Source: a virus. Taken from it: a DNA stretch of 48,606 nt. Position 1 is the first letter of the stretch. Each line of letters opens with the position of its first letter. The stretch covers positions 1 through 48,606 of the IMG/VR virus record IMGVR_UViG_3300037191_002219. One strand, written 5' to 3'. The position numbers were made by a program, and so were the translations under genes. The notes beneath the pieces are model-generated. The model saw nothing but the letters and a program-made list of their open reading frames with translations. It was not told the origin of the DNA and ran no database searches. Shown here in pieces: positions 1 through 48,606 of this stretch.

Positions 1-347
1 ATAAAATTAAGGCTGATGTTGATGAAGAAGGTTTCAATTTTCTTGGTGAGAAAGTGAAAGATGTAAGTACTAATGCTGTATCATCTTTTGCATCTCAGCC
101 ATCACTTTACGAAAAACTAATGGCTAATAAAATTAAGGCTGGTGAGACTGGGTTATTTGGTATGAAAAACAGTACTGTAAGTGGACTTGCGGATATAGGA
201 GGCTTAGGGGTAAGTGCTTTTCTTGCTTATGACGACTATAAAACATCTAAGCTAGATAGGAAGCAGACGAGACTTGCTATAGCGGGTGAAGAACAAAAAC
301 AAGCTAACTATAATAGTAGTAGAGCTGGTTTTAACGCATTTACTTAA
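1..347 (+). CDS. Virion-block protein, 5'-truncated by window edge
   Basis: The frame is open from base 3, so the gene begins before the window; a GTG at 54 is only an internal codon. The visible 114 residues contain the phrase N/K-K-I-K-A twice (near bases 3-14 and 130-142), hinting at a short internal repeat, then a glycine-rich hydrophobic stretch (bases 185-235) and a basic, helical end. I do not recognise it. It ends 11 bp before the next gene and lies in the rightward block leading to the virion RNA polymerase, so by position it is probably a small virion protein (N4 has small structural genes next to gp50). Function is inferred from context only. Confidence 0.6.
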   Translation, partial: KIKADVDEEGFNFLGEKVKDVSTNAVSSFASQPSLYEKLMANKIKAGETGLFGMKNSTVSGLADIGGLGVSAFLAYDDYKTSKLDRKQTRLAIAGEEQKQANYNSSRAGFNAFT

Positions 348-358
348 AGGATAATTTT

Positions 359-2077
359 ATGTCTACTAATGGTGCAGCCCTAGTTAACATGTTTGCGGGT
401 ATTTCTAAAAAATATGCAGATAAAGATACACGGCTAGAAGAACAGAAATATGATCTTTTTGTACGTCAAGAAGATCGAAAAGATAAAAACCTTTTACTTC
501 AACAAGAGCAGAATAGATTTAATACTACTAGACAAGATAGGCTTAAGGAAAGTAGATTAAGTAGGGAGGCTACTGCTGCACAAAATATCGCTGCTAATAA
601 GTTAGCAGGGGAGAGGAATACTGTATTAGTAGATAAGGAAAAACGGGAATCTGATATTTATGATGCATCTTTAAAAGATCAAAAGTTATTATCAGAAGTA
701 TCCCTAGACCCTAATATCAATACCCTAGGGCGAAATGTCAGAGGTGCTATAGATAAAGAGTCTGCACTTCTTGCTGCTAGTCAAGCAAAGTTTGATGCCC
801 AGAAAGACGTATTAAATAGTAATATGTCTTTAGCTGACGATGAGGGGGTTCTTAGTGCAACGGGTAATAAGTTACTTGAACAAAGAATGGCCGCTTATGA
901 TGATAGTTATACCTTAGATGAAAAAATAACCTTATCTACCAAAGATATTTTGGCTATTGATGATCAAGCTACTAAGTACTATAACAATGCAAGTAAGTTT
1001 TTGAATTCTGCTCCAAGAAATATAAAGGAAGGTATTGAATTTGCGGTAAATAGTGCTACTGTGGAAGAAAGGGTACGTGCTGCAACAAAAAAACTACAAA
1101 GTAAAGGACATTCTAACGTAGCAAACCAACAGGTAGGTAGTCACCTTACTTCATTATTTTTATCTCGAGGAGCTCGTACAGAAAAAGAGTTACTTAAAGC
1201 TGAGCAAGATATCCATAAAGCTGATAGAGCTTCTAAATCTGCACGATTAAGTACACTAAAAGACCTACGTAAAAATACAAAGGGTAGAGATACTAAAGGA
1301 ATAGACGAAAAAACCTTTAATGAAGCTCTTAAGGGTATAGGGTATAAAGATAAACCAGCAGCAACTGCTACTTACGAGGTATTATTACGTCATAAGAGTT
1401 TAGCGAATGTCGATCAGGGAATAATAAGATCAGCAATGATAATGACTGCTCAACTTGAAGATGGTTGGACTTCAGATAAGCGAACTCTAACAGGTAAAGA
1501 AGGTATTAATACTATAGTATCATTAGCATTAGCTATGAGTAGAGATAATTTTAGTTATGATGACGAAATTAATAAGGTATCAGAGGACTTAAGAAATACC
1601 CCTACAACACTAAGCAGAGAGGAGATACTAGCTGATAGGTACCGTCCTAGTAAAGGAGATAATGCAGTACCTGACTTTACATTACCTTATTTGGGATTTT
1701 CTGCGGTTGAACCTAGATTACCTGAAGTAGATCCTAATGTACCTAAAGCTGGCTCTACCGAAGCTACCCGCAGTGTTTCTGTAGAGGCCTTGACTGCTTA
1801 TGATAAACTCAATAAAAGACAGCAAGCTAGGGCGCAGAACCCTAGGCAGGTAGAAGTGAATAGACTTAAAAATTTACGTAAAGAAGAAGAAACTACCTCT
1901 GAAGAGTTGGACAGAATAGAAAGAGCCATCAATACTGCAAGACAAGTAGCAGTTAGTCCTAGAGCTCTTAAATGGGTTAAAGATGAATATGCTTATAACT
2001 TAAAAGGCTATGAAAAAGAGTTGGTAATAGCAAATAAAAGACTTGCAGCTATTAGAGAGCAACTAAACCCCCAGTAA
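359..2077 (+). CDS. Coiled-coil virion/ejection protein candidate, 572 aa
   Basis: The ATG is preceded by AAAGGA at good spacing, 11 bp after the upstream stop. The protein is highly charged and largely helical. Roughly the first 110 residues are a Lys/Glu/Gln/Arg-rich coiled coil, a second charged helical zone lies near residues 275-310, and a Pro-containing linker region (about 430-480) precedes another helical C-terminal part. No signal peptide, membrane segment or catalytic motif is visible. It sits immediately upstream of the giant vRNAP gene in the same direction. N4 likewise carries virion proteins beside gp50, so an internal or ejected virion protein is the best guess. I do not recognise the family by sequence. 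Confidence 0.6.
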   Translation: MSTNGAALVNMFAGISKKYADKDTRLEEQKYDLFVRQEDRKDKNLLLQQEQNRFNTTRQDRLKESRLSREATAAQNIAANKLAGERNTVLVDKEKRESDIYDASLKDQKLLSEVSLDPNINTLGRNVRGAIDKESALLAASQAKFDAQKDVLNSNMSLADDEGVLSATGNKLLEQRMAAYDDSYTLDEKITLSTKDILAIDDQATKYYNNASKFLNSAPRNIKEGIEFAVNSATVEERVRAATKKLQSKGHSNVANQQVGSHLTSLFLSRGARTEKELLKAEQDIHKADRASKSARLSTLKDLRKNTKGRDTKGIDEKTFNEALKGIGYKDKPAATATYEVLLRHKSLANVDQGIIRSAMIMTAQLEDGWTSDKRTLTGKEGINTIVSLALAMSRDNFSYDDEINKVSEDLRNTPTTLSREEILADRYRPSKGDNAVPDFTLPYLGFSAVEPRLPEVDPNVPKAGSTEATRSVSVEALTAYDKLNKRQQARAQNPRQVEVNRLKNLRKEEETTSEELDRIERAINTARQVAVSPRALKWVKDEYAYNLKGYEKELVIANKRLAAIREQLNPQ

Positions 2078-2151
2078 ATCCCCTCTACTATAGGTAATAT
2101 ATTATAGGTATGTTAAAATACTTATAATATATTTATAATACGGAAGTACAA
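2078..2151 (+). promoter_or_regulatory. AT-rich leader, candidate late promoter
   Basis: This is the only sizeable gap in the rightward block. It is very AT-rich and holds two TATAAT-like boxes (around 2121-2141, in the stretch CTTATAATATATTTATAATA) a short way before the GGAAG ribosome site and ATG of the vRNAP gene. In N4, late genes are transcribed by host sigma70 polymerase aided by the phage SSB, so a degenerate sigma70-type promoter would fit. No convincing -35 box is visible, and AT-rich phage DNA gives such boxes by chance. Confidence 0.3.
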
Positions 2152-5100
2152 ATGATTAATGACGCTACCTCAGGTACACCTAGTTCTCTTACTTATGATG
2201 AACTGTTAGCCGAACAAGAATATTTTGCCCCTAAAAATCCAAGTAGTACAAGTGGTAGTGTTTTTGAAAAAGCGTTAAATAATGTCGCGTCTGCTAATAA
2301 ATGGGGCGAAGCAGAAACCGGTAACTTTCGTACTTTTATGGATAAAGTAGGGCAAATAGAATCTAATAACATACCAGATAGGGTACAAGGGGACACTAGT
2401 ACAGGTATCGGTAGAGGAAAGTACCAGTATGAGCTATCTACAGGTTCAGGTGCAAATAAGACTGCTTCTAATAGGTTATTTCAATCTTTAAGTACCTTAG
2501 GTATAAGTTTAGATGACATACCTGTAAGAGATAGGCAAATACTTATTGGGGAAGACCCCGATTTTTCTGTTCTTTCTGAAGATGTACAAGATTTAGTTTT
2601 TTTAGCTGATAAATTTCAAGCTGGCGATGTAGACCTGAATGCTATTGCTAAAGGTGATATACCTTTAAAAGAGGCATGGCTAAACACTCATTGGAGAGGA
2701 GCTGAAAAAGATAGAGCTGAAAAAGCTCAGATGTGGGATAACAGATTTAGTAATGGAGTGGCTAGCAACCCTGATGAGCCTGTAGATAATCCATTGGATT
2801 ATGATGCCCTTATAGCAGAAAAAGCTTACTACTCTGACGAATCTAGGGATAGGTTGTACGGTAAGAATAGTTTATTTGATGTAAGCAACCATAAATTAGG
2901 TAATCTAGAAGAAAGCAAAAAAGCAAAGCTAGAGCGCCTTGGACCAAAAGTACAAAATGCAAATTTATCTGATTCTTATACTGAACTAGCTGACGGTAGG
3001 ATTATTAGTAACCGAAATAAAATACACAATGAAATGTCTGATGCTGAGTACTCTTCTTTATGGGAGTACGCAAAAAATAATTTAGCTTTAAGCAGAGATG
3101 ACGATGGTTTATACAATATATCTACAGGGGAACGTTATCAAGGCCCTGTAAGAAGAGCTTACGGCTACGGCACAAAGACTAGCGATGAAGCATTTAAATT
3201 TGGTTTATCGAGAGGAGATAAAGACTCATCTGACGTAAGGTACACTAGATGGGCACCCGGGCCAGATGGTGTAGACATTAACAAGAAAGACTATGATGTA
3301 TTATTACCAGACTACATTGGTATTGCTATTGAGGCTTTAGGGCATGGAAGAGCCAAAGCATTAGAAGGACGTCTAGTTAAAGATGCTTTAGACCTAGAAA
3401 ATTATGATAGGTTTGGTTCTGGGGCAAGTGAGTATTACAAATCTAGGGAAGCTTTCTTTGGAAATCCGGACTCTGCCGATTATGGTAAAGCTTTTAACGC
3501 TGAAGAGGCTAGAAAGACCTTATACAAGTATGCTACACAAGACTATGTAAAACCTTACTATAAAGGTACCGCGTACTCAGATAAAGAATACTTAGATACC
3601 TATACTGCTAGGGTCGTGGAAGAGGTAACACAAAATAGGTATGATAACCAAACTGCTTTAGATGAAGGTATACAAGTACTATCTGCACTACCCGCTGGTG
3701 TCGCTAAAGGTGCACTAGATTTAATAGACGTAGCAATGGAAGTAGCTACTTACATACCTCAAAGTATTGCTAGAGCAGTTACTGGAAATGATAAATTAGA
3801 TATTGATTTGTTTGAGGATGGATTTAAGAAGTCTGTTTTAGGGGTTGTAGATAACGCATTAGGATATGACAGAAAGCTAGATGAAATAACCCTGAACAGG
3901 GCGATGGAGCAAATAACAGCTTCAGGTATTGATATTACTAGCTGGGAAAGTATAAAAGAAGCTTTCACAGATCCGGAAAAAAGAAGTAAGCTAGGGTCTG
4001 CAGCTTGGACTTTACTTAGTGATCCCTCATTAACCGCTTCAATGATTACTGAAATTATAGGTTCTGGAGGTGCTCTTGGAGCTATAAGCAAGACTACTGC
4101 TAAAGTAGTTACTAAAGTTTCCCCTGCTTTTCAAAAAACCGTCAGTAACGCCTTACAGTCTAACTTATCCAAACTAAAAGTAGAAGTAGCTACAGCTACA
4201 AAAGCTAAAGATTTTGCTAGAGTTAAAGAATTACAGGATAGCCATACATTACTTAAAAAAGTCCCTGATCTACTAAAAGGTAGTTATTATACTAACGCAG
4301 ACATGATGGTAAGAATGAATAATGACATTACTATCTTTAAAGAAAATAGTAATGGTGAAGACCCTAGTGCAGATAAAATTTTTGGTATGGCTGTACTTAA
4401 CAGAATAGCATCTACAGCTGAAGTAATTTCATTAAAATCTCTTGTAGGTATGAAAGATATTCCTGCAAATGTAGTGAAAGAGGCAACTAAAAAAGGCCTT
4501 ATTAGCGCTGCAGGTAGAACTATGGGTAGCATAGTCAAGGGCGGAGTAACTGAAGGTGTTCAGGAGACTTTTGACAGTATTGTAGAACAAATTAACCAAA
4601 AAGTAGGCAGTGCTGATTTTGAAGGTAAGTCTGTAGGTGAAGTACTTGCTGAAACTAGTGCAGAAATACTTACAGGTACTTTTGCAGGTATATCTTCTGG
4701 GGTACAATTAGGGGGTGTTAAACCAGCATCTAAACTTGTAAGTCAAGGGCTAGGGAAAGTAGGTCAGAAAGTTTTAGATAAAAAAGGTCAAAATACTGCA
4801 GTCGTAGAAGAAGCAGAAGTTCCTGAAACAGACCTAGATGCAGAAGCGTTAGCAACCGTAGTTACAGAATCAAATAATAAAACTAACGCTACTATAAGTG
4901 CTTACGCTACCATGGTCGATGACGATGAGTATGTAAGCCTAATTGAGGCAGTAGGGGAAAAAGACCAAGAAGATTTAGCCACTCCTATATTAAAAGAAAA
5001 ACTAAGTAGCAGTGATAAAACTTATGCTGAAATAATAGAAGAAGTGGAAGCAGCTGAAGTAGACCTAGAAAGTAGAAAAGGTACAGACAAAGAAACTGAA

Positions 5101-8100
5101 AATGACGAAATGTCATTACGCTTATTCAAAAAAGTTAAAGGGGAAGCTGCTAAGAGTATATTAGAAAGTGAAAAATTGCCTATACTAGGTTCTGGATTCA
5201 GTCCTGAAGATGTAGTAGAGGACTTCCTAGATACTAAAGTAAATGTCGAAGGTAACCTTGATATTACGGATGATGAAAAGGCACTAGTTAACAAATTCCT
5301 TAAGAATAATGGACAAAAACCATTCAGATTTGATCGAATTACTAAAGTAATGGAAGGCAAAGATGCCTCTCAAGTATATGAAGACTCTATGGCGTCAGGA
5401 GCTAATAGTGCACCTAATCGTAGAGCTAGATTAAAGAAACTAGTGAACACTGCCGGTGTAAGTAAAAAACTTATTTCTAATGAGATAGAGGGGATAAGTA
5501 ATTTTCTAAATACCCAAGTTACCCGCAAAAAATTATATGAAGTAGCGGAAAAGAGCCTACAGACAGATATAGATGCGTACAATAAAAATAAGAATAAACC
5601 GGGAGCTAGTGCCGCTAAACCCAAGAAAACTATGGTTGAAGGCCTAGGTAAAAACTACCTTGATGTACAGGTAGACTCTAAAGGTAACTACAAGATAAAA
5701 GATAGTAGTAGAAGTATATTAAACTCAATAGACGATAATATAGACCATCTAGAAACTACACTAAATCGTTATAATAAGGCAACCACTAAAATACTAGGTA
5801 CTAGTTCTGGGAGTTTCCTAGCTGTTCCGGTATCTAGTAGGCTAGACAAGAAAACCCAAGGATACAGAGAAGACGATGTAAAATTTTATGATAAACATAA
5901 ACTTACTAAAGTTATCGTAGATGATGCAAAGGATAGTACTAGTGCTAAACGTTGGCAGAAAAATGGTGACTACAGAAATATAAATGAGTCTAAAGTAGTC
6001 AAACAAAGCACACCATTTACTGCAGAAGACACTGTATTACTTACTACCTTAGACGTAAAAGGTGGAAGTGTTGCTAGTAAAACCTTAGCTGCAGCTATAA
6101 AAGCAGGTGCTACCATAGTAGTAGACCCTTCTCTACTAACGACTAAAAATGCTAAGGGTAAAGTTACTAGTAATAGTATTAAAATAAAAACACTAGCTAA
6201 GAGGTATAAGGCAGGTGCTATAAACGCTAATGGTGCTATAGTGTTTAAGTCTAGGGCTGAAGTTGCTGTTATACAAGCAGAAGGTCGAAAAGAAGCACAG
6301 GCTAAGGATCGGGAAAAGAATGTAAAAAGTAGACTAAAAGCTGCTTTTGATGCAGTAATAACTATAAAAGAAAGAAAGAAAGTAGTAAAAGAGAGTCGGG
6401 AAAAAGGCCTTTCTATGCCCGATAGCTACCGGGAGTTACCGGAATTATCTATTACGAATAATCAAGGTAAGGAATACACATACATTGAACATACAGTAAC
6501 AAAAGACGGTGTAAGGTCTGTATATTATACTTTTGGTCCTAAAGATGAACCTGTAGGTAGCCACCCTAAAACAGGGATCGACCCAAAAAAGCTAAATGAA
6601 GCTTACACAATTAATTCTAAAGATGTACCTAAAGGCACTAAAGTTAGTAAAGTATATGAAATTAGTGTACTTAAAGATGGCACTAATTCTGCAACTGTTG
6701 AATTAATAACAAATAGTGGTGATAAGTATAAAAGGAAAGTTAATTTATCCTATATTGATAAAATAGGCATAAAAGAAGAAGAAGCTTTACGAGTTGCTAA
6801 AGAATTTGCCGCAGAGTATTTTCCTGCTAGTGAAGAAAAGACTAGTGATTCTAAAATGCTGGCATATCTTACTAATGAAATGGCCAAAGAAGTTATCGCG
6901 TTAGAAAAGACATTAACTCCTATAATGGTAAGTAAAGGCACCAACTCTCCAGAATATTCCGAAGCTGTAGGTAAAGCTTCTAAGACTGCCTTACGTGAGA
7001 TACAAAAAAGACTAAAAGCTAAAGAACAAGACTTAACTAAAGGCGGGAAGCTAGTAGAAGAATGGAAAAATGCACAAGAAATAGCCAAGAAAGGTGGTGA
7101 ATCCCTAGCTACATGGGTTAAGTCCACTTTTAAAGAAAAAGCTAGTGGTGCAGTAAAAAGTATGTTGGCTAACTCGAAAGGTAAGAAAGATGCAGCTAAG
7201 ATAAATAAACCAGTTTACTCGTATATCCAAAAAGGAAAGACCAAGTACACTACTACTACAGTATTAGAAGAAGTAGAGAAATTTTCTGAAGATGGTACAT
7301 ATACTGTTACAGAAGTAGACCCAAACAACTATGTGGAAGTCAGTGAGCCTACAGTACTAAATACCTTAAATATTAATGAAATAAAGGTAGAAGGGGAAGC
7401 AAATAAAGAGTTTAATAATTTTGTAGAAGAATCACTAAGCAGATTAACAAGTGTTATAGAATTAAAAAAAGAAACCACTACTTTACCTTTTGACAATATT
7501 GATAGCCCTGCATCCAGTTTAATTTATGATACAGACGGTAACTTAAATGCAAACTTTGCAGTAGCTGCTCGTACCGCTCTCTACTATTTTATACGTAATA
7601 GTAGTTACTTACTGACTAAGGAAGGTAAAACGGTACAGGACATAGCAGAGATACTAGGTAAGCATGAATCTGAACTTTCTATAGAAGCTATCACGGCTAT
7701 GCAGGAACATGGCTTAATGATTAAGACGGTTGCTGATAGTATTGGTAAAGATATCGCCAAACTACTAGGAATCAAAGATAAGAAAAATCCTGAAGTAGAT
7801 GGACAAGCTTTTGGTAGACTTGTAACTGAACTAGGGCAGATAGCGGTACTCATGGGTACCGACAGCAAAGAATCACTTTTTAATGTTACTGAGATGTCTA
7901 GTGAAGACTTTGCTACAAAAGTACTAGGTAAGCAAAAGAAAGATATAACTAAATCAGAATCAGTAGTTAAATTTGTAAGTATCAATAAGCAAGAAAATGT
8001 AGAGGAAGCTATTCTAAAAGTGGAAGCACTAGCAGAGACTCTACCCGGGCTAGACGTAAGACGTAAAGAGCCTTCTTTTAAAGAGATAGACCAAAAAGTA

Positions 8101-10560
8101 ATAGATAAATCTACCGAAAAACCTAGGAAAGAGAGTTTAGGTGTAGGTGTGGCAGGAAAGTCTAAAAAAGCTATGGAAAAGCTTACAAATACTAAAATGA
8201 GTGCTGATATGAAGTTACTTAGGGAAGTAACAGACCCTAAAAATGAAGGAAGAATAAAAAAGCTATTAGGGCATATAGAAATATACACTGATGAAGCTAA
8301 AACAATATATACAGAGGAATTTAAAAAGCTATCACATAAAGAGCAGCTTACTCAGGCTTCTAAGAATAGGGAAGTAGAGCAGTCTATTGCACATTTAAAA
8401 TGGCTAGATGGGGAAGTAAAGCCTACTGATAATAGAAAATCTATGTGGTTTAACTACTTCTTTTCTAAGAATGGTCGTTTTTTTGTAGATAGTAATACTA
8501 TTAATCCACAAAATGACAAACATCTACATAGATTTATAGTACAAGCTTTAGAAAATAATAATACTTTTACGACTACAGGAAAGGGTGCAAACCGGAAATT
8601 TACAGTAAACGGGAAACCTATAACTACTTCAGTGCACTATGCACTAGCTCAAGCATTTGGGTTTGCTACGGATAAGAAAAAAGCTTCCGCTATAAAAGCA
8701 TTTAGTGAAAATATCCTAGCTAATGTAACTACTGTACCACAACTGAATAAAGTAAGAGAAGCTTTCTTAGATAGTGGAAAAGTAAAAACTATTAGTCTAG
8801 GAAGAAAGGGGACTTTTACCCTAGATATAGAAATGGAGCATTTAGGGCATGCACTTCAAGGGTTTGATTTTATGGAAAAAATGCTTTCTAATAAATCATT
8901 TGATAGTTCTCTTTCTGCGGAATTTGATGCTGTAACTAGTGGTTTTGGTTTAAAACTTCTACAAATGCCTATAGTAGGCCCTAAACTTTACGAATGGTTG
9001 GCCAAAGTAGGGATAGTACTTAATACTGATAGTAGGTTGGCTGATTTAGATAATAATGAAATAACAATGAACAACTTACTAGATCTTGGTGGGTTCAAAG
9101 ATAGTTATCAGGAGCTAGCATCAAGTATTCAACAAGTTACTTACGCAAAGATGAAGAGTAGCAGTGACTCTCCTTTATTTAATCTAGAGGATGGATATCC
9201 TAAAGCTTTATGGGAAGCAGTAGCCAAAGTATTGCCTCAAGCAGCAGAGGGGGTTATATCCTCTGATTTACGTAATTTGTTTAAGTACCCTTTTATGACA
9301 TTTAACTATGCTTCTTCTATCAAGTCTATACGAGGCAGGTTAAAGCATACAGTACAGGATGACATAGCTAAGCAAATAGCTGCGTTAGACTTAGATAAGG
9401 CTGATATGGATGACAAGGAAAAGAACATGGTAGCGATGATGGAAGCCTACATAACTAATCGTGGAATGACTACAAAAGAGTTACAGGCACTTGTAAGAGA
9501 AAAGCCATTATTTATGGTAAAGGTAGCTGAGTCCCCATCCCTAGGTAACTACTTAGAAGAAATGATAGATGCTTCTTATGGTACACAGGTACAAGACACA
9601 TTAGACAAAGAGTTTGCTCCTTTCGTTAAAGTACAAGACACAGTAAACAATAGTTTTAAAGCGTTATTTGAAGTGTTCATAGTTTCATTTGAGGAAAAAC
9701 TACTAGAAGCACGTAAAAAAGGAGTTGTGTCTGCTAAAAAAGAGAAGGAGATATACGAATCTCTTAAAAATAAATGGCCTGCTATTAAAGGCCCTCTAAG
9801 CAACATGGAAGAAGAATTTTCCGCAGAAGGTAGCGTAGGTATATATACTATGGATACTGCTTCACCTTTTGGGGTATACGCAGGACAGAAAGCCGCTACT
9901 ACTACGTTATCTGAGAGTGCTGCTAAGGACCTAGGTAGTATGAGTCTTACAACTTCGCATATGATCAAAGCGTTAAGTGCATCCATTTCTGCAGGGTCGG
10001 TAATACCTATCCACTATATTGATGGAGCAGTAATGGCTGATGTTGTTAATGGCCTGAAAGGAGGCATGACAACTATCCATGATGCTATAATTGTTAGTTT
10101 AGAGAGAATGGCTGAAGGACAAGGATTGTATAATAAGTCAGTAATAGAAAGAAGTATGGAGTATAGTTTTATTGACGAACTTGTAAAATCCCTAGATAGA
10201 GTTATAGCAGATACGGAGTTGTATAATGACGACATAACCGGGGAAAAGACCAGCTACCAGAAAGCTGTAGTCAAGTTAGAAAAGGGAAAATCAACTACTG
10301 TAGCAGACTACATAATATCTATGAGAAATGAGATTGCAGAAACAGCAAATCAAACTAATGCTGCACGTAAAGAGTTATTTGGTACTCTTGCTAAAGGTGC
10401 TCAGGTAATGCATATGGCAGGTACTTCTGGCGGAGTGTACAAGACAGGAGGTACGGATTCTACTGTAAAGTATAAGGAAGTTGACAGATACTTACCTATA
10501 CCGGATAATATAGAAAGACAAAAGAACATAATTGCTGAAGCCGCAAAAAACTCATGCTGA
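2152..10560 (+). CDS. N4-type virion RNA polymerase (N-terminal + RNAP part) with SLT-like domain
   Basis: This 2802-aa protein carries single-subunit RNAP motifs in order. GR motif: S-K-N-G-R at 2105-2109, followed by I-N-P-Q-N-D at 2117-2122 like the T7 FNPQ-ND segment. Motif A: D2259 in D-A-V-T-S-G. Motif B: R2374-x3-K2378-x7-Y2386, with Ala instead of the usual Gly after Tyr. A T7-like D-G element is at 2624, and motif C is H2643-D2644. The spacings (150, 119, 266) closely follow N4 mini-vRNAP (about 135, 111, 281). About 158 residues follow motif C, as in the N4 RNAP domain. Near the N-terminus, E70 in Q-I-E-S-N-N and G-x-G-K-Y-Q (87-92) resemble an SLT transglycosylase. Hydrophobic and Gly-rich segments occur near 505-540, 620-650 and 800-850. 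By N4 analogy it is injected and transcribes early genes; the C-terminal ejection domain appears to be the next gene. The start has GGAAG 6 bp upstream. Confidence 0.9.
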   Translation: MINDATSGTPSSLTYDELLAEQEYFAPKNPSSTSGSVFEKALNNVASANKWGEAETGNFRTFMDKVGQIESNNIPDRVQGDTSTGIGRGKYQYELSTGSGANKTASNRLFQSLSTLGISLDDIPVRDRQILIGEDPDFSVLSEDVQDLVFLADKFQAGDVDLNAIAKGDIPLKEAWLNTHWRGAEKDRAEKAQMWDNRFSNGVASNPDEPVDNPLDYDALIAEKAYYSDESRDRLYGKNSLFDVSNHKLGNLEESKKAKLERLGPKVQNANLSDSYTELADGRIISNRNKIHNEMSDAEYSSLWEYAKNNLALSRDDDGLYNISTGERYQGPVRRAYGYGTKTSDEAFKFGLSRGDKDSSDVRYTRWAPGPDGVDINKKDYDVLLPDYIGIAIEALGHGRAKALEGRLVKDALDLENYDRFGSGASEYYKSREAFFGNPDSADYGKAFNAEEARKTLYKYATQDYVKPYYKGTAYSDKEYLDTYTARVVEEVTQNRYDNQTALDEGIQVLSALPAGVAKGALDLIDVAMEVATYIPQSIARAVTGNDKLDIDLFEDGFKKSVLGVVDNALGYDRKLDEITLNRAMEQITASGIDITSWESIKEAFTDPEKRSKLGSAAWTLLSDPSLTASMITEIIGSGGALGAISKTTAKVVTKVSPAFQKTVSNALQSNLSKLKVEVATATKAKDFARVKELQDSHTLLKKVPDLLKGSYYTNADMMVRMNNDITIFKENSNGEDPSADKIFGMAVLNRIASTAEVISLKSLVGMKDIPANVVKEATKKGLISAAGRTMGSIVKGGVTEGVQETFDSIVEQINQKVGSADFEGKSVGEVLAETSAEILTGTFAGISSGVQLGGVKPASKLVSQGLGKVGQKVLDKKGQNTAVVEEAEVPETDLDAEALATVVTESNNKTNATISAYATMVDDDEYVSLIEAVGEKDQEDLATPILKEKLSSSDKTYAEIIEEVEAAEVDLESRKGTDKETENDEMSLRLFKKVKGEAAKSILESEKLPILGSGFSPEDVVEDFLDTKVNVEGNLDITDDEKALVNKFLKNNGQKPFRFDRITKVMEGKDASQVYEDSMASGANSAPNRRARLKKLVNTAGVSKKLISNEIEGISNFLNTQVTRKKLYEVAEKSLQTDIDAYNKNKNKPGASAAKPKKTMVEGLGKNYLDVQVDSKGNYKIKDSSRSILNSIDDNIDHLETTLNRYNKATTKILGTSSGSFLAVPVSSRLDKKTQGYREDDVKFYDKHKLTKVIVDDAKDSTSAKRWQKNGDYRNINESKVVKQSTPFTAEDTVLLTTLDVKGGSVASKTLAAAIKAGATIVVDPSLLTTKNAKGKVTSNSIKIKTLAKRYKAGAINANGAIVFKSRAEVAVIQAEGRKEAQAKDREKNVKSRLKAAFDAVITIKERKKVVKESREKGLSMPDSYRELPELSITNNQGKEYTYIEHTVTKDGVRSVYYTFGPKDEPVGSHPKTGIDPKKLNEAYTINSKDVPKGTKVSKVYEISVLKDGTNSATVELITNSGDKYKRKVNLSYIDKIGIKEEEALRVAKEFAAEYFPASEEKTSDSKMLAYLTNEMAKEVIALEKTLTPIMVSKGTNSPEYSEAVGKASKTALREIQKRLKAKEQDLTKGGKLVEEWKNAQEIAKKGGESLATWVKSTFKEKASGAVKSMLANSKGKKDAAKINKPVYSYIQKGKTKYTTTTVLEEVEKFSEDGTYTVTEVDPNNYVEVSEPTVLNTLNINEIKVEGEANKEFNNFVEESLSRLTSVIELKKETTTLPFDNIDSPASSLIYDTDGNLNANFAVAARTALYYFIRNSSYLLTKEGKTVQDIAEILGKHESELSIEAITAMQEHGLMIKTVADSIGKDIAKLLGIKDKKNPEVDGQAFGRLVTELGQIAVLMGTDSKESLFNVTEMSSEDFATKVLGKQKKDITKSESVVKFVSINKQENVEEAILKVEALAETLPGLDVRRKEPSFKEIDQKVIDKSTEKPRKESLGVGVAGKSKKAMEKLTNTKMSADMKLLREVTDPKNEGRIKKLLGHIEIYTDEAKTIYTEEFKKLSHKEQLTQASKNREVEQSIAHLKWLDGEVKPTDNRKSMWFNYFFSKNGRFFVDSNTINPQNDKHLHRFIVQALENNNTFTTTGKGANRKFTVNGKPITTSVHYALAQAFGFATDKKKASAIKAFSENILANVTTVPQLNKVREAFLDSGKVKTISLGRKGTFTLDIEMEHLGHALQGFDFMEKMLSNKSFDSSLSAEFDAVTSGFGLKLLQMPIVGPKLYEWLAKVGIVLNTDSRLADLDNNEITMNNLLDLGGFKDSYQELASSIQQVTYAKMKSSSDSPLFNLEDGYPKALWEAVAKVLPQAAEGVISSDLRNLFKYPFMTFNYASSIKSIRGRLKHTVQDDIAKQIAALDLDKADMDDKEKNMVAMMEAYITNRGMTTKELQALVREKPLFMVKVAESPSLGNYLEEMIDASYGTQVQDTLDKEFAPFVKVQDTVNNSFKALFEVFIVSFEEKLLEARKKGVVSAKKEKEIYESLKNKWPAIKGPLSNMEEEFSAEGSVGIYTMDTASPFGVYAGQKAATTTLSESAAKDLGSMSLTTSHMIKALSASISAGSVIPIHYIDGAVMADVVNGLKGGMTTIHDAIIVSLERMAEGQGLYNKSVIERSMEYSFIDELVKSLDRVIADTELYNDDITGEKTSYQKAVVKLEKGKSTTVADYIISMRNEIAETANQTNAARKELFGTLAKGAQVMHMAGTSGGVYKTGGTDSTVKYKEVDRYLPIPDNIERQKNIIAEAAKNSC

Positions 10561-10586
10561 TAACCAGCAAATAAATAGGAAATTAT

Positions 10587-13500
10587 ATGATTACCTGTAC
10601 CTTACCTTCCGTCCTTAGTGACTATGTAGAAGATCTTGCAGCTGCTGTAGAAAAAAGAGCTCAAGATGATACTCTAGAGGGTATAGATAGCTCTTCTTAT
10701 AATTCATCTCTAGACGAACTAAATGCTTACAGAGAAGCCATAAAAAATAACGATAGAGATTTTATCGTAGCTCAGGGTAACTTAAGTGATGTTAAAGCGT
10801 TTAGGAGTGGACTAGCTACTACAAGTTTTCTAAATACCCTCAATAATACGTTCTTTTTTGGAAAAAAAGGAGGCCCTCTTAAATTTAGAGGTACTTTTAT
10901 GCATGCTGATGTAGTCGATGGGGGGGTAAAGATAAACTTTAGGCATAGTAATGGTAATAGAGATCATTTTACTTTTTCACTAACGGGTGGAGGACGTAGT
11001 ACTAACAAAGGTAATGATTTTATAAACATTGAAAATTTTGATAGGTTTTTGGATGATTACCACTTGGCACAAGAAAGACAACTACCCTTGTCTTTACTAC
11101 TAGGTAGTGAACCAAATATTGACTTTAAGCTAGACAAAGAAGCCCTAGAAGATAGTTATATCCATGGTAACGTAGAGCATATGAAGACTATGCTTAAAAA
11201 GCTACATGTGATGGGTGGAGAAAAAGCTGATGATAGTGAGCTAGAGGGTTACTTAGCTCTTATAGATCGTATGAAGCCAGAGTTTTTCGATAAGCTAAAG
11301 TTGTACGTACAAGACAAAGCAGAAAAATCTGCAGGCGTTGTTACTCCTAGCCGTATTGATATAAAAATAAAAGGCGACCCTATATCCATAGGTAACCAGC
11401 AATCAGAAGCTTCTATTTACATGGAAGAAGTTGCCCACAGTATGACTTCGAGTGCACTTAGCTCAAAAACTTCAGAAGCTGCTAAGATAAAACGACAACT
11501 AGATCATCTAATAGAGCTAGGGAGAGATCAACTTTCATGGGAAAGCTTTCTACCTGACCCGAAGGACTCTATAGACGCCGTAAGAGAAAAAGCCTTTGCT
11601 GAGAAACTGTATGACTACATATTTAAAAGTGAGAACTATGACTATGAGTTCCTAGCTAAGGGCATAGTACAACCTTCGGTAGTTAAGGCGCTATCTACAG
11701 TTAAGGTTGTAGACAAGAAAGAAAATTTAAGTATATTGGAAAGGCTACAGGCCATATTCTCTTCTGTAATGGATGTATTAACAGGTAATGTATCATTAAA
11801 GAATAAGAATGGTAACGTACATGATGCCCTAGTTAACTTAGCGTATGAATTAGGTTCAATAAACTCTAGAAAGAGTCAAAAGGCCCTAAGTCAGTCTAGC
11901 TTTATCGGACGAGTACTAGATATAGTTATAAATGACCCAGATAGGTATATCTCAGATAAGCTACATGGGATTACACAAAGAGCTATAGGGAAGGCAAGTA
12001 AGCAAAGGTACACAGATCCACCAAAAACCTTATACGGTCGTACGGTGGGTGTAGCAAAAGCTATAAGCTTATCCTTTGTAAACCCTAGTTACACTAAAGT
12101 TATGGGAGCTGTTGCGACTGCTTGGGGACTTAAGCCTGACGGAATGGTACGAGAAATAGTCAGTGGATTATTTGAGTCAGGACCTGCACAACAAGTTGCA
12201 GAGTTCTTGGTACTACAAGCTGGTTATGTGGATAAAGCACGTAATGAACAAATTGGCCTTAACAGAGATAATATATTAGCAAGTTTTAAAGAGCCTCCCA
12301 CAAAAGAAGAGGAAGAAGCCCTAACAGTTGTGTTTGCGGATACCGACTTGAATATGCTAGTAGGGAAGCAGTCTGTTGCTACAAAGGCAGGCCTTCTGAA
12401 AAATACTGTGTATGATAACTCTACCATACGAGAATTCTTGGCAGATGATGTTGCCCTAGATAAACATATAAAAAATGCTAAAAGAGCCCTAAAAGAGGCT
12501 GATAGTACTCACTATAATTGGCATAGTAATCAAGCCGTAGGTTTAGGCATATACATGGCCAAGCATCAAGGGAGTCCTTCACAAAATAAGAATTCTCATA
12601 ATATTGCGATAGGGCAAGGTAGTAGTCATAAAAAAGCACCCAATAAAAAGGTGATGGAAGCTATTGATGAGCTTGCTACGCTACAGGCCATAAAGAACAC
12701 AGATATGGTATCTAGATTAAATGCAGCCGACCTAATGAAAAAAGATTGGCAAGCAGTACAGAAAATATCAGATATTCTTGAGGGATTTAAAAAGAACTCT
12801 ACAGAAACGGTATTTAAAAAATCTAAGACAAACCAGATTAAAGGATATACAAGAGAAATATTTGATAACGATATCCAAATGGAAGTAGGTCTTTTGTCTG
12901 ATAGAGAATCTATGGAAGCTCAAGGATATACTTTCAAAGGAGCACTACCTGTAAGAGTAGGAGACAAGAGTAGGAAAAAGATGGCTTTGTATGTAGCGGA
13001 TGCACTAAGTAGACCAGAGCGTCTTCGTGGTGGGACACGACTAAACCAGATACGTTCTAAAGGAACAACGGTTACTCAAAGTCAGTACATAGAAGGAAAG
13101 GAATTTTCTAGTAAGGTTATAAGAGAAAGGGCCATAAGAGACATAAACGAAATAGAAAGGATTGCTATTGCAGATGCTAAAAGTATGGAAGCAGGAACAT
13201 ATGACTTTAAAGATGCCATGTTTGGGGTAACTCCTGTCATTAGTGATAGTGGTAAAGTAGTAGACTACACATACATGATGGACAAGAAGACGAAAAAAGA
13301 AATGCTAAAGCAGGATACACGTATTTCTGAAGTAATGGCAAAGTCTTTTGGTAGCTTGGTAGATAAACAACTAAGTGCTGAACACAACGCAAAAGTACTA
13401 GACGCCATAAAAAGTGAAATGGAAAAGAATTGGGAAAAGGGAAGTAAGGGGAAGGATGGGTTAACGGATTACACATTAATTGGACCTAAAGTGGCCAACG

Positions 13501-14771
13501 AAGAAATGCGTAATTTGTATAACATGTTACCTAGGGAGTTCCAAGAGTATATTAACGCTAGGGAAGACAAGACGCTTGCCGTACCCACTAGTTTAAAGAA
13601 CATGTATTTTGGATACACTCAACTAAGCATAATGGATTTCCCGGGACTTAAGAAGGTTACTCCTAAAGTTCTAGAAAAAATTATAAGATTTGCAGAAAGT
13701 ATATGGATGGAATTAGCACAAATCGCTAAAACAAACATTCTAATGAAAATGCCTGCAGTAACAATTAGTAACTTTGTGTCTAATAGTATTTACTTATTTA
13801 TGAAAGGGTATGATCCTTACCAAGTAATAAAGCTACAAGTAGATAGCTTTAAAGCAATTAAAAGCTACAACAGAAATACAAAAAGAAAACAAGAACTACT
13901 AAATTTAAAAAGAGAGTTGGTTGTTGGTTTGAACAGGGAAAATATACTTGCAAGAAGGAAGGCAGAAATAGAGAACCAGTTAGTAAAAATTACTGGTGAA
14001 CTAGTAGCAGTAGAGAAGGGAATAAAAGACAGCAGAATTGATGAATTGATCCAGTTAGGATTAGACCAAACTGTAGAAGATATTAATACAAGTGGTACTG
14101 GAGATAATACCAAAATAGGTGATTTTTTTGATAAACGCCTAGAGAAACTACCTTCGGTAGCACGTACAGGTGTTGATTACTTGTTCTTAACTAAAAGAAC
14201 AGCACCTTATAGAGTTGTTAATGAGTTTTTGGAAATTACTGATTTGATGGCCAGAGATATTCAGAATACAATGGAAAAAAGGACAGAAGAGCAGCAGACT
14301 AGGGGAGATAAAAAACTCCCTAGATGGTGGATAAAACAACAAGGGGAAGGGTATAATGCGAAGAAGCCACTTAACGCAGATCAGAAAGTAAAATTCCTAA
14401 AAGAGGCTAAGCGTATTAGGCAGTATGACCTAGTACAAGACTACATTAACTACCCTCAACCATCCTCTAGTTTTGAGGAATACTTAAACAAAGTAAACAT
14501 TTTGATGTTTACTAAATATGTAAAAAGAATTCAACGTATTATAGGTAAAAGTGCTAGTGAGGGGTTAATAAAGCTTATAATAGTACTAACCTTAACTGGG
14601 TTAGTACTACCACTACCTACTATACATGATCAATCTTTATTTTCTAAAGACTGGTATAGTGACTCCATAGGGCCGGGAAATATCTTTCCTATTTATGCCC
14701 CAACGGATACTATAATGAATGTAATTACTCCTTCGTTACTTAAGGATTCGACTTTTTCTATGGGATACTAG
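10587..14771 (+). CDS. Detached C-terminal (ejection) domain of virion RNA polymerase
   Basis: This 1394-aa gene has its own AGGA ribosome site 7 bp before the ATG. Both its own frame and the upstream frame are closed by stops in the 26-bp gap (TGA-TAA for the upstream gene, TAA at 10572 in this frame), so it is not a simple frameshift. The length almost equals the C-terminal domain of N4 vRNAP (about 1397 aa), which N4 needs for encapsidation and injection. It is mainly charged and helical. A more hydrophobic stretch with N-F-V-S-N-S lies near residue 1055, and a membrane-like segment (L-I-I-V-L-T-L-T-G-L-V-L-P) near 1327-1345. No polymerase motifs remain. The assignment rests on size, position and the upstream gene ending at the RNAP boundary. 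An unrelated internal virion protein is the alternative. Confidence 0.7.
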   Translation: MITCTLPSVLSDYVEDLAAAVEKRAQDDTLEGIDSSSYNSSLDELNAYREAIKNNDRDFIVAQGNLSDVKAFRSGLATTSFLNTLNNTFFFGKKGGPLKFRGTFMHADVVDGGVKINFRHSNGNRDHFTFSLTGGGRSTNKGNDFINIENFDRFLDDYHLAQERQLPLSLLLGSEPNIDFKLDKEALEDSYIHGNVEHMKTMLKKLHVMGGEKADDSELEGYLALIDRMKPEFFDKLKLYVQDKAEKSAGVVTPSRIDIKIKGDPISIGNQQSEASIYMEEVAHSMTSSALSSKTSEAAKIKRQLDHLIELGRDQLSWESFLPDPKDSIDAVREKAFAEKLYDYIFKSENYDYEFLAKGIVQPSVVKALSTVKVVDKKENLSILERLQAIFSSVMDVLTGNVSLKNKNGNVHDALVNLAYELGSINSRKSQKALSQSSFIGRVLDIVINDPDRYISDKLHGITQRAIGKASKQRYTDPPKTLYGRTVGVAKAISLSFVNPSYTKVMGAVATAWGLKPDGMVREIVSGLFESGPAQQVAEFLVLQAGYVDKARNEQIGLNRDNILASFKEPPTKEEEEALTVVFADTDLNMLVGKQSVATKAGLLKNTVYDNSTIREFLADDVALDKHIKNAKRALKEADSTHYNWHSNQAVGLGIYMAKHQGSPSQNKNSHNIAIGQGSSHKKAPNKKVMEAIDELATLQAIKNTDMVSRLNAADLMKKDWQAVQKISDILEGFKKNSTETVFKKSKTNQIKGYTREIFDNDIQMEVGLLSDRESMEAQGYTFKGALPVRVGDKSRKKMALYVADALSRPERLRGGTRLNQIRSKGTTVTQSQYIEGKEFSSKVIRERAIRDINEIERIAIADAKSMEAGTYDFKDAMFGVTPVISDSGKVVDYTYMMDKKTKKEMLKQDTRISEVMAKSFGSLVDKQLSAEHNAKVLDAIKSEMEKNWEKGSKGKDGLTDYTLIGPKVANEEMRNLYNMLPREFQEYINAREDKTLAVPTSLKNMYFGYTQLSIMDFPGLKKVTPKVLEKIIRFAESIWMELAQIAKTNILMKMPAVTISNFVSNSIYLFMKGYDPYQVIKLQVDSFKAIKSYNRNTKRKQELLNLKRELVVGLNRENILARRKAEIENQLVKITGELVAVEKGIKDSRIDELIQLGLDQTVEDINTSGTGDNTKIGDFFDKRLEKLPSVARTGVDYLFLTKRTAPYRVVNEFLEITDLMARDIQNTMEKRTEEQQTRGDKKLPRWWIKQQGEGYNAKKPLNADQKVKFLKEAKRIRQYDLVQDYINYPQPSSSFEEYLNKVNILMFTKYVKRIQRIIGKSASEGLIKLIIVLTLTGLVLPLPTIHDQSLFSKDWYSDSIGPGNIFPIYAPTDTIMNVITPSLLKDSTFSMGY

Positions 14772-14919
14772 AAAATCCATGGTAGATTACAAATACTAGA
14801 GTCACTATTATGATACCTATTCCTGCAATGTAGGATAGGTACATAGAGACTAGTGCAATTACCACAAATAGGACTAGTAAGAATACTACCCCGACAGATC
14901 GCAGTAAATTGTTTATCAT
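14758..14919 (-). CDS. Small membrane protein, 53 aa
   Basis: This short gene begins with an ATG overlapping the stop of the upstream 92-aa gene (ATGA), which implies translational coupling. Two long hydrophobic segments (about residues 9-31 and 32-47) are separated by Ser-Tyr-Ile-Ala-Gly, and the start is basic (L-L-R-S). It is the last leftward gene: its 3' end overlaps the end of the convergent vRNAP C-terminal gene by 14 bp. Size and topology would suit a holin, but no lysis genes are seen beside it and I cannot assign a family. Confidence 0.6.
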   Translation of the reverse strand: MINNLLRSVGVVFLLVLFVVIALVSMYLSYIAGIGIIIVTLVFVIYHGFSSIP

Positions 14920-15194
14920 GAATTTTTACTTCTTTTAGCTCTACTAATGAACTTTTTTAAAAATCCATTGTCCCCACTAAAAAACTTAGGAGGACTAGCA
15001 AAAAAGTAAAGACTCATAAATAGAGATGCCACAGAACCTACAATAAGTCCTGCGTAAGAGCCACTAAACAAGGCCATAATAACTAGGAGAATAGTTACAT
15101 CGAATATAGCATCTTCCCAGCGTTTACGGTCTAATTTCATTTTTACTATTATAAAGTTAACTGCTACTATAAGACCTAAAATTAGGTATTCCAT
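14916..15194 (-). CDS. Small membrane protein, 92 aa
   Basis: The ATG is preceded by TTAGGAG. There are three hydrophobic stretches: residues 2-17, about 31-52, and about 52-67. They are separated by a basic K-L-D-R-K-R-W segment, and the C-terminal tail is strongly basic (K-K-F-I-S-R-A-K-R-S-K). The pattern matches a family of small inner-membrane proteins of unknown role that I have seen in large marine phages. It may be holin-like or a host-membrane modulator, but there is no direct evidence. It is coupled to the 53-aa membrane gene downstream. Confidence 0.7.
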   Translation of the reverse strand: MEYLILGLIVAVNFIIVKMKLDRKRWEDAIFDVTILLVIMALFSGSYAGLIVGSVASLFMSLYFFASPPKFFSGDNGFLKKFISRAKRSKNS

Positions 15195-15214
15195 AACATT
15201 CTCCTAATTAATTT

Positions 15215-15436
15215 TTATAACCTAACAGTTTGAAGAAGTGCTTGTAATAGAGCAATTTGCTCTATAGTAAGCGTTTTTTCTGATAGCAAACCATATATAT
15301 TATCTGCTATGAACTGTACCATATTTACTTCTTCAGAAGCTTCAGCTTTTAGTTCTGCTGGAGAAGATTTACTTGCACTTGTTAAAGATTCAAGCATATT
15401 ATCCATTAGTGTAGGTTCTAAGGTTTTTTTATCCAT
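15215..15436 (-). CDS. Small acidic helical protein, 73 aa
   Basis: It has a good AAAAGGAC ribosome site, and its start lies inside the last codons of the ClpP-like gene (8-bp overlap), so the two are probably co-translated. The protein is acidic and helical, rich in Leu, Glu, Ala and Ser, ending in amphipathic L-L-S-E-K-T-L-T-I-E-Q-I-A-L-L-Q-A-L-L. No known domain is recognised. Its tight link to the protease suggests a partner or adaptor, but that is inference. Confidence 0.6.
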   Translation of the reverse strand: MDKKTLEPTLMDNMLESLTSASKSSPAELKAEASEEVNMVQFIADNIYGLLSEKTLTIEQIALLQALLQTVRL

Positions 15437-16022
15437 TATTTTGTCCTTTTATATAAGCAACTCGTTCTTTCCATCTAGTGACTACTTCTGCAGTGGTCAT
15501 CCAGATATCAGTACCTTCAATTACTTTTTCCATCTCGTCTTTTGATAAAAAGCCAGAGTAAAAAGAGGTAAAAGCATCATTAAGATGATCATCCGTAAAT
15601 TTCTGTCGTGCCTTCATTTCATGACCTTTACCGGCCATGCCACCAGAGTAGTTATGGATCATAAAAGATACATGAGGACTTACTTTTAGGCTACTACATG
15701 CCATAGCTATTAGTGTTCCTGCAGATGCCACAGTACCTGTTAAAAGTCCTACTACGGTAGCTTTAGATTCTTCAATAGCATTAGCAATCATAAAAGCAGA
15801 GTCTATGATACCCCCGGGAGTGTTAATATTAAGGTTAATGGTAGTATCTTTGTCGGCACTTTTTATCAGATAGCACAGTTCATTGTAGATACAAGGTTCT
15901 TCTATAGCGTTAGTGATATACGCCTCTATTACATTATTTTTTTTGTCTACAAGGACAGGAACATCTAAATCCCAAATACGTGTAGTTTTTCTTGGTAAGT
16001 TAAATTCGGGTAGTAAGTGCAT
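15429..16022 (-). CDS. ClpP-like serine protease
   Basis: I chose the ATG at 16022 because AAGGAAG precedes it at 7-bp spacing and the upstream gene's stop lies directly before it; a longer frame to 16067 overlaps that gene. The product is 197 aa, close to a ClpP monomer. The ClpP/crotonase fold is visible: N-T-P-G-G near 68-71 (oxyanion strand), catalytic S100 in V-A-S-A-G-T, H123 in M-I-H-N-Y-S-G-G, and D172 in T-D-I-W-M-T-T-A-E. It lies among the leftward middle genes, not beside capsid genes, so a head-maturation role is less likely than proteolysis of host or phage regulators. No phage Clp ATPase is seen, so it may borrow a host unfoldase. Confidence 0.85.
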   Translation of the reverse strand: MHLLPEFNLPRKTTRIWDLDVPVLVDKKNNVIEAYITNAIEEPCIYNELCYLIKSADKDTTINLNINTPGGIIDSAFMIANAIEESKATVVGLLTGTVASAGTLIAMACSSLKVSPHVSFMIHNYSGGMAGKGHEMKARQKFTDDHLNDAFTSFYSGFLSKDEMEKVIEGTDIWMTTAEVVTRWKERVAYIKGQNNG

Positions 16023-16023
16023 A

Positions 16024-16362
16024 TTAATCTTCCTTTTTGTTTGTTGGGTATTTTTTAGAAGTTTCATTAGTTAATTCTGATACTTCTTGTTGTTGTTGTT
16101 GTTGTTGTAGATTTTTTTGTTCGGTTGTCAGGTTGTTTGCTAACTCTGCATATGCTGCTATACTTTTCCATGCATTTGGGTCTGCGTAATCGTTGTCCAT
16201 TAAAGTAGCTAGGTCAAAAGATATTCTATTGAGTATTTCTAACATAAATGGAGGTAAAGATGACGAAGAACCATCTTCTTTTTTGTTAATATCATGATAG
16301 TGCTGCAACATTATGGCATTTAATGTTTGACTTAAATTTGTAAGAGAGTAAAAATTAGACAT
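16024..16362 (-). CDS. Unknown protein with polyglutamine tract, 112 aa
   Basis: I do not recognise it. The N-terminal two thirds are helical (L-S-Q-T-L-N-A-I-M-L-Q-H, then a leucine-rich helix with P-P-F-M-L-E-I-L-N-R). The C-terminal third is low complexity: a run of seven Gln encoded by a GTT-type microsatellite on the + strand (about 16090-16111), then Lys/Glu/Thr. The ribosome site is weak (AAAGAAAA). It lies 66 bp downstream of nrdB. The trinucleotide repeat could vary in length by slippage. Confidence 0.6.
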   Translation of the reverse strand: MSNFYSLTNLSQTLNAIMLQHYHDINKKEDGSSSSLPPFMLEILNRISFDLATLMDNDYADPNAWKSIAAYAELANNLTTEQKNLQQQQQQQEVSELTNETSKKYPTNKKED

Positions 16363-16428
16363 GTATTTTCTTTTTGGTGGAATAAGGAGACCTAAGCCTC
16401 CTCTAACTTATAAAATTAAGTATAATAA

Positions 16429-17523
16429 CTAGAAATCAAACTCCATGTTTCCTACATCATCTAATGTAGCATTGACTAAGTAATTACCTGATTGTGCTTC
16501 TTGTTGTGCAGTCTGCATTAAGTCAGGATCTATATACTTATCCATCCAAGGGAATGGGTAATTATGTACTACCTCAAAATCAAAAGGTATTTCTAGTTTG
16601 TCATACAATGGTTTGGCTATGTGAAGTACGTATTTGCGTAGTAGTTCTTGGTTGTACCCTACAATAGAGCCTACTTTATTAAATAAGTGTTGGCCCCAAT
16701 CTATTTCAGAATTGACAGCAGCATCCATAATTTCTTTAATTTCGGTACGCATGCTATCCCATTCAGGGTATTTTTCTTTATTTTTAATAATGTTTAAAAA
16801 TATTAAACTATTCTTTACATGAGAACCTGCTTCATCATTATGAATAAGTCCTACGGTTTTTGCGCAACCGTTAAACATTTGTGTAGTATTGGTTACAGCA
16901 AATGTAGCAGTAAACGATGCTAAAAACATAATACCTTCTAAGCATAGTAAAGTAACTAGGAACCTGATTACTTGTTTACGTTCTTCTGAGCCAAATTCTT
17001 TGAGTTCTCCTGTTAATACTCTACCTACCAGCTGACCTTGCTTTTTAAACACTTTCTGTAAAAAAGTTAAACGTTTTAACATTTGCTCATTTTTACGAAT
17101 ACGTTCAAACATTACATTTGGATCATCGAAACATTGCGCAATAATCCTGCTATAAGCATCAGCGTGTACGGCCTCTGAGTCACCCCAGTAACTTACTAGA
17201 CTACTTGCTTGGCTGTTAGATATAATGGGCAGCAGCAGCGTCTGAATAGCTGCATTAGCACATGTATCCCCTGCCATCTGAAATGACAAGTTTTCTATTA
17301 CAAACTCCCTAATATTATCATCTGCGTCTTTCATATCTTGGTAGTCGCGGGTTAGGTCAATCTCATTTGACTTCCAAAATAACGCTCTTTGGTCTTCGTC
17401 AGCTTTTAATATTTCAGGGTAGGTAACATTAAAACTATCAAATAACCCTAAGTCTTCACCAAAAAATAAAGGGTATTGACCTGTTTTATAGTTTTCATTT
17501 TCTAGATTGAGAAATTTACTCAT
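16429..17523 (-). CDS. nrdB: Ribonucleotide reductase class I, beta subunit
   Basis: This 364-aa radical-generating subunit partners the NrdA directly upstream (9-bp gap; AAGGAAAG ribosome site). Visible features: the first metal-ligand region I-D-L-T-R-D near residue 40; E117-x-x-H120 with the radical tyrosine Y124 at the canonical +7 spacing; the third ligand helix C-L-E-G-I-M; and the second E/H pair in N-D-E231-A-G-S-H235. In E. coli NrdB the last pair is E-x-x-H; here one extra residue separates them. The C-terminal tail D-D-V-G-N-M-E-F-D-F matches the acidic peptide that docks NrdB onto NrdA. With NrdA it reduces ribonucleotides to supply phage DNA synthesis. Confidence 0.95.
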   Translation of the reverse strand: MSKFLNLENENYKTGQYPLFFGEDLGLFDSFNVTYPEILKADEDQRALFWKSNEIDLTRDYQDMKDADDNIREFVIENLSFQMAGDTCANAAIQTLLLPIISNSQASSLVSYWGDSEAVHADAYSRIIAQCFDDPNVMFERIRKNEQMLKRLTFLQKVFKKQGQLVGRVLTGELKEFGSEERKQVIRFLVTLLCLEGIMFLASFTATFAVTNTTQMFNGCAKTVGLIHNDEAGSHVKNSLIFLNIIKNKEKYPEWDSMRTEIKEIMDAAVNSEIDWGQHLFNKVGSIVGYNQELLRKYVLHIAKPLYDKLEIPFDFEVVHNYPFPWMDKYIDPDLMQTAQQEAQSGNYLVNATLDDVGNMEFDF

Positions 17524-17532
17524 TTACTTTCC

Positions 17533-19983
17533 TTAAAATTTACAGGTAGAACAATCGGACTCAGCTTCAACTACATCACCACGTCCTGTTTTAGGATTAT
17601 TGTAGTACATAGTTTTAATACCCATTTTATTCCAATACAAGTAGTTCTGAGTCCTTTCGGATTTAGGTACTTGTTTGTTTGGGTATTTACTAAAATCAGT
17701 ATATGTATCAGCAGATATTGCTTGGTCTGTAAATTTTTGTACAATAGCATAAAAATTAGCTATATCTTTAAAAGATAAATCCCATACAGTTTCATAATTA
17801 TACTTATCGTAGTTAGGAGCAAAAAATTGAATATCCCCACCTTTTGAGTCTTTGTAAACTACATCATTCCTTATAGGATATACGCTGTTAGTAGAGTTAG
17901 TCATTACACTAGAGCTTTCACAAGGCATATGTGCTGCTAAAACACTAAACCTTACCCCGTACTTAAGAATATCTTTTTTTAGTAATCCCCAATCATATTT
18001 ACAAGTACTATATAACTCATCTACATTATTATTATAGGTATCTAATGGTGTCCATCCTTTATTCCACCTAGTCTTATCAAAGAACTCAAAGGTGCCACGT
18101 TCTTTGGCTAGTCTAATAGAAGCTTTAAGTAGATAGTAGTAATGACGTTCAGCAAGATTATGTACATACTCTAGGTCTTTATAAGATTTACCGTCTTTAG
18201 CAATCTTATGGGCTACATTTGTCATACCTACGCCTACAGACCTCCAAGCTTTAGCTACAGCCTCTATTTGGGGTGTAGGGTAATCCATATTACTTATTAA
18301 GTCATCAATTGCTTTAAGAGCAAAGTAGCAAGCTTCCTCGTAATCTACTTCTTCTGTATTAACAATGTCAATAGCTGCAAGGAAGCATAAAGCTACCATA
18401 CCATCGCCTTCGTCGTATTGTGGTTTATACAACTCTGTAATGTGCCCATATTCTTTTGTAGGTAACAAAATTTCTAGACAAAGGTTACTTTGACGAATAG
18501 GAATGTACTCAGGATCAAAAGGAGTATGTGAATTTGCATGATTAATATTAACTTCATAGTAACGGCCGATTTCTTGCCTAGATTCTAGAAATTGGTCTAA
18601 GACATCAAAAGCATTTACTACTTCTTTTTTTACTGCAGGGTTATTAATTATTGATTCCATTATGGCATCAAATTCATCTGAGTTTTCTTTATAGAAAGCT
18701 TTGTACAGTTCAGGAGACTGTCTTTTGCTTACTAAGGCCCATTGTTGACGTTTAGCAGCTCTTTTAAGGAACGCGCTGTTTACTGCAAGTGAGTAATCAA
18801 GTTTGTCAATTTTACGTTCGTCAGCTGTTCTAGGTAGCTTCAGTTTGAGTAGGTTTTTAATCTCTGGATCCATACAAGTAAACGTAACTGTAGCACTCCC
18901 ACCACGATTTGACTGTCTTACTTCTTTAACAGTAGCAGACAATGTTCTGTAGTGCGGTAGTTTACCTCCAGCTTTTGCATACCCGTTTCGTACATCATCT
19001 TTAGGAGAACGTACATCCATTTCAATACCAATACCAGCACTAGCCGCAGTAGCAAGGAATGCAACGTGTTTAGCTGCCTCAATACCATGTAGGCTATCTC
19101 CACCTGTAATAACAGCGCAAGATACACCAGCATTAGAAGGTGTTCTGGTAGTAGATAGCTGTGGACTAGGTAAATTAAGTTTATGTGTAGATATTAAATT
19201 GTAATACGTAATAATTTCTTTTACAGAGTAGTTTTTAAACCTAGCTATGGCAATTCCCATGTATAAGAATTGAGGGTGTTCTAATAATTGACCTTTAGTG
19301 TTTCTAATAGCATATTTATCACGAAACTGTCGTAATGTAGGGTAGCCGTAAGAAAGATCTCTGTCATGATTAATAGCATTTTTTAATTCTGTTAGTTCAG
19401 AAACAGACATATCCATATCTGCCCAATACTTATTTTCTACCATGTACGTATAGAAACCTACAAAATCCTCTTTAGAAGTAATAATCTTTTTTCTTAAATC
19501 TCCCAGTAGTAGTCTACCTGCTACTTTATTGTGAGATTCGGAGTCTTTATCTAAACAAGCTTTTATTAGTGCGTCTTGAATATCATCAGTTTTTAGCTGA
19601 TTACCTTCAAGTTTTTCCATAGCATCCATTACAATTTCTGACCACTGTACGTTAGGATTGCCTGTAACTGCCCATTCAGCCATTGAATTAATTTTATCTG
19701 CTTCAAAAGGGCCTTCTTTTCCATTACGCTTAATGACAGTTCTTTTTGCTAAACGCACTTTACTATTTAAATGTACCACTAGATCTTCGTACCCTCCAAT
19801 ATAACTATCATTAAAATATATTTGGGGCACTGTAGAGTATCCTTGTAAGACAAGGTTTTCTAATACTTGTTGGTTTTCAGGCGCAGTAATATTAAAATAT
19901 GTTACCTTTAAGCTATTTTTATTAAGTAGCTCTATGGCTTTACTGCAAAAAGGGCAATTAGGTTTGCCGTGTACTATAAACAT
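17533..19983 (-). CDS. nrdA: Ribonucleotide reductase alpha subunit fused to glutaredoxin
   Basis: The 816-aa protein begins with a glutaredoxin domain (about 1-75): C-P-F-C at 11-14 and T-V-P-Q-I-Y with G-G-Y. An ATP-cone domain follows (about 80-170, V-I-K-R-N-G-K). The catalytic barrel shows C289 in G-V-S-C and C533 in A-L-C-F as the redox pair, and thiyl C502 in S-N-L-C-L-E (the N-x-C-x-E signature). The Tyr pair region and the C-terminal shuttle cysteines C811/C814 are present. The fused glutaredoxin probably re-reduces the C-terminal cysteines, making the enzyme independent of host thioredoxin. The start has AGAGGAAC upstream. The presence of an ATP cone suggests dATP feedback, unless it is degenerate. 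Confidence 0.97.
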   Translation of the reverse strand: MFIVHGKPNCPFCSKAIELLNKNSLKVTYFNITAPENQQVLENLVLQGYSTVPQIYFNDSYIGGYEDLVVHLNSKVRLAKRTVIKRNGKEGPFEADKINSMAEWAVTGNPNVQWSEIVMDAMEKLEGNQLKTDDIQDALIKACLDKDSESHNKVAGRLLLGDLRKKIITSKEDFVGFYTYMVENKYWADMDMSVSELTELKNAINHDRDLSYGYPTLRQFRDKYAIRNTKGQLLEHPQFLYMGIAIARFKNYSVKEIITYYNLISTHKLNLPSPQLSTTRTPSNAGVSCAVITGGDSLHGIEAAKHVAFLATAASAGIGIEMDVRSPKDDVRNGYAKAGGKLPHYRTLSATVKEVRQSNRGGSATVTFTCMDPEIKNLLKLKLPRTADERKIDKLDYSLAVNSAFLKRAAKRQQWALVSKRQSPELYKAFYKENSDEFDAIMESIINNPAVKKEVVNAFDVLDQFLESRQEIGRYYEVNINHANSHTPFDPEYIPIRQSNLCLEILLPTKEYGHITELYKPQYDEGDGMVALCFLAAIDIVNTEEVDYEEACYFALKAIDDLISNMDYPTPQIEAVAKAWRSVGVGMTNVAHKIAKDGKSYKDLEYVHNLAERHYYYLLKASIRLAKERGTFEFFDKTRWNKGWTPLDTYNNNVDELYSTCKYDWGLLKKDILKYGVRFSVLAAHMPCESSSVMTNSTNSVYPIRNDVVYKDSKGGDIQFFAPNYDKYNYETVWDLSFKDIANFYAIVQKFTDQAISADTYTDFSKYPNKQVPKSERTQNYLYWNKMGIKTMYYNNPKTGRGDVVEAESDCSTCKF

Positions 19984-19992
19984 ATAGTTCCT

Positions 19993-20382
19993 CTAGATTT
20001 TTGTTATTGAGATTTCGCATCTCGGGTTGTCTTTATCTTGTTTTATTACTTCCCAAGTACTACCTGAATGGTATTTAACATTATCATTTACAACAATTTT
20101 ATTTTCTTGTAAAGAATCAAGTGTAACTTTTTCCATTAGCGCAATAACGTTTGATCCATCACATACTGAGTTTTTATAGTACAATTTGTAATGAACTTTA
20201 AATTGACTAGGTATAGTGTAGGTACCTAACTGGGTACTTATTAGATCATGAAAAAAAGTTTTCATTTTATTTTTATCTTGATAATGCGCGTTACGGTACC
20301 AATTCATACCTACTAGTACTGTTTTGTCTTTTTTTGTCTTGAAGTGTTTAGTCCAGTATATAGGAAGCTCTAGGTTTATCAT
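19993..20382 (-). CDS. RusA-like Holliday junction resolvase
   Basis: I place the start at the ATG at 20382 (AAGG five bases upstream), giving 129 aa. A longer frame with a TTG start at 20463 would run through a GC-rich structured intergenic sequence. The protein looks like the RusA fold: an N-terminal strand with basic residues, a central hydrophobic strand, then C-D-G-S-N-V-I-A-L-M-E-K followed by D-S-L and, about ten residues on, V-V-N-D. These resemble the spaced acidic residues that bind metal in RusA (D-x-D-N ... D-x-L ... D-D). It would resolve recombination or replication branches. It sits between the DNA polymerase and nrdA. Similarity is moderate. Confidence 0.65.
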   Translation of the reverse strand: MINLELPIYWTKHFKTKKDKTVLVGMNWYRNAHYQDKNKMKTFFHDLISTQLGTYTIPSQFKVHYKLYYKNSVCDGSNVIALMEKVTLDSLQENKIVVNDNVKYHSGSTWEVIKQDKDNPRCEISITKI

Positions 20383-20398
20383 AAAGGCCTTAAGTAAG

Positions 20399-20461
20399 TG
20401 TCGGTGATTAGTGAGCACCCCACCGACAAGGATCAACAGGCGGAAAACGTACCTTGCTCGC
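20399..20461 (-). ncRNA. GC-rich intergenic structure, possible pseudoknot
   Basis: In the 123-bp gap between the polymerase and the resolvase, an 8-bp perfect stem is formed by TGTCGGTG (20399-20406) and CACCGACA (20421-20428) around a 14-base loop. Loop bases GTGAGCA (20411-20417) are complementary, with one G-T pair, to TGCTCGC at 20455-20461. That would make a pseudoknot in RNA of either strand, better paired on the + strand. The stretch is clearly more GC-rich than its surroundings. It could be an RNA regulatory or processing element in the leftward transcript, or a DNA structure. Confidence 0.4.
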
Positions 20462-20505
20462 AATTTTGTTTGAACTTGATAGTATATATGTTTAAAAAAA
20501 GTTTA

Positions 20506-22317
20506 TCAATGCTTAAGCGTACTTAGCACATTTTCTATTTCCTCTATAGTAGCGTTATTAGTTATTTTAGCCATATCACTCCAGTTATATCCTATGTCGC
20601 TTTCTGCTTCATTACTTATAGTCTGGTTTTCCATAAAGTCAACTACCATAGTTTTAATAAGATTATCATTTACCCATTTTATTATTTTTGAGTCTTTAGT
20701 TATTTCAAAATATATAGAATCATATATTGTAGAAATTATCATAACGTCTTTTTCGTAGTTATTTTGGTCTATAAGTTGATGCATTTTATTAATAGAAAGT
20801 GCAGTTAGTATAGACCAAAACTGACAAGTAGCATTTGTTAAAGTCCTAATATCTTTACTGGGGTCATCTGTTTTTAAGTAAAACCCTAGACCTAGGTGTA
20901 TTTGTCCTTCTGCAATAGATGTAGGTAAAACGTAATTTTCTCTGTAGCTTGTAATTCCTGGGTATAGCACATTGTGGTAGTTATCAAATATAGCTTGTGC
21001 TTCTTCTAAAGATATTTTTAAGGTAGCTGCAATTTTAGGAGGAAATGCTCCATATGCTAAACCAAAAGTAGGACCTTTAGATAGTTGCCTAAGTGATTCC
21101 GCTAGCTTATTTCCAATATCTACTAATTTTTTAAAATTAGCAGCATCTATAGAAATATCCCCTGTAAACACCATAATATCTGCAATTTTGTCTTTAAAAT
21201 AACCAATAGCATTTAATGAATGGCCATCTAATTTTTTTAAAAATATATCACATTTGTTTTTATCTTCAGATAATGATGCTATTACTCTATCTTCTAAGGC
21301 ACTATAATCAGCAGTAAGTATTATTTTATTCTCTGGTGCAATAAAGCATTTTTTAACGTGTTTAGCAAACCTAGATCTTGTAGAAGGCATGTTTAACATA
21401 TTAGGAGAACTACTAGTATACCTACCAGTTTTAGCTCCGAGCAAGTTATAGGATCCATACAACCTACCATCAACAGTAAATTTGTAGAATGCTTCTATAA
21501 AGTTATTTTTAATGATAGCAGCAAAAGAATGGTCAATAAATGACAAAGTAAGTTTTTTTACTTCTTCATTAGAGGCTTGCTTATTTACTCTTTCTATTTG
21601 CTCTCTATTCCAGCTAGGCAGTCCTGTATCTTTAGAAACTGCCTCAGAAGGTATGGCCAGCATATCAAATAACTCTTGTTTTTGTTTAGGGGACCCGGGG
21701 TTAAATTCTGGGTACTCAACATTAGGGTTTTGTATTTGGTCTAAATACTTAGAGTTGTAGATGCTTGCTTTATCTTTAGCTAGGTTATTCATGGCAATGT
21801 CTACAATAGGCATGTTAGGAGGTAACTTATCTTTTAAGAGTAAACGTAAAAGATTATTACTTTTTGCGTACTTTTTAACTAAGTTAACAGGCCATTTACC
21901 AACCCCTGTAGGTAATTTTTCTTTAGGGCTACTCCAGCCTTGAGTTTTTGCATATTCATCCATAAAGTAGCTTCGATGGTCTATTTTAGACGCTTTAAAA
22001 GGTACTTTATAGTAATCTGCAGATCGTTTTTTACTCTCCCTTTCTTTTATATATTCTTTTATTTGAGTAGAGTTCCTAGTTTTTAGGTAATTACTAATTA
22101 AAGGATTAGTGCTTAACTCTATTTTAATTTCATCAAGCTGTTCTTGAATTACTTTTTCTAGTTCAATTACCCTATCTATGTCAATAGCTAAACCATTATC
22201 CATTATACGAACTGTGTCTTTTATTAGGTACTTTGCAGTATTTTCATAAAAGTAATCTACAGGGTATTTTGCATATTTAGGGTTAGGGGCGGGAAGCTGG
22301 TCGTGTGGACTATACAT
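20506..22317 (-). CDS. Family A DNA polymerase, polymerase domain
   Basis: The 603-aa protein has the family A polymerase core but lacks the 3'-5' exonuclease domain, which is a separate gene at 22558-23217. Motif A is D337 in T-A-D-Y-S-A-L-E-D. Motif B is R-Q-L-S-K-G-P-T-F-G-L-A-Y-G. Motif C is I-Y-D533-S-I-Y, an unusual form where H-D-E is common. The T-G-R-Y-T-S-S-S-P-N-M-L-N-M-P segment typical of family A is present. The start has the leader TAGGAAATACT before the ATG. It would replicate the phage genome with the helicase, primase and SSB nearby. With the 219-aa exonuclease protein the total (822 aa) approaches N4 gp39, a single protein of about 870 aa. Confidence 0.95.
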   Translation of the reverse strand: MYSPHDQLPAPNPKYAKYPVDYFYENTAKYLIKDTVRIMDNGLAIDIDRVIELEKVIQEQLDEIKIELSTNPLISNYLKTRNSTQIKEYIKERESKKRSADYYKVPFKASKIDHRSYFMDEYAKTQGWSSPKEKLPTGVGKWPVNLVKKYAKSNNLLRLLLKDKLPPNMPIVDIAMNNLAKDKASIYNSKYLDQIQNPNVEYPEFNPGSPKQKQELFDMLAIPSEAVSKDTGLPSWNREQIERVNKQASNEEVKKLTLSFIDHSFAAIIKNNFIEAFYKFTVDGRLYGSYNLLGAKTGRYTSSSPNMLNMPSTRSRFAKHVKKCFIAPENKIILTADYSALEDRVIASLSEDKNKCDIFLKKLDGHSLNAIGYFKDKIADIMVFTGDISIDAANFKKLVDIGNKLAESLRQLSKGPTFGLAYGAFPPKIAATLKISLEEAQAIFDNYHNVLYPGITSYRENYVLPTSIAEGQIHLGLGFYLKTDDPSKDIRTLTNATCQFWSILTALSINKMHQLIDQNNYEKDVMIISTIYDSIYFEITKDSKIIKWVNDNLIKTMVVDFMENQTISNEAESDIGYNWSDMAKITNNATIEEIENVLSTLKH

Positions 22318-22325
22318 AGTATTTC

Positions 22326-22580
22326 CTACAAAAGTATTTCAGGAGAAAGCTCAAGAGCTGCTTGATGTAAAATTTCATACTTATTTTTAAGCTCCTTGGA
22401 TTGGATTACGTAGTAATGGCTTATACGTAACGCCTCACACAAAGGGCACTCTACTCCAACGTTATAAAATATGTCAGTATGCTCGTTTTGACAGCTTTTA
22501 AGCTTAAGTGTACCTGCCTCAAGTTCTTGGGCTAGAGTCCTATAATTGCTTTCTGCGTTAATTTTTTTGGGTAAAGTCAT
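22326..22580 (-). CDS. Small CxxC-like, C-terminally tagged protein between polymerase halves
   Basis: This 84-aa protein is encoded between the exonuclease gene, which it overlaps by 23 bp, and the polymerase gene 8 bp downstream. It holds C-P-L-C preceded by other Cys and His residues (N-E-H, V-E-C), suggesting a small zinc site, then a helix. Its end, E-L-S-P-E-I-L-L, matches the S/aromatic-P-E-x-x-L ending of eight other small proteins here. The stop codon TAG is part of the next gene's ribosome site. I do not recognise the family. A role linking or tuning the two-part polymerase is suggested only by location. Confidence 0.7.
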   Translation of the reverse strand: MTLPKKINAESNYRTLAQELEAGTLKLKSCQNEHTDIFYNVGVECPLCEALRISHYYVIQSKELKNKYEILHQAALELSPEILL

Positions 22581-23217
22581 TTAAATGTTCCCACAATTTA
22601 AAAGTAGCGCAGGCATCTATAGCTGCGTACTTTATTACTGATTCATCATATTGTTGAGCTAGTGTAAAATTATCTGCAGATATACCCCAGTCTCCATAAA
22701 ATTCTCCCATAAGGTGTTTAAGCCCTGTTTTAGCTTTAAATACTTGTACATGGTTAATTAATGTTTTAGCGAGTATTTGAGTATCTTCTACTTTTTTTGC
22801 ATTACCATTGGCATAATAACATAAGAATTTACCGTCATAACAGTAGTTATGCCATATTTGAGTTTTTTCTGTGGTAGTTAAAAACCCTAGTAATACATCT
22901 GCTACTTTTTGATTGTCTATTATAAACACATACGCTTTTTTGTTACTATACGCAATACTGCAATGAGTAATTGTACAATGGTACGGATGCCCTAGGGCAG
23001 TGGCATTGGCTATAACTTGATATGCTACTCTTTCTTTTTTAGACAATTCAGTATCTAGCATTTTTACTTTAGCTTCTGCTACTTGTTCGTCTGTATAGCG
23101 TATAGCAGTTTCAAAATCTGAAGAAAAAACATCTGGCAGAGTATTTAACCACTTTTGTGCTATTTCTGGGTCACTTGTGGCCTTATACTCTACATTAATT
23201 ATACGTTGCACTTTCAT
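22558..23217 (-). CDS. DnaQ/Pol I-type 3'-5' exonuclease, detached polymerase domain
   Basis: I place the start at the ATG at 23217 (AAGG six bases upstream), giving 219 aa. All three exonuclease motifs of family A proofreading domains are present: D34-x-E36 in S-S-D-F-E-T-A, the second motif H-N-Y-C-Y-D-G-K-F, and the third Y-A-A-I-D-A-C-A-T-F near the C-terminus. It would proofread for the polymerase encoded two genes downstream. In most N4-like phages this domain is fused to the polymerase. The 3' end overlaps the next gene's start, in a different frame, at a run of seven A's. Alternative: a free-standing RNase D-like nuclease. Confidence 0.9.
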   Translation of the reverse strand: MKVQRIINVEYKATSDPEIAQKWLNTLPDVFSSDFETAIRYTDEQVAEAKVKMLDTELSKKERVAYQVIANATALGHPYHCTITHCSIAYSNKKAYVFIIDNQKVADVLLGFLTTTEKTQIWHNYCYDGKFLCYYANGNAKKVEDTQILAKTLINHVQVFKAKTGLKHLMGEFYGDWGISADNFTLAQQYDESVIKYAAIDACATFKLWEHLNDFTQKN

Positions 23218-23218
23218 G

Positions 23219-24652
23219 TTACACCTTTGGTAGGTACAAAGCATTTCTAAGGGATATAAGTGCTCTTGTACAGGCTACGTAGTAAAGATTTAGACTTTCC
23301 CTATCTTCAGGTAAAAGAACTTTGTCTGAAGTTAAAGAGAGTTCTTCTATTATCAGCTCAATAGAATTGTTCATATCAGGAGCTAATATTACTTCATCAA
23401 ACTCTAAACCTTTACTAGAATGTGCTGTTAAGAGCATAAAATCTTGTTTTTTTCCTTCGTGCCTAGAAGCTTCTGCGTAAGCTTCAAAAATCATAGATTT
23501 ACCATGTTTCATAATAAGGTTAATTGCTTGTTTTAAGGATATATCATCTTCGTATTTTAGAGTTAGATACGATAGTAAAGTTTTAGATTTTGTTTTTACG
23601 CTGTCTACGTTATCGTGCCAGTCATTAACATCATCTTGTAATTGCTTATATGCAGGATCGTAAATTTTACCTTGGTACCGCAGTCCGGCAACCATCAAAG
23701 GAACTTTAAATATTTCTTTTGCTTTTCTAACTAATCCATAAGGAGTCCTGTCTTCGTTTAATTCTATAAGTTTATTTATAAGTCCCGTATTAGTTCGAGA
23801 TATATAACCCCTAGTTGTAATAGCAGTACTAGCTGGGGTAATACCTTCAAACTTCATATCAGGGTCTAGGTAGTTATTACAAAATTTCTGTACAGAAGAT
23901 GCTATATTTTTAGGGACTCTAAAAGATTTAGATAATTTAAATGTAGTGCCTTGACCTTCTAGCCTTTTAAAACAATTAATTGTGTGGTTAAAAGAGTATA
24001 TATTTTGATAAGGGTCACCTACAGCTACTTTAATTTTAGCCGGGAGTAGTTTAAATATTTCTAAAGTTACTTCGTTTAAATCTCCTGCTTCATCTAGCAT
24101 AAGTAAATCATATTTTGGGTATACTACATTTTCTGAGGCAAGACTAATATGAAAATTTTTTAGGTAAAAATCATGGCTACAATCAATAGTACCTTGAGCC
24201 ATTAAGTTTAGGTATTTATTTGCTAAAGCGGTATTTACCCTACGGTTTTCTTTTGCATATTCTTCGTAAGATAGGTAAGAAGATAGGCAAAACTCTCTAA
24301 TATCTTCAGCAAGGAGTATTTTATCTTTGTAAGTTATTTTATCTTTTATTTCTTTAGGACCAAAAAATCCTACTTTTAACTTTTGAGGGATTACCACAGC
24401 TCTATATGCTAAAGAATGGGTAGTGCAACAATGAACAGTAGAAGGAAACTTGGTTTTAGAGTCGGTAGCTATTGCTTTATTATAAGCTAGGTACAAGCCT
24501 TTGCCTGATGTTATTGTTTCGGCTATTGCTCTAAGTAAAGTAGTTTTACCACTACCTGCTACTGAGTCAATAAGGATTAATTCAGAGTCTTTTTTTGAAT
24601 TTTGTATGTAGTCAACTACATTTTGTTGTTCTTGGGTTAAGGCTAGTGTCAT
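23219..24652 (-). CDS. SF1 DNA helicase (UvrD/F-box type)
   Basis: The 477-aa helicase shows Walker A A-G-S-G-K-T-T at 32-38, Walker B L-M-L-D-E-A-G, motif III G-D-P-Y-Q-N-I-Y-S-F-N, motif V T-A-H-S-S-K-G-L-E-F-D-E and motif VI N-L-Y-Y-V-A-C-T-R-A. N4 also encodes its replicative helicase (gp37) close to its polymerase. The start ATG overlaps the upstream stop (ATGA). Probable role: unwinding at the phage replication fork, or recombination-dependent replication. Confidence 0.92.
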   Translation of the reverse strand: MTLALTQEQQNVVDYIQNSKKDSELILIDSVAGSGKTTLLRAIAETITSGKGLYLAYNKAIATDSKTKFPSTVHCCTTHSLAYRAVVIPQKLKVGFFGPKEIKDKITYKDKILLAEDIREFCLSSYLSYEEYAKENRRVNTALANKYLNLMAQGTIDCSHDFYLKNFHISLASENVVYPKYDLLMLDEAGDLNEVTLEIFKLLPAKIKVAVGDPYQNIYSFNHTINCFKRLEGQGTTFKLSKSFRVPKNIASSVQKFCNNYLDPDMKFEGITPASTAITTRGYISRTNTGLINKLIELNEDRTPYGLVRKAKEIFKVPLMVAGLRYQGKIYDPAYKQLQDDVNDWHDNVDSVKTKSKTLLSYLTLKYEDDISLKQAINLIMKHGKSMIFEAYAEASRHEGKKQDFMLLTAHSSKGLEFDEVILAPDMNNSIELIIEELSLTSDKVLLPEDRESLNLYYVACTRALISLRNALYLPKV

Positions 24653-25335
24653 AGTAGTAGTTCCGGGGAATAGTGTAGTGCTTTTTTATATAAATAATCT
24701 TTAATTTGAGGAAGATTACTAAATTCTTTAAACATAATTTCGTTAACAGGTTTATATGTTGTTATTTTTTCATAGTAGTTTGGTAAAATTGTATAATTAT
24801 CTATGTAAGTATCTACTACAGTAAGTAAGTATTTGACGTCTTTTTTAGAGTACTTTTCGTTATATACGTTGTTAGAAAAGTACCCTTGAGCATAGTACAC
24901 TAAATGCTTTAGTACTCGATTAAAAGTTTTAAAATCTATATTAGTTATATAGATAGATGCAACAGTAGAAAAATGAGATACCTGTTTACCATTAGGTAAT
25001 ATTGCATATTTACAAACATTTAAATCAAAAGATTTAAATACTTTTTTGGGGCTACCGAATTGATCTTTAACTAGTTTAATAGTAGTAATTTGTTTTTTTA
25101 TATGTGTAGGTATATTAATATTAGAGTCGGGAGTTTCATATAAATAAATGTTAGCTGCTTTAAGGTTTAGTACTGCAGTAGTAAAGTCTGCTTTAGATGC
25201 AAAAAATACATATATACCATTAGAGTTACCTATAACAGGATTAGCATAACTTCCAGAAATAAAATAAGAGGTATCCCTTATATATGTATTTAAGTATTCA
25301 AGAAGATCTTTTGTAGGAAGAGTACGATTACACAT
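24649..25335 (-). CDS. Unknown protein with C-terminal PExxL signature, 228 aa
   Basis: I do not recognise it. It is rich in Tyr, Asn, Lys and Thr with alternating hydrophobic strands in the first half (Y-F-I-S-G-S-Y, I-Y-V-F-F-A-S) and helices in the second. It ends in A-L-H-Y-S-P-E-L-L-L, the same ending as the small protein between the polymerase halves and similar to seven others. The stop overlaps the helicase start (ATGA), so it is translationally coupled to the helicase. A strong hairpin precedes it. It is the longest tagged protein, showing that the tag is not limited to mini-proteins. Confidence 0.7.
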   Translation of the reverse strand: MCNRTLPTKDLLEYLNTYIRDTSYFISGSYANPVIGNSNGIYVFFASKADFTTAVLNLKAANIYLYETPDSNINIPTHIKKQITTIKLVKDQFGSPKKVFKSFDLNVCKYAILPNGKQVSHFSTVASIYITNIDFKTFNRVLKHLVYYAQGYFSNNVYNEKYSKKDVKYLLTVVDTYIDNYTILPNYYEKITTYKPVNEIMFKEFSNLPQIKDYLYKKALHYSPELLL

Positions 25336-25351
25336 TATTAGTACCTATTTA

Positions 25352-25387
25352 AAGTACCTTTACTTTAATTAAAAAGTAAAGGTACTT
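25352..25387 (-). terminator. Perfect 15-bp hairpin between genes
   Basis: AAGTACCTTTACTTT (25352-25366) pairs perfectly with 25373-25387 around a 6-base loop AATTAA. It lies between the phosphoesterase stop (25396) and the next leftward start (25335). In the leftward RNA no real U-tract follows, so it may be an RNase III or processing site, a 3' stabiliser or a weak attenuator rather than a classic terminator. Confidence 0.55.
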
Positions 25388-25395
25388 AGAGTTGT

Positions 25396-26544
25396 TTAAG
25401 TATTTAAAAGTTGGGAAATATTAATAGTGTGTCTTTCTATTTCACCATGATCTTTATGAATAACTAGGGCTTTACTGTCTTGACCGGATCTATACCCATG
25501 TGCATAGGCATAGTTATCTTTAGCTGCTAGTGTTCTAAAAGATTCTACTTTACATCCTGAGTACTCTTTAAGAGTATCATGATGAATATGTCCAGTAAGC
25601 CAATACCTAAATATTGATTCACCCCACTCTTTAGGTTTATCACTTGCCATTACTAAAGGCAACTTATCTGCTTTACACGTATGTCCATGATGCACTCCAA
25701 AAAAACATTTGCCGTGTTGAAAATACTGGAATACAGAACTAGTGCACTCAATGGTAATCCTAGGCTCATCTGCAAACATATGCTTTAGGGCAGCTTGTAA
25801 AAACATAGCACCTGTATCATCATGATTACCAATAATAGTAATAACTTTTACTTTTTCATGATGTTCAAGGGCAGATTTAATCATTTGGATCATTATCTTA
25901 ATACCTGTATCTACCATCATTAGGTAATTACCGTCAGTATCTAATACGTGCTTACTTCTTTCTGTAACGCCTGCAGTGTTGTCTCTATGGAAGTAGTCCC
26001 CTAAGTTAACAATTACTGCTTCTTTACAGTGAGGGGTTGTTTTAACTAGCCTGTCAAACACTCCACAGAATACTTCTTGAGCAGCCACTAGGTCCCAATC
26101 ATCTCCTGACTCGTCTCTGTATGCTCCCATACCTACATGGGGATCCCCTAAAGGGTAGATCGCAAGTAGATCTTCGGAAGAAATAGTTTGCAAAAAATCT
26201 GTTTTTTTGAATTTAGGTAATTGTTCCACGTACATTTCAACAAGTTCTTTGATGGTGTTCATCATAACTTCTTTTTCTACGTGTGTTTTAACCCACTGCA
26301 ACTTTACATTGCCTTCTTCATCATACAGAGTAGAGGAACCTTTAAGTACTTCGCCTATGCTTACTAAATTACCAGAATCTAAAGGTAAAACTCCTTTTTG
26401 TCTTAGCTTTTCAATTCTTTTTATTACCCTTCCGGGTCGTGCACAGTATGTTGGGTATCGGCTTTTTATTGCATTGACTATTTTAGGTACGTCTAAAAGA
26501 AATTCTTTGCATAAAGCAGCCATAACATTATCGGTTATTTTCAT
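25396..26544 (-). CDS. Calcineurin-like metallophosphoesterase
   Basis: The 382-aa protein has a basic, helical N-terminal part (about 1-60) that could be a winged-helix-like or DNA-binding region. A metallophosphoesterase domain follows: D134-P-H136 in L-G-D-P-H-V-G, V-N-L-G-D-Y-F-H-R-D, I-I-G-N-H-D-D-T-G, G-V-H-H-G-H and L-T-G-H-I-H. All metal ligands of the family are present. Phage members include DNA nucleases of the SbcD/Mre11 type and cyclic-nucleotide phosphodiesterases. Its place between helicase and SSB favours DNA processing. Hairpins lie just upstream (26570-26612) and downstream. Confidence 0.88.
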   Translation of the reverse strand: MKITDNVMAALCKEFLLDVPKIVNAIKSRYPTYCARPGRVIKRIEKLRQKGVLPLDSGNLVSIGEVLKGSSTLYDEEGNVKLQWVKTHVEKEVMMNTIKELVEMYVEQLPKFKKTDFLQTISSEDLLAIYPLGDPHVGMGAYRDESGDDWDLVAAQEVFCGVFDRLVKTTPHCKEAVIVNLGDYFHRDNTAGVTERSKHVLDTDGNYLMMVDTGIKIMIQMIKSALEHHEKVKVITIIGNHDDTGAMFLQAALKHMFADEPRITIECTSSVFQYFQHGKCFFGVHHGHTCKADKLPLVMASDKPKEWGESIFRYWLTGHIHHDTLKEYSGCKVESFRTLAAKDNYAYAHGYRSGQDSKALVIHKDHGEIERHTINISQLLNT

Positions 26545-26569
26545 ATATTAGTATTAGGCTCTTATTTAA

Positions 26570-26612
26570 TTAGCTAGGGTACGTTGTAAATATATTACAA
26601 GCACCTAGCTAA
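26570..26612 (-). terminator. Long two-part intergenic hairpin
   Basis: The outer stem TTAGCTAGG (26570-26578) pairs with CCTAGCTAA (26604-26612), 9 bp. An inner stem TTGTAA (26584-26589) with TTACAA (26595-26600) has a 5-base loop, and unequal internal loops lie between. It fills the 81-bp gap after the SSB gene and before the phosphoesterase. There is no strong U-tract, so RNA processing, attenuation or 3'-end protection of the SSB message is more likely than simple termination. Confidence 0.5.
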
Positions 26613-26625
26613 AAGTTTAAATTAA

Positions 26626-27294
26626 CTATTGCTTACCAAATAATGGTCGTTTTGCGGTAGTTTTTGGAGCTGCTGCGGTACTTGGAGTTGAATTTCCACC
26701 AGAAGACTTAGAACTAATCCAAGTTTTAATATCTTCTTCTGTTAACCCATCTTTGTAGGTAACGTTAGACGCATACTTTTCTTCGTCTAAAGCCAAACGT
26801 TTACCGATATCTTCTCCTGACTCTGCTTCTGCTGCTGTGGCACCATCCTCTCGATAAAATGCTTTAATAGACTTACGTTCTTGGATATTGTTATCCCAAA
26901 GAGAGTATTCCATCTGAACACGCATTTTGATAGAAAGGTCTGACAGCTCTGGAATAATTTCCATCTCCATTAGTTTTTTATCTTTTCCTACAGGAAATTC
27001 TGCGCTTTCTGTTTCAAGCACTTGACCATCATCCATACCTGCAAGGATACATAAACGGTTAAGTAAATTTTGAGTAATAGTGTTTATATTACCATCTTTG
27101 TTAACTAGGATAGGCCCGTAAATTGTTTGGTCCATACCACCACTAGATACATTAAAATTAAGCTGATGAGCTTTATTTTTTGTTTCTGCTACTTGTACGT
27201 AGTTAATTACGCAGTCATAAATAGCTGACTTGTTAATTAGACCATTGCCACCATCTTTAATAGCGTCTTGACTTTTTGATACTGAAAATTTCAT
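26626..27294 (-). CDS. N4-type single-stranded DNA-binding protein
   Basis: The 222-aa protein starts after AGGAAACATTATA. Residues 1-190 are mixed beta and charged, with no OB-type signature obvious by eye. The tail (about 195-222) is a flexible Ser/Gly/Thr/Pro/Ala linker ending in T-A-K-R-P-L-F-G-K-Q, a basic-aromatic end rather than the acidic tail of bacterial SSB. Size, tail and its place in the replication cluster match N4 gp45, which is needed for replication and also activates late transcription by host sigma70 polymerase. The family was judged by general resemblance, not by alignment. Confidence 0.75.
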   Translation of the reverse strand: MKFSVSKSQDAIKDGGNGLINKSAIYDCVINYVQVAETKNKAHQLNFNVSSGGMDQTIYGPILVNKDGNINTITQNLLNRLCILAGMDDGQVLETESAEFPVGKDKKLMEMEIIPELSDLSIKMRVQMEYSLWDNNIQERKSIKAFYREDGATAAEAESGEDIGKRLALDEEKYASNVTYKDGLTEEDIKTWISSKSSGGNSTPSTAAAPKTTAKRPLFGKQ

Positions 27295-27358
27295 TATAAT
27301 GTTTCCTAATATTGAATAAAAATTGATTTAAAGGCACATAGAGTATGCACCAATAGGT

Positions 27359-28021
27359 TTATAGTTGGTAATTACCAACATTACTTGCGTTTCCTGATAA
27401 TTTGTTAATATGCTCTTGAAGATTAAAATCATCAATAGGCATACTATCAGGTAGATCTTCTAGCAGTGAACGAGCTGGAAGTTTTGTAGATTTAAAGTGT
27501 ATTACTCGCTTATTGCTTTTAAGCTCGATAAATATACCTTCGTCTACTTCTGCTAAAAATCCCCCTCTTTTTGCAAAACTACCTTTACCTACTAAGTTAT
27601 ACTTAGCTGTTTCAGAATCATACAACGCGTGAGAGATTAGTACTACGTTCATACTGCTGGCTACTAGAGATTCTTCTATAAAAGAAGTAAATTTAGTTAT
27701 TTCTTTATCTAGTTCACTGTAGATAACAAAACCTTTATACTTTTCATTACAGTTAGTGTGAATAGTATCAAAAATTTTAGAAACAGAATCAAATACTACG
27801 GTATCTGGGTATTTTTCAAATTTTTGGTTAAAAGTTTCTATTTTTTCTATAGTTAGATCGATTAGTTCTTGAATACTATCAAATGCAGGAACTAGTACAT
27901 GAGGTACAGGAAATGGGTATTTTTTACCATCATGACTTACTACCAGAGAGTTTGCTAGGTCTTTGGTTAGAGTAGTTTTGCCTCCGTTTGCTTCTGCAGA
28001 TATTAAAATTTTTACTGACAT
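27359..28021 (-). CDS. RecA/Sak4-like P-loop ATPase
   Basis: The 220-aa protein starts after CCAAGGAGC. It opens with I-L-I-S-A-E-A-N-G-G-K-T-T-L, a P-loop of the A-x-x-G-G-K-T-T type seen in phage Sak4/AAA_24 proteins, and has Walker B D-T-V-V-F-D-S-V-S-K-I. Then L-I-S-H-A-L-Y-D looks like the sensor of RecA-fold ATPases. Sak4-like proteins anneal or exchange strands with an SSB partner, and the SSB gene is directly downstream. The last codons contain a 16-base perfect palindrome (27364-27379). Confidence 0.8.
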   Translation of the reverse strand: MSVKILISAEANGGKTTLTKDLANSLVVSHDGKKYPFPVPHVLVPAFDSIQELIDLTIEKIETFNQKFEKYPDTVVFDSVSKIFDTIHTNCNEKYKGFVIYSELDKEITKFTSFIEESLVASSMNVVLISHALYDSETAKYNLVGKGSFAKRGGFLAEVDEGIFIELKSNKRVIHFKSTKLPARSLLEDLPDSMPIDDFNLQEHINKLSGNASNVGNYQL

Positions 28022-28269
28022 TTTTGCTCCTTGGTTATTGTGTTTATATTATTAGTAGTTTCAATCCATACATGGGCACCACAAGAAAGTGGCTTATCTG
28101 GACTGTAAATTACTTTAGCTGCTACTTTTCCGCTAGAATCTAGTATTTCTACCGAACTAGCGTAATCGTTAGAGTTGTAACTTTTACAAGTTATAACAGG
28201 ATTAGTAAAATTATGTTTACGATTATGTTTAATTACATGCTGATTTACATGAATTATAGTTTTTTTCAT
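28012..28269 (-). CDS. Small conserved phage protein, 85 aa
   Basis: It overlaps the ATPase start by 10 bp. It begins I-I-H-V-N-Q-H-V-I-K-H-N-R-K and ends with V-I-Y-S-P-D-K-P-L-S-C-G-A-H-V-W-I-E-T. I recognise this as a small beta-rich protein common in tailed phages but of unknown function. Its coupling to the ATPase and nuclease suggests a role in the replication and recombination operon. The ribosome site is weak. Confidence 0.7.
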   Translation of the reverse strand: MKKTIIHVNQHVIKHNRKHNFTNPVITCKSYNSNDYASSVEILDSSGKVAAKVIYSPDKPLSCGAHVWIETTNNINTITKEQKCQ

Positions 28270-28271
28270 AA

Positions 28272-29081
28272 TTAAGTCTTATTAAACGTTACTGGTTTTG
28301 GTTTTACTTTTAATCTCATATCTTGCGCTAATAAATGGCGCAATTGGGGATTATCTTTCCATGCAGTTACAGACTCTGCTATTAGTTTTAGACAAGATTC
28401 TATCAGGTCTAGCCCACTTTGTGTAACTTGTTCTGTTACTACGGTACACGTTGAAGGGTAGTTTTTTAAAGGCTTACCTGTTTTTTCACTTATTCTTCCC
28501 GTCTCACTTGTAGTAATAAATACAAGATCTAGGTAGTCTATAGTAATACCTTTTTGTTTAAGAACCCAAGCGTAAACCATTTGCTGAAACCAATAAGAAC
28601 GAGAAAACTTAGTAGGAGGACTTTTAGCACTAGTTGTTTTCCAGTCTTTTATTCTTCCTTTGTAGTATCTAGCGTCAAGAGAGCCTCCTGCTCCTACTCC
28701 AGGAAGTATCTCATGAAAGATGAACTCTTCTACTACATCAGGCATATTGGCTTCTACGTAAGGTAGCGCTGCGTGTATCATGGATTCATATTGACTATTT
28801 ATAAAGGTATTGTCTACTTCGGGGTGGTTGATTGAATTGATATACGCTTGTAGTATATCCCATTTAACTTCTCCTTCTGTAACAAACATTTCAATACCTG
28901 CGTGTACTATAGTACCAAGGTTTGTTGCAGTGTTGCCTGTAAATCCTTTTTCTCCTAATAGATTTTCGTGGTACCACTGAGATGTGTTATCAAAAAACCT
29001 ACTAACTTGTGAAGCACTTATTCTAAATGCCCCATTTGTAATATCTTTACCTTCATTATATGAAAAATAATCTTTTTGCAT
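28272..29081 (-). CDS. PD-(D/E)XK (RecB/Cas4-like) nuclease
   Basis: The 269-aa nuclease shows the PD-(D/E)XK core. An early S-x-S-Q-V-S-R-F motif is followed by the G-T-I-V-H helix (56-60). Then come D136 in G-S-L-D-A-R-Y and D146-W-K148-T, which are the D ... D-x-K catalytic set, and a downstream Q-Q-M-V-Y-A-W (QxxxY) motif. This architecture is typical of phage exonucleases that resect or degrade DNA. It lies beside the Sak4-like ATPase and SSB, a common phage recombination trio. Ribosome site: AAGGAAAAATATT. No Fe-S cysteine cluster as in Cas4 is evident. Confidence 0.88.
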   Translation of the reverse strand: MQKDYFSYNEGKDITNGAFRISASQVSRFFDNTSQWYHENLLGEKGFTGNTATNLGTIVHAGIEMFVTEGEVKWDILQAYINSINHPEVDNTFINSQYESMIHAALPYVEANMPDVVEEFIFHEILPGVGAGGSLDARYYKGRIKDWKTTSAKSPPTKFSRSYWFQQMVYAWVLKQKGITIDYLDLVFITTSETGRISEKTGKPLKNYPSTCTVVTEQVTQSGLDLIESCLKLIAESVTAWKDNPQLRHLLAQDMRLKVKPKPVTFNKT

Positions 29082-29092
29082 AATATTTTTCC

Positions 29093-29305
29093 TTATAGTA
29101 TGTGTTCGGGGTACATATTTTCTATATCTTTTACTGAATTAAAAGAACCTATTAGAGATACTCTTAAAGCAAAAAACTTTCCGTCATAGCACCTATCAGG
29201 CACACTCATTGAAATTTCTTGGTTGTCTAAATAGAACATTCTTGTGTATTGTTTTTTATGCACTACTAATAATTTATCTTTATTTGTCAAAAAAGCTTTA
29301 TACAT
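29093..29305 (-). CDS. Tagged small protein, 70 aa
   Basis: I do not recognise it. It is basic with beta-strand character (L-L-V-V-H-K-K, F-A-L-R-V-S-L-I) and ends in D-I-E-N-M-Y-P-E-H-I-L, one of nine proteins here with this type of C-terminus. The leader AAGGAAAATACT before ATG resembles that of the polymerase gene. Its own stop TAA runs into the next gene's Shine-Dalgarno (TATAAGGAA). Confidence 0.7.
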   Translation of the reverse strand: MYKAFLTNKDKLLVVHKKQYTRMFYLDNQEISMSVPDRCYDGKFFALRVSLIGSFNSVKDIENMYPEHIL

Positions 29306-29315
29306 AGTATTTTCC

Positions 29316-29684
29316 TTATATTGTGTATTCAGGCCAATCTTCGTAAATACTTTTAGTAGAAGTATATACTCCTAAAAAAGTATATTCTTCAGGATTAAAC
29401 TTTACAGGAATACTACTTTGTCCTAGAATACGTACATCTTGGTTACCATTATCCCCTTTCTTGTGATTTGTGTAAATATTATTTGACATAGGATCAAGAT
29501 ATACAAAGTATACTCCGTTAGAAGTGTCAGGTTTTTCCAGTAAAGGAAGTATTACATCTTCGGCAGTATTAATTTTTAAGAGTTCCATAATTTTGTTAAA
29601 ATTTAAAGTATACTTATTTATAGTAAAAGAACCTTTAGATGTACTTAATATGGTTATATTGTTAGCTAGTTGTACGTAGTGCAT
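29316..29684 (-). CDS. Tagged protein, possible rIIB-like N-terminal domain, 122 aa
   Basis: It follows the rIIA-like gene with a 23-bp overlap. The opening (N-N-I-T-I-L-S, S-F-T-I-N-K, N-F-N-K-I-M-E-L-L-K) weakly resembles the N-terminal part of phage rIIB-like proteins, which normally sit next to rIIA; the rest does not. It ends in Y-E-D-W-P-E-Y-T-I, a variant of the shared C-terminal signature with Trp and a final Ile. The rIIB idea is an inference from position and a short resemblance. Confidence 0.55.
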   Translation of the reverse strand: MHYVQLANNITILSTSKGSFTINKYTLNFNKIMELLKINTAEDVILPLLEKPDTSNGVYFVYLDPMSNNIYTNHKKGDNGNQDVRILGQSSIPVKFNPEEYTFLGVYTSTKSIYEDWPEYTI

Positions 29685-31743
29685 TTTTTTCCTCTAAAGC
29701 AGATATACCTGCTACAAAATATTGTGGTAAATCTACTGGAAAATAGGATAGGGTCAATAGTCTTATAGTATAAGAAAAGTCTCGCTCTATTACATCTAAG
29801 TCTACGTCTTTTGTAGGAGTATAAGAATAAAAAGCAGCTCCCATACTTTTAAGCAGGTTTCTACGAGATATATCTGGTATAAAATCTTTAGTAGTATTAA
29901 ACTTTTTATAACTAGTGATTTCACTATAGTAATCCTGTATTACTTTAGGGTATAAAGATAAAGAATCATAAGATATCCTCTCTTTACTAAAGCTAGGGAT
30001 TTTAACTTCTAGAGGAATTTTAAATTTAGATTCCTTAACTCTATCAAGTATAAATTGCTCAAGATCTACCCAGTTATCTAAACTATCTGCAATGTGTTGG
30101 TATTTTTTTGGTACACCTTTAATAACTGGCATTATTCTTATTTTTTTTAATAATTCATAAACATCTATAAAATCAGACAAATTTAAAGTAGGGTGATTTA
30201 TCGTAACTGTTGTGTTTTTTAATTTTACGTATAAATATGTGTGAGCTTGAGCAGTATTTTCACTTATTTTTGTGCTTTTACCAAAAGTATGGGTATGCTT
30301 GTTTATATCACTAGCGTAAAGACCTTCTCTGGAGGTGTTTATGTTGTTATTACCTAAGAGCTCTGAAGTAGAATATTTTTCCACTAGTTTTGAAGCTAGT
30401 ACGTAAGTAATACCCATAGCTTTGGTAACTTTTTCTACTTCTTTTAGAAAATCTTCAATTTCTACTCCATCCTGTCTAGACCAAACTACAGCAGTTTTGT
30501 TTTCATATTCTTTACTTAGGACTGTTTTAAATTTAGTCTTTAAATCTATTACTACATGACTAGTATTTAGTAAATCTCTAACCCTTAAAGAAGTATTTTC
30601 GTATAAACTAACTATATTTTTTCTATAGTTGTATTTTTGTGCTAAGTTTATTTTGTTATTGGTAAGTATAGCAAATTCTTTGGTTTGACGCGCACTATGA
30701 CTATGTGATGAAAAAATCATTGAAGTTAAGTACTTTGAGTAGAATGCTTTTGGGTCTATTAGATCGCGTATCTCATCTGGGGCATTCGCTATTACCTTAT
30801 TAGCTATTTTATTTACTTCTTTGTCATTAGTACCTTCAGAAATACTCATTATAGCTAAATGTATATACTCTTCTTTAATCTCTAAAAATCTATTATTTAT
30901 ATACAAAATAGTTTCTTTAGTTAAAGATAATGACTCTCTTCCGGGATTGAAAGAAACAGCTCCTGCAGGAGCCTTGATAATTAAATTTCTAAAGCCACAG
31001 TTTTTTATTTTTGAGTCTTCTGGTATAGCGTAAGCAATTTGAGACATAACTACATAATTTGCAGTTTCGTATACTTTACAGTTAGTTTTAATAAACCATT
31101 CATCAGAAATATGCTCTGTAGTATCTAGTTCTATGTTTAAGTCTATATTAAGAATAGGCTTATGGTCAAAATACTTATACAGATTCTGGGCTTTTATTTG
31201 GTAGTGGTGTACATCTTCAATATCTACAGCTACTAATAATTTTAATCCGTTAGGTTCTGTAGTTTTTTGTTCTCCTAAAGATATTGTAACAGGTACACCA
31301 TTTTGTACACTGATAGCATAAGAATACATTACACCTTCATAGTAAGAATCAACAGAAAACCCACTAGCCACTGCCAGACCAGCCATACGTCCAATACCAA
31401 AAGTTCCATTCAGCTCATTAGAGTTTCTTTTAGTAGAAGAGCCTAAAGTACTAAATAATCCTACTATACTGTCAGGATGTAGTCCTGTGCCATAATCTCG
31501 TACAGAAAAATAAAGTTCTTCTGCTACAGGAATGTGTACATTATACTTAGGCTCTTTTTTTGCAACTATGCATGCGTCACAAGCATTTGTAGACCATTCA
31601 CGTATAACGGCTAAAGTAGGGTCGTTATATACTTTTGAAGTAAGCATTTGAAACATTGATTCATTAATTTCAATATTAAAACCGGTACTAACTGCACCTT
31701 TACTTACTTCTTGTACATTACTTTTATGTTTTTCTTGTATCAT
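29662..31743 (-). CDS. rIIA: rIIA-like GHKL ATPase
   Basis: The 693-aa protein has a GHKL (Hsp90/MutL/gyrase B-type) ATP-binding domain at the N-terminus: R-E-W-S-T-N-A-C-D-A (the N-box with E/N), V-R-D-Y-G-T-G-L (the D-x-G-x-G box), and L-G-S-S-T-K-R-N then F-G-I-G-R-M-A-G-L-A (the G-x-G lid). This matches rIIA-like proteins found in T4 and N4-like phages. T4 rIIA/rIIB are membrane-associated and counter the lambda Rex exclusion system; their role in N4-like phages is unclear. No rIIB of full length follows; a tagged 122-aa protein takes that place. Start: TATAGGAAAAAGTAATG. Confidence 0.85.
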   Translation of the reverse strand: MIQEKHKSNVQEVSKGAVSTGFNIEINESMFQMLTSKVYNDPTLAVIREWSTNACDACIVAKKEPKYNVHIPVAEELYFSVRDYGTGLHPDSIVGLFSTLGSSTKRNSNELNGTFGIGRMAGLAVASGFSVDSYYEGVMYSYAISVQNGVPVTISLGEQKTTEPNGLKLLVAVDIEDVHHYQIKAQNLYKYFDHKPILNIDLNIELDTTEHISDEWFIKTNCKVYETANYVVMSQIAYAIPEDSKIKNCGFRNLIIKAPAGAVSFNPGRESLSLTKETILYINNRFLEIKEEYIHLAIMSISEGTNDKEVNKIANKVIANAPDEIRDLIDPKAFYSKYLTSMIFSSHSHSARQTKEFAILTNNKINLAQKYNYRKNIVSLYENTSLRVRDLLNTSHVVIDLKTKFKTVLSKEYENKTAVVWSRQDGVEIEDFLKEVEKVTKAMGITYVLASKLVEKYSTSELLGNNNINTSREGLYASDINKHTHTFGKSTKISENTAQAHTYLYVKLKNTTVTINHPTLNLSDFIDVYELLKKIRIMPVIKGVPKKYQHIADSLDNWVDLEQFILDRVKESKFKIPLEVKIPSFSKERISYDSLSLYPKVIQDYYSEITSYKKFNTTKDFIPDISRRNLLKSMGAAFYSYTPTKDVDLDVIERDFSYTIRLLTLSYFPVDLPQYFVAGISALEEKNALRTTS

Positions 31744-31759
31744 TACTTTTTCCTATAGT

Positions 31760-32020
31760 TTAAAGTATCCCTGTACCAAATCGGCCTCCAAGGGTTTTTT
31801 GGATAATAGAAGCTTCATTTTGGGTAATGACTTTTATTTCTATGGCGTCTTCACTAAGCTCTTCTTCCTCAAATCCTTCGTTAGTACCAAAATCTCCACC
31901 TTGGTCTATACATCTTTGTCTAATTTGTTCAGCTTCTTTGAGCGTATTCACGATTCGGAACTCTTCGCAGTTAAATTCATCTACCCAGTCAGTAGACATA
32001 ATAAGTATATACTTATTCAT
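31760..32020 (-). CDS. Small acidic unknown protein, 86 aa
   Basis: It begins with a hydrophobic strand (Y-I-L-I-M-S-T), then a helix, then a very acidic patch (E-G-F-E-E-E-E-L-S-E-D). It ends in R-F-G-T-G-I-L, which lacks the P-E of the shared signature. The leader AAAGGAAATACT before ATG is of the same type as the polymerase gene. It sits between primase and rIIA; no function can be named. Confidence 0.6.
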   Translation of the reverse strand: MNKYILIMSTDWVDEFNCEEFRIVNTLKEAEQIRQRCIDQGGDFGTNEGFEEEELSEDAIEIKVITQNEASIIQKTLGGRFGTGIL

Positions 32021-32039
32021 AGTATTTCCTTTTTAGTAT

Positions 32040-34301
32040 TTAAAACAAACGTTTACCTTGATCTCTTAATTTATCTAGGCGTTCTTCTGCCATTGGATTT
32101 TCCCAATACTCATTAACATCTTCTAAAAGTTGTAGCACTTGTTCTGAGGAAGCACCTAGGTCTTGAGCATGTCTCATCATACGATACATAGAACGGGAAC
32201 CTTCTCCATAATTAGCCTCAAAAGCATACTCAAACGTAGTTGTAGGGTCATTAAGTTGCGCACGTTTTTGTCCTGTAGACATAACTTTACCTTGAGATTC
32301 TTTATCTGCAGACATATCTTTTGCGTACATTAGGTAATCACGAGTACTAATAGGATCAGCATCTAGATTTGTGTACATGCTACGACCAGCATAAGAGTAG
32401 AATATTTGGGCTTGAGGTAGTGGGTCTGCTTTTAGTCCTAAGTCTTCTGAAATTTTAAGATAAAAGTGCTTCCAAGAAATAGAATCTAGATATACTTCAG
32501 AATCTAGTTCAAGTAGTACTCTAAACTTAAACTCATTATCATTGTCACTAGTTAACGCAATGTGGTGATTTACATCACCTAGCATCATGTGAGCTTCTTC
32601 AGCTGATAAAGGCGAGCTATCTATATCTAGTACAATCCATTTAGTGCCTGATTCTAAGTTTTCTTTTCTTCTTACACCATCTTTAAACCTAAACGGTGAA
32701 AAAGCGTAGTCCTGCTCAAGCATTTGCACTAGATCAGCAAACGTAGTATCTGCAGTCTCAAAACCGTAGTTAGCTGTTGAGGCTATATCATGTTTGGCTT
32801 GACGTATTGCATCTTTATTTTTAGCTTCTACTGCTTTGTTAAGGGATGTACAGTCAATTTCTTTGTATGTAACATTAATAACATCTGTTTTAATAATAGG
32901 CTCGTAATGAATTGCAGAACCATCATTAATAATAGAATAAACGGAATTTCTATCATAGCCAGCACATAACGCTACTATCTCTTTAAGCTTGTTTTTAGAC
33001 ACATTAATCATAAAACCTTGTTTTTTAAGGTCATGAGTACTAATCTCAGAACCTCCATCTACTAAAGTTTTTGTATGAAAAAAGTCAACTAGTAACTCAT
33101 GTGCGGACTTATTTAAGTCTCGTTCAAATTGTTCCATGTCTTTATCTAAAACTTCACAGAAACGGATAGCTTCAATAAATACTTCAGAAGTAATTTCATC
33201 TTCTTTATTCATTACGGTAAAAGCACCTGCTAGTTTTAGGGCTTTCCATTGCAAATGCCTACGAATTAACACGTAAGTGGATTCTTGGTTAGGTAGAAGG
33301 TCTGCTACATCATTGTTGTAACGTTTGTATGTTTTGTACAAGCGTTCAACATCTTTTGATACAGAAATAGGAACACCCAGCTTACTTATATGGTATTTAG
33401 CTATAGCTTGCGTTTCTACGTCCATAGCCACTCTAGCCTGTTTTGACTTAGCTTCAATAGCTTCTTCGTAAGCCCAAAATTCTTCTAAAGTAGCAAATAC
33501 TTCTTCTTCAATTTTATCTGGGGCGTAACAAAACCAGCTACGACGAGCAAGTTTAGACATAAAAGCTATATTAAATTTTTTCTTTGTTGCTTCATCATAT
33601 AATATATGACCGGGAGAGCCTACAAATAAAGCAGATACAGGTTGGCCTGTAATTACTTTAGAACGAAATTCTGCTGATTTTGTATACTTAATTTCTTTAT
33701 CACCAGTGTCATAAATTTCTGATAAAGTTTTAATATTTTCAACCATATCTTGATTGTACGCTAGCTCATCGCTAAATTCACCTGTGTACATAAAACCTGC
33801 ACCTACGCCAATATCCCCGATATCATTAATATGCTGTATAAGTCCGGGACCTGTGGTAGGCATAATGTCTACAGGAGGCACGGCACGTAAGTATGCGCGG
33901 TAAATAGCTTCATCTTTAGGGTTAGGTAGTCCTTCTTCTTTAGCAGCTTCTATGGCCATAGAAATAGCTGCTTTAGAGGCTGCTTGTTCTAGTAAGTCAT
34001 AACCTCCTTTAAAACATTTACGTGCTGCTTTTACTGATGAGTCTTTACCTGCACCCGAGCCTGCCAGTGAGAAGGAGATGGCATTAATTGGTACTTCTGT
34101 ATGATCATCCCACAATTTAATATTACGCCTGAACTGGCTTGAGAACGCTGTTAATTGGGCTACTGCTATTACTGCTTTCATTTTTGGGTCTACAGTAGGG
34201 AAACTAATAGCTTCCATGATATTTTTTAAGTATACATTTTTTTCCCCGTTAAAAGCTCCTGAGTTTTTTAAAAGTTCTTTAGTTTGTACAAGCATACTCA
34301 T
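32040..34301 (-). CDS. Primase-type protein with P-loop (N4 gp43-like)
   Basis: The 753-aa protein has an N-terminal P-loop domain with Walker A G-S-G-A-G-K-D-S at 81-88, followed by a long region resembling DUF3987-like phage helicase/primase proteins (F-M-Y-T-G-E-F-S-D-E-L). The C-terminal third carries a primase-like core: W-I-V-L-D-I-D-S-S (acidic D-x-D metal site), T-S-D-N-D-N-E-F-K-F-R-V-L-L-E-L-D, and D-P-L-P-Q-A-Q-I-F-Y-S-Y-A-G-R. These fit an archaeo-eukaryotic primase (PrimPol-like) fold. It probably primes or co-drives phage DNA replication. Its ATG overlaps the upstream tagged gene's stop (ATGA). The detailed domain call was made by eye. Confidence 0.72.
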   Translation of the reverse strand: MSMLVQTKELLKNSGAFNGEKNVYLKNIMEAISFPTVDPKMKAVIAVAQLTAFSSQFRRNIKLWDDHTEVPINAISFSLAGSGAGKDSSVKAARKCFKGGYDLLEQAASKAAISMAIEAAKEEGLPNPKDEAIYRAYLRAVPPVDIMPTTGPGLIQHINDIGDIGVGAGFMYTGEFSDELAYNQDMVENIKTLSEIYDTGDKEIKYTKSAEFRSKVITGQPVSALFVGSPGHILYDEATKKKFNIAFMSKLARRSWFCYAPDKIEEEVFATLEEFWAYEEAIEAKSKQARVAMDVETQAIAKYHISKLGVPISVSKDVERLYKTYKRYNNDVADLLPNQESTYVLIRRHLQWKALKLAGAFTVMNKEDEITSEVFIEAIRFCEVLDKDMEQFERDLNKSAHELLVDFFHTKTLVDGGSEISTHDLKKQGFMINVSKNKLKEIVALCAGYDRNSVYSIINDGSAIHYEPIIKTDVINVTYKEIDCTSLNKAVEAKNKDAIRQAKHDIASTANYGFETADTTFADLVQMLEQDYAFSPFRFKDGVRRKENLESGTKWIVLDIDSSPLSAEEAHMMLGDVNHHIALTSDNDNEFKFRVLLELDSEVYLDSISWKHFYLKISEDLGLKADPLPQAQIFYSYAGRSMYTNLDADPISTRDYLMYAKDMSADKESQGKVMSTGQKRAQLNDPTTTFEYAFEANYGEGSRSMYRMMRHAQDLGASSEQVLQLLEDVNEYWENPMAEERLDKLRDQGKRLF

Positions 34302-34534
34302 AATGCATACTCCGGATAGTTTTGGTTGTTAGAAATAATTTGTTCATTGACTACGGTACACTGATCAGCGTGACGTGTAAAAGAACTATGTACGGTACCT
34401 GCTGGTCTTACGTGAATAGTATTAAGACCCCCTTTATGTAAGTGTATAACTTTACATAGCACAATAGCTCTTTGTTGATACGTAATAACAGTATCCCCTA
34501 CGCGTATAGGTTTTTTTAGCATATCCAGTATCAT
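34298..34534 (-). CDS. Tagged SH3/KOW-like mini-protein, array member 5
   Basis: I start it at the ATG at 34534, which overlaps the upstream stop as ATGA and gives 78 aa. The frame is open to 34588, but the extra residues lie in the previous gene and do not match the paralogs. Like its neighbours it opens with M-I-L-D-M-L-K-K-P-I-R-V-G-D-T-V, then alternating strands (V-L-C-K-V-I-H-L-H), fitting a small SH3/KOW-type beta barrel. The end is N-Q-N-Y-P-E-Y-A-L, and its stop overlaps the primase start. Confidence 0.8.
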   Translation of the reverse strand: MILDMLKKPIRVGDTVITYQQRAIVLCKVIHLHKGGLNTIHVRPAGTVHSSFTRHADQCTVVNEQIISNNQNYPEYAL

Positions 34535-34779
34535 AATATGTTCTCTGGGTAGTTCTCTAGGTTGTAAGACATTTGCTGCGTTAGGCATATTAATTGTGAG
34601 GTATCTCTTTTAGTTTGGCTATGTTTTGGGGCATTTTTTGTACGTACAAGTGCTGTACTTGTTTCATTGTCAAAACCTACTATTGTAGCAAATGTCTTAA
34701 ACGCATGAGTATCTGACCTGTGAGTAGTAAATACTATGTCACCTAGTTCTAGAGTCTTACCTAAGCTGCAAGGAATCAT
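34531..34779 (-). CDS. Tagged SH3/KOW-like mini-protein, array member 4
   Basis: 82 aa. It opens with L-G-K-T-L-E-L-G-D-I-V-F-T and continues with T-I-V-G-F-D-N-E-T-S-T-A-L-V-R-T, the same barrel-like layout as its neighbours. It ends in L-E-N-Y-P-E-N-I-L. The start overlaps the upstream stop and its own stop overlaps the next start (ATGA both times), so translation is coupled through the array. No function is known to me. Confidence 0.8.
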   Translation of the reverse strand: MIPCSLGKTLELGDIVFTTHRSDTHAFKTFATIVGFDNETSTALVRTKNAPKHSQTKRDTSQLICLTQQMSYNLENYPENIL

Positions 34780-35036
34780 AGTTGATACTCTGGAAAAGTT
34801 TTTTGGTTATACTTTATTTGTTTTTCGATAACAAACACTGTAGAAGGATGTCTTCGTAGTTCGTGTTTTTCTAATATAAGTTTGTTTTGCCAATCGTATT
34901 TTTCTACATGAATTATTACTGCTTTTTTAGTTACTCTTATTACTTTAGTAATTATATGGTTACCTGCACTGTAGTAGCCATTGGTAAGCACTGTCATACC
35001 TTTTTCGATAGGATGTCCTAGTAAATCTACTAACAT
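34776..35036 (-). CDS. Tagged SH3/KOW-like mini-protein, array member 3
   Basis: 86 aa. It opens M-L-V-D-L-L-G-H-P-I-E-K-G-M-T-V-L, with K-V-I-R-V-T-K-K-A-V-I-I-H-V in the middle, and ends in Q-K-T-F-P-E-Y-Q-L. This member has Met where the others have Asp in G-D-T-V. Ribosome site AAGGAACAATTT precedes the ATG; it is formed partly by the upstream stop codon. It is more basic than the other members. Confidence 0.8.
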   Translation of the reverse strand: MLVDLLGHPIEKGMTVLTNGYYSAGNHIITKVIRVTKKAVIIHVEKYDWQNKLILEKHELRRHPSTVFVIEKQIKYNQKTFPEYQL

Positions 35037-35046
35037 AAATTGTTCC

Positions 35047-35280
35047 TTATAAAAAATTTTCTGGGTATTCTTGCATATTTAAAGATATTTGCGAAGTTAC
35101 TACTACTACTTCTTGAATATTATGGCGGGTGTTTAGTAGTTTTGTACGAATAAAAACTTGTGTTTTATCTAGCTCTGTTACTTTTCCTTGCTTCAGTACC
35201 ATATTAATACCTTGGTTATAGGCAGGGTAGATTACGGTATCCCCTACTACTATAGGTCTATTTAATTTGTCTAAGGGCAT
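35047..35280 (-). CDS. Tagged SH3/KOW-like mini-protein, array member 2
   Basis: 77 aa. It opens L-D-K-L-N-R-P-I-V-V-G-D-T-V-I-Y and continues K-V-T-E-L-D-K-T-Q-V-F-I-R-T, ending in M-Q-E-Y-P-E-N-F-L. It is clearly paralogous to the other four array genes. The upstream stop TAA begins a TAAGG element that serves as Shine-Dalgarno for this gene. Confidence 0.8.
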   Translation of the reverse strand: MPLDKLNRPIVVGDTVIYPAYNQGINMVLKQGKVTELDKTQVFIRTKLLNTRHNIQEVVVVTSQISLNMQEYPENFL

Positions 35281-35289
35281 AAGGGTACC

Positions 35290-35517
35290 TTATAAGTAAT
35301 GTTCTGGGTACTTTTGGGTAGTTATTGATAGTGAGTCTACAATAACTAGGGTATCTGAGTTATTTTTTACTACTCGTGGACAAGTAGGTGTAACTTGTAT
35401 TACTACTTTGTCAGCGTTTATTTCTACTACTGTTGCTACGTAAAATGCATTAGTGTGTTTACTCATAGTAAGCACAGTATCTCCTAAATGAATAGATTTT
35501 TGTAGGTAGTCTTGCAT
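35290..35517 (-). CDS. Tagged SH3/KOW-like mini-protein, array member 1
   Basis: 75 aa. It opens Y-L-Q-K-S-I-H-L-G-D-T-V-L-T, then T-V-V-E-I-N-A-D-K-V-V-I-Q-V, ending in T-Q-K-Y-P-E-H-Y-L. It is the first gene of the array after PhoH. Its 109-bp leader contains a strong hairpin (35573-35593) and an AAGAG ribosome site. Confidence 0.8.
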   Translation of the reverse strand: MQDYLQKSIHLGDTVLTMSKHTNAFYVATVVEINADKVVIQVTPTCPRVVKNNSDTLVIVDSLSITTQKYPEHYL

Positions 35518-35572
35518 TATAGAAGTGCTCTTATAGGTGTCTAGCAGGAAGAAAGGAGTAGAATTTGGTGTA

Positions 35573-35593
35573 TTCCGGCCTGTACGACCGGAA
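35573..35593 (-). promoter_or_regulatory. 8-bp hairpin in leader of mini-protein array
   Basis: TTCCGGCC (35573-35580) pairs with GACCGGAA (35586-35593), with one G-T pair, around a 5-base loop TGTAC. It lies in the 109-bp gap between PhoH and the first array gene and is GC-rich against an AT-rich background. No U-tract follows on either strand, so a regulatory or processing hairpin is more likely than a terminator. AT-rich sequence on its PhoH side (TATAAT-like near 35610) could hold a promoter. Confidence 0.45.
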
Positions 35594-35626
35594 AAGATAT
35601 TTAAAGGGTTAAATTATATTAATAGG

Positions 35627-36334
35627 TTAGTCATAACCACTAGGGTATATTTTATGTTTAGTTTTTATGTAGGATCCAACAAGGCCGCTTCTAACTACGT
35701 CATTTTCGTTAAAATGAACAAAATCAAAATCATCTGTCATGGCTTCTACAGTGTTTAAAAATAACTCTATATTTTTTTCTGATCTTTTGGTTATATCGCG
35801 TTGCATAATATCGCCGCATAATATAATTTTACTATTAATACCTACTCTAGTTAATACGGATTCTGCTTCATGGGCAGTCATATTTTGTATTTCGTCAGCA
35901 ATTACTATAGTGTCATCTAGGGTAATACCTCGAATATACGAAGTAGATATAAACTCAATTACTTTTTGTTTTTTAAGTAGTTCATAGGCATCTCCTCTTC
36001 CAAACAATTCATTACATATATCACGATAAGGGAGCTCGTACATTTCTGTTTTTTGTTCTAAAGTTCCCGGCATTGCTCCTAAGTCTCTGCTAGGTACTGC
36101 AGATCTGACTATTACTAGTCTTTTATAAGGTGTATTAGAATCATTGATTTCTTCAAGGGCTTTGTATAATGCTAGATACGTTTTTCCGCATCCTGCATAG
36201 CCTAAAAGTACTTGAGATTTATTGGAGTTGTAGTGGTTAAAAAATACTTCTTGGTTGTCGGTTAATGGTGATACTTCTTTAATAACTAAATGATTGGTCT
36301 TTAAAGGACTTCTTTTATCTTTACGTCTGGCCAT
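35627..36334 (-). CDS. PhoH-like P-loop ATPase
   Basis: The 235-aa protein matches the PhoH family: Walker A G-Y-A-G-C-G-K-T at 45-52, R-S-A-V-P-S-R-D-L-G-A-M-P-G, Y-I-R-G-I-T-L-D-D (like the family's R-G-x-T), Walker B T-I-V-I-A-D-E-I-Q-N-M-T and G-D-I-M-Q-R-D. PhoH-like genes are very common in marine phages. Their role is unsettled (ATPase, possibly RNA-related), and the name does not prove phosphate control. The ribosome site is weak, and the start codon lies at the end of a 10-bp leader hairpin. Confidence 0.93.
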   Translation of the reverse strand: MARRKDKRSPLKTNHLVIKEVSPLTDNQEVFFNHYNSNKSQVLLGYAGCGKTYLALYKALEEINDSNTPYKRLVIVRSAVPSRDLGAMPGTLEQKTEMYELPYRDICNELFGRGDAYELLKKQKVIEFISTSYIRGITLDDTIVIADEIQNMTAHEAESVLTRVGINSKIILCGDIMQRDITKRSEKNIELFLNTVEAMTDDFDFVHFNENDVVRSGLVGSYIKTKHKIYPSGYD

Positions 36335-36377
36335 AGTTACTTGGTTACCACATATATATAGAATGGAAAGTAACTAT
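36333..36377 (-). promoter_or_regulatory. Leader hairpin covering the phoH-like start
   Basis: ATAGTTACTT (36333-36342) pairs perfectly with AAGTAACTAT (36368-36377) across a 25-base AT-rich loop. In the leftward mRNA the 3' arm ends on the first two bases of the PhoH start codon and includes its only weak ribosome-site bases (CAAG just before). The structure could therefore hide the start. The 40 bases further upstream are AT-rich (TATATAG) and might hold a promoter. Confidence 0.45.
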
Positions 36378-36417
36378 ACTATATAGGGGTAACTCAATCT
36401 AGGGATATATTTATTTT

Positions 36418-36576
36418 TTACTGGTCAAGATCATTGTCTGCAATATCATTATTTTTTACATCAGGTATTGTTTTAATTAGTAGAGTACCCATGCCTATCA
36501 TTACACCTACTGCAAATACTACGGCTAAAACCATAGCTACTATAACGTAGAGTACTATTAGTATATCAAATGTCAT
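36418..36576 (-). CDS. Small membrane protein, 52 aa
   Basis: The ATG overlaps the stop of the upstream 68-aa gene (ATGA). One long hydrophobic segment covers residues 4-34 (V-I-V-A-M-V-L-A-V-V-F-A-V-G-V-M-I-G-M-G) and contains small-residue spacing typical of helix packing. The tail is hydrophilic and acidic (N-N-D-I-A-D-N-D-L-D-Q). It is probably a single-pass inner-membrane protein of unknown role. Confidence 0.6.
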   Translation of the reverse strand: MTFDILIVLYVIVAMVLAVVFAVGVMIGMGTLLIKTIPDVKNNDIADNDLDQ

Positions 36577-36779
36577 ACTTTCTTTTCTGCCCTAATTTCA
36601 CAGAATTTGTTATTAAGGTATTGTTTCATACTTGCATCAAATTCATTGAGTTTATCGTTAATTTCTTCAAATTGTTCTTCAGTTAGCTTAACTGCTTCTG
36701 AATTCCAGCTTGTATCAGGACCTTTAGCAACTAGGTATGATTGTTCTAAAAAATCTTGCAGGTAGTAATGATCACCCAT
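36573..36779 (-). CDS. Small unknown protein, 68 aa
   Basis: Helical and acidic, with L-T-E-E-Q-F-E-E-I-N-D-K-L-N-E-F in the middle and a basic tail. It overlaps the upstream gene by 8 bp and the downstream membrane gene by 4 bp, so it is translated within a coupled trio. No family is recognised. Confidence 0.6.
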   Translation of the reverse strand: MGDHYYLQDFLEQSYLVAKGPDTSWNSEAVKLTEEQFEEINDKLNEFDASMKQYLNNKFCEIRAEKKV

Positions 36780-37122
36780 TGTGCTTTCCTTGTAGTAATG
36801 TAAGCCAGTCTGTATCTTTTGGTAGTAATTCTAACGATACATTATCATTTTCTTCGGCTTGTCTTTCTAGACCGGCAAGAAGACCTGATATATTCATTCT
36901 AACTTGGTATGCGTCTTTGTGGCATCTGTATATGCTACCGCTATATCCTATAAATAAATAGTGGTTATCTTCTTGCTTAACTTCAATTACACCACTGTTT
37001 ATTCTCCAACTATTGCCGTGCAAGTAACCACCACTCCAGCCAGCTAAAATTTTATACGTGGTTTGGTCTTTATGTATTATCTTAACGGCCACCCAGTTAT
37101 CTGGTACATATTCTTCTGGCAT
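36772..37122 (-). CDS. Conserved phage protein of unknown function, 116 aa
   Basis: The protein has a beta-rich core: N-W-V-A-V-K-I-I, Y-K-I-L-A-G-W-S-G-G-Y, S-W-R-I-N-S-G-V-I and Y-L-F-I-G-Y-S-G-S-I-Y-R-C-H-K. Its end has L-L-P-K-D-T-D-W-L. I recognise this W-R-I-N-S-G / G-Y-S-G-S-x-Y-x-C-H-K pattern from uncharacterised proteins of marine phages. No catalytic site can be named. Confidence 0.7.
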   Translation of the reverse strand: MPEEYVPDNWVAVKIIHKDQTTYKILAGWSGGYLHGNSWRINSGVIEVKQEDNHYLFIGYSGSIYRCHKDAYQVRMNISGLLAGLERQAEENDNVSLELLPKDTDWLTLLQGKHNG

Positions 37123-37135
37123 AATATTTTATCTT

Positions 37136-37903
37136 CTATAGGTTAAGCATCCACTGCTTTTTTATTTTCTTACTTTTCCAGCTTTTCTCGTAGTGAGGGT
37201 AGTAATCATCCCAATCATTAGGCATCCCTGAGATATTTCGTCTAGCACGTACTTTTGGGGAATATTCCTCTACTTGAGAAGCATGGCATTGTTTCCGCTC
37301 ATTGAACGTTTTAATACGTCTATAGTAGCTGCTAGTAGGTCGGTTAGCAATAGCGTGACGATACTTATGCTGCCATCCGTACTTTGGATTACGTTCAGCG
37401 TCTATACGATTACGTTCTGCAGGTAATAGTCCACGTAGTTCAGGAGAGTTGTTACCTTCTATCCAATAATTATAGCTGTAACTATTAAGGTTACGCGTTT
37501 TCTGTTTTTCTGTAAGAGGAAAGCTAGTCTCTACAGGATCCCCTAGTTCATTACGTAGCCTGACTATAGGTACGATATTATGACCTTTTGTGTTTTCAAC
37601 TATAACTGTCTTGTACTGGTAGTAACTCCAACTAGGTGCTGTAGTTGATGTAGTATTATTGTAGTCAGGTACTTTACGCTCTACCATACAGGTAGGGCTG
37701 TAGTCTTTTATCTTGTTTTGAGCTAGATTACAGACAGTACATGCGTAATAAGGGTTACCTTCTGTGTATTTCTTACTACCGTAATAAGAAAAGTCATTTT
37801 CACTGGTATCTACTAATTTATACTCTTCTATTGTGTTAAATACTAAGGTTTTAGTAGGGTATTCTACGTATATTTTTGGTACAAAAGGCTTAACATAATA
37901 CAT
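37136..37903 (-). CDS. Unknown protein, 255 aa, basic C-terminus
   Basis: Start preceded by AATAGGG. The first half is Tyr/Asn/Thr-rich with two C-x-x-C-like spots (A-C-T-V-C near residue 55 and a later Cys). The second half is basic (R-N-R-I-D-A-E-R-N, Y-R-R-I-K-T-F). It ends in A-R-R-N-I-S-G-M-P-N-D-W-D-D-Y followed by S-W-K-S-K-K-I-K-K-Q-W. That P-N-x-W-D-D ... S-W-K ... K-Q-W ending recurs in small phage proteins I have seen, with no known role. Confidence 0.65.
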   Translation of the reverse strand: MYYVKPFVPKIYVEYPTKTLVFNTIEEYKLVDTSENDFSYYGSKKYTEGNPYYACTVCNLAQNKIKDYSPTCMVERKVPDYNNTTSTTAPSWSYYQYKTVIVENTKGHNIVPIVRLRNELGDPVETSFPLTEKQKTRNLNSYSYNYWIEGNNSPELRGLLPAERNRIDAERNPKYGWQHKYRHAIANRPTSSYYRRIKTFNERKQCHASQVEEYSPKVRARRNISGMPNDWDDYYPHYEKSWKSKKIKKQWMLNL

Positions 37904-37925
37904 AAAATACCCTATTTAGTTTTAC

Positions 37926-38105
37926 TTACACGAAATTTGCTTCATTAACGTAAGGAGTACCTTTGGCAATTTTTACAAAATTAGGCAAATGCCCCGGAAA
38001 AGCTATATCTTTAAATACAGGACTTTTAAAACCTTTTGTGAAATTTTGTTTTGTAATTTTGTTCATACCGTTTAATAGTTTGCGCGTTTTTTTTGTAATT
38101 TTCAT
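37926..38105 (-). CDS. Small basic protein, 59 aa
   Basis: I choose the ATG at 38105 because TAAAGG precedes it at 7 bp, formed partly by the thyX stop; a longer frame would run into thyX. The product is Lys/Asn-rich, M-K-I-T-K-K-T-R-K-L-L-N-G, and may bind nucleic acid. It has no recognised domain. It sits 8 bp after thyX in the same transcript. Confidence 0.55.
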   Translation of the reverse strand: MKITKKTRKLLNGMNKITKQNFTKGFKSPVFKDIAFPGHLPNFVKIAKGTPYVNEANFV

Positions 38106-38113
38106 AAATACCT

Positions 38114-38794
38114 TTATTGTGGTTTTGCTATGTAGTTTTCTACGATAGGGAAGATTGATAAAATCGCTTTTGCACACTCTAGTGCAACTTCAATATGTTC
38201 TTTTTGTGTACCATTGCCTGAACGTAATTCGATAAAATGGATCCATGAACGAATAGTACCTTGCATGTATAATCTAGAAGTAGTATTACCTTCAGGCAGT
38301 ACAACTCTAGCTTGTTCTTTTGCAATTCCATTAGTAATAGCCCACTCATAAGCTTCTTTAGCTGCTACAATTACATTCCTTTGGTACCATTCCCAGTCTT
38401 CTTGAAGTTCTAGGTTATGCGATTCAATAGAATTTTGTCTATTTTTTGTATCTTGAAGACGAGCTTCTCGTGTTACAAATTGATTTTGAAATTCTGCAGG
38501 ATCTGCGTAACGTTGACTAAACTCTTGAAATGCAAAACTTCTATGGCGTAACATTTGTCGAGCAATATCCCTAGTAGTCTCAATTTCTAAAGTAGCAGAA
38601 GCCATCTCAAAAGGAGACCAATGCTTATGTTTAGCTAGGTAACCTAGTAACTTGTCTGTAGTTTCCATATTGATTTGATTAGAAGGGTTAGATACTCTTG
38701 CACAAAAAGATATTAAATCCTGAATATCTTCAATATTGTACTTATCTGCCATTCCTTCTGCAGGCTGAGTATAACCAATTAGTTGTACTTTCAT
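38114..38794 (-). CDS. thyX: FAD-dependent thymidylate synthase
   Basis: The 226-aa protein carries the ThyX signature R-H-R-S-F-A-F-Q-E-F-S-Q-R-Y (R-H-R-x7-S type). Further ThyX features are the early W-S-P-F-E-M-A-S segment, the later R-V-V-L-P-E-G-N-T-T-S-R motif and the C-terminal S-W-I-H-F-I-E-L-R. It methylates dUMP to dTMP using folate and FAD, supplying thymidylate to this AT-rich phage. N4-like phages also encode a thymidylate synthase among middle genes. The start is AAGGAATATTAAATG, directly abutting the MoxR-like gene's stop. Confidence 0.96.
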   Translation of the reverse strand: MKVQLIGYTQPAEGMADKYNIEDIQDLISFCARVSNPSNQINMETTDKLLGYLAKHKHWSPFEMASATLEIETTRDIARQMLRHRSFAFQEFSQRYADPAEFQNQFVTREARLQDTKNRQNSIESHNLELQEDWEWYQRNVIVAAKEAYEWAITNGIAKEQARVVLPEGNTTSRLYMQGTIRSWIHFIELRSGNGTQKEHIEVALECAKAILSIFPIVENYIAKPQ

Positions 38795-40096
38795 TTAATA
38801 TTCCTTTTTTAGGGAAACTACTTTTAAAAATAACCCTTTGTTATTGTATTTTTTGTCTAGTTTAGCAATTTCTGCGTAAACTCTTAAATCATCAGATTTG
38901 ATTTTCTTAAGAGTAGAAGCTAGATTTTCTAGAGGTAGAGCATACAGGTAGACTAGGGCAGGTAGATTATCATCACTATTTTGTACTTTAAAGTATGTAG
39001 ACAAGAAAGTATCTGCATAATTAAGTTTAACCATTGCTTCTACTTTTTCAATTTTAACTGATACTTTTTTTGCTGCTTTTACTATATCAAAAGTAGTTAA
39101 ATCTTTTAACTGAAGTTTGATAAAGTCGTCTATTTTTTTATAAGTAAGGCTATTTTTGTTAGAATTATAAAATTGCAAGAATTGGGCAGCTAAAGAAGTA
39201 CCTACAGTACCTCTTACATAGTGTGACATAATATTAGTTGGCGTGTCGTTTAGCCTAGATAAGTAATTAGAAAGTCTTGTCCAAGACCTAGGGGAAGCTC
39301 CTTTACTTCCGTCTTCAGGTTCAAAGTGAAACTTATTTCTATTAACTAGTAAGAATTCTATTACGACATCTTCTACTCCGTTCAGTTTTCCCCATTTAAT
39401 CCAAGAATTTAGATCAGCTGTAGCTTCACATTCTACAAACCTATCTAGTAATGCTGGATCAAATTCTTGTACAGTATAATTACCACTAGAAGGATTAATA
39501 GCTGCTACTATAAGAGTTTCTTTGCCATTTACTATAGGCAACTCATGGGTGTGTAGCTTATGTTCAAGAATAAGCTGTAAAGAAGCGTTAAGAATGTCTG
39601 GTGGAGCTCGATTAAACTCATCTAAGTTAAGTACTGAACGACGTGAACGTAAACTACGTACATTGCTCTGCCTAGCTAACTGAAGACGATCATTAGGTAA
39701 CTGGTAGTATTTGCAGTATAGCGTATTAAGTAATTCCCTATCTAGTGTGCTATTTTGGATATTATCTAATACGTATTCTTGAAAACTAGTATCAGTAAAT
39801 TGTAGATCAGTTAAACATGTATCTTGTGGCCAAGCTGCGTTAATAATGTTAGTAAACCAACTAGGTGCCGCCCATAGTGTGGAAGTGACTCCACTTACTT
39901 TTTCTGTGTCAGGCATACCTAGCAAGTCGCCGGTATCCATTAAAGATAAAATTAGCGGTTCATAATGCATATTTTGTTCTTTAGCATACTGCCCTACTGA
40001 CTCAGATTTACCAATTCCGTGTAAACCTTTAATTAAAGGTACGTGGCCACATACGTCTGCTGCAGCAATTAAATCTTTTACTTCTGAAATATTAAT
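38795..40096 (-). CDS. MoxR-type AAA+ ATPase, probable ATT start
   Basis: The first in-frame ATG (39970) would cut off the Walker A motif. Upstream, the frame stays open to a stop at 40109-40111 and encodes V-P-L-I-K-G-L-H-G-I-G-K-S, a perfect P-loop. In that interval there is no ATG, GTG or TTG. An ATT at 40096 sits 7 bp after AAAGGAG, in a leader (AGAAATACTAT) like that of other genes here, so I start there: 433 aa, with Walker A at residues 24-31. Walker B is V-L-N-L-D-E-F-N-R-A-P. MoxR ATPases act with VWA proteins as chaperone-like pairs; the VWA partner is at 41504-42772. N4 gp24/gp25 form the same pair, of unknown function. Confidence 0.85.
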   Translation of the reverse strand: MNISEVKDLIAAADVCGHVPLIKGLHGIGKSESVGQYAKEQNMHYEPLILSLMDTGDLLGMPDTEKVSGVTSTLWAAPSWFTNIINAAWPQDTCLTDLQFTDTSFQEYVLDNIQNSTLDRELLNTLYCKYYQLPNDRLQLARQSNVRSLRSRRSVLNLDEFNRAPPDILNASLQLILEHKLHTHELPIVNGKETLIVAAINPSSGNYTVQEFDPALLDRFVECEATADLNSWIKWGKLNGVEDVVIEFLLVNRNKFHFEPEDGSKGASPRSWTRLSNYLSRLNDTPTNIMSHYVRGTVGTSLAAQFLQFYNSNKNSLTYKKIDDFIKLQLKDLTTFDIVKAAKKVSVKIEKVEAMVKLNYADTFLSTYFKVQNSDDNLPALVYLYALPLENLASTLKKIKSDDLRVYAEIAKLDKKYNNKGLFLKVVSLKKEY

Positions 40097-40112
40097 AGTA
40101 TTTCTCCTTTAT

Positions 40113-41276
40113 TTACAAATAAACAATAACTGTTTGCTGTACTGGTTTTACTTGCTTTACTGTTTCTTGGATATATTCGCAGTTATGTCCATCGTAAGAT
40201 TGGTAATAGTAGCAAGCTTTAAATATTATATCTCCTAAACTGAATACTCCAAAACAGTCTTCGGCTCCTCCTTCTCCTCCTCCTTCTTGAGCTAGGTGGG
40301 AGTAATCTAAAAAATTGCGTATTTCTTTACCGTACAAATCTCCTTCAGCACAATGAAGAATAAATTCATTTAGTTCTAAGTCGAAAGCTGGAAAATTAAG
40401 TTTTGTTTCTTTATATGCTAAGTCTAAAAGTTCTATTGTGTCTTTATCTGGCATGTATTTTTCCTTTTGGGAGGTATCTAGTAATTTATTAATTACTTTA
40501 TGGTATGTAGGATAGTTTGGGGTATTAAATTGTTTTATATTTTGTACTATAAAATCACACGCCCAACCTTTAGTTAAATTAGTTATTGTTTTTTTTAGGG
40601 CTAAAAAATGAGATTGAGCGATAGTTAAATCTTTTTTAAGCCAATAAGGATTAAGTATCCATCTTTCTAAAGCAATAGTATGTATTTCTTCTTGAAACAT
40701 TAGAACTTGTAAGGGAAAAGGTAGTGCATTAAATTTATTTTTACATATAAGCACTTCACTGTCTTTTTTTAGTACTGATTGGTATACAGGGTTTTTTGGG
40801 TAAGATACTTTTAAGTGTAAATAATCATGGTTGTAGACATATTGTACTTGATCGTCAAAAAAATATTTTTTATTTTTATTTAAACCTAAAAAAGACTTAT
40901 TTCCAAGCTCTAGTTGCCAGTAAGCTGTAAGAAGTTTATATAGTTCAGGAATAATAACAGCTCCTGAACTACTCATCATTAGTAGGTGTTGTTTGTGTTT
41001 GTCCCACATTTTATTAGGCCACCCTAGATGAGAACACTTAATTGTGTAAAGTTCGTCTAGTGTGGGTGTAGTTGAATGAAAGTAGTTTAATATATGAAGA
41101 GGCATTTCTTTGCAGTCTAAAACATAATCTGCTTTAGGGTCTAAAGATACAAACTTTGAGTTTAAGGATACAAGCTTTGGTTTTTTTCCGCAGTACCATA
41201 TATCTATATCTAAAAATTGTATATTTGCAGATCTTAAACTCCAAGCGTAGCTGCCTACTATTACGTGTTTATCCAT
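40113..41276 (-). CDS. Nucleotidyltransferase-fold protein, 387 aa
   Basis: The N-terminus reads H-V-I-V-G-S-Y-A-W-S-L-R ... F-L-D-I-D-I-W. A G-S motif followed by D-x-D about 15 residues later is the signature of the DNA polymerase beta-type nucleotidyltransferase fold. The remainder is helical and aromatic-rich, with Gly/Glu-rich G-G-G-E-G-G-A-E-D near the end. Proteins of this type occur in large phages without known substrate. The gene lies between the MoxR and VWA genes. Start: AAAAAGGCTGCTTATG. Antitoxin/toxin-like or tRNA-modifying activity is possible but unproven. Confidence 0.6.
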   Translation of the reverse strand: MDKHVIVGSYAWSLRSANIQFLDIDIWYCGKKPKLVSLNSKFVSLDPKADYVLDCKEMPLHILNYFHSTTPTLDELYTIKCSHLGWPNKMWDKHKQHLLMMSSSGAVIIPELYKLLTAYWQLELGNKSFLGLNKNKKYFFDDQVQYVYNHDYLHLKVSYPKNPVYQSVLKKDSEVLICKNKFNALPFPLQVLMFQEEIHTIALERWILNPYWLKKDLTIAQSHFLALKKTITNLTKGWACDFIVQNIKQFNTPNYPTYHKVINKLLDTSQKEKYMPDKDTIELLDLAYKETKLNFPAFDLELNEFILHCAEGDLYGKEIRNFLDYSHLAQEGGGEGGAEDCFGVFSLGDIIFKACYYYQSYDGHNCEYIQETVKQVKPVQQTVIVYL

Positions 41277-41287
41277 AAGCAGCCTTT

Positions 41288-41464
41288 TTATGTGATGTAA
41301 GATTTTGCTTTAGTTATTGCGTCATTTCTTGACTGATATTCTTTATTAAGCGTAACTTTAGTTCCTTCAGTAACTTGTGTTACGTAAGTTGTTTTGTTTT
41401 TTTTACCTACTAGTACTTGTAGGTTAGATGTAGTCATAGTGGCTATAATAATTTTAAAATTCAT
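41288..41464 (-). CDS. Small basic protein, 58 aa
   Basis: This short gene lies in the gap downstream of the terminator-like hairpin. ATG at 41464 is preceded by TAGGGTAAC. The sequence starts M-N-F-K-I-I-I-A-T-M-T-T-S-N and is Lys/Thr-rich (V-G-K-K-N-K-T-T-Y-V-T-Q-V). It has no recognised domain. A second ATG at 41434 could be used instead. It ends 11 bp before the nucleotidyltransferase-fold gene. Confidence 0.5.
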   Translation of the reverse strand: MNFKIIIATMTTSNLQVLVGKKNKTTYVTQVTEGTKVTLNKEYQSRNDAITKAKSYIT

Positions 41465-41489
41465 AAGTTACCCTAATTATGCTTTTGAT

Positions 41490-41521
41490 ATAATAAAAAA
41501 CCTCTAATTAAAGGGGTTTTT
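41490..41521 (-). terminator. Rho-independent terminator after the VWA gene
   Basis: In the leftward direction AAAAACCCC pairs with GAGGTTTTT (one G-T pair) around an 8-base loop, followed by the U-tract TTTTTTATTATAT. The 5' arm overlaps the last codons of the VWA gene. It has the clearest intrinsic terminator form in the window, so the leftward genes are likely to be in at least two transcription units, split here. Confidence 0.65.
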
Positions 41522-42772
41522 GATTAATTTGATAGCTCTCATAGTGCCTTGGTTCATACTTGGCATAACTGTACCTGTATGTTCTATAAGCCATATGACA
41601 GGTACTTTAAGTTTACTAAAAGGCTCTACGTCTGATGTACATAATTCACCATCTGTAGTGATTACTAGAGCGTTGTATGACACTTTATGCTCTTTTAATG
41701 TATTAATAGCAGGAGAAAGGTAAGTACCCCCTCTAGCTTTACGATTTATTGCTTTAGTATTTTTGGTAAGCTCTTCTGGGGCTTTAGGCTTAGTGTCTAC
41801 TTGGACTACTTTGACTGGAGTGTTAAACATATGGCATATGTTTATAATTTCTCCCCATAAAGCTGTTAAAGCTGTATCAGAAACTGATCCGGATACATCA
41901 GATATTACTGCTAACTCAAAAATTCTGTCTTTAGTTCTACCTTTAACCCAATTAGCATTGGGCATACGTCTGTTTTTACGCATGAGAGTTTTACGTATAT
42001 TAGCTTTTTTATTACCTACTACGTTACGTATAACTTTTTTCCAATCTACTTCCCTTCTCCTAGTTATATTTTCTAGCATATTGACGTAATTACTAGGTAA
42101 ATTTCCTCTAGACTTAACGGTATTATCAGCAGCTTTTTCTAACATGTTTTTAGTTATTTCTTGCTGAACATACTCATCACCCTTAGTTTCTTTCCATTTA
42201 GTATGGTCACCTATTAGTTTACCTTCAGTAGGGTTTTTTTGTTGATTACCTGAAGAGCCTGCTTTACTTTGACTATTGTTGCTGTTTTTATTGGTACTTT
42301 CATCTTCTTTGTTAGTCTCTAAAAGATTATAATAAAATTCAGTTGTTTGTCCCCAGTGATTATTAGCTTTTTTGTTAGGAAAGTTATCTGGGTAATACCC
42401 AGTAGGTATATGGTCTCTATTAATTTCTTGGTTTAAAGCACAATCCGCTGCAAGATTAAAATTATCAAAGTTAGTGTCTTGCTTGTTGTATCTAAATAAA
42501 TGACCTAAAGCAATATGTAACATTTCGTGCTTTAGAGTACCTATTCTTTGCTCTAAAGGTTCTGCGTTAAACATTGCAGGGCATATATACAAATTGTAAG
42601 TATTATCAACAAAATTGACAGCAGCTACATGCTGCATTGTGTTGTCAAATATTAAACGGCATTGCGCAATTAAATGTACATAAAACACGTAATCTTGGTA
42701 AAATTGGGTAGAACCTATAGACATATTTGCTATAGCTTCTTCGAATCCTGCACGATCTGATTGTACTGACAT
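41504..42772 (-). CDS. VWA-domain protein with metallopeptidase-like N-terminus
   Basis: The 422-aa protein has an N-terminal metallopeptidase-like domain (DUF2201 type) with H82-E-M-L-H86 and a further His at 91. A low-complexity Asn/Ser/Gln linker follows (about 155-185), then a VWA domain with a MIDAS motif D-V-S-G-S near residue 290 and I-T-T-D-G-E later. Such proteins pair with MoxR ATPases, as at 38795-40096. N4 gp25 is a VWA protein beside the ATPase gp24. Substrates are unknown; a metal-dependent chaperone or protease-like complex is the general model. Confidence 0.85.
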   Translation of the reverse strand: MSVQSDRAGFEEAIANMSIGSTQFYQDYVFYVHLIAQCRLIFDNTMQHVAAVNFVDNTYNLYICPAMFNAEPLEQRIGTLKHEMLHIALGHLFRYNKQDTNFDNFNLAADCALNQEINRDHIPTGYYPDNFPNKKANNHWGQTTEFYYNLLETNKEDESTNKNSNNSQSKAGSSGNQQKNPTEGKLIGDHTKWKETKGDEYVQQEITKNMLEKAADNTVKSRGNLPSNYVNMLENITRRREVDWKKVIRNVVGNKKANIRKTLMRKNRRMPNANWVKGRTKDRIFELAVISDVSGSVSDTALTALWGEIINICHMFNTPVKVVQVDTKPKAPEELTKNTKAINRKARGGTYLSPAINTLKEHKVSYNALVITTDGELCTSDVEPFSKLKVPVIWLIEHTGTVMPSMNQGTMRAIKLIKNPFN

Positions 42773-42784
42773 AATAGCCCTTGT

Positions 42785-43270
42785 TTAGAAAGTTTTAACT
42801 CTTTTGATAGTTTTAGTGTGTCTAGTACTAGGTTTATTGGATAAATTTTGAATACTTGTAGTAGAAACGTTAGAGTAAGACCCCCAAGTTTTACTAGCTA
42901 CTCTAGTTTTCATTTTGTTTTCAAGTCTAGTTGTACAAGAGTTATATACATCTACTTCAGAGCTATACCTAATAATAGTATTTTTAGTTGTTTTTTTATC
43001 TACTACAACAAAACTGTCATAGTAGTTTTTTGATTTCATGTATAATCCATTTTCTCGCATAAGAACATTAATTTCCATTTGGGCTTGGAGTAGTTTTAGA
43101 TTACTACTATGTACCTGAGAATATGTACCTGTATGCATAATATTAGGAATATTAAATAGTTTAGTAAAATGCACTCTAGATAAAACAGAGCCTGTACTAA
43201 ATTTGCTTAGGTTGGCTACGATTATACTGTTGTAAGTTACTAGACGTAATTGTTTTGTAGTTAGTGACAT
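42785..43270 (-). CDS. Unknown basic protein, 161 aa
   Basis: I choose the ATG at 43270 (leader AAAGGAAATACTA, matching other genes here). A longer frame to 43354 overlaps the dNMP kinase by 62 bp. The protein is basic and Ser/Thr/Asn-rich with no clear domain: L-R-L-V-T-Y-N-S-I-I-V-A-N-L at the start, N-N-K-P-S-T-R-H-like at the end. It is 12 bp before the VWA gene. Confidence 0.6.
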   Translation of the reverse strand: MSLTTKQLRLVTYNSIIVANLSKFSTGSVLSRVHFTKLFNIPNIMHTGTYSQVHSSNLKLLQAQMEINVLMRENGLYMKSKNYYDSFVVVDKKTTKNTIIRYSSEVDVYNSCTTRLENKMKTRVASKTWGSYSNVSTTSIQNLSNKPSTRHTKTIKRVKTF

Positions 43271-43292
43271 TAGTATTTCCTTTAATTTATGA

Positions 43293-43811
43293 CTAAAAAG
43301 AATTTTGGGTAATTGTATATTCAATTTTTTTATTAAGTTGTTCAATAGTGCCATTATTGGTTAGTGTGTTGCTAATAAGGTTAGGGTCTATACCTATTTC
43401 TGAAGTATGTGCATTTACTTCTCCTACGTCACTTCTAACGACGTTAAGGATAACACCACCCATTGATCGAATAGTTTTTGCTTCATTATTATAACGGCAG
43501 TCGCTAATTATAATATTGTGGGTATTTTCCATTTTTATTTTGGCGATATTTACCCATAAATCTTTATTTATACAATCACGGCCCCATTCGGTGCCAAGAG
43601 TTTGTAATGCTATTCTTGGGGATACCCCAAAACGAGGGTCTACTATCTCTTTAAGCTCTCCATACACGTGAGCGTCAGTCCAACCAAAAATAATCTTACA
43701 TGCATCTTTCATTGGTTTACTAAACCAGTAGTGCTCAAAACCATTTTTTACAAATTGTGCAGCAACAGTATCTTTACCACTACCAGCTTTTCCTGTTAAT
43801 CCAATAATCAT
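43293..43811 (-). CDS. Deoxynucleoside monophosphate kinase
   Basis: The 172-aa kinase has a P-loop G-K-A-G-S-G-K-D at 7-14. Next come W-F-S-K-P-M-K-D-A-C, L-Q-T-L-G-T-E-W-G-R, V-I-S/I-I-S-D-C-R-Y-N-N-E-A and a C-terminal helix. This matches phage dNMP kinases of the T4 gp1 type, which phosphorylate dNMPs to dNDPs. The ATG overlaps the HD gene's stop region by 4 bp. It works with ThyX and the reductase in dNTP supply. Confidence 0.9.
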   Translation of the reverse strand: MIIGLTGKAGSGKDTVAAQFVKNGFEHYWFSKPMKDACKIIFGWTDAHVYGELKEIVDPRFGVSPRIALQTLGTEWGRDCINKDLWVNIAKIKMENTHNIIISDCRYNNEAKTIRSMGGVILNVVRSDVGEVNAHTSEIGIDPNLISNTLTNNGTIEQLNKKIEYTITQNSF

Positions 43812-44347
43812 TGTGTTTTTTCTCTACTGTACATTTTAAATGCTGTTAAAAAGGATACTCTAGCGAAGTTAGGTTTTAGATTTAAAATATCTATAGTCAT
43901 ATCATCATAGTCGTTAGCCCAGTCTGGTACTGTATTAAATAAGATTTTGGCTTCTGCGCCAACTATATGCGTATCTAGATACTTAGTTAGCTCATCCATT
44001 GGGGGAATATTAAATTTTTGCTGTATTACTTTTTCAATGTTTGATTCCATATCTACGTAGTTAGTTAGATAGGGCTTAATAGGCCTAGGTATATCAGTTA
44101 GGTATGCTTCACTTGCATCATGAAGTAATGCAGCTAGGGCTTTACTTTTAGATTCAGTTTGCTGGTATATTAAGTCTGCAATAATTACTGAGTGTTCTGC
44201 AACGCTATAAAAATCTTTTACATGCCCAGAGTACCTGCAGTTCATACTTAAAGCTTGTGCAATGTCTTCAATACATATTTCATCTACAGAAGGGTTCATA
44301 AAATGAAATTTTTTGTTAGTAAATGTTCCAATATAATCGTATACCAT
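43808..44347 (-). CDS. HD-domain 5'-deoxynucleotidase (YfbR-like)
   Basis: The 179-aa protein shows the HD superfamily set: R-Y-S-G-H near residue 37, S-V-A-E-H-S-V, A-L-L-H-D-A-S-E-A-Y-L-T-D-I-P and a downstream D. Proteins like this in phages resemble YfbR and hydrolyse dNMPs, possibly salvaging host DNA breakdown products or tuning pools. It is coupled with the dNMP kinase. The opening I-G-T-F-T-N-K-K-F-H-F is typical of the phage form. Confidence 0.85.
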   Translation of the reverse strand: MVYDYIGTFTNKKFHFMNPSVDEICIEDIAQALSMNCRYSGHVKDFYSVAEHSVIIADLIYQQTESKSKALAALLHDASEAYLTDIPRPIKPYLTNYVDMESNIEKVIQQKFNIPPMDELTKYLDTHIVGAEAKILFNTVPDWANDYDDMTIDILNLKPNFARVSFLTAFKMYSREKTQ

Positions 44348-44367
44348 AATACTGCCTTTATTTATTT

Positions 44368-44793
44368 TTAATATACAGGTAAACCATTATAATCAAATAT
44401 ATAAGTAAGCTTACCTAGTTTTTTCATTGCGTTAATCATATGTTTAGTACCTGCACTACCTTCATACACACATACAAGTATATCGGCATTTTGTGCCATA
44501 AGGGTATTACGATTATGTCCTGCTAGTTTATTATAACTATCTCCGTAGTTGTTTATTCCTATTACACAGGGTTCTGCACCTAAGTCATCCCACTTAGCAG
44601 GATATTCTTCTACAGGGATATTAAATTTTTTAAGTTCTTCTGCAAACATTGTGTCAGCACCTTTGGCTTTTCCGCTCACCCCTGTAATTTTTTCTTTATA
44701 GTTTATTATTCTCATTTCAGTTAAATAAGTAAGTATTTTACGTATTGCGTTTACACTTGTGAAATTTCTTCCTCCTGCAAATATAATTTTCAT
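44368..44793 (-). CDS. SLOG/DUF2493 family protein
   Basis: The 141-aa protein starts M-K-I-I-F-A-G-G-R-N-F, then V-S-G-K-A-K-G-A-D-T-M-F-A-E-E-L, A-G-H-N-R-N-T-L-M-A-Q-N-A-D-I-L-V and G-S-A-G-T-K-H-M-I. This is the YspA/DUF2493 branch of the SLOG superfamily (a Rossmann-like nucleotide-binding fold). Such proteins are frequent in phages and are thought to bind NAD-, ADP-ribose- or nucleotide-derived ligands, sometimes in connection with defence signalling. The exact role here is unknown. Confidence 0.85.
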   Translation of the reverse strand: MKIIFAGGRNFTSVNAIRKILTYLTEMRIINYKEKITGVSGKAKGADTMFAEELKKFNIPVEEYPAKWDDLGAEPCVIGINNYGDSYNKLAGHNRNTLMAQNADILVCVYEGSAGTKHMINAMKKLGKLTYIFDYNGLPVY

Positions 44794-44852
44794 ATGCTAT
44801 CTTCTTGTTTTAATTTACATTTAGTACTTGAATGGCTACTTTTGGTATATTA

Positions 44853-45038
44853 TTAAACTTTACTACGAAGTTTACTATATATGTTATTTTCATAGTCTTC
44901 TCTACTAGAAAGACTACCTTTAGTTTTGTTATAAGCTGTGCTTATTTCAATATCTAGTAGTAGTGTTAAACTATTTATAGTTTTAATGCATTTTTCTTTG
45001 TTAATCTGTTTAATAAGTTTTTTAATGTTTTTATTCAT
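44853..45038 (-). CDS. Small basic unknown protein, 61 aa
   Basis: It begins with a Lys/Asn-rich helix (N-I-K-K-L-I-K-Q-I-N-K-E-K) and continues with a leucine-rich helix and a basic tail. It overlaps the upstream gene by 8 bp. No family is recognised. Confidence 0.5.
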   Translation of the reverse strand: MNKNIKKLIKQINKEKCIKTINSLTLLLDIEISTAYNKTKGSLSSREDYENNIYSKLRSKV

Positions 45039-45444
45039 TAGGTACTAATTTTCCTTTAATTACTTGGTAATATACTACTTTACTGCCTTTAGTATAGTCA
45101 CGACCACCGCCAATAATACTACCATTATCAAAACTTTTATAGTTATGGCGATAACTGTTGTACTGAAAATTACCATTGCCATCTTTAACCATGCCTATAC
45201 AAATACTTTCAATACTATCTGCATTAGTTATAAAGGTATCTCCATTTTTTGATATAACACCTAAGTAGTGATTTCCATGTACTGGATGAGGAGTATTGCG
45301 GTAAAAAATATCCATGTTACTACTACCGTTAGGCAGAGTACTAGTTAGTACATAAGTAATAGGAGTTTCTTCTTTAATAGAAAAACTGTCTATTATTAAT
45401 TCTACTCTTTGTATAGGAAAGTGAATAATTTTAGGGTTTGTCAT
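45031..45444 (-). CDS. Conserved phage unknown protein, 137 aa
   Basis: It is beta-rich: H-F-P-I-Q-R-V-E-L-I-I, H-Y-L-G-V-I-S-K-N-G-D-T-F. The C-terminal part has Y-R-H-N-Y-K-S-F-D-N-G-S-I-I-G-G-G-R-D-Y. I have seen similar R-H-(D/N)-Y ... G-G-R-D-Y proteins in many tailed phages without function. The start overlaps the end of the 48-aa membrane protein gene. Confidence 0.6.
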   Translation of the reverse strand: MTNPKIIHFPIQRVELIIDSFSIKEETPITYVLTSTLPNGSSNMDIFYRNTPHPVHGNHYLGVISKNGDTFITNADSIESICIGMVKDGNGNFQYNSYRHNYKSFDNGSIIGGGRDYTKGSKVVYYQVIKGKLVPNE

Positions 45445-45577
45445 CTAAATTTCCTATTTCTTTTATTTTTATGTTTTCTGAACATACTACTAAAGTTATT
45501 CCTATCATTAGGGTTGGGTCACCTATTACTAGCATACCTAGAATAAACAAAAAAAATTTCATTGCTCGTGTATTCAT
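45431..45577 (-). CDS. Small membrane protein, 48 aa
   Basis: ATG at 45577 follows AAAAAGG at about 8 bp. One hydrophobic span covers residues 7-34 (F-F-L-F-I-L-G-M-L-V-I-G and M-I-G-I-T-L-V-V-C), and the tail is charged. The last codons overlap the next gene's start. It is a probable single-pass membrane peptide. Confidence 0.5.
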   Translation of the reverse strand: MNTRAMKFFLFILGMLVIGDPTLMIGITLVVCSENIKIKEIGNLDDKP

Positions 45578-45599
45578 TTTTTTACCTTTTTATTTTAAT

Positions 45600-45680
45600 T
45601 TACACGTCTAAATAGATACCCCATATTATTAAAGTTATAAATACTACAAAAAATATTGACAGTATTATTAGTATTTCCAT
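45600..45680 (-). CDS. Tiny membrane peptide, 26 aa
   Basis: ATG at 45680 with TAGGGC upstream. Nearly the whole peptide is hydrophobic (I-L-I-I-L-S-I-F-F-V-V-F-I-T-L-I-I-W). It could be a small membrane effector or a non-functional frame in AT-rich DNA; it is supported by the ribosome site and by tight spacing with the next gene (22 bp). Confidence 0.35.
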   Translation of the reverse strand: MEILIILSIFFVVFITLIIWGIYLDV

Positions 45681-45758
45681 TATATGCCCTATTTTTTACT
45701 TACGGGGGTCTCACGGTATTAATTGCTGTACGCTATTTTTACTATTTAATTTTAATAG

Positions 45759-45965
45759 TTATGTTGTTTCTACCTTCTCTAGTTCTAACTGATAAGTGTT
45801 AACACGATAACGGTTTCCTTTATCTCCATGCCTTTCTTGTCTAGTAAGGTAGGCAGTAACTCCACTTCGACTACTGAACAAAGCACCTTTACCATTACGG
45901 TATACTGGGCCCCACTTCTTACCTATTTCACAGTATTTATCTACTGTATAAGCTTTTAATTTCAT
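45759..45965 (-). CDS. Small basic unknown protein, 68 aa
   Basis: Basic and aromatic: G-K-K-W-G-P-V-Y-R-N-G-K-G-A-L-F-S-S-R-S-G-V-T-A-Y-L-T-R-Q, then R-Y-R-V-N-T-Y-Q-L-E-L-E-K-V-E. It may be a small nucleic-acid-binding or host-modulating protein; no family is recognised. The ribosome site is weak. Confidence 0.55.
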   Translation of the reverse strand: MKLKAYTVDKYCEIGKKWGPVYRNGKGALFSSRSGVTAYLTRQERHGDKGNRYRVNTYQLELEKVETT

Positions 45966-45973
45966 ATTTCTAT

Positions 45974-46378
45974 TTACTCTTCTAGTGCTTTTAAATAGTC
46001 AGTAGCTTTGTCATAAGCATCTCTTAAGTCTGCTTTTGCTTGTCCACCGCTCATCTTGCAAACTGCGTACAGTGAAGCAATTCTTAATTCTTCATAACCT
46101 TTTTTTAGCTCTGCAATGCGTTCTTTGTGTTTTGTATCGGCTACAAGCAAATCAGTAATGCCATAGTAACCTCGCACCTCTACAAGCTCTTGATAATAAT
46201 CTTTGAACTTCTCAAGTTCTGCAATTTTAGCGTCTTTTTCTTGAGTCCATTCTTGAGCCAGTGCAATTGCTAATCGTTTGAATAACCTTCGATCAGAAAT
46301 AACTATACGAATAGAAAGAATTATTAGCGCAAGGTTAATCACTAATAAAAATACAATATCTAGTTGTGAACTAGTCAT
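45974..46378 (-). CDS. Membrane-anchored coiled-coil protein, 134 aa
   Basis: An N-terminal hydrophobic segment (about residues 6-27, I-V-F-L-L-V-I-N-L-A-L-I-I-L-S-I) is followed by a long charged helical region to the end (A-Q-E-W-T-Q-E-K-D-A-K-I-A-E-L-E-K-F). The layout recalls i-spanins, but no lipoprotein partner gene is seen, so a lysis role is only a possibility. The ATG overlaps the upstream stop, and the leader GGGGCAAGGCGA belongs to the repeated leader family. Confidence 0.6.
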   Translation of the reverse strand: MTSSQLDIVFLLVINLALIILSIRIVISDRRLFKRLAIALAQEWTQEKDAKIAELEKFKDYYQELVEVRGYYGITDLLVADTKHKERIAELKKGYEELRIASLYAVCKMSGGQAKADLRDAYDKATDYLKALEE

Positions 46379-46482
46379 TCGCCTTGCCCCTCATCTTCCG
46401 CTTCTCTACTTTTTTGTGGATTCATCCCGAAATCTCCCGCATCGGGGTCTTCATAACCTGACGTTCCCATGCCACCTTTCAT
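46375..46482 (-). CDS. Tiny Gly/Asp-rich protein, 35 aa
   Basis: ATG at 46482 carries the repeated leader GGGGCAAAGCAA. The peptide starts M-K-G-G-M-G-T-S-G-Y-E-D-P-D-A-G-D-F-G and ends in a charged helix. Its stop overlaps the next start (ATGA). Too short to assign. Confidence 0.45.
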   Translation of the reverse strand: MKGGMGTSGYEDPDAGDFGMNPQKSREAEDEGQGE

Positions 46483-46530
46483 TTGCTTTGCCCCTTTAGT
46501 GCTTCAGTGCAATAAGTCTGCTGCATTTGT

Positions 46531-46761
46531 TTAATTGAGATAATGTTTGCCTATGGATAACACGCACTCACTGTAAGTCGTTTCTCCTTTATTGTATGCT
46601 TTCACTAACTCTTCGAATCTAGGTGGAATTGGATCAGGTACGTAACCCCCTAGATCTGTAGGCCAGTCTCTCATTTGTGATGTGATAGCTACATCAGTCC
46701 ACACTTCGATTTCTTTTAGTAATTTTCTACTTTGTTTAACTACTTGGTAAATATTAGACAT
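46531..46761 (-). CDS. Small unknown protein, 76 aa
   Basis: The start follows AAAGAGG. It is soluble and mixed helical: V-V-K-Q-S-R-K-L-L-K-E-I-E-V-W at the start, a Pro-rich middle (Y-V-P-D-P-I-P-P-R-F-E-E-L), then a helix. No known family. Confidence 0.5.
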   Translation of the reverse strand: MSNIYQVVKQSRKLLKEIEVWTDVAITSQMRDWPTDLGGYVPDPIPPRFEELVKAYNKGETTYSECVLSIGKHYLN

Positions 46762-46835
46762 ACTACCTCTTTTAGTTTTTATGTAATTTATAGTTTATTA
46801 TTTTTTTTGTAACTCATTGCTTATTTACCTTTAAT

Positions 46836-47030
46836 TTAAATTAATTGTAAATATAAAAACATGCAATACCAGTTTGCAATGGACAGCCATGCAAAAAATA
46901 GCGGCGCAACACTTACGACAAAAGAGCAGTTTTGCCGTTTATAAACAATCCAATACGTTAGTACGTAGGGCATAGCAGTTAACCCAAGAGTGAATATAAC
47001 CCAAACTAAAAAAACAATAATTTCTAACAT
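46836..47030 (-). CDS. Small polytopic membrane protein, 64 aa
   Basis: The start follows TGGAGAATTATAA. The protein is hydrophobic throughout, with two or three membrane spans (residues about 3-30 and 38-62) separated by a short basic loop K-R-Q-N. It is a candidate early host-membrane modulator; function unknown. Confidence 0.55.
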   Translation of the reverse strand: MLEIIVFLVWVIFTLGLTAMPYVLTYWIVYKRQNCSFVVSVAPLFFAWLSIANWYCMFLYLQLI

Positions 47031-47076
47031 TTATAATTCTCCATTGTCTTGTTTTTTACTACTTGCTTATAGTTTG

Positions 47077-47292
47077 TTAATTAATTCTATTAAATGAAAT
47101 TAATTGCATTTTTGCTACAGGTAACCCTTTGTTTGTAAATTCTTTTTCTGCGTAGCCAGTCATTTCTTTAAACATAAAGTCCGGGGTAGGGAACCACGTC
47201 GTGATAGACGCAGTTGTTGAAAAATGGGAATAGCCCCCGTTAGATTTATTACTGGTACACTTGGTTGAAATAAAATAAGTTCTTTTAATCAT
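47077..47292 (-). CDS. Small unknown phage protein, 71 aa
   Basis: It starts M-I-K-R-T-Y-F-I-S-T-K, then a Ser/Gly-rich stretch, W-F-P-T-P-D-F-M-F-K-E-M, and ends with M-Q-L-I-S-F-N-R-I-N. The layout (Y-F-I-S start, helix, I-x-x-F-x-R end) resembles small phage proteins I have seen without function. Ribosome site GAGGATC. Confidence 0.55.
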   Translation of the reverse strand: MIKRTYFISTKCTSNKSNGGYSHFSTTASITTWFPTPDFMFKEMTGYAEKEFTNKGLPVAKMQLISFNRIN

Positions 47293-47339
47293 TTTAAAAG
47301 ATCCTCAAGCACTGGCTTATTGTTAATAGCGTACATAGC

Positions 47340-47606
47340 TTACTTCTGTTTTCTTTGTTTGATATAGCTAGCTAAGGCGTTGTTAGCTATGCTGAAAGGC
47401 CAAAATACAAGAAAGCCACAAAGTACAAATATACCAACGGCTACAACTGCAGGCCAAACCAGGGCACATATAGATAACAATTCAACGTCACTGTTACTAC
47501 TGTTATATGTGTCGTTGGATTTATTTATTGCTGTCCCTATAAAAAGTGCAATGGACAACAAAAGCAAACCCCCTAGGTAAGTTATAATAATACTTTCAAA
47601 GTTCAT
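47340..47606 (-). CDS. Two-span membrane protein, 88 aa
   Basis: There is a hydrophobic span at about 5-26 and a second long one at about 43-72, joined by a polar N-K-S-N-D-T-Y-N-S-S-N-S loop, with a basic tail K-Q-R-K-Q-K. It carries the repeated leader GGAGCAAATAAA. Its start overlaps the stop of the 125-aa gene (ATGA). Confidence 0.6.
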   Translation of the reverse strand: MNFESIIITYLGGLLLLSIALFIGTAINKSNDTYNSSNSDVELLSICALVWPAVVAVGIFVLCGFLVFWPFSIANNALASYIKQRKQK

Positions 47607-47980
47607 TTTATTTGCTCCTTTAGCTCTTTGGATCGGGCGCGTAATTCGTCAGCTTCTTCTATCAATAAAAACGACATTAGCGATTTAGCCCCGAATTTAT
47701 CAACTGATTTGTGTAAGTCCTCCAGCCCCTTAGCCTGCTGCTCTAAGTCGCGTATTGATTGCTGTCTTTCACCCATAATTTCTGAATGAGACAACCTTTT
47801 CTCTAGCTCAACAATGCGCTTAATATCTGCTAGTGACCGGCTTCCAATAACGAAATCAGATGGTATCCATCGCCTTGAAGCATAGCTGAAATAATAACCA
47901 TCTTTACAAAAATCACTTTCCACATCAATGTGTGTCGCGCCCTCTGGCGCATTATCTAAAATCTCTTGGTTTTTCATCAC
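47603..47980 (-). CDS. Coiled-coil phage protein, 125 aa
   Basis: The N-terminal A-P-E-G-A-T-H-I-D-V-E ... G-Y-Y-F-S-Y is a short motif common in small marine-phage proteins. After about residue 45 the protein is a long charged coiled coil (E-L-E-K-R-L-S-H, Q-S-I-R-D-L-E-Q-Q-A-K-G-L-E). Two adjacent ATG codons begin it; AGGATCAAGAG is the ribosome site. Function unknown. Confidence 0.6.
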   Translation of the reverse strand: MMKNQEILDNAPEGATHIDVESDFCKDGYYFSYASRRWIPSDFVIGSRSLADIKRIVELEKRLSHSEIMGERQQSIRDLEQQAKGLEDLHKSVDKFGAKSLMSFLLIEEADELRARSKELKEQIK

Positions 47981-47989
47981 TCTTGATCC

Positions 47990-48121
47990 TTATCCGAAAA
48001 GTAAAACACAAGCGCCGGCTATCAACAGGCATACAGCAGCCGCTCTAATGCCATGTGCGTAGCCTTTATCGTAACCTAATCTGTACTCTGCACCCATAAA
48101 GTGTCTATCAAAATTATTCAT
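47990..48121 (-). CDS. Small single-span protein, 43 aa
   Basis: ATG at 48121 carries the repeated leader GGAGCAAGACAA. The first half is hydrophilic (F-D-R-H-F-M-G-A-E-Y-R-L-G-Y-D-K-G-Y), the second a hydrophobic span (A-A-A-V-C-L-L-I-A-G-A-C-V-L-L-F). Probably a tail-anchored membrane protein. The start overlaps the upstream gene's stop. Confidence 0.5.
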   Translation of the reverse strand: MNNFDRHFMGAEYRLGYDKGYAHGIRAAAVCLLIAGACVLLFG

Positions 48122-48375
48122 TTGTCTTGCTCCTCCTTTACACAGTGGCAAGGCCCGATATTAACCAACGTTGTTGGGTGTGAGTTTACAAAGCCCCATC
48201 CTTTCCTATCTATAGAAAGCGGACAGTACTGCCCTGATACATCTGGAGAATCATATTCTCCGGTGTCGTGGTATTGTTGTTCTAGTACTTGCACTATTCG
48301 GCTCGAAAACCATCCGGTTTTTATTTTCATAGGAGTATGTCTAAATCTTGGTAACCATTTTCTACTTACACTTAT
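48118..48375 (-). CDS. Small phage protein, probable ATA start, 85 aa
   Basis: The first ATG (48330) has no ribosome site. Fifteen codons upstream an ATA at 48375 stands exactly where ATG stands in the other copies of the repeated leader (GGAGCAAGGCGA), in frame and with no stop between. There is no ATG, GTG or TTG in the interval. The extension adds S-V-S-R-K-W-L-P-R-F-R-H-T-P ahead of M-K-I-K-T-G-W-F-S-S, a basic W-x-P-R-F start resembling other small phage proteins. Later, Y-D-S-P-D-V-S-G-Q-Y-C and W-G-F-V. Function unknown. If ATA is not used, the protein is 70 aa. Confidence 0.55.
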   Translation of the reverse strand: MSVSRKWLPRFRHTPMKIKTGWFSSRIVQVLEQQYHDTGEYDSPDVSGQYCPLSIDRKGWGFVNSHPTTLVNIGPCHCVKEEQDK

Positions 48376-48388
48376 TCGCCTTGCTCCT

Positions 48389-48577
48389 TTATTGATTTAA
48401 TTTAAGTTCTCTTGCCGCCGATTTGAAATCATCAATAGCATCCATAACCGTGTCTCCAAAGCCGCAAGGCATTGTCATAAAGTCAGAGTCTTTTAGCATT
48501 ACACAGTACCGCACGCCCTCTGCGCATACGATACAATTAAAAGTAACCCCACTATTCCCCATTTTTATGTTTATCAT
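48389..48577 (-). CDS. Small unknown protein, 62 aa
   Basis: It has the repeated leader GGAGCAAATCAA. The first half is beta-like with three Cys (N-C-I-V-C-A-E-G-V-R-Y-C), and the second half is a helix with G-F-G-D-T-V-M-D-A-I-D-D-F-K-S-A-A. It is the rightmost gene visible; leftward transcription enters from beyond the window. Confidence 0.55.
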   Translation of the reverse strand: MINIKMGNSGVTFNCIVCAEGVRYCVMLKDSDFMTMPCGFGDTVMDAIDDFKSAARELKLNQ

Positions 48578-48606
48578 TTGATTTGCTCCTTTAAAGAATT
48601 AAAATC

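What the first reader, a model, noticed from the sequence alone, without database searches (positions are those of the whole stretch)
2152..14771. Virion RNA polymerase split into two genes at the polymerase/ejection-domain boundary
The 2802-aa protein has every catalytic motif of an N4-type vRNAP in its last 700 residues: G-R at 2108-2109, D2259, K2378/Y2386 and D2644, at nearly N4 spacings. It stops about 158 residues after motif C, as the N4 RNAP module does. The next gene, 1394 aa, has the size of the missing C-terminal domain (about 1397 aa in N4). Stops close both frames in the 26-bp gap and the second gene has its own AGGA site, so an assembly frameshift is unlikely. In N4 these parts are one 3500-aa chain, and I know of no description of a natural split. 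If both are injected they must assemble in the capsid as a complex. Motif B has Tyr-Ala where Tyr-Gly is usual.
Basis: partly seen in the sequence, partly recalled or inferred. Interest (0 to 1): 0.9.

Follow-up and report, generated by a model that had tools for sequence, protein, structure and literature searches.

The report
Phage polymerase chains joined by cysteines
A giant RNA polymerase that N4-like viruses inject into bacteria is made here as two separate chains, and the only cysteine in each chain sits exactly at the cut ends, so the halves are probably hooked back together by a disulfide bond, a way of joining injected proteins that I found described nowhere.

Summary
The split is real and conserved. 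Window 2152-10560 (2802 aa) carries the N4-type RNA polymerase and 10587-14771 (1394 aa) the vRNAP C-terminal domain; both match one vRNAP family in order, and the model of each finds solved N4 vRNAP. The same break occurs in Alteromonas phage AD45 (deposited as a 'potential frameshift') and in 13 more divergent records; Alteromonas phages R22Y and V19 are split at the other inter-domain linker. Frame relations differ between records, so this is neither sequencing error nor programmed frameshift. The unexpected result: vRNAPs are cysteine-free (40 distinct fused ORFs, about 115,000 residues, none), but split ones carry exactly one cysteine at each chain end that faces a break and none elsewhere: 17 systems, 22 junctions, 60,921 residues, 44 cysteines, no exception. 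Three-chain versions, most with an extra helicase chain, obey the same rule. Frame-broken copies (phage pSb-1) have no cysteines. Best explanation: the interdomain linker is replaced by an interchain disulfide, so that the chains travel head-to-tail as one string and may be separated by reduction in the cytoplasm. The disulfide is inferred, not shown. Earlier workers saw the AD45 split and put it down to gene-calling error or read-through.

The parts
2152..10560 (+). Chain 1: vRNAP N-terminal region plus single-subunit RNA polymerase, 2802 aa, a single Cys (C2802, the last residue)
   Evidence: phrog_2206 positions 216-1981; motif alignment to N4; AlphaFold model of residues 1661-2802 finds N4 mini-vRNAP, E 4.2e-20
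2152..2871 (+). Extra N-terminal segment of about 240 aa absent from L001 and AD45; by eye resembles a peptidoglycan-hydrolase/structural lysozyme motif (unconfirmed)
   Evidence: alignment A2; no PHROGs hit
8473..8478 (+). Gly-Arg of the T/DxxGR motif (G2108-R2109; N4 R1421)
8926..8928 (+). Motif A catalytic Asp D2259 (N4 D1556)
9283..9309 (+). Motif B K2378...Y2386 (N4 K1667/Y1675), followed by Ala
10081..10083 (+). Motif C catalytic Asp D2644 (IHDA; N4 D1948)
10555..10557 (+). C-terminal cysteine hook: C2802, the only Cys of chain 1
   Evidence: a Cys at this end is conserved at all 22 junctions
10561..10586 (+). 26-bp junction with ribosome-binding site AGGAAA at 10577-10582
10587..14771 (+). 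Chain 2: vRNAP C-terminal (encapsidation/autoinhibitory) domain, 1394 aa, a single Cys (C4)
   Evidence: phrog_2206 3.6e-116; AlphaFold model of residues 1-1000 finds N4 vRNAP 9pnt, E 2.0e-12
10596..10598 (+). N-terminal cysteine hook: C4, the only Cys of chain 2
359..2077 (+). 572-aa gene upstream, at the place of N4 gp51 (ejection protein); Cys-free; probably co-ejected (by position, not by homology)
   Evidence: N4 order; Cys-free counterparts

Best explanation
This is an N4-type virion RNA polymerase encoded as two polypeptides that break at the flexible linker between the polymerase and the C-terminal domain. The covalent continuity lost at the break is most likely restored by one interchain disulfide between the C-terminal Cys of chain 1 (C2802) and the N-terminal Cys of chain 2 (C4), giving a linear head-to-tail string equivalent to one vRNAP of about 4,200 residues. 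In an oxidising setting (mature virion, host periplasm) the bond lets the chains be packaged and threaded through the tail and periplasm one behind the other. In the reducing cytoplasm it can be reduced, freeing the polymerase from the domain that in N4 inhibits it. The rest of each chain is cysteine-free, as in all fused vRNAPs, so the two hooks have only each other to pair with. Shown here: the split, its conservation, homology of both parts to N4, and the cysteine pattern. Inferred: the disulfide itself, where it forms, joint threading, and release by reduction.
For: (1) 17 split systems, 22 junctions, 60,921 residues: 44 Cys, exactly two per junction, every one 0-5 residues from a C-terminus or at residue 3-6 of an N-terminus that faces a break (residue 10 from a GTG start in one). 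First chains lack a Cys at their N-terminus where this is in hand, last chains lack one at the C-terminus, middle chains have one at each end: the pattern that head-to-tail linkage predicts. (2) 40 distinct fused RNAP+CTD ORFs, about 115,000 residues, no Cys. (3) Expectation at the window's own 1.16% Cys is about 710 in the split chains. (4) Breaks fall at two different linkers, RNAP|CTD and NTD|RNAP (R22Y/V19), which are the two flexible linkers of N4 gp50, 907-1007 and 2102-2123 (PMC12633501). (5) Breaks made by frame errors, pSb-1, L159 and L165, have no Cys. (6) Both hook regions are low-confidence tails in the models. (7) Lack of Cys in vRNAP has been ascribed to tail passage and periplasmic disulfide formation (PMC3715699, PMC3915230, PMC2784036).
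Against: No protein chemistry exists: no non-reducing gel, mass spectrum or structure shows the bond. The chains are made in a reducing cytoplasm, so the bond would have to form late, and no dedicated oxidase was found (one family tried, with a silent control). That phages keep other Cys out of these proteins suggests that disulfides are hazardous in transit, yet this model uses one. In five contigs the first chain is cut off at its 5' end, so a Cys further upstream is not excluded there. The 15 RNAP|CTD splits are one deep clade, so most junctions are not independent events.
Confidence: 0.75

Rival explanations
1. The terminal cysteines do something other than join chain n to chain n+1: disulfides between like chains of the several vRNAP copies in a virion, metal binding at the joint, or a handle for a thiol-dependent packaging or translocation factor.
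For: N4 virions hold about four vRNAP copies (PMC4496689), so other pairings are possible; no bond was observed.
Against: Cys occurs only at ends facing a break, one on each side, and middle chains carry two. Like-with-like pairing or a general handle does not predict its absence from the outer ends. No other conserved metal ligand is seen beside the Cys in the 22 junction sequences.
Confidence: 0.12
2. The chains hold together non-covalently, and the cysteines are tolerated at loose ends without function.
For: In N4 the RNAP and C-domain also make non-covalent contacts (PMC12633501).
Against: Cys is invariant at the ends over divergence where few columns are invariant but absent everywhere else, including the outer ends; one representative per break type gives about 10^-22 for chance placement.
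Confidence: 0.05
3. The two ORFs are one gene broken by sequencing or assembly error, or joined in translation by programmed frameshift or stop read-through.
For: GenBank KF005317 flags 'potential frameshift'; PMC10654107 suggested gene-calling mistakes or read-through for AD45-P1.
Against: The same break occurs in 15 records with gaps from -11 to +26 nt and all three frame relations; several junctions are stop-start overlaps such as TAATG; in pSb-1, where the breaks are frame errors, homology to N4 runs straight through them and there is no Cys.
Confidence: 0.01
4. The split lets the two parts be made in different amounts or lets the C-domain stay in the particle, so that only chain 1 is injected; the cysteines only hold the pair in the virion.
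For: The C-domain is needed for encapsidation and the N-domain for injection in N4 (PMC4496689, unpublished work cited there).
Against: In three-chain systems a helicase chain sits between polymerase and C-domain, which is more useful inside the cell; junctions are short or overlapping, which favours coupled, near-equal translation.
Confidence: 0.07

Closest known systems
Bacteriophage N4 virion RNA polymerase gp50 and other Schitoviridae vRNAPs
   Same: Order of parts, catalytic residues, size (1552 residues after motif C in both), gene position at the end of the virion-protein operon, Cys-free body of the chain.
   Different: N4 and the other fused vRNAPs are a single 3,000-3,800-aa chain without any Cys; here there are two chains with one Cys each at the break.
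Alteromonas phages AD45-P1 to P4 (KF005317-KF005320)
   Same: Same split at the same place, 2495 + 1409 aa, sole Cys two residues before the end of chain 1 and at residue 4 of chain 2; chain 2 57% identical.
   Different: Deposited as one misc_feature 'potential frameshift' without a CDS; dismissed as a gene-calling error in PMC10654107.
Alteromonas phages R22Y (PP212876) and V19 (OP751378)
   Same: Split vRNAP with one Cys at each end facing the break: 1008 (C1004) + 2083 (C6), and 1000 (C997) + 2082 (C6).
   Different: Split at the N-domain/polymerase linker; the published '2,083-aa vRNAP' (PMC11705849) is the second of two chains.
N4 RNAPII (gp15/gp16), heterodimeric T7-like polymerase
   Same: A T7-like polymerase encoded as two genes (PMC4496689).
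   Different: Not a virion protein; split inside the polymerase; no terminal-cysteine rule reported.

Membership tests
N4-type virion RNA polymerase (vRNAP) | Single-subunit (T7-like) RNAP motifs with the N4 catalytic residues R, D, K, Y, D | tested here: met
   alignment to N4; phrog_2206; profile with window finds PDB 2po4, 7e-52; model finds 3c3l, 4.2e-20
N4-type virion RNA polymerase (vRNAP) | Large C-terminal domain of the gp50 family | tested here: met
   3.6e-116; 9pnt, 2.0e-12
N4-type virion RNA polymerase (vRNAP) | One continuous chain of about 3,000-3,800 aa | tested here: not met
   two or three ORFs here and in 14 relatives with the same break. It is therefore filed as a split variant of vRNAP, not as a standard member
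N4-type virion RNA polymerase (vRNAP) | Absence of cysteine (reported in PMC2784036, PMC3715699, PMC3915230) | tested here: not met
   one Cys per chain, only at the break
N4-type virion RNA polymerase (vRNAP) | Packaged in the virion and injected | not testable with these tools
   needs virion proteomics; gene position beside gp51/gp52-like genes fits
Schitoviridae (N4-like phages) | vRNAP, N4-like DNA polymerase, primase and conserved late operon | tested here: inconclusive
   phage DNA polymerase, primase and rII genes found; the C-domain tree puts the split RNAP|CTD clade beside the fused set, not within it; window is a 48.6-kb fragment
Disulfide-linked multichain protein | Interchain Cys-Cys bond | not testable with these tools
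   pattern only

The most novel reading that the evidence does not exclude
Cysteine hooks are a general device: giant ejected phage proteins are kept cysteine-free so that any domain can be supplied on its own chain and strung into the ejected filament through a pair of terminal cysteines, as with the helicase chain in L018, L045 and L074. Joining happens in the oxidising virion or periplasm and unjoining in the cytoplasm, so host redox acts as the signal that releases the polymerase.
Probability: 0.5. Interest if true: 0.95.

Novelty: new variant of a known kind. Interest (0 to 1): 0.9.

Why it matters
How a 3,500-residue polymerase passes a channel of about 35 A and works on the other side is an open question for N4-like phages (PMC12633501). 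Natural splits at exactly the two flexible linkers, each with a pair of otherwise absent cysteines, say which joints may be cut and that the string must stay joined. They give a direct, cheap test (non-reducing gel of virions of existing Alteromonas phages) of whether the protein travels as one string and whether host redox chemistry takes part in infection. They also show how new enzymes, here a helicase, can be added to an injected machine.

Tried and rejected
Sequencing error, programmed frameshift and read-through: rejected. Single-sequence phmmer of either chain against PDB: nothing; the A5 profile also nothing; only a profile with fused relatives reached N4. hmmscan of whole chain 1 against PHROGs gave no hit, although the same family matched the genome. 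Pfam gave nothing useful for the window chains. Phage-encoded Erv1-type oxidase: none in eight split genomes, but the control was silent, so uninformative. Glutaredoxin matches in four of the eight, two of them over the cut-off, the window's being part of its ribonucleotide reductase, so not evidence for the model. L059 looked like a split without Cys, but the ORF begins 154 nt from a contig end and the family match runs on through two stops, so it is a broken end. The AD45 paper (doi 10.4161/bact.24766) is not held. A scan of genome contigs added one more split phage contig, binned in a Sulfolobales MAG, and one fused vRNAP.
Full report
WHAT WAS CHECKED. The two ORFs stand as described, with a 26-bp gap that holds AGGAAA at 10577-10582. 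In an alignment with seven fused vRNAPs, window residues R2109, D2259, K2378, Y2386 and D2644 fall on N4 gp50 R1421, D1556, K1667, Y1675 and D1948; minus 997 these are the mini-vRNAP catalytic residues R424, D559, K670, Y678 and D951 named in PMC2784036. The family profile phrog_2206 matches chain 1 (profile 216-1981) and chain 2 (2346-3342) in order. A profile headed by the window's polymerase, built with fused relatives but without N4, finds the N4 structures at 7e-52. The AlphaFold model of residues 1661-2802 (mean pLDDT 63.5) finds N4 mini-vRNAP first (3c3l, E 4.2e-20), ahead of T7 RNAP. The model of chain 2 residues 1-1000 (mean pLDDT 64.8) has N4 vRNAP (9pnt, 9pnr) as its only significant matches. 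Residues after motif C are 158 + 1394 = 1552, as in N4.

THE SPLIT IS CONSERVED. AD45-P1 has 2495 + 1409 aa with a 7-nt gap; L001 2431 + 1390 aa with TAATG overlap; L003 2510 + 1439 aa with a 15-nt gap; L181, a phage contig in a Sulfolobales MAG, 2391 + 1394 aa. L018, with a polymerase only 25% identical, is a three-chain case. A codon-pattern scan of IMG/VR for a conserved C-domain stretch and follow-up of the contigs brought the set to 15 records split at the RNAP|CTD joint, five of them with three chains. The relation of reading frames takes all three values. All 15 form one side of a branch in the C-domain tree (SH-aLRT 97) against 29 fused ones (quick method, no bootstrap). Alteromonas phages R22Y and V19 are split elsewhere, after about 1000 residues, between N-domain and polymerase, on a separate long branch, which points to an independent event.

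THE CYSTEINE RULE. Fused vRNAPs have no cysteine: 40 distinct RNAP+CTD ORFs, about 115,000 residues. That vRNAP lacks cysteine is published and was explained by passage through the tail and the oxidising periplasm (PMC2784036, PMC3715699, PMC3915230). Split vRNAPs break this rule in one way only. In 17 systems with 22 junctions and 60,921 residues there are 44 cysteines: one within 0-5 residues of each C-terminus that faces a break and one at residue 3-6 of each N-terminus that faces a break, residue 10 in one case if a GTG start is used. In the window they are C2802 (the last residue) of chain 1 and C4 of chain 2. Middle chains have one at each end: L018 1010 aa (4, 1007), L045/L110 979 (4, 974), L060 875 (5, 870), L074/L111 816 (4, 812), L087/L109 408 (3, 407). 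Codons are both TGT and TGC and the distance to stop and start varies, so the selection is on the amino acid. Other window genes have 1.16% Cys, so about 710 would be expected. A search for counter-examples among the loci fetched up to L182 found none; the only C-domain breaks without Cys are short frame-broken pieces such as L159 and L165. Shigella phage pSb-1, the other vRNAP recorded as several ORFs, is a good control: homology to N4 runs straight through its breaks in other frames, and it has no Cys.

HOW IT PROBABLY WORKS. The 2025 structural study of N4 gp50 (PMC12633501) describes N-domain, polymerase and C-domain as beads joined by two flexible linkers (907-1007 and 2102-2123), threaded through a channel of about 35 A, with the C-domain inhibiting the polymerase. 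The breaks found here lie at these two linkers. A disulfide from the last residues of chain n to the first residues of chain n+1 would stand in for the linker and keep the beads on one string during packaging and threading; both hook regions are low-confidence tails in the models. That outer ends never carry Cys and middle chains carry two is what linear concatenation predicts and what like-with-like pairing does not. Reduction in the cytoplasm would then free the polymerase from the C-domain. The bond, the place where it forms and the release are inferences.

EXTRA CARGO. In L018, L045 and L074 the middle chain has an SF1-type helicase (Pfam AAA_30, 4e-26, 3e-22 and 1e-24), and the L060 middle chain belongs to the same tree group (its helicase was not itself scanned). 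It is cysteine-free except at its ends. Bellis et al. speculate that the N4 C-domain may help to unwind DNA; here a helicase appears to be strung into the same filament.

PRIOR NOTICE. AD45 was deposited with a 'potential frameshift' over the whole region. Zheng et al. (PMC10654107) recalled its vRNAP as two adjacent ORFs, suspected gene-calling error or read-through, and concatenated them. The R22Y paper calls the 2083-aa second chain 'the vRNAP' (PMC11705849). No held paper that I searched describes the terminal cysteines or a disulfide-joined vRNAP; most subscription journals are not held.

LIMITS. No protein-level evidence exists. Five first chains are incomplete at the 5' end. Most junctions descend from one ancestral split, so independent support rests on the kinds of break: RNAP|CTD, NTD|RNAP, and the flanks of inserted middle chains, which the tree places in two separate positions.

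Noticed in passing
L018:4397-7429, L110:7194-10133, L111:3370-5820; also L060 middle chain: A helicase chain (SF1-type ATPase, with a HExxH stretch) lies between polymerase and C-domain chains in a three-chain vRNAP, with Cys only at its two ends; it may be an injected helicase.
   Followed up: partly
L109:9796-11022: A 408-aa middle chain without any Pfam match but with HExxH separates polymerase and C-domain; Cys at 3 and 407 only.
   Followed up: partly
window 2152-2871: About 240 extra residues at the start of chain 1, not in AD45 or L001, resemble by eye a peptidoglycan-hydrolase motif (IESNN...GRGKYQYE); N4 ejection proteins are said to lack such an activity.
   Followed up: partly
window 359-2077; L106, L107, L109, L113, L114, L115 equivalents; N4 gp51 and gp52: The genes before the vRNAP (N4 gp51/gp52 position, ejection proteins in PMC12633501) are also cysteine-free, as if lack of Cys marks ejected proteins generally (but N4 major capsid protein and gp57 also have none).
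   Followed up: partly
window chain 2 residues 276-287 (IYMEEVAHSMTS) against L018 P0005 (IYVHELYHAV): The C-domain carries a zincin-like HExxH in several relatives that is degenerate in the window clade.
   Followed up: no
window 19798-19968 (-): A glutaredoxin domain is fused to the N-terminus of the phage ribonucleotide reductase large subunit (17533-19983).
   Followed up: partly
L181 (CALIBI010000067.1): A contig of a Sulfolobales archaeon MAG is a phage of the window's clade, probably a binning error.
   Followed up: no
L183 (Shigella phage pSb-1, NC_023589): The vRNAP annotated as three genes gp101-103 is one gene broken by frame errors.
   Followed up: yes
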